IMG/VR virus record: IMGVR_UViG_3300030202_000599 | Location: 1 to 37,286 of that record | Length of the DNA stretch: 37,286 nucleotides | Origin: a virus | Reading direction: 5' to 3' (one strand) | Shown here: positions 1-37,286 of the stretch, piece after piece | Layout: each line of letters starts with the position of its first letter | Numbering within the stretch: position 1 is the stretch's first letter | Notes under the pieces: generated by a model | Told to the model about the DNA's origin: nothing | Database searches by the model: none | Seen by the model: only the letters and a program-made list of their open reading frames with translations | Position numbers and translations under genes: made by a program

Positions 1-79
1 CGGTTGTCATCTTCGCCCAATCTGCCTTGCCTCAACATCAATGCCGACAGCCTTGCTCCAACCACCACTAAAAATAGTT
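1..79. repeat. Terminal direct repeat, left copy (circular closure)
   Basis: Bases 3-79 are identical to 37210-37286, and base 1 also matches 37208. The only difference is base 2 (g) against 37209 (a). A repeat this short at the exact ends of a contig most simply marks a circular or circularly permuted genome rather than true long terminal repeats. The mismatch lies in the third position of codon 3 of the gene starting at 37217 (ACT against ACC, both Thr), so it looks like a synonymous population variant. Confidence 0.9.
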
Positions 80-1458
80 TTTGCTCTGTGGTATCTGCCC
101 TGCGCTCTAAACGGGGCAAAGCCGGAAGTGTTTGGAATTGCAACGCTACCATATTGATGGGTGGCTGCCTGCGTGTCTCTTGTGCCAATAGAAATCTCAA
201 CAGAGCCGTCTTCGTAATATGGATAGACCCTAGTGATAATAGAGTGCTTGCCCATGCTTAATGGCGCTTCTGATGTTTCAATAGTGCCAGACAACGGGCT
301 GCCAGAAAAAGTGTAAATTTTATTGCCATAAGCTCCACCAAAGAAATACTGCCCACCCTTAAATGTTCTACTGTCTAGCTGAATAGAAAGGCCATCAACA
401 GTCGCAGACAAGTTGCCAAGGCCATCAACCGTGTACCCAGATGAAAACAATGGAGACAACAGGTCTGCCTCAACTTCTGCCAATGACCATTTATTCAAAA
501 CATAATTATACATAATTATTTTGTCTGGCTGGCCTGTCGGGGACTGTGTGCTTGTGTAGCTCCACATAGCAACTTCGTTTAGAGGGTCAACGTGAGAACT
601 CATACGAAAATCATAGTTACTATCAAAGTCCTTCTTAAAAAATTCATTTACTTTTTCCGAACCAATACTCACCGTTTTTTGCCCGTCGAATGCGTAAAAA
701 CCGTCTGAGGCCAAGAAGAAAACAAGGTTCCCTGAGTTACAGACAGAGCCACTAAACGCACACCCTCTTTCAGACACGACTTTGTCAAATTGCCAAATCA
801 AAGGCGGCCCCGCATAGGTGGCTCGGTAGATAGCTCGCTCAGTTAGAATAGTGCAATATTCACCTCCAACCATTCCAGTAATAGCGCCACTATCTGGCAA
901 ATCTTGAAAGTCAGCTTGATCAACTCCAGATGTCCAACTGGTTATGTTATTAAACCCTGACCATTGGCACCGGAAAGGTATTCGGCCAGACCCGCTATCC
1001 ACATTAGCGGCCCACACGAAATCTCTAACAACCGCTAAAAAATCAGCTTTTGGCGCGTTGGTCAGATCTGCGAATGCCGAGCTGCTACCTAATTGGAACG
1101 ACTGAATTGTCTCTCCAACTCCCCCAGCGCACAAAACATAATTCCCAAACTGGGCAAAGCGCCATTTTTCTGTGTCGGTTAATGTATAGCCCCCACCCTT
1201 ACCAACAGCATCTAAATTGTTTGTTGACGAGTTATGGAGGTAAAGATTTGTAGCGTCACCAGCAAATAACTTGGTATTAGACGCGGCATCTTTAGCGGCA
1301 AAAATACCTTTAATTGTGCCGCTGGCTGCATTTGAATACGGCACAAACCCGTTCATTGAATGGTATCCGTTAGCGGCTGGCAAAACATTTGTTGCAACCG
1401 TAACACCGGGGTTCATTATGTCGGCTTGATCTGGTAGCCATTCACCAAACTGTATCAT
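7..1458 (-). CDS. Tail hub/nozzle-like protein (P22 gp10-like DNA stabilisation candidate)
   Basis: This 483-aa protein has no signal peptide or membrane segment. It is rich in beta strands and repeats short blade-like stretches such as LFAGDATNLYLH, DFVWAANV, YCTILTERAIYRATY and LVFFLASDGFYAF. That pattern is typical of the propeller-like gp10/nozzle proteins that close the podovirus tail and hold packaged DNA. Its position fits: it follows the head-tail adaptor and two small tail genes. A TTG at 1470 would add four residues, but the ATG at 1458 overlaps the upstream stop as ATGA, so I chose it. Its own stop overlaps the next start across the genome closure (ATGA). The family assignment rests on sequence style and gene order, not a profile search. 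Confidence 0.7.
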   Translation of the reverse strand: MIQFGEWLPDQADIMNPGVTVATNVLPAANGYHSMNGFVPYSNAASGTIKGIFAAKDAASNTKLFAGDATNLYLHNSSTNNLDAVGKGGGYTLTDTEKWRFAQFGNYVLCAGGVGETIQSFQLGSSSAFADLTNAPKADFLAVVRDFVWAANVDSGSGRIPFRCQWSGFNNITSWTSGVDQADFQDLPDSGAITGMVGGEYCTILTERAIYRATYAGPPLIWQFDKVVSERGCAFSGSVCNSGNLVFFLASDGFYAFDGQKTVSIGSEKVNEFFKKDFDSNYDFRMSSHVDPLNEVAMWSYTSTQSPTGQPDKIIMYNYVLNKWSLAEVEADLLSPLFSSGYTVDGLGNLSATVDGLSIQLDSRTFKGGQYFFGGAYGNKIYTFSGSPLSGTIETSEAPLSMGKHSIITRVYPYYEDGSVEISIGTRDTQAATHQYGSVAIPNTSGFAPFRAQGRYHRAKTIFSGGWSKAVGIDVEARQIGRR

Positions 1459-2021
1459 TGATTTGCCCAAACCTCATTGCCTAAAGTAACGTCTGTCCAC
1501 ACCTCTGAACCTAAAGCTACATTTGTCCAGACCTCATTGCCTAAAACAACGTCCGTCCAATCCTCCCCCAAAACCTTGCCCGTAGCTGTTGCGGATATAT
1601 TGTTATTAACAGATGAGGCCATAGAAAACAACGCGACCGCAGATGCGGATGTTGACATAGAAACATTTTCTGCGGCGCTCACAAGACGCACAAGGGAAGC
1701 CAAAGCCGACGTTGTCAGGACCAAACTCTCACTAGCAGAGGCTATCCTGACACGGGACACAGAGCTAGATTGAGTTACCGCTAAGTTAATGGCCGCTGTA
1801 GCCGCCCTGATCGGCTTCATAGAGGCCGTCACACCAGCCGCGCCCACAACAGACGCTTGCATAGCCAGCTCTCTTATAGCGGACAGCGTACCGGTTATTA
1901 ATATAGACGCAGCGCCGTCAGTCGCGTGCAGCGTTACTTGATCTAACTGTTCTAGGGTTAAGCCATAGACATCAAGCGCGTCCAGCCCGCCCCATGTGTC
2001 TAATTGCTCAAGCGAGGCCAC
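1455..2021 (-). CDS. Hypothetical tail-region protein with C-terminal decapeptide repeats
   Basis: I do not recognise this 188-aa protein. It begins with GTG, 10 bases after the preceding stop; the nearest Shine-Dalgarno-like sequence is AGG about 8 bases upstream. The N-terminal 30 residues are rich in Leu and Asp. The middle is a low-complexity Ala/Ser/Val/Thr segment, possibly fibrous. The C-terminus carries three tandem 10-residue units of the form W-T-D/N-V-x-L-G-N/S-E-V, ending in WANQ. Its position between the small tail protein and the hub-like protein suggests a minor virion component. Confidence 0.65.
   Translation of the reverse strand: MASLEQLDTWGGLDALDVYGLTLEQLDQVTLHATDGAASILITGTLSAIRELAMQASVVGAAGVTASMKPIRAATAAINLAVTQSSSVSRVRIASASESLVLTTSALASLVRLVSAAENVSMSTSASAVALFSMASSVNNNISATATGKVLGEDWTDVVLGNEVWTNVALGSEVWTDVTLGNEVWANQ
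1471..1560 (-). repeat. Three tandem 30-bp coding repeats
   Basis: Units 1471-1500, 1501-1530 and 1531-1560 each encode one copy of the W-T-D/N-V-x-L-G-N/S-E-V decapeptide at the C-terminus of the preceding protein. Units 1 and 3 are closer to each other than to unit 2, consistent with recent unequal exchange or a duplication. A degenerate fourth unit may precede them (GEDW). Confidence 0.85.
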
Positions 2022-2030
2022 GGTCTAAAC

Positions 2031-2417
2031 CTATGCCGCTGTAATGTCTAAGTCACCGGCATTAATTTTTAGAATATCACCCGTGTCTATGAGCTTGCCA
2101 GTTGAAAACGCTCCGTGGATTAAAAGGTTTCCGCTGGTGCTTGCATCAAACAAGCCAAAATGCGTAATGGTTCCCCAAGACGAGGTAGCCGCCGCAAACT
2201 GAACAGCCGCCGTATTGTCAGCAGTCCCAGAAACAGCAGCATCAAAAGCTATTGTCTGTCGCGCATAACCATTACCTGATAATTCGGTTCCGCTGTTGTT
2301 GTCATTAAATGATCCAGTTGATAGCCCAATGTAAACTGTTGAAGGCATTGTGTATGCCCCAGTCCCAAGAATATGATCAAGGATCTCATTTTCTAGGTAG
2401 TCGCTCATAGCGCTCAT
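2031..2417 (-). CDS. Small tail fibre-like virion protein
   Basis: This 128-aa protein has the layout of a widespread phage family often annotated as tail fibre protein. An N-terminal helix with SDYLENEILDHILG is followed by a strand with VYIGLSTG, a GYARQTIAF motif and a GTITHFGLFDA motif. A GGAG site lies 8 bases upstream of the chosen ATG, and a second ATG three codons later is possible. The gene starts one base after the adaptor stop, so the two are likely coupled. It may decorate the head-tail junction or the base of a fibre; the exact role is inferred. Confidence 0.7.
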   Translation of the reverse strand: MSAMSDYLENEILDHILGTGAYTMPSTVYIGLSTGSFNDNNSGTELSGNGYARQTIAFDAAVSGTADNTAAVQFAAATSSWGTITHFGLFDASTSGNLLIHGAFSTGKLIDTGDILKINAGDLDITAA

Positions 2418-2418
2418 T

Positions 2419-3063
2419 TTATCTCTCCGCCGATTGGGATTGTCGTTGATAGATACTATTCATTTGAATACTGCCAGTCCCGTAATGGGCGCGTTGCTCG
2501 TCTATCTTTATTTCTTCCATAGCTTTTTCAAATCTAGCCATATATTGAGCAGCCCTAGTTTCGTCCAAAAGGTATGCGTATGCTTCGGCTAGTGCGCCGT
2601 AAAGATAAGCGTCTGGGGAACGAAGCAAAATGTTATTACTTGGGTTTGATGCTGATAAAGGGGTCACACCGCCAATGTAAATAATTTCCATCTCGTATGT
2701 ACTGTCTGGCACCGGTCGCATTTTCATTTCAAGGCCGACGATGCTAAACCCCCTTGGCTTGCCATTTCCATTTGACGGATATTGCTCGTCCAAAGAAGCG
2801 GGGCTATGATATTTTAGAACAGTCAAAGGAGACGTGTTTAGCTTTACTTCGCGCACCTCTCTAAAGTCAGACGGCAAATAAATGTATTCATCTCCGACAA
2901 CCAAATTAGCTACAGATCTTTTTTCTTGCGATCTCGTCTCAAGCTCTCTACTAAGGCGAGCTTCAGCCAAAGTTATAAAGTCGGGAATTTGAGCAGATAA
3001 ATCGCTTCTAGCTAAAAAATTAGCTATTCCGGCTTGGAGATCTGTGTAGGTGGTTATCGCCAT
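2419..3063 (-). CDS. Head-tail adaptor (SU10/P22 gp4-like connector)
   Basis: This 214-aa protein starts MAITTYTDLQAGIANFLAR and continues with FITLAEARLSREL, typical of the phage adaptor family that forms the ring below the portal. Further hallmarks are LPSDFREVREVKL, a MEIIYIGGVTPLS strand, and the helical PDAYLYGALAEAYAYLLDE segment near residues 150-168. It lies two genes after the capsid gene, where a connector is expected. Its ATG overlaps the upstream stop by one base (TAATG), indicating coupling. The C-terminal 40 residues are polar and probably extended. Confidence 0.8.
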   Translation of the reverse strand: MAITTYTDLQAGIANFLARSDLSAQIPDFITLAEARLSRELETRSQEKRSVANLVVGDEYIYLPSDFREVREVKLNTSPLTVLKYHSPASLDEQYPSNGNGKPRGFSIVGLEMKMRPVPDSTYEMEIIYIGGVTPLSASNPSNNILLRSPDAYLYGALAEAYAYLLDETRAAQYMARFEKAMEEIKIDEQRAHYGTGSIQMNSIYQRQSQSAER

Positions 3064-3386
3064 TATACTTGCCCGCCGCCTGTCCTAAAGTCTCGGTTCT
3101 CACTATTGTTTAGCCACGCCTTCCAACCCTTTGGGTTTTCCTGCGGTGTGCCAAGCGTCTCAATCAGGTGATTATACACCACATTTGGGATCTCCGCCAC
3201 ATGCTGTACATGACGCTGCGTATTGCCCGTCATAGAGCCCTTTGAGTAGTCGTTATTCATTTGCCGGTTTAATTTTACCAGCGTGTCAAAGTGTTGCGTC
3301 GTCTCAATGACGTCAGTCCCGTCAGACCGCTGATCCATTACCACTTCTTTTCTGGTGTTGGGGTCTGTGTATAAAACTCGCTTCAT
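3063..3386 (-). CDS. Hypothetical protein between capsid and adaptor
   Basis: I do not recognise this 107-aa protein. The open frame extends upstream into the capsid gene, but the ATG at 3386 has a strong GAGGG site about 6 bases ahead and lies after the capsid terminator hairpin, so I place the start there. The protein is hydrophilic and mixed-charge, with a central helix (HFDTLVKLNRQMNNDYSKG) and a C-terminal GWKAWLNNSENRDFR stretch. A small gene at this site is often a head-completion or decoration protein, but nothing in the sequence proves that. Confidence 0.7.
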   Translation of the reverse strand: MKRVLYTDPNTRKEVVMDQRSDGTDVIETTQHFDTLVKLNRQMNNDYSKGSMTGNTQRHVQHVAEIPNVVYNHLIETLGTPQENPKGWKAWLNNSENRDFRTGGGQV

Positions 3387-3398
3387 GTAATCCCTCTT

Positions 3399-3428
3399 AA
3401 AAGAGAGGGGGCAGTTGCCCGCCCCCTC
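3399..3428 (-). terminator. Hairpin after the capsid gene, terminator-like
   Basis: Bases 3405-3412 and 3421-3428 form a perfect 8-bp GC-rich stem (GAGGGGGC / GCCCCCTC) with an 8-base loop. On the minus strand it is followed at once by TCTTTT (3404-3399). It begins 7 bases past the capsid stop. It probably terminates some transcripts, or protects the capsid mRNA 3' end, so that capsid is made in excess over the genes that follow. Confidence 0.75.
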
Positions 3429-3435
3429 AGACTTA

Positions 3436-4386
3436 TTATGATCCGTTAAGATCAAAAATGCCTGAATGCGCTTTTGGCGCGGTCGGCTTGAGAGCCCATT
3501 CTGAAACCAGATGGCTTGTCTTGGCGTCACCGTCCTGAGAAAGTTCCTGCTCAAGAAAGTTACGTCCGCTCAATGTGCAGACTGACACAAAATCTGGGTC
3601 AATCAAGAACACACGGTCGTTACCCATCAAACGAGATGGGACAGCTTCTACGGTGCCAAAGTCTGTAAGGAATACAGAAGTCGAGCCAACGTAAGTGACT
3701 TCCTTAGCGGCAGTCATGTTTACGTCGTTTGACACCAAGTTGCCTGACGCTGACAGGTCAGAGAAGTTGGCACGGTTTGTGGCGCTTGCCACCATTAAAC
3801 GAGGGTTGCCTCCGTCAGTCCAAGCATCCTGCATCCCATCTTCGATGAGGGCAAGTGTCAACGGACGGGCGGTTCCTGCTGTAATGGTGTTGGTTCCTAA
3901 GCCGTTAGCAAAGGCACCTGAACCGGCACCAACACTACCGTTGGTTATCCAGCAAGACAGCGAAGCTGATTTGCGTGGGTCAGAGCCGTCACGGGCAACG
4001 TCTGTATCACCAATTGATTTTTCAATGTCCCGGCGTAATTCTAGGGCTTTCAAAACCTTTTGGTAATTGTGTTCCCGCTCGCGTCCTGCGGTATCAACGG
4101 ATTCCAAAGTGCCAGATGTTGCAAAAACTTTCTTTGAGATCTGATGGTAATTACCAATTCTCGCAGTTGGTGTTGCCGCAGCGGTCGCAGTTGTTGCTCC
4201 CTCATTATGGTAGTTCGTGGCTGAGGCCGAAGTCAATTCTTGGACTTGCCATTCCACAAAGATACCGTTTGAGGTTTCTTTTTTCACATTGGAAAAAATT
4301 GGTGTTTCTGCCGGATCAATCCGGTAGATTATGTCGGCGAGCTGTTCGCGCTCACCAACGGCGTTTTGGGTCGTAAAGACGGCCAT
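3436..4386 (-). CDS. Major capsid protein (SU10/DUF5309 family)
   Basis: This 316-aa protein has the hallmarks of the SU10-type HK97-fold capsid family: ELADIIYRIDPAETPIFSN near residues 15-33, an E-loop region with VEWQVQEL, IGNYHQISKKVFATSGT, then EREHNYQKVLKALELRRDIE and the DPRKSASL segment. The P-domain end carries VSVCTLSGRNF and HLVSEWALKP. An AAGGAG site lies 8 bases before the ATG. It follows the scaffold gene, as expected. No prohead-protease gene is adjacent, so the scaffold may be recycled or removed without a dedicated protease. The family call is strong; copy number and geometry are not visible. Confidence 0.88.
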   Translation of the reverse strand: MAVFTTQNAVGEREQLADIIYRIDPAETPIFSNVKKETSNGIFVEWQVQELTSASATNYHNEGATTATAAATPTARIGNYHQISKKVFATSGTLESVDTAGREREHNYQKVLKALELRRDIEKSIGDTDVARDGSDPRKSASLSCWITNGSVGAGSGAFANGLGTNTITAGTARPLTLALIEDGMQDAWTDGGNPRLMVASATNRANFSDLSASGNLVSNDVNMTAAKEVTYVGSTSVFLTDFGTVEAVPSRLMGNDRVFLIDPDFVSVCTLSGRNFLEQELSQDGDAKTSHLVSEWALKPTAPKAHSGIFDLNGS

Positions 4387-4404
4387 TTTTTTGCTCCTTC
4401 GGGC

Positions 4405-5418
4405 TTATCTGCCCATTAGAAATTCAACAGCGGCATCCACGGTTCCAGCGTTTTCAAAACGCTTTTTCGCTTCCTGCCGAGAACGGGAAGCAACTTCACG
4501 CTTGGTCTTAGGGCGTCCTGCCTTAGCCATTTTTGGTGCCTGTCTTGCCTTCTTCTTAGCAGCGGGTTTCTTCAATTGAAGATTATCCCACTTCCAAGCC
4601 TTGTACAAAAGCTCGATTGCCCGTGCGTCAGACGCATTTTCAATCTCCTCTTGTGAGAAGCCAATTCGGCGTTGTGCATACTTTATGATTTCCTGACGCT
4701 CGCTTTCACGGGTTTCGTCATTCTGCCACGAAGGTATGCGATTAAGCATATCGGCACGTTGCGTGTGCAGGTGTTTCTTCAACTCCTTTTCACGGTCAAC
4801 TGCCTGCTCATGGGCTACACGCTGCCTTTCGGCATCGACATTTTTTTGCTGTTCTTTGTACTGGTCGTACTCCGCCTTGGCTAAAAAAAGGTCACGCTCA
4901 CTCATTGTTTCGGCTAATGCTCTCCAGTCAGGTTCCTGCTCGGTTGTCTGCTGGATTTGGGCGCTCAACTGATCAAGTTGCTGCGCGTAGTAGTCTCTGG
5001 CCTGCTTTGTTTGAGCCGCTTCGGCCTCAAAGGCTTTCCGTTGCTCGGCAAGTTCCATCGACTTCCTAGTAAAAGACTGCTGTCTCTGATACCCGTTTCG
5101 CAGCTCGTCTAAGTCTACCTCTACTTCTTCACCGTCAACTTTGACTGTGTAGGTTGCTTGAGGCTCTTCCTCGTCTGCGTCGTACTCATCATCGTCATAG
5201 TCTTCTTCGCCTTCACTGGCATCATCATCAACATGGTCATCTTCCGGCGTCTCATCGACGTGATCGGTTTCTACCTGTGGTGCCTCTGCCTCTGGCTGTT
5301 GAGACGCCTCTTGCGTCTCAGTCCGCTCTTCCGTTGCATTATCCGTTGGGGGATTGCTTAGAAGGCTAATTGCGTCATTCATTGAAATATCGCCGGTTCC
5401 TGCTGGATTATCGGACAT
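4405..5418 (-). CDS. Capsid scaffolding protein
   Basis: This 337-aa protein has an acidic disordered N-terminal third (Asp/Glu-rich run near residues 55-88). A strand with TYTVKVDGEEVEVDLDEL (about 90-107), a common scaffold element, follows, then GYQRQQSFTRK and a long charged coiled coil (about 117-235). The C-terminus is strongly basic (KKPAAKKKARQ, GRPKTKREVASRSRQ), matching the capsid-binding tail of scaffold proteins. It lies directly upstream of the capsid gene. An AAGGTG site lies 8 bases ahead of the ATG. The role is assembly of the procapsid, with exit before DNA packaging. Confidence 0.82.
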   Translation of the reverse strand: MSDNPAGTGDISMNDAISLLSNPPTDNATEERTETQEASQQPEAEAPQVETDHVDETPEDDHVDDDASEGEEDYDDDEYDADEEEPQATYTVKVDGEEVEVDLDELRNGYQRQQSFTRKSMELAEQRKAFEAEAAQTKQARDYYAQQLDQLSAQIQQTTEQEPDWRALAETMSERDLFLAKAEYDQYKEQQKNVDAERQRVAHEQAVDREKELKKHLHTQRADMLNRIPSWQNDETRESERQEIIKYAQRRIGFSQEEIENASDARAIELLYKAWKWDNLQLKKPAAKKKARQAPKMAKAGRPKTKREVASRSRQEAKKRFENAGTVDAAVEFLMGR

Positions 5419-5425
5419 AATTAAA

Positions 5426-5713
5426 TCACCTTAATTTTGTTACAGTTGCCCGCCGCCTGAAATCGTCAAGCTGCGCTTCGGCTAACTTACCACTTTCTAT
5501 AACACTTTGAAAATACCCCTTCAAAGCGGCAAGAGATTGAGACAAGAAATATACCCTCTCTCTGTTGTCTGTGTCTTTAACGTCGCTGTTTTTCCAAGCC
5601 GCAGTAAACTGTTCATCCAGATAATCAAACGCCTCGTTTAACAACTCATTGCGAAGCAGCGCTTCAGCCCTCTCGGCTCTGGCCTGCTTGTCCCTTACTT
5701 TTCTTTCATCCAT
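5426..5713 (-). CDS. Small helical head-module protein
   Basis: This 95-aa, almost entirely helical charged protein has no cysteines. It contains RAERAEALLRNELLNEAFDY and LDEQFTAAWKN, then a helix with LSQSLAALKGYFQSVIESGK. Proteins of this kind commonly sit between portal and scaffold genes in podoviruses, but I know no assigned function. A GGAAAAGGGA ribosome-binding stretch precedes the ATG. It could be a scaffold partner or a portal-assembly factor; that is a guess from position only. Confidence 0.75.
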   Translation of the reverse strand: MDERKVRDKQARAERAEALLRNELLNEAFDYLDEQFTAAWKNSDVKDTDNRERVYFLSQSLAALKGYFQSVIESGKLAEAQLDDFRRRATVTKLR

Positions 5714-5722
5714 TCCCTTTTC

Positions 5723-6880
5723 CTAAGATAGTAATGTGTACCCCGTTAACTTTGGTGGCTTATTAAAGAACTCTGGATATGTCGCGCCCCGCTTTCTAAA
5801 TGCAGTATTAGCATCCGCAAAATCTTGTGGAGAGCCATAGCCCACGCCGTAACGCTGTTGAAAATCTGACAGACCTGTCGGCGCAACATCAAGCAAGCCC
5901 ATTCTTGCATACGCGCCATCTGCCGGAGCGTCAACACTAGCCACGCTGGCGTTATCTAAACGGCAAGCCTGCAAATCATCATCAAATATGTAACCCTCGT
6001 CACATTGTCCAGTTGCTGGGTTTACCGGTTTAACATCTTCGCCGCCCATATCTGGGTCAATAAATCCGGTTCCTTCGACACCCTCGACAGGGGTGCCGGT
6101 GTAAACCTCACCGAAACCAAACGGGCCTTTTTCAAATGCACCCATCACACGACCGGTGCTATCTAAAACAGGACGGCCTCCGGCTGCTAGTGCTTTCTTT
6201 ATATTGTTAGCGAAAAAAGTATTAACGGGAGCCAACCTTTGACCCAACAAACTTTGATCATTTTTGTATCCAGAAATTCGGTTGTCTAGTCGGTCAATTG
6301 CCATATTGGCAAACGCCGTCCGCGTTGGGATATGATCCATCCAAGTCGAGTAGCTCGGAACACCAAGCAACCCACTAAAGCTGCGGTTTTTGATCGCACC
6401 GGGTATTGAGCCGCCAATATAATTCGATGAATAAATTTCCGGGCCAAAAACGTCGGCATAATCAAAATATGATTGAGCCACTCTATCTGCATTACTTGGC
6501 CCCGTATCAAATGCAAAATCTTGGGGCGTCATATCCGACTGCAAATCACCATGTCTAAACTGGCTATCAAGCAAAGCTGCTTCTGCTTCGGCAAGGGCGG
6601 CATTCCTTTGGGCGTCGCTTACTCCGCCATACGAAGAGGGATCATTCATCTCCTCTTCGTACCCGCCGCCGCCATAATCAGTTTGACCAAGGCTTTCTTG
6701 AGCTTCAGCCATTTGACCGGGGTCAGCTCTAAAAGCAGGGATACCCATAGGGCCGGGTTCGCCAGATCCACCCAAAGACTTTAGAATGTCAGCTTCTTCC
6801 GGCGAGATATAGGCTAATAAATGTTCTTGTCCGCGAATAACTGTATTGCGGGGTGGCATCATTTTTTTGATCTTAGCCAT
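5723..6880 (-). CDS. Hypothetical virion-region protein downstream of portal
   Basis: I do not recognise this 385-aa protein. The N-terminal part (MAKIKKMMPPRN, then HLLAYISPEEADILKSLGG) looks ordered. The rest is rich in Gly, Pro, Asp and Ser and probably flexible. A short cysteine pair lies in CDEGYIFDDDLQACR near residue 300. The C-terminal part contains GLSDFQQRYGVGYGSPQDF. Its ATG overlaps the portal stop (TAATG). Position and composition suggest a minor head or internal virion protein rather than an enzyme. Confidence 0.7.
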   Translation of the reverse strand: MAKIKKMMPPRNTVIRGQEHLLAYISPEEADILKSLGGSGEPGPMGIPAFRADPGQMAEAQESLGQTDYGGGGYEEEMNDPSSYGGVSDAQRNAALAEAEAALLDSQFRHGDLQSDMTPQDFAFDTGPSNADRVAQSYFDYADVFGPEIYSSNYIGGSIPGAIKNRSFSGLLGVPSYSTWMDHIPTRTAFANMAIDRLDNRISGYKNDQSLLGQRLAPVNTFFANNIKKALAAGGRPVLDSTGRVMGAFEKGPFGFGEVYTGTPVEGVEGTGFIDPDMGGEDVKPVNPATGQCDEGYIFDDDLQACRLDNASVASVDAPADGAYARMGLLDVAPTGLSDFQQRYGVGYGSPQDFADANTAFRKRGATYPEFFNKPPKLTGYTLLS

Positions 6881-9003
6881 TACTGCGCCCTCGGAAGGTT
6901 AGTTGATATTTCGGCGTCGGTCATTGCCTTAGCCACGCGAAGTTCTGCTTCAGCCGCCAACTCCTGACGGCGAAGCTCAATTTCCATCTGCATTTTTTCA
7001 CGCTCAAGCTGTATGTCGGCCTGCATTTTTTCACGCTTCAACTCAATTTCAGCCTCAGCCTTTTGTTTGGCAAGCTGTAAATCCATTTGCGCTTTTTGCT
7101 GCATTGCCGCAACGGATGGGTCAGGCTTGCCCTGTTGTGCTTGCTGCATCTGTTGTTGTTGTGCGACTTTCTGGCCCACGACCTCTGGCGAGTTAAAAAA
7201 TTGGTCAGCATCCTTAAAGCCCCCAACTTCTGCAATAGACCGCAAAGTAGCAACATATTGCTGCGCGGTCACAAGAGGATTGTCAGCGCCTAACTGCATA
7301 AGGATCTGCTCTTGCTTTGCGGCAATCTGCGTCAGAAATGCAATCTTTGTCTCGTCGTCAGTCGTACCCAAACCAACCTGCACAACAGTGTCAAATTGCG
7401 ACTTCCATTCAGCCGGATTAATTGGAACAAATTTGTTGCGGAGACGCATTACCTGCGGCTTGCTATCGTGTTTTAAAACTAACGCCAATATACCTTTGAA
7501 CAAACTCTTGACACCAGTCTCAGCCATTGTACGAGCGTAGCTCTCCAACTTAACCTGAGCGCCGCGAACTGTGGCGCTGACGGCTGACGCAGTCGACGAC
7601 TGCAAGCTGTTGGCGTCGAGCCCCTGACTAGCACGGCTCATCCCGGTTCGCTGTTCTTTTACTGTGTCAAGGTAATCCATAAGGGGTCGTATCTCACCAC
7701 CCACAGATGCGCCAGCTAGTGGCTGGATCATACCGGGCTGCCTTACCCGAATTACACCTCCGGCCTGAGCGTCCAGTAAATCGTCGAGATTTACGGCTCC
7801 CTCAACGGCTGCTATGCGCGGCAGTGTCGATGAGTACACACTGTCTAGGTATTGGCGCATCAGCGTAGTTTTAATGACCTGCAAATCTTCAGTCATGTCG
7901 TAGACGCTACGACCGACTAAACGGTGTGGCATCAGAATAGGAGAGGCAACAGCAAAAGGAATGTGGTCCCACGGCTCATTGTGCAGAATATGCTGGCCCT
8001 CAGAGCCAATAGCGCAAATACGGCGACGCTCGGCTATACCGTCGCCATCGTAGTCCATTTTAACGATGCACTCGTAATAAATGACGCTTCGCATTGTTGG
8101 GTCGGCTGGGTCGGGACCGGTTGACGCCTCCATATCCTGAAAACGGTTGCTGACCTCGTTATCAGTTTCTAACTCGTCTTCGCCCGCGTACTGCTCAACC
8201 TCGTCTCTGTCGTAACCCATAGCCACAAGATCTGAGACGGTAAGAGTTGTGCGGTGCGCCATAAAATGCGCGTCTTCTAAAGATGTTGCCCGACGATTTA
8301 CAAGGAACTCTTCCGGCGGCACGTTAATAACTTTTATTTCGCCTTGTTCGCGGGTAACGCGAACCTTCAGGTCGTACTCAGAGCGAAGCGGGGTTGTCTC
8401 GCCGCTCTCGTCATCGTAGACGCTCTCCATGACAGTCTCAGACTGCTCTATAATTTTAACGTCGGGGTCGTTCATCAGCATTGTCAGCTCTTCGTCTGAC
8501 AGGCCAGTGTACTCTTCCTCGTCGACCTCTTCGCGTGTCTCGTAAAAAAACTTAATTACACCCATGCGGAATAAAAGCGCATCTTTAAAAAACGTGTGAA
8601 GCAGTTTGTAACCGTCATTGCGCTGCGTGATTATCATATTGACGTAGTCAGAGGCTTGCTCGGCGGCCTCTACGTCCTCAGCGGTACGCGGAGCAAAACG
8701 GACATATTTATCGCTAGACGTAAATACCCGCATAAGATTGGGCATAACAGCCTCAACAGTGTCCGCCACTTCGGTGGCAACAACAGATGAACGACCTTCG
8801 ACCTCGTTGCCCATTGGCTCGCCCAAATAGAAGTCGAGAGCGCGAAGGCGCTCTTGGGTGTATTCGCTGTCAAAGTGATTTAGCGCGTCTGTTATCTCAC
8901 CTGAGACAATCGAACCGAGCTGTTCGTCATCCATTTTTGCCATTGTTTTTTGCACCTTTTGCCGCACGTTTTGGCGCGGACTTTGGTTTGTCCGGTTGCG
9001 CAT
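6880..9003 (-). CDS. Portal protein
   Basis: This 707-aa protein is typical of large podovirus portals. The early part has DFYLGEPMGNEVEGRSSVVATEV (abridged) and DTVEAVMPNLMRVFTSS, then a wing and crown with long charged segments. The mid-region QVIKTTLMRQYLDSVYSS and EQRTGMSRASQGLDANSLQSS segment (abridged) match the portal stem and clip. The C-terminus is a long Gln/Glu/Lys coiled coil (about 600-700) resembling the barrel of P22-type portals. It forms the dodecameric DNA gate. The ATG at 9003 has no good ribosome site; the ATG at 8943 (residue 21) has AAAGGTG about 10 bases ahead and could be the true start. Confidence 0.9.
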   Translation of the reverse strand: MRNRTNQSPRQNVRQKVQKTMAKMDDEQLGSIVSGEITDALNHFDSEYTQERLRALDFYLGEPMGNEVEGRSSVVATEVADTVEAVMPNLMRVFTSSDKYVRFAPRTAEDVEAAEQASDYVNMIITQRNDGYKLLHTFFKDALLFRMGVIKFFYETREEVDEEEYTGLSDEELTMLMNDPDVKIIEQSETVMESVYDDESGETTPLRSEYDLKVRVTREQGEIKVINVPPEEFLVNRRATSLEDAHFMAHRTTLTVSDLVAMGYDRDEVEQYAGEDELETDNEVSNRFQDMEASTGPDPADPTMRSVIYYECIVKMDYDGDGIAERRRICAIGSEGQHILHNEPWDHIPFAVASPILMPHRLVGRSVYDMTEDLQVIKTTLMRQYLDSVYSSTLPRIAAVEGAVNLDDLLDAQAGGVIRVRQPGMIQPLAGASVGGEIRPLMDYLDTVKEQRTGMSRASQGLDANSLQSSTASAVSATVRGAQVKLESYARTMAETGVKSLFKGILALVLKHDSKPQVMRLRNKFVPINPAEWKSQFDTVVQVGLGTTDDETKIAFLTQIAAKQEQILMQLGADNPLVTAQQYVATLRSIAEVGGFKDADQFFNSPEVVGQKVAQQQQMQQAQQGKPDPSVAAMQQKAQMDLQLAKQKAEAEIELKREKMQADIQLEREKMQMEIELRRQELAAEAELRVAKAMTDAEISTNLPRAQ

Positions 9004-9078
9004 TATCGCACAAAACGGGCGGCGGATCTATGGGGGGTTGCGGGCGACGTATGCGCCCCACTAACGGGCGGCGCACCA

Positions 9079-9300
9079 TCATTGCATAGTAACCTTGCGG
9101 GCCTTCTTCTTTTCGCCTTTACTCGCGCCCTTAATCGGCGCACCGCGCTTGCTGGCAGTCTCGGTCATGCCCTTGCTAGTTTGCACAACTTTTGCTGGAG
9201 CCGGGGCAGGCGTCATATCGGGCATTGCGTTCTTGCCCTGAATGCAACGCTGCTGATGTTCGCAGCGGCCCTTATAGGGACAGGGATCACATACAATCAT
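9079..9300 (-). CDS. Small Cys-rich basic protein
   Basis: This 73-aa protein carries four cysteines near its N-terminus (C4, C7, C13, C19, in CDPCPYKGRCEHQQRC), suggesting a small metal-binding knuckle. A Pro/Ala linker and a Lys-rich tail with GAPIKGASKGEKKKARK follow. Its start overlaps the upstream stop as ATGA. It is the last of a run of tiny genes before the portal. A nucleic-acid-binding or internal head role is plausible but unproven. Confidence 0.7.
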   Translation of the reverse strand: MIVCDPCPYKGRCEHQQRCIQGKNAMPDMTPAPAPAKVVQTSKGMTETASKRGAPIKGASKGEKKKARKVTMQ

Positions 9301-9458
9301 GCTTTTCTCACTTTCTTTTTTCTCTTCTTCGCGGTTTTTGCCGCAGCCTTAAAAGCCGCATTTGTGGGCGCACCCTTCGCTCCGGCTTTTCTCATTTTTT
9401 CGCCGCTGCCAGCTTTAATTCGGGCGCGTTTTTTAGCAATATTGCGATACAAGGACAT
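9297..9458 (-). CDS. Tiny basic phage protein (53 aa)
   Basis: The frame encodes 53 residues starting MSLYRNIAKKRARIKAGSGE and ending KKRKKKVRKA, with no acidic residue except one Glu. Very similar small proteins with the RNIxxKRARIKAGSGEKMR signature occur in many podoviruses of aquatic bacteria. It is joined to both neighbours by stop/start overlaps (TGATG upstream, ATGA downstream), strong evidence that it is translated. It probably binds DNA inside the head or during packaging; no function is established that I know of. Confidence 0.8.
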   Translation of the reverse strand: MSLYRNIAKKRARIKAGSGEKMRKAGAKGAPTNAAFKAAAKTAKKRKKKVRKA

Positions 9459-9529
9459 CAGCAGTATTTACCGAGAACTTGCTTTGCACCGCCTTTTTTC
9501 CCGCCTTTTTTCTTACCGTATCCAGCCAT
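9458..9529 (-). CDS. Micro-protein MAGYGKKKGG type (23 aa)
   Basis: This 23-residue Lys/Gly peptide begins MAGYGKKKGGKKGG and ends GKYC. A good GGAAAG site lies about 7 bases before the ATG, and its stop overlaps the next start (TGATG). Peptides beginning MAGYGKKK appear at this place in related phages, which argues it is real despite its size. It may be a DNA-condensing or packaging accessory peptide; this is inference. Confidence 0.7.
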   Translation of the reverse strand: MAGYGKKKGGKKGGAKQVLGKYC

Positions 9530-9548
9530 ATCTAGCTTTCCTTTTCTG

Positions 9549-9722
9549 TTAATCGTTTTTTGAATATGTACCATAAATGGTGTTAGACGACCGTTTCTTT
9601 TTTTTCTTTCCAGACAACACAAGTTTACGATTGGTAAACTGATCAGCCACAGTGTTGATTACATCAGAGGCTGGGTTCAAAAAATATGTAGTCAAAAAAT
9701 TTCCGTTTTTACCATATTTCAT
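9549..9722 (-). CDS. Small basic hypothetical protein (57 aa)
   Basis: The frame stays open further upstream inside the preceding gene, but the ATG at 9722 lies one base after that gene's TAA and avoids a long overlap, so I place the start there. The 57-aa product has a short helical part (ASDVINTVADQFTNRKLVLSG) and a KKKKKR patch. It is one of five tiny genes between the terminase-linked protein and portal. Function unknown. Confidence 0.65.
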   Translation of the reverse strand: MKYGKNGNFLTTYFLNPASDVINTVADQFTNRKLVLSGKKKKKRSSNTIYGTYSKND

Positions 9723-9723
9723 T

Positions 9724-9981
9724 TTAGCATTTCCACCTTCGTCTAGCCGCCTTGCCGCGTGGGCCAGTCCAGCTCCTTGATCTGGCGCAAAAACTTTTAC
9801 GCCGCTTTGCATCCTTGCTACCGGCTTTGACTTTGCCGGTCACGGGGGCCTTCAGTTTTGAGCCTGTGGCTCGGTTGTATTTTGCACGACCTTTCGCAGT
9901 AAGTCCACCGCCAGCCTTAACAGACTGTTTTTCTCCGCGTCCGACGGATAGGCTTACGTTTTTCTTTTTGCGTGGTGGCAT
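9724..9981 (-). CDS. DUF6321-type basic protein
   Basis: This 85-aa, very basic protein carries the conserved GGLTAKGRAKYNRATGS motif, then KAPVTGKVKAGSKDAKRRKS and FCARSRSW, ending in a RRRWKC tail. This is the signature of the DUF6321 family found beside portal and terminase genes in many podoviruses. Its ATG overlaps the previous stop (TAATG). The family has no assigned role; basicity and position suggest DNA binding during packaging or inside the capsid. Confidence 0.82.
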   Translation of the reverse strand: MPPRKKKNVSLSVGRGEKQSVKAGGGLTAKGRAKYNRATGSKLKAPVTGKVKAGSKDAKRRKSFCARSRSWTGPRGKAARRRWKC

Positions 9982-11522
9982 TACATTCCTTTTCCAAGTA
10001 ATCCCCTGCGGAAAAACTCTTGATAGGTAGATACATCGTCAGCCACCGGCTGAGTAATTTCTTGCAACACGTTGCTGATTTCTGCGGAACGACGATCAGA
10101 TGATGGGGCCGCGCCAGCGGCTCGTCTCGCCGCAAAAAAATCTGGTGCCATCAATATGCGCGGCACGGGGGTGGATAAACCGCCAAGGTCAGTGCCAGAT
10201 ATTGCCTGTTTATATGTTTTGTGAAATTCAGGTATGTTGCCCTCGCCAGACATTGGCAACATTGGGTCGGCATCAAACTCGACAACACGACCGCCAGTTG
10301 GTGCCAACATAGCGGACGGATCGTTTACGCGGCTAGACATTTGCGGGTCAGACACAACCATACGAACAGCAGTAACATCAGGGAAGCCGCTGTCTCTAAA
10401 TGTGCTTTTCTCCATTGTGTCGGCAACAGCTTTACGAGCTGCACCTTTACCGGCTGAGTAAAGGTATTTTTCAATATTGGGGCTAGTAATGCCGGGGAAA
10501 TCACTAAACGGTGTTGTCGTTGTTTTTTTACCCGTTTTAGGGTCTTCTTTTGTAACCTTTAAATTTCTGACCTGCTCGTCAAAGTCAGCTATCTTTTTTT
10601 CTGGTATCCATTTTGCTGCCTGTTTTGTCATGTCAACAAGAACATCAGCCACATGATGCGAGAAGTCGCCACCACGTCCGCCCATCGACGTGTATATTCC
10701 TAAAAGACCGGGCGTTTCGCGAGCCTGCTTTACATAACCAGAAATGACACCGGGGTCAGACGCCCAAACAATGCCAAGCTCACGCGATAATTTTTCAGAC
10801 GAAAAGTCTTTTCCGCCGGTCATACGCACGGGGTTTTTCAACTTTACACCCTGCACATGCGTAATTTTTTTGCCCGCCATCGTCATGTCGCCGGGCATCA
10901 ATTTTGCGGTGCGTCCGATCAGGCTCTGTATGTCTAGGTCAGGGCTTCGGGCTAGTGTGTCAAGGTCACGGACAACCGTGCCGCTAAGGTCAGGCATGTC
11001 GCGGCTCAGGTTTTGAAAACCGGGGTCTACAAGCAAACCTTGGTCACCAGCGTCAGCGGTTCTTGCACCGTACTCATACGCACGCCGAGGCAAAAGCAGC
11101 CCCTCGCCTACTTCACGCGGAAGTTGAAACGCAGCGGCGGCCTCGTATAAATTCTGTTCCGCCTCCGGCATCTGTCGTATTTTTGGCCGCTTTTTAGGCT
11201 GTTGCATCAACAGTGTGTCGCTGACGTCTTCCCGCCCACCCATACCAAGCGACCCAGCGGGGCGCTTGGCAAGCAAGCCAGCGCCAGTAAATGCGCCAGC
11301 CAAGTCAGCCGCATCCATAAGCACGTTTTCGGCTGGCAATCCGGTTTCTGGGTCAATGTCAATAGGCAGATCGCCCATAGCGCGACCAACGGTGCGGGCG
11401 GCAGCCTGAACGGGGGCAGGGAAAGAAAAGACACGCTCACCTTCGGGCGTGATCGCGAAAGGCAACAGCATGCCAGAATTGGCATAATCGCCCTGCCCGT
11501 AAAGGCTATCCAGAAGTCCCAT
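9981..11522 (-). CDS. Large protein of unknown function linked to TerL
   Basis: This 513-aa protein has no membrane segment. The ATG at 11522 overlaps the terminase stop (ATGA); a TTG four codons earlier is less likely. The N-terminal 90 residues (GMLLPFAITPEGERVFSFPAP, abridged, then DAADLAGAFTGAGLL) look like a short hydrophobic, helical lead. The middle and C-terminal parts are soluble and charged, with KITHVQGVKLKNPVR, SGYVKQARETPGLLGIY and ISSP-like turns. The position between large terminase and portal is shared by large virion-associated proteins in related phages. It could be packaged and injected, or help packaging; I cannot name a fold. Confidence 0.7.
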   Translation of the reverse strand: MGLLDSLYGQGDYANSGMLLPFAITPEGERVFSFPAPVQAAARTVGRAMGDLPIDIDPETGLPAENVLMDAADLAGAFTGAGLLAKRPAGSLGMGGREDVSDTLLMQQPKKRPKIRQMPEAEQNLYEAAAAFQLPREVGEGLLLPRRAYEYGARTADAGDQGLLVDPGFQNLSRDMPDLSGTVVRDLDTLARSPDLDIQSLIGRTAKLMPGDMTMAGKKITHVQGVKLKNPVRMTGGKDFSSEKLSRELGIVWASDPGVISGYVKQARETPGLLGIYTSMGGRGGDFSHHVADVLVDMTKQAAKWIPEKKIADFDEQVRNLKVTKEDPKTGKKTTTTPFSDFPGITSPNIEKYLYSAGKGAARKAVADTMEKSTFRDSGFPDVTAVRMVVSDPQMSSRVNDPSAMLAPTGGRVVEFDADPMLPMSGEGNIPEFHKTYKQAISGTDLGGLSTPVPRILMAPDFFAARRAAGAAPSSDRRSAEISNVLQEITQPVADDVSTYQEFFRRGLLGKGM

Positions 11523-12922
11523 CAAACCACCCAATTCGTTTTTGGTTTCAAACTGCGATTGTGATTATAACCTCTTGAGTAGCCTCCGGCAAGCGCACCT
11601 TGCTGCGCAAAACTCAGGACAAAAGCATCCGCCACGTCTGGCGACCTCTGGCCGCGTCGCTTCATCTCATCCTTGCTCTCAACCTTCAGCTTCCCCGTCG
11701 ATAAATATTTATAACGGATGCCAGTAAGCTCGGCAATCAACGTGTCGTCGGACGGTATCTTAACGTCACGCGCCTCAAACCACTCCCGCGCCGACCAAAA
11801 CAGCTCGTCGCGCAGGCGGTTAAACTTGTTCTTCAAAGACGCAGTTTCCGACACAGATATGCCAACGGCGGGCATGTCCAGCTCCCTCAGCCGGTCAGCC
11901 AGCCCCGCGCCAAGCCCAATGGCGTCAATATAGATAGCCTGCGGACGCATCGAATACGGCACCGCGTCGTACTCGGAAAGCACAATCCCCGCCAGCTCCA
12001 TCAGATCCTTGTTCTGCCAAGTCTTGATTGGCTCAATTAACACATTGCCCTGACGCTTGGATAACGCGGACCTGTCCGAGCCAAAACGCGCAACATCAAG
12101 ACCCCATATGACCGGAGTAGTGGGACCGGCCTCAACGTCTCTCGTCACCGCATCCTCAACCAGATGCAGCGGCAAAAGCACGTCGTCGGATTGTGTCGGA
12201 AACTCACCCAAAACACGAACCTTAAACACGTTACTTTCGCTGCCATACTTCGCCGCCATCTCCTCAATAAACTTGGGGTCCACATACTCGCCCTCATCGC
12301 AGGACACAGTCACGCAGTGCCACTTATCTCGGTCGCTGTGGAATGCGTCGTAAAAATACCCATCCGAGCGGGTGGGGTTACCGCACATAATAATTTTCGC
12401 ACCGGGGGTAGATAGCGCACCAGAAGCCGTCTCAAAAATCACATTTGGCACCCCAGACGCCTCTTCGACCACAAACAGCATATGCGGCGAGTGAAAGCCC
12501 GCCAAGCTCTCCGGGTTCTCCCTGCGGCTGGTACGAGCCACGGCGAAACTGTCAGGCGCACCCTTCAGGGCAATCTTGTCTGACTTGAACTCCAGCAAGT
12601 CCTTGAACGCGGGCGGCATGTTCCGCGCCCAGCGGTCTATCTCCGTCCACAGAACGTCCGACAACTGGTGGGCCGAGTTCGCCGTCACGGCCACCTTGCA
12701 GGGATAGTGCGTCATCAGCCACCACAGTACGACCCAGCTCTCAAACGCAGTTTTTCCGACACCGTGGCCGGACTTAATAGCGACGCGGTCGTTGCTGGCT
12801 ATTGCGGCGAGTGCCTTGGCCTGCCACGCCTGCGGGGTTGCGCCCAGTACCTGCTCCACAAATAGCGTCGGATCTGCCCGTAGGGCGGCTATGGCTTCGA
12901 CGGTGGCTTGGGTGTCGTTCAT
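11522..12922 (-). CDS. terL: Terminase large subunit
   Basis: This 466-aa packaging motor has an N-terminal ATPase with Walker A SGHGVGKTA (51-59) and Walker B MLFVVEEAS (148-156, catalytic Glu). The C-terminal RNase H-fold nuclease has acidic residues D276 (IWGLDVARFGSD), D333 (IYIDAIGLGAG) and D429/D432 (SPDVADAF). It cuts concatemeric DNA and drives it into the procapsid through the portal. A strong GGAGGT site lies 6 bases before the ATG. The small subunit is immediately upstream after a 165-bp gap that contains an inverted-repeat element. All catalytic motifs appear intact. Confidence 0.95.
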   Translation of the reverse strand: MNDTQATVEAIAALRADPTLFVEQVLGATPQAWQAKALAAIASNDRVAIKSGHGVGKTAFESWVVLWWLMTHYPCKVAVTANSAHQLSDVLWTEIDRWARNMPPAFKDLLEFKSDKIALKGAPDSFAVARTSRRENPESLAGFHSPHMLFVVEEASGVPNVIFETASGALSTPGAKIIMCGNPTRSDGYFYDAFHSDRDKWHCVTVSCDEGEYVDPKFIEEMAAKYGSESNVFKVRVLGEFPTQSDDVLLPLHLVEDAVTRDVEAGPTTPVIWGLDVARFGSDRSALSKRQGNVLIEPIKTWQNKDLMELAGIVLSEYDAVPYSMRPQAIYIDAIGLGAGLADRLRELDMPAVGISVSETASLKNKFNRLRDELFWSAREWFEARDVKIPSDDTLIAELTGIRYKYLSTGKLKVESKDEMKRRGQRSPDVADAFVLSFAQQGALAGGYSRGYNHNRSLKPKTNWVV

Positions 12923-12995
12923 GCGTTACCTCCAAAGGGGTGGTAAGGGGTATATATTTCTATCGCCGCCCCCGCGCCTGCGAGCGACGGGGGGG

Positions 12996-13016
12996 GTTAA
13001 CCGATTTTTGGTTAAC
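12996..13016. promoter_or_regulatory. Inverted-repeat element, copy 1 (GTTAACC / GGTTAAC)
   Basis: A perfect 7-bp inverted repeat, GTTAACC-gattttt-GGTTAAC, lies in the TerS-TerL intergenic region, followed by TTTG. The same element, including TTTG, recurs at 13154-13174. The symmetry is that of a dimeric protein's operator or a packaging recognition site. Confidence 0.6.
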
Positions 13017-13087
13017 TTTGTACGTTTTTTTCATAAATGTCGCATAACGTTAATTATGCGCAAACGGTATTGTGTAAAATCAATCAC

Positions 13088-13636
13088 TTAGTTGCCTGTG
13101 GATAACTTTTTGCCCTTATTGCGCCTGTTTGCCTGTTTATTAGGCAGATTAGAGTTAACCGAAATCTGGTTAACTTTGGCCTCGCGTGCGCGTAATTCAT
13201 CACTTGTGTTTTCTTTATGCTCCACTACGTCCGCGTGCTTTAGCTGCGCTGCGCTGTTTACTTTCTGTAGCAAGTCAAGATACGAACTCCCGGCCTCATG
13301 CGTCACGTCTACCTGTTGCTTGTCTCCATATACCTTTGGCAACAGTCTAGCCGCAGTCCATTTAAAATTGTCAGACACAAGTCTGGCAGCTTGCGGGTCA
13401 ATCTCACCATTAAGGACGCGCCTGTTTATCTCATCCAATTGATCAGCATAAAGCATGCCGCGAGACGCTAACGCGTTCATATACTTGCGCTCAAAGTCCT
13501 TGTCGTTGTGTATCTTGTTCCACGTTGTCCCCCAAGCTGGCATGTCCTTGTCCTTACACACTGACTGACCAGCGCGTCCTGCGGTAACACGGGACAAGAA
13601 CTCGACCCACACCTCATCAGGTAGCCTAGCACTCAT
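13088..13636 (-). CDS. terS: Terminase small subunit
   Basis: This 182-aa protein lies directly upstream of the large terminase, the canonical place for the DNA-recognition subunit. The N-terminal half contains RVTAGRAGQSVCKDKDMPAWGT (abridged), a helix-turn-helix-like segment ending in a typical W-x-x-W/D pattern. Next come DKDFERKYMNALASRGMLYAD and QAARLVSDNFKWTAARLLPKVYGDK, both typical of small-subunit families. The C-terminus is charged and Asn/Lys-rich. An ATG pair at 13663/13660 exists, but the ATG at 13636 has GGAG about 9 bases ahead and gives a better N-terminus. Confidence 0.85.
   Translation of the reverse strand: MSARLPDEVWVEFLSRVTAGRAGQSVCKDKDMPAWGTTWNKIHNDKDFERKYMNALASRGMLYADQLDEINRRVLNGEIDPQAARLVSDNFKWTAARLLPKVYGDKQQVDVTHEAGSSYLDLLQKVNSAAQLKHADVVEHKENTSDELRAREAKVNQISVNSNLPNKQANRRNKGKKLSTGN
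13154..13174. promoter_or_regulatory. Inverted-repeat element, copy 2 (GTTAACC / GGTTAAC)
   Basis: This has the same 7-bp arms as copy 1, with spacer gaaatct and the same trailing TTTG, here inside the 3' part of the small terminase gene. The copies are 158 bp apart. Sequence identity of both arms in coding and non-coding DNA suggests selection on the site rather than on the protein. Confidence 0.6.
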
Positions 13637-13850
13637 CGTCAAACTCCATTTCTGTCCCATCATCCAAAGTCACTATCATTTTCTCTCTGTCATCAATCAC
13701 CAGTAGAGGCTGCCTGCATTTGGAGCAGACGATAGACTGCATCCTCTCAAACACATAACCGTGCGTTTCTTGTCCACACCAATCACAGTCTACCGGCTCA
13801 GTAAAAAACTGCACGAAATGCCTGTCTCTTATGTTGACAACGTCACCCAT
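13626..13850 (-). CDS. Small zinc-ribbon protein
   Basis: This 74-aa protein has two CxxC knuckles, C22/C25 (CDWC) and C42/C45 (CSKC), consistent with a zinc ribbon, and an acidic C-terminus (EMEFDDEC). Its start overlaps the preceding stop by eight bases, and its own stop overlaps the small terminase start region. It may bind nucleic acid or act as an adaptor. No more specific family is evident. Confidence 0.72.
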   Translation of the reverse strand: MGDVVNIRDRHFVQFFTEPVDCDWCGQETHGYVFERMQSIVCSKCRQPLLVIDDREKMIVTLDDGTEMEFDDEC

Positions 13851-14112
13851 CTCTATCCATCAGCTCACCGCCGCAGGCCAGATACCCGCAACCATCAACC
13901 CAGTTATCCTCATTGTGAGCATTGGACTTGATCCGCGCAATCTTTAACAACGTCATCATTACTGCCACGTCCTCTGGAGTTACCATCACGTCCAAATGCA
14001 CAGACCAATAATCAGCAATGATCGTAAAATTGTTTTCCATGTCGCCGTGTTGGCTTGCACGGTCAACTGACACCTTTTGCTTTGCGTCGTCTAATACTTC
14101 AACCCTGTTCAT
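13843..14112 (-). CDS. DUF6378-like phage protein
   Basis: This 89-aa protein contains the pattern R-x-x-x-HGD, NFTIIADYWSVHLD, then DVAVMMTLLKIARIKSN and DNWVDGCGYLA. This matches a small phage family (DUF6378) whose helical layout with acidic and His residues resembles all-alpha nucleotide pyrophosphohydrolases. The ATG at 14112 has AAGGAA about 7 bases ahead and is preferred over an ATG six codons upstream. A housekeeping role on nucleotides is possible but not shown. Confidence 0.75.
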   Translation of the reverse strand: MNRVEVLDDAKQKVSVDRASQHGDMENNFTIIADYWSVHLDVMVTPEDVAVMMTLLKIARIKSNAHNEDNWVDGCGYLACGGELMDRDG

Positions 14113-14272
14113 TTTTATTCCTTGCATCATCGTTAATTGTTAAAACGCAAACTAAACATTCACGCCTGACCATCACGTCGCCATCCATCAGCTTTGTCAT
14201 TAGGCTCTTGCACCTCGGACACCTATCCTGCTCAAGCAGCCTTTGCCAGCTTCCATCACCTGCCTCAATCAT
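14099..14272 (-). CDS. Small zinc-knuckle protein (57 aa)
   Basis: The frame encodes 57 residues with two cysteine pairs, C18/C21 (CPRC) and C39/C42 (CLVC), fitting a minimal zinc ribbon. Its ATG lies 8 bases inside the end of the upstream gene and its end overlaps the next gene, so it fits the coupled layout of this operon. It is the second of two neighbouring small zinc-binding candidates upstream of the terminase genes. Function unknown. Confidence 0.65.
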   Translation of the reverse strand: MIEAGDGSWQRLLEQDRCPRCKSLMTKLMDGDVMVRRECLVCVLTINDDARNKNEQG

Positions 14273-14501
14273 CTATCACCTCCGACGTTCCCTGACTAAA
14301 CGGCACTTCAACACTAGCGATAGGCTCATACCCGCGCAACAGTTCTCTCGGCCATATATCTATCTTTACTGCACCATCTACCCGCTGCACGTTTACGGTC
14401 AGCGTCCGCACGTCAATCCAAGTCGACGTACCAATCAGCAAATACTCACGATCCTTGAGTATATCGTCACGCTCGACAATGTCAGAAGGGGATTTCGTCA
14501 T
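14265..14501 (-). CDS. Hypothetical protein (78 aa)
   Basis: I do not recognise this 78-aa protein. It starts with a polar helix (SPSDIVERDDILKD), then shows beta strands (EYLLIGTSTWIDVRTLTVNV, abridged) and an acidic end. Its strong GAGGAG ribosome site is embedded in the last codons of the upstream gene, 6 bases from its ATG, so the two are co-translated. It belongs to the replication/early part of the minus-strand arm. Confidence 0.65.
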   Translation of the reverse strand: MTKSPSDIVERDDILKDREYLLIGTSTWIDVRTLTVNVQRVDGAVKIDIWPRELLRGYEPIASVEVPFSQGTSEVIDD

Positions 14502-15051
14502 TCAACTCCTCCTCAGTGGGTGTGCGTATCTTCTCCACTACCGCACCATCAAACACATGCTTTACCTCTTCAACCGGCTTGCTGGCCTCCCAGTCCTCCA
14601 GTATCCGACCAATCTCATTGACAGAGTAAACCACCATTTCACGATTGTCTCGCTTTACCTTGCTCACCTCGTAATCTGTCGGCACGATTGCCAACACCCT
14701 GCCATCCGGCAAGCTGCCCTCTATCCATTCACCCTTGAGCGGTTCAACGCCCGCCGCTATTGCGGCTTGCTCCAGAGCGGCGATGCCCTTAATCGTCACC
14801 TCAACCTGATGATCCACGTCCTGCATTTTGTCGATGGCATCGTTGAGCCTGTCCATTTGCTGCTCAAATCTATTCCGCAGCTCTGTCGGCACTAGCCAGA
14901 TCACCCTGTCCACACCCCACTTCAGCTCAAACTGAGTAACCCTATCATCGTACCTATGCAGGCTCTGTTGCATCCGTCTCATCGCCCCATTATTTGGCGC
15001 ATGGTAAACCTTGTTTGGCTTCGGCTTACCTCGACCCTTTTTAACTGCCAT
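14482..15051 (-). CDS. Replication-module protein with SSB-like C-terminal tip
   Basis: I do not recognise the body of this 189-aa protein. A basic N-terminus (KKGRGKPKPNK) precedes a helical, charged region (VPTELRNRFEQQMDRLNDAID, abridged; about 55-90) and a mixed alpha/beta part with PDGRVLAIVPTDYEV. The last residues, EEELNDEIPF, closely resemble the acidic DDDIPF tip by which bacterial single-stranded DNA-binding proteins recruit repair and replication enzymes. A strong GGAGG site precedes the ATG. The gene lies next to a repeat-rich intergenic segment and the primase-helicase. It may recruit host replication proteins; this is inference from the tip and context. Confidence 0.7.
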   Translation of the reverse strand: MAVKKGRGKPKPNKVYHAPNNGAMRRMQQSLHRYDDRVTQFELKWGVDRVIWLVPTELRNRFEQQMDRLNDAIDKMQDVDHQVEVTIKGIAALEQAAIAAGVEPLKGEWIEGSLPDGRVLAIVPTDYEVSKVKRDNREMVVYSVNEIGRILEDWEASKPVEEVKHVFDGAVVEKIRTPTEEELNDEIPF

Positions 15052-15072
15052 TTCTGTCCTCCGTTTTAGCCC

Positions 15073-15171
15073 GTCCGTCCGTCCGTCCGGATGTCCGTCC
15101 GGTTCCTAGAGAAAACCGGACAGGACGGACACCGTCCGCTTTGACCGGACACTGTCCGCCGGACACCGGAC
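15073..15171. other. GTCCG motif cluster, candidate replication origin
   Basis: This non-coding stretch holds 13 copies of the pentamer GTCCG: eight on the plus strand and five on the minus. The left half is a run of direct copies. The right half alternates orientation and forms stems, including GTCCGGTT / AACCGGAC (15097-15121, 9-base loop) and CGGACA / TGTCCG around 15150. It separates the primase-helicase gene from the SSB-tip protein gene. Iterated short sites beside a RepA-like helicase are typical of plasmid and phage origins, and some TOPRIM primases recognise GTC. No origin activity can be read from sequence alone. Confidence 0.55.
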
Positions 15172-15183
15172 ATTTTTCGATAA

Positions 15184-17010
15184 CTACTTGTTATCATTGA
15201 TAAGCCATACCTTGTTTTTGTCCGCCGCAACCAAACCAAGCTCAATTAACGCGTGTCTGGCGTCTCCGGCCCTCCGGCGGTCCAAATCTGGGCATTTTTG
15301 CCTGTGTTCCTCGTGCCATAATGACGCCGCGACAACCTTGTTTCCGCTGTCGATCACGACGCTTCTGAGCGCCTCCAGAGCGATCTGCTGATTAACTGAA
15401 AGCCCCTTTGCCTTCTTCTTTTTTACCGGCTGTTCGCCGTCGACCCGTGACAACACAACCGACGTTCCCTCAATGAGCGCAACCTCGGTCATCTCAAACA
15501 CCTGCTCATCCGCTGGCTCTGCGTCCTTCTGTTTCTCGCAACGCATGTAAACGAGGTTCTCGTCCTTGCTGACCACCAGCGACGTATCAACAGCCCCCAG
15601 AAGGGCGCTGGAGCCACGCATACCGCGTGTACTGTCCTTGCCGCTATGATGCACTCCGATAAACGCGCAACCGCAGTGTGCCTTGATACTATCCGCCGCA
15701 GAAACCCACAGTCCAAGCTCGGTGGCACTGTTTTCGTCTGCCCCGACGAGTGATCTGGCGACGGTATCGCAGAACACGACCGACCAGCCCGTGCCAGCCT
15801 TGTCGATTGAACGCATCAGCTTTTCCACGTCTGCCTGTTCACGAAAATTCACGGCGATGGGCAAAACGTGAAGATTCTTGTTATCGCGCACCTTGTTATG
15901 TGCCTCCCACGCATTGAGGCGCTTGCCAAGGCCGCCGACGCCCTCACCGGCTATGTAAAGCACCTTGCCCTGCTTGGTTGCCATGCCCTGCCACGGCACA
16001 CCGTTTGCAATCGACAGAGCCATGTCTAGAGCGATAAACGACTTACCGGCTCCCGGTGCGCCGTACATTACGGTCAGGCCATGCTGCGTTATGATGCCCT
16101 TGTCGCCCTCTCCTATCGTCCACTCAATCGGCGGCATATTGCGGATGTAATCGGCACCGACAAAATCGAAGTAGTCGAGCCCGTCGCTTACCTCTGGCTC
16201 CGGCGCATCAACTGGAGCCGCGGCAATGACCGGCGCTGCCTTAACCTCTGCCAGCATATCCTTGACACTGCGGTTATCCAGATAGTCGACCACGTCGCCC
16301 TTTTCCGGCAGGCCCGACAAATCCACGCGCTTTACCTGCTTGGCTGTATCAAATATATTGGCGATCACGACTTCAGCGTGTGCGGCTCCGGCGTCGTCTG
16401 CATCTGGCAGGACCACAACGCTCCTACCGGCAAACCACTTGTTAAGATCTGGCTTCCAATTCTTTGCCCCGCCGTGATTGGTGGTGGCAATCAATCCCTC
16501 TTTAACGAGCCGGTTTGCAGCCTTCTCACCCTCCACGATAAATACCGGCGCTTCTGGGTTAAGTATCATACTGTCAAGCATGTACGGGACCGGTATTACA
16601 CCGTCCATGTTATGTATCCAGCCACCCTTGCCGTCCGGCCTGACCTGACGAAACGTCTTTGGCTCAAACCGGCGCACCTGATAGACCACCTCACCCTGAT
16701 CGTCGACGTAGTCATAGACCGCGCTCATAAAGCGTGCGGGCGTCAGTGTCTGCTGGCTCTGGCGCTGGATACCAAACTTGCGCTCTAATATCTCCGGTAT
16801 TGTGCCAAGCATTGACGTGCTTTCATGCGCCCGCACCAGATCGATAACCCCGCCGCCCTCGTTGTTCTCAAAGTCGAACCAAGTGCCTTTGCGAAGGTCA
16901 AGTTCCTTTGAGCCGTGCGTTCCCCAGCGTAGTATGTGACCCCGCCGGACCGCTGGCTCCCCCCAATATGCGGTTGCTACCGCCTCGGCATGTGCCGCAA
17001 TATTTGTCAT
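15184..17010 (-). CDS. TOPRIM primase fused to RepA/AAA_25-type helicase
   Basis: This 608-aa protein has three parts. An N-terminal primase-like region (about 1-90) has GTWFDFENNEGGGVIDLV but no zinc-finger cysteines. The TOPRIM domain has E160 (FIVEGEKAA) and D203/D205 (LPDADDAG). The RecA/RepA-type ATPase has Walker A GAPGAGKS (317-324), Walker B WSVVFCD (409-415) and GVHHSGKD around 452-459. A final winged-helix-like segment (about 545-600) follows. It should unwind the origin and lay primers for host DNA polymerase, since no phage polymerase is visible. A GAGGG site precedes the ATG. A GTCCG cluster lies right after its stop. Confidence 0.9.
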   Translation of the reverse strand: MTNIAAHAEAVATAYWGEPAVRRGHILRWGTHGSKELDLRKGTWFDFENNEGGGVIDLVRAHESTSMLGTIPEILERKFGIQRQSQQTLTPARFMSAVYDYVDDQGEVVYQVRRFEPKTFRQVRPDGKGGWIHNMDGVIPVPYMLDSMILNPEAPVFIVEGEKAANRLVKEGLIATTNHGGAKNWKPDLNKWFAGRSVVVLPDADDAGAAHAEVVIANIFDTAKQVKRVDLSGLPEKGDVVDYLDNRSVKDMLAEVKAAPVIAAAPVDAPEPEVSDGLDYFDFVGADYIRNMPPIEWTIGEGDKGIITQHGLTVMYGAPGAGKSFIALDMALSIANGVPWQGMATKQGKVLYIAGEGVGGLGKRLNAWEAHNKVRDNKNLHVLPIAVNFREQADVEKLMRSIDKAGTGWSVVFCDTVARSLVGADENSATELGLWVSAADSIKAHCGCAFIGVHHSGKDSTRGMRGSSALLGAVDTSLVVSKDENLVYMRCEKQKDAEPADEQVFEMTEVALIEGTSVVLSRVDGEQPVKKKKAKGLSVNQQIALEALRSVVIDSGNKVVAASLWHEEHRQKCPDLDRRRAGDARHALIELGLVAADKNKVWLINDNK

Positions 17011-17039
17011 TGTTAAACCCTCTATCCCTTTTGTCCCTC

Positions 17040-17079
17040 AAAAACGACGGGCGACACCCAAGGGACAAAGTGCCGCCCG
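17040..17079 (-). terminator. Rho-independent terminator-like hairpin
   Basis: Bases 17048-17057 and 17070-17079 pair over 10 bp (CGGGCGACAC / GTGCCGCCCG, one G-T pair) with a 12-base loop. On the minus strand a GTCG step is followed by five T (17044-17040). It sits just after the stop of the 219-aa gene and before the primase gene, so it may reduce read-through between them. Confidence 0.65.
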
Positions 17080-17087
17080 CCTACCGC

Positions 17088-17747
17088 TTAAACGAACAAG
17101 TCGCTGCCTGCCGTGGCAGCCGTTGGAGGATCAGCGGCTACTGGCGGCGCAACTGACGCTGCTGCGGGTTCTGCGGGTGATGCTGCCACACCACCCAATG
17201 CCGCAGGACGATCTGTCCAACCAACTACAGCCCATTGTGGCACTCGCCACGTTTGCTGTTGCCCGTCGCTCAGTGTCTGCACCTTTCTCTCGGTGCCACT
17301 GATTTCCACGATTGGCACTTTGCCGACGTTTTCATCCTTACCCGCTACATATTGAGCGTACAGCGTCTGCATTGCAACATACACATTCTTTGAGCTGCTA
17401 CTTAACTCACGCAAGCCAATGTCCTTGTTGGTAAGCTGCACCCTGAAACCCCACTTGTGCATAGGCTTTCCGTCAGCGCCAACATCACTTGGCTTTTCAG
17501 GTGGACGCTCACCCACCAAAACCATACGAAAATCTGGCGCAGGCATAAAGGCTATGTAACCCACCTCCAGCTTTTCCAGATCCATCGCAACCTTGATTGG
17601 AGGGGTCAGCTCGTTGTCCTGATTTGTCCACTGCCCGTCAATCTGCACTCTCTCGACTGCAATGAAGCTGCCGTCCTTTGCGGAGAATTTCAAGATTGGT
17701 GTGCGATCTCCGCCACCGGAGCCGCCGTCTGATATATATTCTAACAT
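17088..17747 (-). CDS. Conserved replication-module protein, possible ssDNA-binding protein
   Basis: This 219-aa protein carries beta-rich patterns: PILKFSAKDGSFIAVERVQI, KLEVGYIAFMPAPDFRMVLVG (abridged), KWGFRVQLTN, KVPIVEISG and WAVVGWTDRP. A Pro/Ala-rich flexible C-terminal tail (about 185-219) follows. Proteins of this style are common beside primase-helicase genes in aquatic podoviruses and may coat single-stranded DNA, but I cannot see a definite OB-fold signature. An AAGGAAAAG site precedes the ATG, and a three-copy heptamer repeat lies just ahead of it. The terminator-like hairpin follows its stop. Confidence 0.72.
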   Translation of the reverse strand: MLEYISDGGSGGGDRTPILKFSAKDGSFIAVERVQIDGQWTNQDNELTPPIKVAMDLEKLEVGYIAFMPAPDFRMVLVGERPPEKPSDVGADGKPMHKWGFRVQLTNKDIGLRELSSSSKNVYVAMQTLYAQYVAGKDENVGKVPIVEISGTERKVQTLSDGQQQTWRVPQWAVVGWTDRPAALGGVAASPAEPAAASVAPPVAADPPTAATAGSDLFV

Positions 17748-17760
17748 TATCTTTTCCTTT

Positions 17761-17781
17761 ACGTTTCACGTTTTACGTTTT
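17761..17781 (-). repeat. Three tandem heptamers upstream of the 219-aa gene
   Basis: On the plus strand the units are ACGTTTC, ACGTTTT and ACGTTTT. They begin 14 bases upstream of the ATG at 17747 and overlap the end of a 28-aa frame. The position, just before the ribosome site, would suit a translational operator or short transcription-factor array. There is no direct evidence for either. Confidence 0.4.
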
Positions 17782-17859
17782 GTCGAATGACCTGACTATC
17801 AGGCCACCATTGCGCCGGGACATCACTGCCCCCGCGTAATTCTTTTGTGCGGCTTTCAT
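17773..17859 (-). CDS. Tiny basic peptide (28 aa), tentative
   Basis: A 28-codon frame starts with ATG overlapping the stop of the nuclease gene (ATGA) and encodes MKAAQKNYAGAVMSRRNGG and nine further residues. The peptide is basic. The coupled start is the only support, so it may be a small real gene or a chance frame in a 108-bp gap. Confidence 0.4.
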   Translation of the reverse strand: MKAAQKNYAGAVMSRRNGGLIVRSFDKT

Positions 17860-18305
17860 TCCATTACCGCCAAGTGTTCACGCAACACCATCGCAAACGT
17901 CGACCAATCCAACGTTGCGGTGTACGCCCAGTCATAAGTTTCAGCCACGTCTCCGGCAACGTCGGAATTGCCGAGAGCCACGATTGCCTGCACGGGTATC
18001 CTGACCTGCGTTTGCTGACGGTCCAAGCGATAAATTAAACACGGGTATGCGTCGTCAACATTTGCTGACGACTTCGCCGCAGTCACGATCTGGTCCCACC
18101 ACTTTGGTGATAATCCAGATTTATACCGCTTACACTCAATGAGAAATGGGAACGCCTTGCCGTCGGCTGGCTCCAAATCGCTCAGGTCTTTTTCTTGATA
18201 CTGCGATAATCGCCTCCGCAATTTGCGGCCCGTCTCAAGCTCAATGAGCTTTGCGATTTCGCGCTCATATGATGCACCCTTGGCGCGGCCCCCGCCCTGC
18301 CGCAT
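17856..18305 (-). CDS. PD-(D/E)XK nuclease, Holliday-junction resolvase-like
   Basis: This 149-aa protein has the restriction-fold active-site pattern: E14 (GASYEREIAKLI), D43 (DLSDLEP) and E57-C-K59 (FPFLIECKRYKSG), with a following helix containing WWDQIVTAAKSS. This fits a small endonuclease that cleaves branched or recombination intermediates during concatemer processing, though a host-DNA-degrading role is also possible. Its start overlaps the stop of the upstream small gene (TGATG). All three catalytic acidic/basic residues appear present. Confidence 0.8.
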   Translation of the reverse strand: MRQGGGRAKGASYEREIAKLIELETGRKLRRRLSQYQEKDLSDLEPADGKAFPFLIECKRYKSGLSPKWWDQIVTAAKSSANVDDAYPCLIYRLDRQQTQVRIPVQAIVALGNSDVAGDVAETYDWAYTATLDWSTFAMVLREHLAVME

Positions 18306-18496
18306 CAGTCTCGGCCTGCCTGCTTGTCCATCTCAAACTGGATGGCGCGGTGGCGCTGCTTCGCTTCTAGTTGCGACATTAACAACTCGTCGGCCAGACT
18401 AGACTGGCTCCGGTGTGCCGATAAATCCAGCTCACTTTTCAGCGCATCAATGGTTGAGGCTCTCAGCCGGAGCAATATGGGTTTAACTTCGTTCAT
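18305..18496 (-). CDS. Small ribbon-helix-helix-like protein
   Basis: This 63-aa protein is the first gene of the long minus-strand arm. A strand PILLRLRASTIDAL, a helix with SLADELLMSQLEAKQR and a charged tail fit a ribbon-helix-helix DNA-binding protein. AGGG precedes its ATG. As the promoter-proximal gene beside the divergent hub it could regulate that hub; the family call rests on short pattern matching only. Confidence 0.6.
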   Translation of the reverse strand: MNEVKPILLRLRASTIDALKSELDLSAHRSQSSLADELLMSQLEAKQRHRAIQFEMDKQAGRD

Positions 18497-18605
18497 TTTG
18501 TGACCCTTCTGTGATCGTTGCTGGAAGCAAAAAACGCTTCTAGCTTCTTTTTGGTACTAACATGCCCCAAAACACCTACATCCCGTCAGCGGGCTTCTAT
18601 GGGCG

Positions 18606-18634
18606 ATTAAAGGCATATTGATATTTTTATGCAA
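18606..18634 (-). promoter_or_regulatory. Candidate minus-strand promoter
   Basis: TTGCAT and TTTAAT are separated by 17 bases on the minus strand. The -10 box matches the sigma-70 consensus at five of six positions, but the -35 box matches poorly. It would drive the nuclease/replication/structural arm starting at 18496. An activator may be needed. Confidence 0.3.
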
Positions 18635-18651
18635 TTAACTCGATATAAGAC

Positions 18652-18680
18652 TTGTCAAACTCTGATAGCATCATTATATA
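18652..18680 (+). promoter_or_regulatory. Sigma-70-like promoter for the plus-strand arm
   Basis: TTGTCA (five of six consensus) and TATATA are separated by 17 bases. The gene at 18726 begins 45 bases downstream, with AAGGAG 8 bases ahead of its ATG. This arrangement supports strong early expression by host RNA polymerase. Confidence 0.65.
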
Positions 18681-18725
18681 GAATAGGTAAGAGGGACAAA
18701 TTAGGGAAATTAAGGAGATTATCAA

Positions 18726-19031
18726 ATGACTAAATTTACTGAAAATGAAATTGCCGCTTTGAAAATGTGCATGAACTATGACGACCGCGAAAGCCAGCAT
18801 GGCGACAACCATAGCGACGCAACGCCTGTGACGATTGCCGAGGCTCTTGGCTGGAACATGAATCAAGTTGGTGGGTTGATCAGCAGCCTATCAAGCAAAG
18901 GCGCAGTTTGGGTTGACGACCGCGAGGGCGAGCCTTGGCACAATGACGTCAGTATGCACGTTGTGTATTTGACGACAAAAGGCGTTGACGAAATTTTTGA
19001 CATTGTTGAAGCAGAACAGGCGGCGGCTTAA
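18726..19031 (+). CDS. Winged-helix-like early protein
   Basis: This 101-aa protein is the first gene of the plus-strand arm. The segment TIAEALGWNMNQVGGLISSLSSKG (abridged) resembles the recognition helix and wing of MarR-like winged-helix proteins, followed by AVWVDD and YLTTKGVDEIFDIV. Short His/Asp-rich polar regions flank it. An AAGGAG site and a good promoter precede it. It might regulate the early genes or a host process; no closer family is evident. Confidence 0.65.
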   Translation: MTKFTENEIAALKMCMNYDDRESQHGDNHSDATPVTIAEALGWNMNQVGGLISSLSSKGAVWVDDREGEPWHNDVSMHVVYLTTKGVDEIFDIVEAEQAAA

Positions 19032-19057
19032 CAGCCCCGCCCGAAAGGGAGATTGGT

Positions 19058-19888
19058 ATGACTGTTACATTTAAAAAGATTGCGGCCTTTAAAGTTCGCC
19101 CCGTAAACAACGGCACTAAAAAGTCCGACAGGAACCGCTACTGCGGGCCAGCCGTTCTTTCGATCATGTCCGGCATTACGACCGGCGACGCGTCGCGACT
19201 GATCCGAAGCATATTCACGCAGGTCCACGCCGTGAAAGGCACTAGCGACCACCAGATTAAAACCGCGTTCAAGCACCTTGGCATTGACATGAGCCGCGTA
19301 TCATATCGCGGCGCAGGTCTAACGGCCTCCGATAGCCCGACGTTGGCACGCTGGTTAAGGGACACAACATCCGATAGAACTGCCGGTCGTGTGTTCTTGG
19401 TATCGGCTGGGTGGCATTGGCAGATCATTACTGGAAGACGTTATATCTGCGGCATTGTCAAAGAGCTTATCAGCATCCGAGACAAGCGCGTCAAGCGCCG
19501 CGCCCGTGTCAGGGACGTGTACGAGCTGACACCGATTGCGGCTGATGGCAAGATCCGCATTCCGCTTATTGAGCAGCCCAAGTCTAGAAAGGCACCGGAC
19601 TGTTACCGTCGGGTTCGCAAGCTGATCCAAGAAAACGCGGACATAGAACTTAAATACTGCATAGAGCATTTTGGTTTCGGTAACGACACTGTGAAGTGGG
19701 TTGAGGTTTGTGGATCTGTGGATGATTTTATTGATCAGGCAGGCGACGACATTAATCACTTAGCCCATGAAGATGCTGACGAAGTCAACGACGGTCGTGC
19801 CTGTTACTCATGGGATGAGGTCGAATATATGATGCTCAAGATTATTTCTTTTGTCGACAAATACAACCTGAGAAGGGAAGCAGCATGA
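19058..19888 (+). CDS. Papain/C39-like cysteine peptidase candidate
   Basis: This 276-aa protein shows a Cys-His pair in the expected order. C29 lies at the start of a helix (NRYCGPAVLSIMSG) and H120 in a strand (FLVSAGWHWQIITG), as in C39-like and other papain-fold enzymes. HQIKTAFKHLGIDM lies between them. A third Asp/Asn after the His strand is not obvious, so activity is uncertain. The C-terminal half is charged and unassigned (YRRVRKLIQENADIELKY, acidic ending). AAAGGGAG precedes the ATG, and its stop overlaps the next gene. A substrate in the host cell is more likely than a structural role. Confidence 0.6.
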   Translation: MTVTFKKIAAFKVRPVNNGTKKSDRNRYCGPAVLSIMSGITTGDASRLIRSIFTQVHAVKGTSDHQIKTAFKHLGIDMSRVSYRGAGLTASDSPTLARWLRDTTSDRTAGRVFLVSAGWHWQIITGRRYICGIVKELISIRDKRVKRRARVRDVYELTPIAADGKIRIPLIEQPKSRKAPDCYRRVRKLIQENADIELKYCIEHFGFGNDTVKWVEVCGSVDDFIDQAGDDINHLAHEDADEVNDGRACYSWDEVEYMMLKIISFVDKYNLRREAA

Positions 19889-20004
19889 AACAGGATATTT
19901 TAGGGGGGGCTTTGCTTTTATTGCTGGCCCTCTCATTCACCAACATGATCAGCGAAAAATACAACGTCTGGGGATTGATGGTTTGGTTAGGGGGTTTGGG
20001 GTGA
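19885..20004 (+). CDS. Tiny membrane protein (39 aa)
   Basis: The frame begins ATGA over the peptidase stop and encodes 39 residues. A hydrophobic helix (about 6-21, ILGGALLLLLALSF) is followed by a polar stretch and a second short hydrophobic segment (VWGLMVWLGGLG). Its stop overlaps the HNH start (TGATG). It could be a small inner-membrane peptide acting on the host. Function unknown. Confidence 0.6.
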   Translation: MKQDILGGALLLLLALSFTNMISEKYNVWGLMVWLGGLG

Positions 20005-20555
20005 TGCAGATAATCACACGCAAAGAAGCAAAAGAGAAAGGGCTATCGCGCTACTTTACGGGCAAGCCTTGCGTCAACGGGCATGTGTCTGAAAGATTGA
20101 CTTCAGGCCAATGCACTGGTTGCTTCAAACACTATTATAAAAAAATGTATCAAAATCCAAAATACAGACAGAAAGCGATTGACCGGGCTCGCAAAAACTA
20201 TGACAGAGAAGCCGGTAAACAAAACGCAAGGCGTTGGTGCGAGCGTAACCCAGAGAAAAGAAAACAAATTGCATCTGCTTGGGAGAAAAGAAACAAAGAT
20301 TACATGAACGCCAAGACTGCCCGCAGGTACGCAAGGAAGGGTAAGGCAACATTAAAAAGTGTAACCATAAAAGATATTATGCCAATTTATAAAGAAGCTA
20401 GAGTATTAACAGAGAAAACAGGCGTTCAATACCACGTTGACCACATAGTGCCTCTATTTGGAGAGGCAGTGTGCGGCTTGCATGTGCCGTGGAACTTGCG
20501 AGCTATTCCTGCAAAAGACAACCAATCAAAATCCAACAAATGGGAGACAGTATAA
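20004..20555 (+). CDS. HNH endonuclease
   Basis: This 183-aa protein has a likely N-terminal zinc site (C23, H27, C37, C40) and a long Arg/Lys-rich helical middle. The C-terminal HNH motif has H144, D146, H147 (YHVDHIVP), then N164 in PWNLRAIPA and N173 in KDNQSKSNK, the usual beta-beta-alpha metal layout. The frame extends upstream, but the ATG at 20004 overlaps the previous stop (TGATG) and is preferred. It could be a free-standing homing-type nuclease or act in packaging. No intron or split gene is evident nearby. Confidence 0.85.
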   Translation: MQIITRKEAKEKGLSRYFTGKPCVNGHVSERLTSGQCTGCFKHYYKKMYQNPKYRQKAIDRARKNYDREAGKQNARRWCERNPEKRKQIASAWEKRNKDYMNAKTARRYARKGKATLKSVTIKDIMPIYKEARVLTEKTGVQYHVDHIVPLFGEAVCGLHVPWNLRAIPAKDNQSKSNKWETV

Positions 20556-21517
20556 TGGTAGGCAAAAGAACACCGGACGATATTTTAACCGCGTCAGTAA
20601 TTCCTGTCGCAGCGAACTTATCACCGTACAGAACACCCAACGACCAGCTTGCAAAGGCACTGGCCGTGATTGAGGGCAAACCTGACCCCGACCCGTTCAC
20701 TGGTAACGAGGCGACCGAGTGGGGCAACCACCTTGAAGCCATCATTCTGACCATTGCGGCAGAGCGGCTTGGCCTGACCGACCTGCAACTGGAACACGAC
20801 GCGCTGTTCCACGACAAGATACCGTTTGCCGCGTCGCTTGACGGCACGGCTGACGGAGGCTTGGGGCATGAGGTCGTGACCGACGCATCCAAGGGCATCT
20901 ATTGCCCGGAGGGTCCGGTCTATGTCGACGGCGTCGGAGTGTTGGAGAGCAAGGCAACGAGCAGTAGGCCGGAAGACGCCCCAGCGCCCCACAGAGGGCC
21001 GTTGCAGCTCCAAGGGCAGCTTATGTGCGCTAAACGCACTTGGGGCGCTGTATGCGTCTTATACGGCGGTGTAGAGCTAAGAATATTCCTTTACCAAGCC
21101 AACGCGGCTCGACAAGCCGAGATCGTTGACATTGTCGAGGATTTTGAGCGCCGCAAGTTCGACATTGACTGGTATCCGGTCCTGACCAGCTCTGACGGTA
21201 ACACCGCATATCCGAGAGTGGACGACGGGGCCGAGCCGCTTGAGCTGGCCGGTGAGAACGTCGACTGGGCCGAGCAGCTTGTCAATGCGAAGGCCGCAAA
21301 GAAAGCTGCTGAGGTCGACATAGATGAGGCTGAGGCAGCTTTAAAGGAGCATATGGGATCGCATGAGGAGGCGGTCGCCCTGATCGGCAACCGGCGGCAC
21401 GTTATCAGGTGGCCCATGCGGAACTTCAAAGCGCAACCGGCCAAGACAACTGCCGCCAAGCCAGCCCGCATAGCAAGGCAAACAACTCTAACTGTAAAGG
21501 TGTTTGATGATGATTGA
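20555..21517 (+). CDS. YqaJ-type exonuclease/recombinase nuclease
   Basis: This 320-aa protein shows the YqaJ/lambda-exonuclease fold markers: FTGNEATEWGNHLEAII (E61), FAASLDGTADGG (D97), VGVLESKATSS (E131, K133) and PLQLQGQLMC (Q151, Q153, Q155). It should digest one strand of double-stranded DNA ends for single-strand annealing. The ATG at 20555 overlaps the HNH stop (TAATG). An Arg/Ala/Lys-rich C-terminus (about 285-310) may bind DNA. No clear Bet or Erf annealase is seen nearby, so a partner could be one of the unknown genes or a host protein. Confidence 0.85.
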   Translation: MVGKRTPDDILTASVIPVAANLSPYRTPNDQLAKALAVIEGKPDPDPFTGNEATEWGNHLEAIILTIAAERLGLTDLQLEHDALFHDKIPFAASLDGTADGGLGHEVVTDASKGIYCPEGPVYVDGVGVLESKATSSRPEDAPAPHRGPLQLQGQLMCAKRTWGAVCVLYGGVELRIFLYQANAARQAEIVDIVEDFERRKFDIDWYPVLTSSDGNTAYPRVDDGAEPLELAGENVDWAEQLVNAKAAKKAAEVDIDEAEAALKEHMGSHEEAVALIGNRRHVIRWPMRNFKAQPAKTTAAKPARIARQTTLTVKVFDDD

Positions 21518-21722
21518 TGTACCGTTAACCAAAGCGCAGGCGGAGCTGCGCAACGTGATCGACAGGTATGCCCGCCGGTATGGCTACACGCCGACGATCA
21601 ACGAGCTATCCGATAAAACAGGGAAAAGCATGTCACAAATCCACCGGCTAATGACCGGGCTCATTGAGCGCGGCGCAGCGGAAAAGGTGGCTGGCAAGGC
21701 CAGAGCGTTTAGGCTACTGTAG
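21507..21722 (+). CDS. LexA-like winged-helix protein
   Basis: This 71-aa protein resembles only the DNA-binding domain of LexA. The N-terminal LTKAQAELRNVIDRYARRYG (abridged) helix precedes a helix-turn-helix GYTPTINELSDKTGKSMSQI (abridged) with a wing GAAEKVAGKARAF. There is no Ser-Lys peptidase domain, so it cannot self-cleave. AAAGGTG precedes the ATG at 21507 (21510 also possible), which lies inside the exonuclease gene's end. It may regulate phage or host SOS-type promoters. Confidence 0.75.
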   Translation: MMIDVPLTKAQAELRNVIDRYARRYGYTPTINELSDKTGKSMSQIHRLMTGLIERGAAEKVAGKARAFRLL

Positions 21723-21726
21723 TTGG

Positions 21727-21789
21727 TGCGCGGTTTCCCTCCCTTACCGCGCATCCACCTTGGCCCCCGTTTCGACGGGGGTCTTTTTA
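21727..21789 (+). terminator. Tandem hairpins with UUCG-loop terminator
   Basis: The first hairpin pairs TGCGCGGT (21727-21734) with ACCGCGCA (21746-21753). The second pairs CCCCCGT (21764-21770) with ACGGGGG (21775-21781) around a TTCG tetraloop and is followed by TCTTTTTA. The second is a textbook rho-independent terminator, and the first may reinforce it or be an RNA element. Together they end the first early transcription unit. Confidence 0.85.
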
Positions 21790-21802
21790 TTTATATATGG
21801 GG

Positions 21803-21831
21803 TTGATATTGTTGTGATAGCACATTATGTT
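21803..21831 (+). promoter_or_regulatory. Sigma-70-like promoter for the second plus-strand unit
   Basis: TTGATA (five of six consensus) and TATGTT are separated by 17 bases, directly after the terminator. The downstream gene starts about 28 bases after the -10 box, with AAAGGAG 8 bases ahead of its ATG. It separates the expression of 21859-22838 from the upstream genes. Confidence 0.6.
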
Positions 21832-21858
21832 TATATTGTATCAACAAAGGAGACGAAA

Positions 21859-22446
21859 ATGACTGGCATTATGGACCCAGCGGCTTGGGAAGCCGGACGC
21901 GAAAGAAGGATTAAGGCTAACGCCACTGCGGGGCGCAACAAGCGCTGGATTGCCGAGGACGAGACACGCGAGGAAATCGAGGCTTTTTGCCTGATGGCCG
22001 CTGGCGGCAGTGAGTTTATTGCCAGTATGCGCGACGCTTTACTTGAGTGGGGCAGGCTGACAGAAAAACAAGAGGCTGCTGTCCGCAAGGCTATGGCACG
22101 CGCAGAAAAGCGCGAAGTCGAGCGCAACGCTGAGTGGGAAGCCGCCGCAGATTGCCCAGAGGGCCGCGTAGAGGTGATTGGCGTAATTCTCTCTGTTGAC
22201 ATCCGCGACACTGCTTTTGGCAGTCAGTGGAGGATGTTGGTGCGCGACGATAGCGGCTTTAAAGTTTGGGGGTCTATCCCGCAAAAATTGAAGGAGCAAA
22301 CTGAAACTTTCCTTAACCATCAGTTTTTTAACGGTACAGACCTAAAGGGCAAGCGTGCCTCATTTACTGCGGCAATTACGCCAAGCAAGGACGATCAAAA
22401 GTTTGGGTTTTTCTTGCGCCCAACAAAAGCAAAGCTGGAGGTTTAA
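21859..22446 (+). CDS. OB-fold-like DNA-binding candidate
   Basis: This 195-aa protein has a charged helical N-terminal half (about 1-100, MDPAAWEAGRERRIKANATA and a KAMARAEKREVERNAEWEA stretch). The beta-rich C-terminal half contains VEVIGVILSVDIRDTAFGSQ, WRMLVRDDSG and FKVWGSIP, a pattern common in OB-fold nucleic-acid-binding domains. RASFTAAITPS and FGFFLRPTKAK follow. The ATG at 21859 has AAAGGAG ahead and its own promoter. A role as single-stranded DNA-binding or RNA-binding helper is plausible, perhaps with the YqaJ nuclease; not proven. Confidence 0.6.
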   Translation: MTGIMDPAAWEAGRERRIKANATAGRNKRWIAEDETREEIEAFCLMAAGGSEFIASMRDALLEWGRLTEKQEAAVRKAMARAEKREVERNAEWEAAADCPEGRVEVIGVILSVDIRDTAFGSQWRMLVRDDSGFKVWGSIPQKLKEQTETFLNHQFFNGTDLKGKRASFTAAITPSKDDQKFGFFLRPTKAKLEV

Positions 22447-22668
22447 ATGAAAGTAACACGCTTAAAGAAGGGCTATCGGATCAACCTGTCTAACGCTGAA
22501 TTTGCTGTCTTGGAAAGGACAGTGCGAGAGGGTATGGGTGCGCCAGAATGGGTTGATGGTGGTTGGCAACGCGATCACATACCGCCAGATGAGAAGCGCA
22601 TTATGACAGAGGCAGAAGTGGGCAAGCGTCCTTGGATGGTGGTCACAGAGTGTAGGAGGATTAAATGA
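22447..22668 (+). CDS. Hypothetical protein (73 aa)
   Basis: I do not recognise this 73-aa protein. It is basic at the N-terminus (MKVTRLKKGYRINLSNAEF) and has DGGWQRDHIPPDEKR in the middle. It starts directly after the preceding stop, and its stop overlaps the next start (ATGA). It belongs to the second plus-strand transcription unit. Confidence 0.65.
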   Translation: MKVTRLKKGYRINLSNAEFAVLERTVREGMGAPEWVDGGWQRDHIPPDEKRIMTEAEVGKRPWMVVTECRRIK

Positions 22669-22838
22669 AACAGCCAAGCTTCAAAGAAGATGACCTAGTC
22701 ACAGTGGACGGCCCAAATGGCCGTCCCGTTACTGCAATGGTGCGGAGGGTCACGCACATCGATGACAAAAGCTACAACGTCACTTTTGAAAACATGCAAA
22801 CTGCCGATAGATTTGACTATCAGTATTTTTATCGGTGA
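22665..22838 (+). CDS. Hypothetical small beta-rich protein (57 aa)
   Basis: This 57-aa frame has an SH3-like beta layout: SFKEDDLVTVDGPNGRPVTA (abridged), MVRRVTHIDDKSYNVTF, RFDYQYFYR. It is coupled by ATGA to the previous gene and ends at 22838, immediately against the stop of the convergent holin gene. A T-rich tail and a CCGATA / TATCGG stem lie at its end and could weakly terminate the plus-strand unit. Function unknown. Confidence 0.65.
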   Translation: MKQPSFKEDDLVTVDGPNGRPVTAMVRRVTHIDDKSYNVTFENMQTADRFDYQYFYR

Positions 22839-23201
22839 TTATTTTTTCTTATTCTGGAAACTTTCCAACGCACCGGCACCAAAATAGAAACCCAGAATAA
22901 TCATCATCGCATAATTGATGCTAAACTGTTCCATCACTTTGGTCACCGCGTCGGGGTCACCCTCCCCGGCGATAGTCATTGTCAACACAATTATGTAACT
23001 AGCCAGAAACGTAAATCCAAACATCAACGCAAGATAGCGTTGCGCGATCTTGAATGGCGCGTAGGCCGTCATCAGGTCGATGCGGGCCTTACTCTTTGCC
23101 GCGATAGCTTCTTCATCAGAGGTGTGCATATCGTCAATGAGCTTCATGCCCTGACTGATAACGTCACCTGACCCTAATATTTTACCTAACACACCTAGCA
23201 T
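22839..23201 (-). CDS. GTA-type three-transmembrane holin
   Basis: This 120-aa membrane protein has the family marks of the GTA holin: an N-terminal amphipathic helix, a KARIDLMTAYAPFKIAQRYL motif before the first membrane segment (about 55-78), a second hydrophobic segment (about 92-112) and a basic tail (ESFQNKKK). It should form the inner-membrane pore that releases endolysin. It is the last gene of the minus arm, next to the lysozyme and another membrane protein. TAATG couples it to the upstream gene. The family is common in alphaproteobacterial phages. Confidence 0.8.
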   Translation of the reverse strand: MLGVLGKILGSGDVISQGMKLIDDMHTSDEEAIAAKSKARIDLMTAYAPFKIAQRYLALMFGFTFLASYIIVLTMTIAGEGDPDAVTKVMEQFSINYAMMIILGFYFGAGALESFQNKKK

Positions 23202-23410
23202 TACTCAACTCCTAACATTCGGGATAAGCCAAAAACTTCCATCAGCATAAACGTAAAAAACAAAAGCAACACACCTCCAGCGATTAACTTACCGCTGAAA
23301 TTTGTTGAGCCAATTTTTATAGCCACAAACTCGTTGCCCAAAATTCTAAGTACAAGCTCAAAGCTGTTTTCTCCAACTGCAATCGTCAGTGGTTTTTTTT
23401 CCTCACTCAT
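23201..23410 (-). CDS. Small membrane protein, lysis cassette
   Basis: This 69-aa protein has a polar N-terminal half (MSEEKKPLTIAVGENSFELV) and one hydrophobic helix (about 41-61, KLIAGGVLLLFFTFMLMEVFG). It lies between the lysozyme and holin genes with overlaps on both sides. Its single membrane span suggests an antiholin or auxiliary pore protein; the sequence alone does not decide. Confidence 0.7.
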   Translation of the reverse strand: MSEEKKPLTIAVGENSFELVLRILGNEFVAIKIGSTNFSGKLIAGGVLLLFFTFMLMEVFGLSRMLGVE

Positions 23411-23852
23411 CAGCTAGAGCCCTCATCCTCTTGACCAAGCGATTGGCGCGGTTCGTTACTTGGTCATACCACTTACTGTCGACCATCTCGTCAGCGGCCC
23501 CTGACCAGTTACGTTCATCAACGCAACGCTTCATGCCCCTAAATTTTTTCATAGTCGGCAAACCGAGGTTGAACATCATGTTGGCGATAATTCTTTGCGC
23601 CTCTTCGGGTAGATCGCTGAAGTCCTCGTAAAGCCTGCTACAGTCCTCGCGAACAACAGCCACGTCCAATTCAAACAGTTGCTTCATGCGACGCTCGGTG
23701 ATCGTGTAGCCCTCCGGCTTGCCGTGTTCTGCATCACCGGCCACAATCTTATGGCCCACGCCTACAGTTAAATAATTTTCTGTACAGCGGTATATATCTA
23801 ACCGCATACCCTCGTCAGCAATTAATTCTTCACGCAGTTTTTCAATGTTCAT
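23403..23852 (-). CDS. GH24 lysozyme, E-C-T active site (T4 lysozyme family)
   Basis: This 149-aa endolysin has the T4-lysozyme layout. The active-site triad fits E14, C23 and T29 (spacing E-8-C-5-T), in EGMRLDIYRCTENYLTVGVGH (abridged). T4 lysozyme has Asp where this protein has Cys, and other phage lysozymes use D or C at this place. The C-terminal lobe has NMMFNLG and WYDQVTNRANRLVKRM. No signal peptide or SAR helix is visible, so it probably needs the holin for export. It is flanked by a PD-(D/E)XK nuclease and a membrane protein, with overlapping genes. Confidence 0.9.
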   Translation of the reverse strand: MNIEKLREELIADEGMRLDIYRCTENYLTVGVGHKIVAGDAEHGKPEGYTITERRMKQLFELDVAVVREDCSRLYEDFSDLPEEAQRIIANMMFNLGLPTMKKFRGMKRCVDERNWSGAADEMVDSKWYDQVTNRANRLVKRMRALADE

Positions 23853-24268
23853 CGTCTCATCTCCAAAACGTAATTAACCGCTTTATGCCAGCTTTCAATT
23901 TCCGCCTCCACCGTAAACCGCGATGGCGACATGCGTTTAGTACGTTGCGACACTGATTTGGTGGGCATGAACATGCAGCGTCTGTGTTGTGGATTACCGG
24001 CAACCAAAGCATAGATGTCAAAGTCCTTTTCGTTTGGGATAGTTTTAATTTTATTACCGTGTGCAAGTTGGAATTGATAACTGGCGTTACGATATTGTCT
24101 CTCATGCAGCGTCGCAGTTTTAACTTGAACCCGCAGAAAGTGATCTGTAGTGAAAGCCACCAGATCGATACGGTCCTGCTGCGCCAAAGCGACTTTATGC
24201 GTTCCAATCGACAATATAGCTGCGGCAGCAATATACTCTCCCATTAATCCAGTTACTGTGGCACTCAA
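23849..24268 (-). CDS. PD-(D/E)XK nuclease in the lysis cassette
   Basis: This 139-aa protein shows the small PD-(D/E)XK pattern: E11 (TGLMGEYIAAAAIL), D35 (QQDRIDLVAF), then Q48-x-K50 in LRVQVKTATL. It likely cuts DNA branches or host DNA. The frame starts TTG at 24268, overlapping the upstream stop (TTGA); an ATG at 24244 would drop the TVTGL part of the motif that I think belongs to the family. Its presence inside the lysis region is odd: it is not adjacent to the other nuclease gene at 17856. Confidence 0.78.
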   Translation of the reverse strand: MSATVTGLMGEYIAAAAILSIGTHKVALAQQDRIDLVAFTTDHFLRVQVKTATLHERQYRNASYQFQLAHGNKIKTIPNEKDFDIYALVAGNPQHRRCMFMPTKSVSQRTKRMSPSRFTVEAEIESWHKAVNYVLEMRR

Positions 24269-24738
24269 CGTCTAAGGAACCAAAACATTACGGCCAACAA
24301 CCCCAAACATAACAGTGCGAGCATGGCGATTGCAATGCCCTCTAGAATTTGCCGCTTTAACTCCTGCTGTTTATAAATCGCTTCCTGCCGCTGCCGCCTT
24401 ATTTTTCCTTCAAGCCTAATTAGGTCAGCCCAAGCCTGTGGCCCATATGACATATTCAAAAATGTTTTCAATTCCTGCCGCTGCGCTTCTAACTTTTTTT
24501 TCGCGGCATAACTGGCGAGAGCCTCTTCCTCGACAGATCCGGCGGCAAACAGCTTTTTAAATATTGGCGGGTTTTTAGATTGCTTGGCGGCGTTGTCAAC
24601 ATCAGACGCCATACGCATCCAGCGGGACACGTCGCCAATGCAGCTCTCCAAATCTTTCCCAGCCGCAATCATTTGCTTTATGGAATTAAATGCGGTCGTA
24701 GCCCCAGCTACTGCCGCTGAGATAGTAATTGGGTCCAT
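24265..24738 (-). CDS. Lysis-region protein with C-terminal membrane anchor
   Basis: This 157-aa protein has an N-terminal PITISAAVAGATTAFNSIKQ segment, a helical middle with KKLFAAGSVEEEALASYAAKK and an Arg/Gln-rich coiled coil (about 108-132). One membrane helix (about 133-155, ILEGIAIAMLALLCLGLLAVM) ends in RR. Proteins of this layout are common near endolysins in aquatic podoviruses and may be spanin-like or an antiholin, but I know no proven role. The gene overlaps its upstream neighbour by 53 bases. A good AAGGTG site lies ahead of the ATG. Confidence 0.75.
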   Translation of the reverse strand: MDPITISAAVAGATTAFNSIKQMIAAGKDLESCIGDVSRWMRMASDVDNAAKQSKNPPIFKKLFAAGSVEEEALASYAAKKKLEAQRQELKTFLNMSYGPQAWADLIRLEGKIRRQRQEAIYKQQELKRQILEGIAIAMLALLCLGLLAVMFWFLRR

Positions 24739-24934
24739 CAGCTAGATCACCTTCTTTAAGTTTTTTACAGCGCCATTTTGATGGCATCAGGTTAACTATC
24801 TCGCCAATATCCTCTGACATTTGAAATGCCCTTCTGCGACATGCCTCCCTTGTGTCGCTATAAATTATAGAATGAAACTCAACACAATCAGTTGGTGACC
24901 CAATTACACAGGCTAATACAATAGCCTTAAACAT
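24686..24934 (-). CDS. Small exported or membrane-associated protein
   Basis: This 82-aa protein begins MFKAIVLACVIGSPTDCVEF, a short hydrophobic leader with two cysteines (C9, C17). Another cysteine pair (C32, C56) suits periplasmic disulfides. The rest is charged and polar (MPSKWRCKKLKEGD). It overlaps the holin-like gene upstream and the membrane-anchored gene downstream. The features would suit an outer-membrane or periplasmic spanin partner; the hypothesis is weak. Confidence 0.6.
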   Translation of the reverse strand: MFKAIVLACVIGSPTDCVEFHSIIYSDTREACRRRAFQMSEDIGEIVNLMPSKWRCKKLKEGDLADGPNYYLSGSSWGYDRI

Positions 24935-25094
24935 TTTTCCCTAACAGCCTCTGGACTGTCTTAGTCTCCCAAATGCGGATTAACACCCACACCCCGGTAA
25001 ACAAAGCAACGAAATCTGGCACCATAGCCATATAAGCAGCCACCGTGCCGGTGCCTGCCGCTACATCTAACACAACTTTTGTTTCATCGTTCAT
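24927..25094 (-). CDS. Small holin-like membrane protein (55 aa)
   Basis: This 55-aa protein has a polar N-terminus (MNDETKVVLDVAAGTG), one or two hydrophobic segments (about 17-42, VAAYMAMVPDFVALFTGVWV) and a charged C-terminus (RIWETKTVQRLLGKN). This layout is typical of a class of very small podovirus holins. The start overlaps the upstream stop (TAATG) and the gene is flanked by other lysis genes. A second holin candidate at 22839 would make two pore proteins in one genome. Confidence 0.78.
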   Translation of the reverse strand: MNDETKVVLDVAAGTGTVAAYMAMVPDFVALFTGVWVLIRIWETKTVQRLLGKNV

Positions 25095-25615
25095 TAGGCA
25101 GCTATCTCCATCAAGGTCATTGATGATTGTGAGTTGTTATTATTCCAGTTAATTTGAAGAGCGCCATTTCCACTGTCCCCGTTAAGATAAACTTTATAAG
25201 TACGAGCAGTTCCTGCGGTTGTGGTGGTTGGGTCAAAGATAGCAAATAAAAGTTTAGGGCCAATCATTTCGTATCGTGAGTTAAAATAAAAATCTGCCCT
25301 AGTGCTAATTTGATTTGAAGTAGAATCTCTATACAGTATTGATTCATACCATTCAGACCCGTTGTTTAGATTTCCACACGAAACATTTGCCATAATGTAT
25401 ATTTTAGAGCCTGTTACCTTTGGTGTTATTGCCGTTGAAATGCCAGTGTATTCAGTCGGAGTTGAACCATTAATTGCTACGTTAGCACTATGTACTGTGT
25501 TTACAACTTGGAGTACATTGCCCGCTGGCATATCAGCCGCAACAAGAGACAGCTTAGAAGACGGAACTGTAGTTCCTGTCCCCAAAAAGTTTGCAAGATT
25601 ACGGGCGTTGCTCAT
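25094..25615 (-). CDS. Tail fibre-type protein, paralogue group A
   Basis: This 173-aa protein is beta-rich. The N-terminal anchor-like region (MSNARNLANFLGTGTTVPSS) and GNVLQVVNT precede a core with ITPKVTGSKIYIMANVS and a C-terminus SSMTLMEIAA. The same core and ending appear in the genes at 26515, 27027 and 28250. Such proteins probably form trimeric fibre tips or receptor-binding domains. No catalytic motif is visible. It is the last fibre gene before the lysis cassette. Confidence 0.75.
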   Translation of the reverse strand: MSNARNLANFLGTGTTVPSSKLSLVAADMPAGNVLQVVNTVHSANVAINGSTPTEYTGISTAITPKVTGSKIYIMANVSCGNLNNGSEWYESILYRDSTSNQISTRADFYFNSRYEMIGPKLLFAIFDPTTTTAGTARTYKVYLNGDSGNGALQINWNNNNSQSSMTLMEIAA

Positions 25616-25618
25616 CTC

Positions 25619-26002
25619 TTACTCCGGCTTGGTAGGCCACTTAACATCATCAAGGCTGGTAGCGCTTTTGGTAATATCACGCAGTTCCTGACGATATGCT
25701 TTACGCTCATCGCTCATTGTGAGGTCGCTGGATGCCCACCAATCTGTCTCTGCAATCAAGCGGTTACGCTCTGCTCGTAGCAGCTTCATAGGTTCTGCTG
25801 CCTTTAGCTCGTCAGCCTTTGCTTTGACCGCTGACCAAGTTGTACCCCAGTCATCAGCGCTGCTGCTTTCAATGGCTGTACCATTTTCGTCAGCGCCCGT
25901 AACTTTACGGAACATCTCGCCAAATTCAGCCTCTGTTGTTGGCTCGCCTCTAAGCACCCATTCCTTGATGCCTAGTTCTGTGAGTGCTTCTGCTATACTC
26001 AT
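25619..26002 (-). CDS. Tail fibre assembly chaperone (PF16778-like)
   Basis: This 127-aa protein has the tail-assembly-chaperone signature near its end: LLRAERNRLIAETDWWASSD, AYRQELRDITKSATSLDDV and WPTKPE. Such proteins assist fibre folding in other phages and need not remain in the virion. A strong AGGAG site lies 6 bases before the ATG. It sits between fibre-type genes rather than next to one large fibre. Confidence 0.85.
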   Translation of the reverse strand: MSIAEALTELGIKEWVLRGEPTTEAEFGEMFRKVTGADENGTAIESSSADDWGTTWSAVKAKADELKAAEPMKLLRAERNRLIAETDWWASSDLTMSDERKAYRQELRDITKSATSLDDVKWPTKPE

Positions 26003-26011
26003 TTTACTCTC

Positions 26012-26518
26012 CTATCCTATTCTGAAGCCATTAAAACTACTATACGATCCTGCGTACAAAGTAGCATTACCTTCTTGGAAAATTCTCATGGTGTCGCCAG
26101 CCGCCAAATTGACACACATGGTTCCATCAACGTAGTCGTAGTCGCCTCGTCCGTAGTAATGAGAAATATTAGTGCCGCCTACCGTAGAGTTGTTTTTGCG
26201 AAAATATAAATTTTTATACTCAGTGCCTGTGTCGCTGCTGTCTTTGTCATACAACAATCGGCTATAAAAATAATAAGTGCCACCCGCACCTACGGGGGTT
26301 GTGAATATGCCAGTGGAATTATCGTATCCACCGCCTTCGTTAGTATCGGCAGTTTGAAAAATAACGTAATTTCCGTTTGCAAGTGAACCAACAGAGCTAT
26401 CAATATATCGCGCATGAAACGCCACCACCTTGGGTGAAAGATAACCTTGAGTGTTAATCGTCAGCGCACTAGTCCCGTTGGTGTGTTGTACCTCGCCTAC
26501 CTTTAAGATGCTAGTCAT
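26012..26518 (-). CDS. Tail fibre-type protein with jelly-roll-like C-terminus
   Basis: This 168-aa protein starts MTSILKVGEVQHTNGTSAL, a common fibre N-terminus that may attach to the virion. The rest looks like a C1q/TNF-type jelly roll: GIFTTPVGAGGTYYFYSRLL, then TMCVNLAAGDTMRIFQEGN and the end YSSFNGFRIG. The ATG overlaps the preceding gene's stop (ATGA); the frame upstream belongs to that gene. The end of the protein at 29036 has a similar C1q-like pattern. Confidence 0.75.
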   Translation of the reverse strand: MTSILKVGEVQHTNGTSALTINTQGYLSPKVVAFHARYIDSSVGSLANGNYVIFQTADTNEGGGYDNSTGIFTTPVGAGGTYYFYSRLLYDKDSSDTGTEYKNLYFRKNNSTVGGTNISHYYGRGDYDYVDGTMCVNLAAGDTMRIFQEGNATLYAGSYSSFNGFRIG

Positions 26519-27030
26519 TGTGCAATCTCCGTAACCATAAAAGTTGATGAGGTCCGGGCATAGTTGTCTGAGCCTCGTCTGTTCATGTACCAAGTCTCAC
26601 CAGTACCAGTTAAAGACCACTGCATTTTATAAACTATTGCGCTGGTTGAGCTTGGACTATCTACAAACATATGGTTTACTTGCTCAAAGGTGTTAGTCAC
26701 TGAACCCAAATAGTTTTGCATGAATACGTTGTGTGTATCTGCACCAACACCTTGTCCAATCTCTGTGCTGTCTCTTAACAGTTTCATTAGACAGCCAGTT
26801 CCAGTACTAGTGGCGGACAATACACCAAAACTAACTTGTATTAATATCTTACTGCTAGTTGATGTTGGAGTAATGGTCGCTGTCATTGAAGGAATATCAG
26901 CGTAAGATGTTGACGAAATAGATGAAGCAGCGGTGCTAACGCTTGATTTCATTTGAACAACATGACCCGGAATGGCCACACCATGACCGCTAGTCTTCTC
27001 AACAATGTCATCAACAAAGAGCTTACTCAT
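26515..27030 (-). CDS. Tail fibre-type protein, paralogue group A
   Basis: This 171-aa protein begins MSKLFVDDIVEKTSGHGVAI and continues PGHVVQMKSS, almost the same as the start of the next gene upstream (27027). A core with ITPTSTSSKILIQVSFG and the end FMVTEIAQ follow. It is coupled on both sides by ATGA overlaps. It likely forms part of a multi-protein fibre or a set of alternative receptor-binding tips. Confidence 0.78.
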   Translation of the reverse strand: MSKLFVDDIVEKTSGHGVAIPGHVVQMKSSVSTAASSISSTSYADIPSMTATITPTSTSSKILIQVSFGVLSATSTGTGCLMKLLRDSTEIGQGVGADTHNVFMQNYLGSVTNTFEQVNHMFVDSPSSTSAIVYKMQWSLTGTGETWYMNRRGSDNYARTSSTFMVTEIAQ

Positions 27031-27512
27031 TGTGCAATCTCCGTCAGGGTCAGTGAGTAAGAACTGCTATCGTGTACAAGCCTTACATTCCCGCCACCAG
27101 ATGATCGAAAGTATGGCTGGTATGTTAATTGTGATGTGCTTGTTGCTGTGTAGCTTCCACCAAAAACAGCCGGGTCCCACCTTGAAGCGGATTGAATACC
27201 CATCTGATAGTCTGCGGCCCCCGCCATAACAGCGTAAGAGCCACCAGCAATTAGTTGATACATTTTCATCCATATAGTATCGCTGATACAATCAACCATT
27301 GGTAACGTGCAATCTATTAATATTAGATTTCCTGATGCTTTAGGAGTAATAGAAGCTGTAATACCTGATGCTGTAAAACTAGTAGCTGTGGTTTCTATGA
27401 CTGAGCTACTAGCCACATAAGTTCGCACACACTGGATAACATGACCCGGAATCTGCACACCGCTACCGCTGGTAGCTTCAGCAATATTGTCTACATTTAT
27501 TGTCGAAGCCAT
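27027..27512 (-). CDS. Tail fibre-type protein, paralogue group A
   Basis: This 161-aa protein shares its N-terminus (VDNIAEATSGSGVQIPGHVI) with the 26515 gene. It also shares the core (ITPKASGNLILIDCTL) and the end (LTLTEIAQ) with the other group members. The middle differs completely, suggesting that the outer face is diversified. GAGG lies shortly before the ATG. Same inferred role as its neighbours. Confidence 0.78.
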   Translation of the reverse strand: MASTINVDNIAEATSGSGVQIPGHVIQCVRTYVASSSVIETTATSFTASGITASITPKASGNLILIDCTLPMVDCISDTIWMKMYQLIAGGSYAVMAGAADYQMGIQSASRWDPAVFGGSYTATSTSQLTYQPYFRSSGGGNVRLVHDSSSYSLTLTEIAQ

Positions 27513-27519
27513 CTATGCC

Positions 27520-28248
27520 TCACAGTATTGTTAAGTTGCCGTTAACCGTAATCGTGGTTGACGAACCTATTGTTAAAGGACCAATCGCCAAGGCGTTCTT
27601 AGCTGCCCCTATTGTTGTGTTCTCTGTTACGCTCTGATCGTTTGTACGAAACACAGCCGTATCAACTATTGTGTTTGTTGTCTGAAAGGACGTTGCGGTA
27701 ATCTCACCAGCAAACGTGCCGCCAGACGATTTCGACACTGTATCAGTTACGGTAAATGCGCGATAGGCTCTAATTACTAGCTCATCGTTTAACGCCGCAC
27801 CTGTCCCTAGCGTTATTGTGTCTCCGCTACTAGCTGTAAAGTCTGAGCTATCCAGATGCACACCGTTTAGATAAACGTCTACGTCAGTGCCGCTGAACGC
27901 CAGTATAGCACCGTTAGCATCTGCACCAGTAAACGCAGTCTGACTTGCTGTAGCCACATATTTGAATAGCTGCATGGCGTAACTGGTTGGCTGATCTACA
28001 GCGCGACCGAAGTAGCGCACAGTAATAACGTCACCATTTGCAGGGGCGGAGGAAAATGTAAGAGTGTTTGCCTGCGCTGTATAAGCTGCGCTGACCCCCG
28101 GTTCCTGAACCACGTTTCCTATGGTTACGACAATAGCCTCACCGCTCACAACGGATTGAGCCAGAGTGAAGGCAGTGGCGCTCCCTGTCCCAGTGAACTT
28201 CTGGAATGTTATGTCACCTACATTTGGGTCTATGCCTATATATGCCAT
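27520..28248 (-). CDS. Tail fibre-type protein, paralogue group B
   Basis: This 242-aa protein opens MAYIGIDPNVGDITFQKFTG and has a beta-sandwich repeat: TAFTLAQSVVSGEAIVVTIG (abridged), VVQEPG, TLTFSSAPANGDVITVRYFG. A second set with VDVYLNGVHLDSSDFTASSG follows. The same first module occurs in the gene at 29036. The C-terminus (NTTIGAAKNALAIGPLTIGS) is Gly/Thr-rich and may be a stalk. The ATG at 28248 lies just after the upstream stop; the frame continues upstream but is unlikely to be used. Confidence 0.75.
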   Translation of the reverse strand: MAYIGIDPNVGDITFQKFTGTGSATAFTLAQSVVSGEAIVVTIGNVVQEPGVSAAYTAQANTLTFSSAPANGDVITVRYFGRAVDQPTSYAMQLFKYVATASQTAFTGADANGAILAFSGTDVDVYLNGVHLDSSDFTASSGDTITLGTGAALNDELVIRAYRAFTVTDTVSKSSGGTFAGEITATSFQTTNTIVDTAVFRTNDQSVTENTTIGAAKNALAIGPLTIGSSTTITVNGNLTIL

Positions 28249-28249
28249 T

Positions 28250-28720
28250 TTATGCAGAAATCTCCATAAGTGTAAAAGTGCTACCCTCTTCGACTCCAAG
28301 TGTTGGATGCCCTGAACCGCCGGAAGCTGATTTGTATTGTAGTTTATATGTGGTTGCTGACGTTGTTGATGGGCTGTCCAAATATGACATCCCTATCCTA
28401 AATAATTGCTGCCCAAAAACTGTCCCAGCGCTACGAGCATCTAAATACCAACCAGATTGTGCATGTAGAACTGTGCTTCCTCTAACAATTGCGTAATAAG
28501 GGATAGGAAAAGTAGAGCCATTGTTAGTGTAAGCCCCCAAATCAAACATCAATAAAATCTTGTTAGAAGCGCTTGTAGGCGTAACGGTTAATGTAGCACC
28601 AGTAATATCAACTAGAGATGTTTGTGAAGAAGAAGTCTGATTGCCTGAAGTTACTGCCTGACTGACTTGCAACACTTTTCCGCTATCTAAAGAGCCTGAT
28701 AATATTTTAGATATGGGCAT
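28250..28720 (-). CDS. Tail fibre-type protein, paralogue group A
   Basis: This 156-aa protein has a short N-terminus (MPISKILSGSLDSGKVLQVS) similar to the 25094 protein's GNVLQV region. A core with LTVTPTSASNKILLMFDLGA and the end TFTLMEISA follow. It is the fourth member of the group that ends L/T-x-E-I-A/S. A SxTTSATTYKLQYKS segment matches the xTSAIVYKMQWS of the 26515 protein. It likely forms a fibre tip. Confidence 0.75.
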   Translation of the reverse strand: MPISKILSGSLDSGKVLQVSQAVTSGNQTSSSQTSLVDITGATLTVTPTSASNKILLMFDLGAYTNNGSTFPIPYYAIVRGSTVLHAQSGWYLDARSAGTVFGQQLFRIGMSYLDSPSTTSATTYKLQYKSASGGSGHPTLGVEEGSTFTLMEISA

Positions 28721-28725
28721 CTAAT

Positions 28726-29025
28726 TTAACTTCCTATAACACTTGCATCATCCCGCGCCTTGCGGTTTTGGTAATCTGAACGAGCCGTGATAAGAGCAAC
28801 AAAGTCTGCCTGATTGCTTGGGATGCTGTCAGTAAAGCTCTCATCGTTCATCAACTTGTTTGTCCACTCCTGTTGCATACGCTTCCAACAGTTGTTGATT
28901 TTGCCGTCCACCGCTGCTTGTATCCACTCATCAAGACCAGCATTATCGCTGTCGCTGTACAAGTCATTAGCTAATATCTTTTGCTCTACATCAGTCAGTG
29001 TGATTGTTTTCGTGTGATTTGCCAT
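28726..29025 (-). CDS. Small helical protein in the fibre locus
   Basis: This 99-aa protein is helical and soluble: TDVEQKILANDLYS, LDEWIQAAVDGKINNCWKRM, TNKLMNDES, then DFVALITARSDYQNRKARD. This layout resembles small tail-assembly helper proteins found between fibre genes in other podoviruses. AAGGAA lies ahead of the ATG. I infer a chaperone-like role from its helical composition and position. Confidence 0.65.
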   Translation of the reverse strand: MANHTKTITLTDVEQKILANDLYSDSDNAGLDEWIQAAVDGKINNCWKRMQQEWTNKLMNDESFTDSIPSNQADFVALITARSDYQNRKARDDASVIGS

Positions 29026-29035
29026 TTTAAATTCC

Positions 29036-29917
29036 TTAACTCAGTAAAATGCCCGAAAAAAATGAGTACCGTAAATCACCACCAACAATTGTCGCATGGT
29101 TATCCGTACCCGAATATTGCTGATATTTAACAGTAGCAGTATCATTTGCATCCATATCCGCTATCGCCGTTAAAGAGAAAAAATTATATGGTGGGTCGCT
29201 TGACCATTTTGGAGCCATGATTGATAAGTAGTTTCTATTACTGGTTATCATAGCAAAATAATAATAAGTAGCACCAATATCTATGGAATCAATCCTAGCC
29301 GACCAACGCAACAGGTAATCGCCAGTAATAGGAGCCGTAAATGTGTTTGATGCAAAGTTACTACCTCTATCAATGGTTTCGGTATCAAAAGGGATTTGAG
29401 TTAGAACACTGGTAGAGTTAGACATCGTGTGATGAGCCGAAGGTCCAACTAAAAATCTTGGCTGGCTCCCCATTGTAACACGATTGCTGCTATCAATATT
29501 TATGGCTGTCCCACTTGTGCTTGCGCTCGTAATCCCCGCAGCGCCAGCGCCCGTCCCTGTGACGGATAAATTTCCGCCAATTGTTACATTACCAGAAAAA
29601 GCGCCAGTGGTGGCGGCAAGGGCGGCATTAGCATCATGCTCTAGTCTTGTTGTTGGCTCTGCCAGTCCTCGGTAGACAACGTACACATTGTTCGTCCCAG
29701 AGGATGGAGCCGCATCAAATGTTAGTGTGGTTCCTGTGGCAGTGTAGGACTTCCCAGAACCCGGCTCTTGAGGCACGTTATTCACAAACACGTTCAGGTC
29801 TTCAGACACATTAACCGGACGGTTCAATGTAAAGGCTGTAGTAGACCCGTTCCCACTAAAATACTGGCTAGTGGGAGTTGCTAACTTCTGTGATGGTGGT
29901 GGCCCAAGATATGCCAT
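29036..29917 (-). CDS. Tail fibre-type protein, group B with C1q-like end
   Basis: This 293-aa protein has the group B N-terminal module: QYFSGNGSTTAFTLNRPV, NVFVNNVPQEPG, TLTFDAAPSSGTNNVYVVYRG (abridged). A Gly/Ser/Thr stalk with NVTIGGNLSVTGTG and a C1q-like domain (about 180-293, FTAPITGDYLLRWSARIDS, then YSFFSGILLS) follow. The ATG overlaps the previous stop (TAATG); an upstream frame extension is in another gene. It could be a complete fibre: attachment, stalk and knob. Confidence 0.8.
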   Translation of the reverse strand: MAYLGPPPSQKLATPTSQYFSGNGSTTAFTLNRPVNVSEDLNVFVNNVPQEPGSGKSYTATGTTLTFDAAPSSGTNNVYVVYRGLAEPTTRLEHDANAALAATTGAFSGNVTIGGNLSVTGTGAGAAGITSASTSGTAINIDSSNRVTMGSQPRFLVGPSAHHTMSNSTSVLTQIPFDTETIDRGSNFASNTFTAPITGDYLLRWSARIDSIDIGATYYYFAMITSNRNYLSIMAPKWSSDPPYNFFSLTAIADMDANDTATVKYQQYSGTDNHATIVGGDLRYSFFSGILLS

Positions 29918-30102
29918 TAATCTGCATCCTCTATTGTTAGAGAGCCTTTTGCTACTAGTTTTAATATTTCTGCGTAGTCTTTGTTGGCTTCGTCCATAGG
30001 AATCCAAGACTCAACCCCGTCAATAGTTGCCTTGATAGCAGTGTTTTTATTATCTGGGTTGTTTAGTGGAGCCTTTACATATTTAGCATTTTGTATATTC
30101 AC
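29917..30102 (-). CDS. Small fibre-associated protein (61 aa)
   Basis: This 61-aa protein begins with GTG overlapping the preceding stop (GTGA). It contains the conserved NTAIKATIDGVESWIPMDEA segment and the acidic end KGSLTIEDAD. Very similar small proteins accompany tail fibre genes in many phages. I infer an assembly or capping role. It is one of three small non-fibre genes interspersed in this locus. Confidence 0.75.
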   Translation of the reverse strand: MNIQNAKYVKAPLNNPDNKNTAIKATIDGVESWIPMDEANKDYAEILKLVAKGSLTIEDAD

Positions 30103-31118
30103 AGCTCTGCATCCCCTCTCATACCCTCAATTGGGCTTGTGGTCTCCGATGATTTGTAAATGTACCCGCCACTAGTGTAAATTGGATTAAGGGTCTGACT
30201 ACCAGTGTTAGCATCAGCAGTAAGAGTTGGTTGCGCCCGTTTTTGTTCTGTCCAGAAAAAGTTACCTAAAGAAACCGTTGAATATTTAGTGGGATAAACT
30301 GTTGTGTCTAACAATTCATAGTAGCGTTTGCACTTGCGTAACGTAGTTCCGTAGTCCTCTCTCTCAAACGGCGTGGCCGAAGTGCCAACTTCAACCTGCC
30401 AGCCTGTCAGGTCAAACGTGGCGTTTGCAGTGTTTGCCCAATTTTGTGCATAATCTGGAGCAAGATTACTGTTGCTTAGTGCTTGCCAAGCATCACTTGT
30501 GTGACCTGATGTAGTGTAATCTGTACCAAAGTATGGAACTACATAACAACGTAACCCATAACCGTTATCAGTATTAACCGTAATGTTAGAATTGCCGGGG
30601 ACAGTTACTTCTATTTTTTTCCATGTATCCGCCACCAACGTAAACGCTGAAGTAAATCCTTGCGCCGTACCATCATGTGATTTTAACAGTACATAATAAG
30701 TTCCAGCCAAGCTTGACCTCGCCCAAAAAGACATTGTGACGTATGAACTTGTTGATGTAAACTTCCAACCTGACGTAGCTACGTTTTGTGCTTCAATCTC
30801 TTGGTTTATCTGTAAGTAAGCACTCGTGGCTGATGATGTGCTTGTATTAGCGCACCTCAAGAAATACCTATGACCGTCATCGTATGGGCCACCCGAAGTC
30901 AACGCCTGTTGTGTTTGTGTTACAGAAGCACCGCCAAACTCTGGCTTTGTTCTATCTACAGTTCCATAGCCACTGTTAGTAGCCGAGGTTCCTCTGGCAG
31001 CAATAATCATGCCGCCATTTATTATGAGGTTCCGGCTAGACAAAACTTGGTTAGTGACCTTCGGTACAGTGACTGCTTCGCTTGCAATCTGATTAGTGTC
31101 AATAGTGCCGAGTGCCAT
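30099..31118 (-). CDS. Tail fibre protein with carbohydrate-binding-like domain
   Basis: This 339-aa protein starts with a virion-anchor-like segment (IDTNQIASEAVTVPKVTNQV). It then has the classic fibre motif NLIINGGMIIAARGTS and GTVDRTKPEFGG, a beta-jelly-roll with YVTMSFWARSSLAGTYYVLL and the end motif WQVEVGTSATPFEREDYGTT, then LRKCKRYYE. This layout resembles fibre proteins with a carbohydrate-binding module and suggests glycan receptor binding. The gene overlaps the upstream one by one base (TAATG). It is the largest protein of the fibre locus. Confidence 0.85.
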   Translation of the reverse strand: MALGTIDTNQIASEAVTVPKVTNQVLSSRNLIINGGMIIAARGTSATNSGYGTVDRTKPEFGGASVTQTQQALTSGGPYDDGHRYFLRCANTSTSSATSAYLQINQEIEAQNVATSGWKFTSTSSYVTMSFWARSSLAGTYYVLLKSHDGTAQGFTSAFTLVADTWKKIEVTVPGNSNITVNTDNGYGLRCYVVPYFGTDYTTSGHTSDAWQALSNSNLAPDYAQNWANTANATFDLTGWQVEVGTSATPFEREDYGTTLRKCKRYYELLDTTVYPTKYSTVSLGNFFWTEQKRAQPTLTADANTGSQTLNPIYTSGGYIYKSSETTSPIEGMRGDAEL

Positions 31119-31447
31119 TATGTAATCTCCAGCACAGACACAGTTACATCAGCGGCGCTTGCCTGACTGGCTGTTACTCTTAGAATGTCGGATGCATTCA
31201 TAACAATTTTTTGGTCGCCGCCGACAGCAACCAAACTGCTTCCGACAGGCACTATACCATTCTTCACAATGTGTACGTTATCACCGTCATTGTTTATTAG
31301 CTGAATGTTAACGGTGATAGAGACTGTAAGTATGTTAGCAACATTCAATCCGATTATTGTTGTTTCGGTTGAAGAGGGACAAGTGTAAACATCTGCGTTA
31401 TTTGTCCCTACACCCGTGTCAGTAAATGTCTTAAATGCGTTTGCCAT
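31118..31447 (-). CDS. Small beta-rich fibre-locus protein
   Basis: This 109-aa protein is beta-rich: VYTCPSSTETTIIGLNVANI, VSITVNIQLINNDGDNVHIV (abridged), IVPVGSSLVAVGGDQKIVMN (abridged), then SAADVTVSVLEIT. This pattern is known from small phage proteins of a jelly-roll type, possibly fibre caps or trimerisation domains. AGGATAGG lies ahead of the ATG. No better assignment is possible. Confidence 0.68.
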   Translation of the reverse strand: MANAFKTFTDTGVGTNNADVYTCPSSTETTIIGLNVANILTVSITVNIQLINNDGDNVHIVKNGIVPVGSSLVAVGGDQKIVMNASDILRVTASQASAADVTVSVLEIT

Positions 31448-31451
31448 TTTC

Positions 31452-31823
31452 CTATCCTAGAGCTATCGCAAATGCCAGCGCATTTGGGTCTGTTTCAGTT
31501 ACGTTTTGAAACGATAAAGTGCCAGCGCCGTTTGTTGTCATCACCTGACCATTTGTACCATCTGTGGCAGGTAGAGTAAATGTGACATTAGAAGCCACAG
31601 TTGCTGGCGCTTGCAGTTTAACAGAGTGGCTATCGTCGTCGTCCTGAAACTTCAGAACATCAACGCCGCTTGTCCCGTCGGCAAACTCTTTTAAGTGACT
31701 AGCCAATTCTCTGAAGGCGTCGTTAACCTCAGACGGCATCATGGCCTCGCTTGTGCGCACGTCGCCAATGACAGTGTTATTAGCGGCAGTTGCGTCATAT
31801 TCCGTCAGCTTATCGCGTGCCAT
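31452..31823 (-). CDS. Fibre-attachment-like protein, paralogue group C
   Basis: This 123-aa protein has MARDKLTEYDATAANNTVIG, MPSEVNDAFRELASHLKEFA, GVDVLKFQDDDDSHSVKLQA and FTLPATDGTNGQVMTTNGAG. The same order of motifs occurs in the gene at 32459, so they are clear paralogues. This signature is that of phage proteins that lead into a fibre; here it is short and lacks a long stalk. A strong AGGAGG site precedes the ATG. Confidence 0.78.
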   Translation of the reverse strand: MARDKLTEYDATAANNTVIGDVRTSEAMMPSEVNDAFRELASHLKEFADGTSGVDVLKFQDDDDSHSVKLQAPATVASNVTFTLPATDGTNGQVMTTNGAGTLSFQNVTETDPNALAFAIALG

Positions 31824-31832
31824 AAAAACCTC

Positions 31833-32459
31833 CTATGCGGATGCCCCGTAAAAGTTACTTAAAGATAATGCGCCGTTTGCTGGCACAGACGTGTTTCCGG
31901 CAACGGTTATAGAACTGTTGCTGCTTGTGCTGCCCCCAACGTAAACAGTGATTGCTGCCCAGCCAGAGGACGGACCGCTGCCAACCATTCTTATTACCTG
32001 CCCAGAGCCAAGAGATAGCGTGTTACTTGCCGAGGCTGTTTGATTATAGCCCGGTGATAAAGTGTGCGATCTGACCAGACTGCCGTTGGCGTACATACTA
32101 ACAGTGGCTGACCCAACCCCTTGTATGTAATAGGCGACATAATAATTGTAAGTTCCGGTTTGGTTAACGGTAAAATTTCTATCCATAGTGATTGTGCTAC
32201 CGTTGTCGCCCCAAAGAGCTTGAGTGTAAAGACGCCCAAAAGTATTTATCTGAGGGACATGACCCCCAAACTGAGGAGTTCTCGCTCCCGGTTGAGCGGA
32301 GTTACTGCCGCCAAGGCTGGATGCGGTGACAGCCAGTGAAGCCGTGTTTGGCACAAGCGAGCCGCCGCTGTAAAACTCAGACAGCGAATGGGGCTGAGTG
32401 TCGCTAAACTCTGTGCCTAAGTCGCTTAGGCTTATAGCTCCAGACGCTTGCAGGGTCAT
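31833..32459 (-). CDS. Fibre-type protein with repeated LSxFY motif
   Basis: This 208-aa protein has ISLSDLGTEFSD and SLSEFYSGG near the N-terminus and ALSLSNFYGASA at the end, a repeated L-S-x-F-Y motif around a central beta-sandwich (INTFGRLYTQALWG, TGTYNYYVAYYIQGVG, SMYANGSLVRS). The Gly/Ser-rich C-terminal part resembles fibre tip domains. The start overlaps the upstream stop (TAATG). Confidence 0.72.
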   Translation of the reverse strand: MTLQASGAISLSDLGTEFSDTQPHSLSEFYSGGSLVPNTASLAVTASSLGGSNSAQPGARTPQFGGHVPQINTFGRLYTQALWGDNGSTITMDRNFTVNQTGTYNYYVAYYIQGVGSATVSMYANGSLVRSHTLSPGYNQTASASNTLSLGSGQVIRMVGSGPSSGWAAITVYVGGSTSSNSSITVAGNTSVPANGALSLSNFYGASA

Positions 32460-32926
32460 TAGATAGTTCCATAAGCTGTTACGTTTCCAATTACGGTCAG
32501 GTCACCCGCGCTAGACAACTTCATGGCGTCTGTGCCGCTATATGTGAAAAGCAGATTGTTTGAGCCGTCCATTGTTATTGTCCAGTTGCCAAAGTTAACT
32601 GCGCTGCCCCAGCTTAACACGCCTGCGCCGTTTGTCTGCAAAACCTGATTTGCAGATCCGGCACCGTCGGGCAAGGTCAAGGTGGTGTTTGCAGTAACAG
32701 ACGATGGCGCTTGTATTTTAATAGAATGGCTTTTGTCGTCGTCATGCAAGTTTAGCACGTCAATGCCAGCCGTGCCGTCTGAAAAGTCCTTGAGGTGCGC
32801 CATTTGCTCTCGGATGGCGTTGTTTATGTCACTAGGGACCATCACGCCTTCTGACAGGTTAATGCTGTCTATGTCGGTGTTAGAAGCCGCTGTTGCGCTA
32901 TACTCGGAAATCTGTGTTTTTGGCAT
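32459..32926 (-). CDS. Fibre-attachment-like protein, paralogue group C
   Basis: This 155-aa protein follows the same pattern as the 31452 gene: MPKTQISEYSATAASNTDID, VPSDINNAIREQMAHLKDFS, GIDVLNLHDDDKSHSIKIQA, LTLPDGAGSANQVLQTNGAG. An added C-terminal part (WTITMDGSNNLLFTYSGTDA, LTVIGNVTAYGTI) is typical of phage tail fibre stalks. GGAG lies ahead of the ATG. The pair suggests a duplicated fibre-base module. Confidence 0.8.
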   Translation of the reverse strand: MPKTQISEYSATAASNTDIDSINLSEGVMVPSDINNAIREQMAHLKDFSDGTAGIDVLNLHDDDKSHSIKIQAPSSVTANTTLTLPDGAGSANQVLQTNGAGVLSWGSAVNFGNWTITMDGSNNLLFTYSGTDAMKLSSAGDLTVIGNVTAYGTI

Positions 32927-32965
32927 TCTGTTCTCCGTTAATCCTTAGCTAGTTATAGCATAATT

Positions 32966-34615
32966 CTAGCGCACGCGCACCGCACGACCATCCGGCGTAA
33001 ACGCAATTACTTGATCGACGCCCTGACTGTTTGTGATTGTCTCATACCTAATGCCGTCATCCGCTTGGGCTTGCGGGATCATTGGCCCCACTTGCTGAGA
33101 CAGAAGGCCAGCGGTTGCTGGCGCTCTTAGGGTCTTTGCCACTGCTGGTATGCCTAAGCGTTTTAGTGTAGCTTGACCAAGCCTTGTGGTCGCCCCCCTG
33201 CCAATCATGCCGCCAGCCAGACCCGCTAACGCGCCCTCAGTTGACATTCCAGTGGGCGCACCCATAAGCGCCCCAGCGCCACCATATAACATGGCCCCAG
33301 TCATCGCGCGTCCCGCCGTTCCAGTATCTGGCAGGGACGGCCCAATAATACGCTGCGCCATTTCTATTGGCTTTTGCATACGGCCCTCACCAGCAGCAAG
33401 CCTAGACATGCCCGCAGCCCCAGACTTTCTTTCCTCTGCTCTGACTGCGGCCATAGCTTGAGCTGGTGAAAATTTACCCTCATAGCCTTTTGCTGCGGCA
33501 GTCCTTAAAGGCACAAATTGTGAATATGCCTTGTTTGTTTTTTGCAACAATTCTTTTTTAGCTGGCGAGTATTTTGCTATCAGATCCATCATGCCAATGT
33601 CTAGGTCACTATAGGCATTTGCTATTTTGCTATCAATCGGGTCAGTGCTTTTGCCAAAACGCATAGCCTCTTGGCCCAGTTTAATTTGAATTTCCTGAAT
33701 ATCTTTGCCGGACAACTTTCCGTTTTTGGCTCTTCCAAGGACTTGCTGAATTACCATATTTTCAAAGTCCGCTCCCTTCGCTGCGCCAGCTCCACCCACC
33801 TCTTGTTTGGCGGAGTTCACAATTGTCGATAATTCATCTAACAATTCGTCGGAAATATCTACCTCAACACCTTCTAACGCTTCTTTGTATTTTTTATCAA
33901 AGATGCCCTTGGCCTTGGTAAAAGCTACGCGAGGCTCAGTGTTTTTTGGAATTTCAACACCCAAAGGTTTTAGTGCGCGGTTATACATAAACACGGGAAA
34001 CGCTTTCATGCCGCGCTCTTGCTGGGCGCGAATACCCCCGCCAACAAATGGCATAGAGGTTAAAGCCTCTTCTGCTCGCTTCATACCGGGAAAATATTGC
34101 CCAACAGTTAACGGGATCTTTTTGCCGAGAGCCTTAGCTTGTCGAGAGACAACAGGGGCCAGAGCTTCGCCTCCCATGCCTAACGCGCCACCTATAGCCG
34201 AGCTGACCGGTACATCTTCTATTTCCTCTGCCGCCCCAGCTCCGTAAGCTGCCCCACCAAGTCCAGATTGTTTTATAGCCCCCTTAACACCAAGCCTAGT
34301 AAGCCCAGCCGCTGCGCCGCCCATAGTGGGGATACTGGCGGCTATTTCTGTGCCGTAAGCATCAACAGGAAAGTCAGAACGAAATTTCTCTAAGCCAGCG
34401 CGGATCTTGTCACGTTCTTGCTTGTATGTTTCTTCGCCAATTAAACTACGAACAAAACCTTCAATTTCGTCAGCCGTGCCAAAAGTAATGCCTTGAGCCG
34501 CAGACCGGCCAAGGCCAGCAAAATATTCTGGCGTAAAGCGCTCAGGGGATTGGGGCGGTGGCGACTTCTGAGAAAATGCAGATGCGCCAGCTCCTGATAT
34601 TTTAGTGCTTGCCAT
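32966..34615 (-). CDS. Large ejection/internal virion protein candidate
   Basis: This 549-aa protein has a disordered N-terminus (Pro/Ser-rich), then GITFGTADEIEGFVRSLIGE and a Gly/Ala-rich helical region (about 95-150) with several hydrophobic segments. A charged middle (KAKGIFDKKYKEALEGVEVD) and a Gly/Met-rich C-terminal region (about 430-490, GAMLYGGAGALMGAPTG) follow. Alternating glycine-rich hydrophobic helices are typical of phage proteins injected into the cell envelope. It sits with two other such candidates next to the fibre locus. Confidence 0.72.
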   Translation of the reverse strand: MASTKISGAGASAFSQKSPPPQSPERFTPEYFAGLGRSAAQGITFGTADEIEGFVRSLIGEETYKQERDKIRAGLEKFRSDFPVDAYGTEIAASIPTMGGAAAGLTRLGVKGAIKQSGLGGAAYGAGAAEEIEDVPVSSAIGGALGMGGEALAPVVSRQAKALGKKIPLTVGQYFPGMKRAEEALTSMPFVGGGIRAQQERGMKAFPVFMYNRALKPLGVEIPKNTEPRVAFTKAKGIFDKKYKEALEGVEVDISDELLDELSTIVNSAKQEVGGAGAAKGADFENMVIQQVLGRAKNGKLSGKDIQEIQIKLGQEAMRFGKSTDPIDSKIANAYSDLDIGMMDLIAKYSPAKKELLQKTNKAYSQFVPLRTAAAKGYEGKFSPAQAMAAVRAEERKSGAAGMSRLAAGEGRMQKPIEMAQRIIGPSLPDTGTAGRAMTGAMLYGGAGALMGAPTGMSTEGALAGLAGGMIGRGATTRLGQATLKRLGIPAVAKTLRAPATAGLLSQQVGPMIPQAQADDGIRYETITNSQGVDQVIAFTPDGRAVRVR

Positions 34616-34617
34616 CT

Positions 34618-35772
34618 TTAATCCTTTCTATAGAAGCCGTCGCCAGATACGACAAAATATTCGCCGGATTTTGCTTTAGCCTCTCCCTCTTCTACGCTAT
34701 TTACAAGGTAAGGGCTTTTGATTGATCCGTTTTGCTGGATTTTTGGCCTAAAGTAGTTTTTGTTTAATTCGGCTCTTTTCCCATAACCGGCATATTCGCT
34801 TTCTACTTCTAACTGACTTCCAAGCGAATCTGAATATTTTTCCATAGACGCTTCGCGAATACTATTTCGCACGGATTGCGGCAAAAGCATCTTTCCCTCT
34901 GGACTGTTCGCGTCTTGAAAAAACCCATACCTTGACAACATAACCCTGAAGCTGTCTGGGATGCTGCCCAAATCTCTAACTTGATATTGCTCCCCTTCCC
35001 TAACAACCGAGCCGGGGTCAAGTAGCTTCATGTATGAGAATACAAGGGCAAGGTCTTGCGCTGATGTATTGTCTTCACCAGAAAAGTTTATAACATCTTT
35101 GAAAAACCTTTGAGCTTCTGTAAATGGCTTTGAATAGGTCTCAAAATCTTTACGCAAATCCCTTTCAAGTTTAACTTGGTTGATTTCATTTGCTTTTGCT
35201 TCTTTGCTCTTAACGCCGCTGATCTCGCGCTCTCTTTGATAAAACTGCGCCAGTTGCAAACGACGGGCAAAAGCAGCTTTTTCTGCGGCAGCTTTGCGGG
35301 CGGCTGCGTCTATAGCGGCTTTGTCTGCCTTATCTTTAGCCGTAATATAAGCCTTCATGCCAGCAGTACCCATACGCCCCAAAACCTGACCGAGTGACAC
35401 CGGACGATCTTGGTAGCCCGAAGCCTCAAACCCAGCGGCAGCGGCGTTAAGCATACCCTGAGCGCGTGGCTGCATTAGCTTCTGCTCAAATGTCATGCCT
35501 GCCGGTCCACCCGCCGCTGCTTCAGGGGGCGTCAAGTTGACTTGACCGGCGGCAGGCGTCATGCGCGAAGTTTGAGCTTTTCTTAAAATTTCTTGCATCA
35601 TAGGCGACAGTTTTTGATTTGCGGTTAATGAAGACTGCGGCGGTTTAGCACCGGGCATAAGCGCCATAGGCGGAACCTGTCCATCAGGCAATTGAAATGG
35701 ACGTCTCATTGTTGCGTTTGGCAAAGGCGCTCGGCCTTGCAGCAATCGATTAAATCTGTCGTAAACGCTCAT
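34618..35772 (-). CDS. DNA-ejection/internal virion protein candidate
   Basis: This 384-aa protein has a flexible N-terminal third and a long Ala/Lys/Glu coiled coil (about 145-200, KADKAAIDAAARKAAAEKAA). The conserved block with LALVFSYMKLLDPGSVVREGE (abridged) is characteristic of a phage internal-virion/ejection family. The block SKPFTEAQRFFKDVINFSG precedes it. It likely leaves the head with DNA to form a conduit. The gene abuts its neighbours with no gap larger than 10 bases. Confidence 0.78.
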   Translation of the reverse strand: MSVYDRFNRLLQGRAPLPNATMRRPFQLPDGQVPPMALMPGAKPPQSSLTANQKLSPMMQEILRKAQTSRMTPAAGQVNLTPPEAAAGGPAGMTFEQKLMQPRAQGMLNAAAAGFEASGYQDRPVSLGQVLGRMGTAGMKAYITAKDKADKAAIDAAARKAAAEKAAFARRLQLAQFYQREREISGVKSKEAKANEINQVKLERDLRKDFETYSKPFTEAQRFFKDVINFSGEDNTSAQDLALVFSYMKLLDPGSVVREGEQYQVRDLGSIPDSFRVMLSRYGFFQDANSPEGKMLLPQSVRNSIREASMEKYSDSLGSQLEVESEYAGYGKRAELNKNYFRPKIQQNGSIKSPYLVNSVEEGEAKAKSGEYFVVSGDGFYRKD

Positions 35773-35781
35773 GCTCTACCC

Positions 35782-36531
35782 CTAACCTAAAAGACCCGCT
35801 AACGCGCCAAGGCCCGCGCCCATACCGCCACCCATGCCCGGTATCATTCCAGCAAGTTGCGCCCCACCTAATGCGCCACTGAGAACATTTCCGGCCTGAT
35901 TGCGAAAGACAGGTCTGGTGCTTTGCCCACCGACAGTACCGCCCTTAACGGTTGCCATGTAATTAGCCAGAGCAAGTTGAGGCTGTTCTTGCTCAAAATT
36001 AAAACGGTCAATGTCAGCTTGAAGCTCTGCCTGAGACTGTGCCTCTCGCGCACCGCCCACACCGGCCAAAGTATTAAGGTCAGCAAAACCAAACTCGCGA
36101 GCCGCAGGAGCTTGCGCAATGGCGTCTTGTTGTGCTTGGTATGCCATAGGGGCCAAGGCTGCGGCAACAGCGCCCTGCTGGTATCCTGAGCCATATCTGC
36201 CCGCCTTTGCAGCTTGAGCCTCTACAGCCTCAATTGCAGGTCTAAACGCAGCTTGTTGGAGTGGGTTCGTCCCCATAAGGTTCTGCATAACCGCGTTTTG
36301 CACTGCGGGTATGAACGGGCTGCCGTCTATTGCCCTTTGACGAGTAGCAGAAAGAGCCATTTCACTTTCTGGGCTAAACCCTACAGTCGTTTGACCGGGG
36401 TAATAAGACGGTTGATTACCGTAAAGGTTTTTTGCTTCAGATAGGCCATACTCCAAAAACGGTTGCGCGTATGCCGGTGCGCTAGTCGTTTGGGTAATGT
36501 TTCTAGTGTTTCCGCCGCCGCCTTTACTCAT
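35782..36531 (-). CDS. Glycine-rich ejection protein candidate
   Basis: This 249-aa protein has an N-terminal Gly/Thr-rich segment, LEYGLSEAKNLYG, then a long Ala/Gln-rich helical region (about 85-200). Its last 31 residues are almost only Gly, Ala, Leu and Met (GALGGAQLAGMIPGMGGGMG and following), a probable membrane-interacting tail. The composition resembles P22 gp7-type pilot proteins. It is co-transcribed with two other candidates (34618 and 32966), suggesting a three-protein ejectosome. Confidence 0.75.
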   Translation of the reverse strand: MSKGGGGNTRNITQTTSAPAYAQPFLEYGLSEAKNLYGNQPSYYPGQTTVGFSPESEMALSATRQRAIDGSPFIPAVQNAVMQNLMGTNPLQQAAFRPAIEAVEAQAAKAGRYGSGYQQGAVAAALAPMAYQAQQDAIAQAPAAREFGFADLNTLAGVGGAREAQSQAELQADIDRFNFEQEQPQLALANYMATVKGGTVGGQSTRPVFRNQAGNVLSGALGGAQLAGMIPGMGGGMGAGLGALAGLLG

Positions 36532-36928
36532 CTCTCAATTCCTTTGTTAAAACCACCGACGATGCGGTGTAATCTTTAAGCTGGCGCTTCCAGCCCATCC
36601 TGCCGTTAATCTCCATTGCGTCGCACCCAAGGCTCTTAGCCCAAATCGCAATAGACTTTTCAGCCTCAATTAACTCGTTTAGTTCTCCACCAGCTAACCA
36701 TATTCGACAAACCGACCGCTGGGGATAATCCACTATCTCGGTTATAATACACGATTTTTCTAAAGGATGTAACTGGGCATCCCCAAGAGCCACCGCGCCA
36801 AAAACATCTTCCATAGAATGCGTACCGCCGGAGTACGCCAAAGCCTCACTAATCCATTTGTGGCACCTCTGCCACTGTTCTGACAATCTGTCCTCAGCCG
36901 ACAATAAAGTAGGCGACGTCAACGTCAT
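36524..36928 (-). CDS. GNAT-like or virion-associated protein, tentative
   Basis: This 134-aa protein has EQWQRCHKWISEALAYSGGT, an EKSCIITEIVDYP segment and a C-terminal pattern IWAKSLGCDAMEINGRMGWK, then DYTASSVVLTKEL. The LGC-x(4)-INGRMGW motif resembles small phage proteins with an acetyltransferase-like fold found near internal virion genes. A TTG at 36949 would give seven more residues, but the ATG at 36928 is a better start. No acetyl-CoA-binding loop is clear, so activity is uncertain. Confidence 0.6.
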   Translation of the reverse strand: MTLTSPTLLSAEDRLSEQWQRCHKWISEALAYSGGTHSMEDVFGAVALGDAQLHPLEKSCIITEIVDYPQRSVCRIWLAGGELNELIEAEKSIAIWAKSLGCDAMEINGRMGWKRQLKDYTASSVVLTKELRDE

Positions 36929-37217
36929 GCCCGTGGTTCCCGTGTTCAATTATCATTGTGCCATCAGTGCTAGTGCTTTTTACAAAAGGGTTGCTATGCT
37001 CAAGCGTCTCGTTAAACCCCGTAAAAAAAACAATGCTCTCGACGCTGTACCTTGGGTCACTAACAGTAGTACTAGTTGTGCCATTTCCAAGCGTGGTGTA
37101 CCCAATGCTGTTCAAGCCGCCATCAACAGTTCTATTTAAAACCTCAGCCACCTCTCTTGTCGTTGCGGTAATTGGATTTAAAATGCGAAAGTTAGCTTTT
37201 CTCTGTGCAGTTGTCAT
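36894..37217 (-). CDS. Small virion-region protein spanning the closure junction
   Basis: This 107-aa protein starts MTTAQRKANFRILNPITATT and is beta-rich (SIGYTTLGNGTTSTTVSDPR, then DVAYFIVG). The ATG at 37217 corresponds to position 10 of the window after closure, where it overlaps the stop of the hub-like gene (ATGA). It is the next gene of the same operon. Function unknown. The synonymous change at the repeat end lies in its third codon. Confidence 0.68.
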   Translation of the reverse strand: MTTAQRKANFRILNPITATTREVAEVLNRTVDGGLNSIGYTTLGNGTTSTTVSDPRYSVESIVFFTGFNETLEHSNPFVKSTSTDGTMIIEHGNHGHDVDVAYFIVG

Positions 37218-37286
37218 CTTCGCCCAATCTGCCTTGCCTCAACATCAATGCCGACAGCCTTGCTCCAACCACCACTAAAAATAGTT
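37208..37286. repeat. Terminal direct repeat, right copy
   Basis: This is the right copy of the 79-base end overlap, identical to bases 1-79 except at 37209 (a) against base 2 (g). Joining the ends gives a continuous gene order with coupled start/stop overlap, which supports closure into a circle of about 37,207 bp. Confidence 0.9.

Follow-up and report, generated by a model that had tools for sequence, protein, structure and literature searches.

The array of GTCCG words that directly follows the primase-helicase gene of this ocean phage is very probably its replication origin, with the helicase serving as its own initiator and with the C-terminal winged helix of the helicase and the array together forming a cassette that can be exchanged between relatives, a reading drawn from comparison of sequences. 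The whole stretch of DNA analysed (the window) is the 37 286-nt IMG/VR record IMGVR_UViG_3300030202_000599, and the coordinates of the features discussed are collected in Table 1.

The sequence-only reading had placed a candidate origin here on the strength of 13 GTCCG pentamers, eight in one orientation and five in the other, within about 100 bp, and the count bears this out (plus-strand copies at 15073, 15077, 15081, 15085, 15093, 15097, 15134 and 15154; minus-strand copies at 15117, 15126, 15146, 15160 and 15167). Dinucleotide-preserving shuffles of the gap (2000 trials) gave at most six copies of GTCCG and at most nine of any 5-mer, and no other stretch of this length in the window has so dense a cluster of a single 5-mer or 6-mer, the next densest being poly-A. 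Counted across the window, GTCCG is at about its chance frequency (58 observed versus 52.9 expected, with 45 of the 58 outside the gap), so the enrichment is confined to the gap. The stem-forming inverted pairs that had been described are also real, as the gap strand, taken as single-stranded DNA, has a predicted fold of −35.5 kcal/mol (z = −4.7 relative to shuffles). The gap is 59% GC and offers no obvious AT-rich stretch for unwinding. Two terminator-like matches, one per strand, fall in the gap (the region total is nine, against a shuffle mean of 6.4, sd 3.5), and a guessed pattern, GTCCGNCCGGACA, had zero occurrences in the phage's own record. The change in GC skew that might have been expected near the site does not occur at 15.1 kb; the skew reverses sign around 18.5 and 22.7 kb, together with the orientation of the genes.

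Table 1. Features of the replication region, in window coordinates
Feature	Position	Strand	Basis or remark
Downstream gene, 189 aa, DEIPF tip; far edge of cassette	14482..15051	-	Near-unchanged between phages with different words
Intergenic gap	15052..15183		Exactly 132 nt from helicase stop (15184) to downstream-gene start (15051)
GTCCG array (iterons), 13 copies	15073..15171	.	Position count
Distal arm	15073..15101	.	Six copies, single orientation (- strand reading: CGGAC)
Central imperfect palindrome GTCCGGTTTTCTCTAGGAACCGGAC	15097..15121	-	Equivalents in most relatives
Core CTAGG, class CT(A/T)0-3AGG	15105..15109	-	75 nt past helicase stop
Helicase-proximal arm	15117..15171	.	Seven copies, mixed orientation (- strand reading: 5 GTCCG, 2 CGGAC)
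Primase-helicase, candidate initiator, 608 aa	15184..17010	-	PF13481 AAA_25, PHROG, RSF1010 RepA likeness, model
Winged-helix domain, candidate origin-binding domain, aa 535-605	15196..15408	-	AF2 model H-E-H-H-E-E, Foldseek
Recognition helix H3, aa 578-590 (RRRAGDARHALIE)	15241..15279	-	Predictive columns and models

The primase-helicase consists, in order, of an N-terminal primase-like part, a RepA-type RecA-fold ATPase (residues ∼290–522), a disordered linker (residues 526–534) and a C-terminal winged helix. Its earlier label of ‘RepA-like’ holds: the protein matches PF13481 AAA_25 (E = 2.8e-37) and RSF1010 RepA, its sole sequence relative in the PDB (1g8y, profile E = 1.1e-8), rather than an SF3 helicase of the P4 alpha family, and its model (mean pLDDT 83) aligns with 1g8y with a TM score of 0.77 on the target, giving a RepA-like RecA-fold ATPase; the predicted fold matches T7 gp4 and Twinkle as well as RepA. 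The N-terminal part is primase-like through PHROG DNA primase/helicase families. A Toprim domain there is weakly suggested: the domain search gave no Toprim match in the window helicase, and in relatives Toprim is sub-threshold in L105, just reaches the threshold in L125 and is present as Toprim_3 in the distant L110. The C-terminal winged helix is predicted to exist as a separate domain, which Foldseek places closest to the winged helices of Cdc6/ORC (TMq ∼0.69, each with a weak E of ∼0.01); by sequence it matched no solved structure, including the P4 domain. The protein encoded on the other side of the gap ends in DEIPF, which by eye is an SSB-like tip; it matched no family and, when compared with isolated phages, gave no match.

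Related loci were collected from metagenomic collections, in which many contigs are fragments, beginning with 31 close loci and continuing with 80 viral and 80 bacterial-genome loci. The close set comprises 78 usable loci, of which 48 representatives differ by more than 4% in helicase sequence. In every close relative with a readable gap an array occupies the same position, directly 3′ of the helicase gene and inside a post-helicase gap of 86–205 nt (about 78 relatives), and in nearly all of them the distal arm is kept in one orientation while the helicase-side copies are typically mixed. The expectation that the site would be conserved in relatives was thus right for the array and its place and wrong for the literal GTCCG, which is replaced clade by clade. 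The words of 14 helix classes among the 78 loci are GTCCG, GTCCG with GTCACG, TCCGAT, TACGAT, GTTATA, GTCGC, CCGACC, TGTGA, CGCACG, CCCCAC, CACCC, ATCTCAT, CACACG and ATATCCG, with the qualification that one analysis sorted the loci by the sequence of the helix and another by the commonest word, and that the CACCC and CACACG arrays are less regular, so that their word is less sharply defined; one further locus beyond these classes, L101, has ATCGCA. In L113, L115, L118, L140 and L143 the array falls inside the last part of the helicase ORF or straddles its 3′ end, and owing to this overlap the predicted C-terminal tails of these helicases are repetitive. A separate observation concerns L156 (Desulfovibrio piger), in which two arrays follow one another over the helicase 3′ end and the next 250 nt, one of CGGGACA words within the 3′ coding end and one of CGGTACA words past it, each with a core of its own (CACACACCTTTAGGTGTGTC and CACACCCCTTTAGGGGTGTA), as if an origin had been duplicated or replaced.

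Change matching the change of word was looked for in the helicase and in its downstream neighbour. Once the other segments were allowed for, similarity between arrays was predicted best by the helicase C-terminal domain, with a partial Mantel value of 0.27 (p = 0.001, kinship uncorrected), the values for the other segments being 0.10 for the ATPase, 0.04 for the downstream ORF and 0.01 for the primase. Nine of the top 20 array-predictive helicase columns fall in residues 578–591, that is in H3 or one residue past it (hypergeometric p about 5e-11, a guide value uncorrected for shared ancestry), and it should be noted that the structure model placing H3 was obtained after the columns had been ranked. 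A helix pattern, RxR[FAS]..[AVLI][RK], is found with all 17 GTCCG arrays of the close set and with none of the 61 others, and in the distant set with six of 11 GTCCG loci against two of 49, several of these loci being interrelated; the Mantel, hypergeometric and Fisher tests carry no ancestry correction and their p-values are to be taken as guides. A word that changes in step with a recognition helix is a stronger argument for binding than an invariant word would be. The comparative evidence is strong that the array word is read by the recognition helix of the helicase, as judged from these correspondences.

Natural exchanges between near-identical phages answer the concern over shared ancestry better than these uncorrected statistics. 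L037 and L043 are 98% identical in the primase, 98% in the ATPase and 94% in the next protein and only 25% in the winged helix, and their words are GTCCG and TACGAT respectively; near residue 530 the DNA identity falls from 1.00 to about 0.4, and at the next gene it is back at 0.84–0.98. L054 and L058 give the same picture (primase 99%, ATPase 96%, winged helix 26%, next protein 95%), and L045/L072, L047/L051 and L094/L099 repeat the exchange pattern with other words. These pairs show the candidate reader domain and the array travelling jointly as one adjacent cassette while the downstream gene stays behind, and the putative start site and its reader appear to be swapped as a single unit between relatives. 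A second exchange boundary is seen inside the helicase gene in L037/L044, L054/L035 and similar pairs, where primase DNA is at least 92% identical and the ATPase domains only about 63–67%, as if two ATPase lineages were also being swapped. In ICP1 the nuclease Odn mimics the DNA-binding part of an initiator and cleaves origins that match it, so that a swap of replicon can be advantageous (PMC8263062), and by analogy a pressure of this kind could lie behind the exchanges of words in the present phages. Phages with differing words do co-occur in samples; same-sample pairs sharing a word numbered one of 23 against 2.1 expected, an over-dispersion that is not significant (P = 0.36).

In contrast to the flanking words, the CT(A/T)0–3AGG core stays constant, also in prophages and isolated phages whose helicases share no more than about 30–40% identity. 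It forms the tip of the mid-array palindrome in 44 of the 48 close-set representatives, and the inverted arms around it change together between clades. The distant set comprises 60 loci, presumably prophages, from proteobacterial, actinobacterial, planctomycete and other genomes, with helicases about 26–47% identical to that of the window over the matched part. When stretches of up to ∼13 kb were searched, 35 of the 60 loci had the start of their strongest 6-mer cluster between −30 and +130 nt relative to the helicase stop, and 47 had it between −280 and +130 nt. A strict core hairpin lies near the helicase stop in 17 of the 60 (1.2 expected), beside helicases whose front ends are of Toprim, AEP-like or DnaB-N type, and because these front ends vary the core seems, by inference, to be linked to the helicase or to a common host step rather than to a single primase type. 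Among isolated phages the array layout was found in RHph_N65 (GGCGGAGAT) and 16-3 (GCGTGACA); no such array was seen after the helicase in Trine, Courthouse and Mae-JY30 and none was evident in phi673, Vibrio 1269 and prophi79-1. Of the replication-region DNA of the window, only a short segment within the helicase gene could be matched to isolated phages.

Other functions for the array have to be weighed against these results. It might be an operator, bound by the winged helix or by a regulator and controlling the downstream gene, with replication starting elsewhere; the array does lie directly upstream of the start codon of that gene in a co-oriented gene block, and initiator binding sites frequently repress too. 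However, the array follows the helicase when the downstream gene is a different one, both in distant prophages and in L105, where another gene has taken its place and the array is retained, it runs in or across the end of the helicase ORF at several loci, and a search of the gap found no promoter-like site, so that we think an operator in place of an origin unlikely, origin and repressor binding not being mutually exclusive. The stable predicted fold and the co-variation of the inverted arms could also be taken to mean that the array works as RNA, in the form of a folded leader or intergenic structure controlling translation or mRNA processing, but co-variation of the arms fits RNA and DNA alike, the fold explains neither the direct repeats nor the tracking of the recognition helix by the word, some arrays overlap coding sequence and an Rfam search of the gap returned no family above the cut-off, and a function as RNA is accordingly very improbable. 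Recognition by another protein, the array being a terminase pac site, a partition centromere or a target of the downstream DEIPF protein, draws on the fact that pac and par sites can be iterated too; the DEIPF protein was ruled out as the reader, since its gene is near-unchanged (94–98% DNA identity) where the words differ and its partial Mantel value is the 0.04 given above, and we hold a reader other than the helicase to be highly unlikely. The suggestion in the sequence-only reading that GTC marks the points where a T7 gp4-like primase would start its primers, for which one could cite the presence of GTC in every copy here and the overall resemblance of the full model to T7 gp4 and Twinkle, is scarcely credible, because words at the same place in relatives lack GTC (GTTATA, TACGAT, TGTGA, CCCCAC and ATCTCAT, the first two despite near-identical primase domains) and because the word tracks the winged helix and not the primase. 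What survives of the origin as first proposed is therefore the iterated sites beside a RepA-type helicase, probably bound by that protein, their local enrichment and their conserved place, while T7-type priming and the skew change fall away.

If the array is the origin, initiation might proceed as follows. The C-terminal winged helix would bind GTCCG words on both sides of the central palindrome, and this binding would load RepA-type ring helicases at the core, as the examples of RSF1010 RepA, SaPI Rep and P4 alpha suggest. Melting would then expose the palindrome, and, more speculatively, its CT(A/T)nAGG tip may mark the start of unwinding or priming, after which the fused primase and the host polymerase would begin replication. 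Recombination that swaps the cassette of winged helix and array would create a new origin specificity in one event.

The window encodes a large terminase, and portal, head and tail genes are inferred from its list of ORFs and from the gene order of phage C72C1 (OQ984150.1, 34.9 kb), which has a terminase 75% identical and a similar gene order (window 11522–12922 plus the structural genes). The replication module of C72C1 differs, with an annotated replication initiation protein, indicating that whole replication modules also vary between relatives. Elsewhere in the window (21504–21722) a small protein with a LexA-type DNA-binding domain (PF01726, E = 1.9e-8) is a possible repressor.

We put at about even the chance that one origin design is common to a wide range of phages and prophages from several bacterial phyla. 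In this design a RepA-type helicase with a C-terminal reader would be paired with adjacent clade-specific iterons and a near-universal palindromic CT(A/T)0–3AGG core. Selection for new origin specificities that escape satellites, competitors or nucleases directed at origins would favour the joint exchange of reader helix and iterons, and the core would be a conserved loading or priming site recognized independently of the iterons. The pairing of helicase and array predicts origin, initiator and specificity determinant from sequence alone for many uncultured phages and prophages, and the ∼14 helix/word classes with their natural domain swaps offer material for working out how winged helices recognize their words. 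Because nearly identical phages differ in reader and origin, it becomes testable whether phages alter origin identity to evade origin-directed competitors or satellites, and a core that is constant amid changing words, beside Toprim, AEP-like and DnaB-N helicases, raises the question of its recognizer.

Several known systems share parts of this arrangement. P4 alpha has an SF3 helicase, the ATPase of SCCmec Cch2 belongs to a family other than that of the window helicase, and lambda O type specificity involves a comparable joint swap of origin words and initiator DNA-binding domain. In PLE RepA/ori and Odn, too, origin words and the initiator's DNA-binding domain swap jointly (PMC8263062), but in PLE RepA this domain sits at the N-terminus, and the initiator does not belong to the RepA-type helicases. 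pRN1 orf904 and phage BIP-1 likewise have a stem-loop downstream of the replication gene (that 3′ of the primase-helicase-winged-helix gene of pRN1 is needed for its replication; PMC4234260), with the differences that there the primase is AEP, the helicase SF3, iterons are lacking and no specific binding was detected. In RSF1010 the helicase, primase and iteron-binder functions, which act together with hairpins (PMC4234260), are spread over three separate proteins, RepA, RepB′ and RepC, whereas here they are fused, the winged helix belonging to the helicase rather than to a separate RepC; the window has a palindrome in its gap, and RepA is the closest solved helicase (1g8y). P4 alpha does combine primase, helicase and C-terminal winged-helix origin binding, acting on repeats, in one chain (PMC4234260), as the window protein would, though the latter has a RepA-type helicase. 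SCCmec Cch2 uses its C-terminal domain to bind three 5-nt iterons, arranged as direct repeats, that lie in the gap past the cch2 gene (PMC7581432), and its primase is a separate protein (CCPol-MP); no report of exchanged reader-plus-origin cassettes was found there. According to a passage in PMC7581432 that cites Ubeda 2007, the C-terminal domain of SaPI Rep binds two sets of iterons just downstream of its gene, and PICI origins lie 3′ of rep (PMC6092414), so that iterated sites directly 3′ of the helicase gene, in two sets, are common to SaPI/PICI rep-ori and the present site, where recognition by the C-terminal domain is predicted too. PICIs are, however, drawn with an AT-rich region flanked by the iteron sets, where the window has two arms around a palindrome with a short conserved A/T core, and the element here is a phage with a large terminase and inferred structural genes, not a satellite island, and has a RepA-type RecA-fold AAA_25 helicase. 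As helicase type and element type differ, we do not place the present system in the P4 alpha or the SaPI family. No report of such a helicase–origin pairing was found in the openly licensed literature, which does not imply its absence elsewhere. Taken as a whole, the layout resembles those of SaPI/PICI rep-ori, SCCmec Cch2 and P4 alpha, but is built on a helicase of the RSF1010 RepA type.
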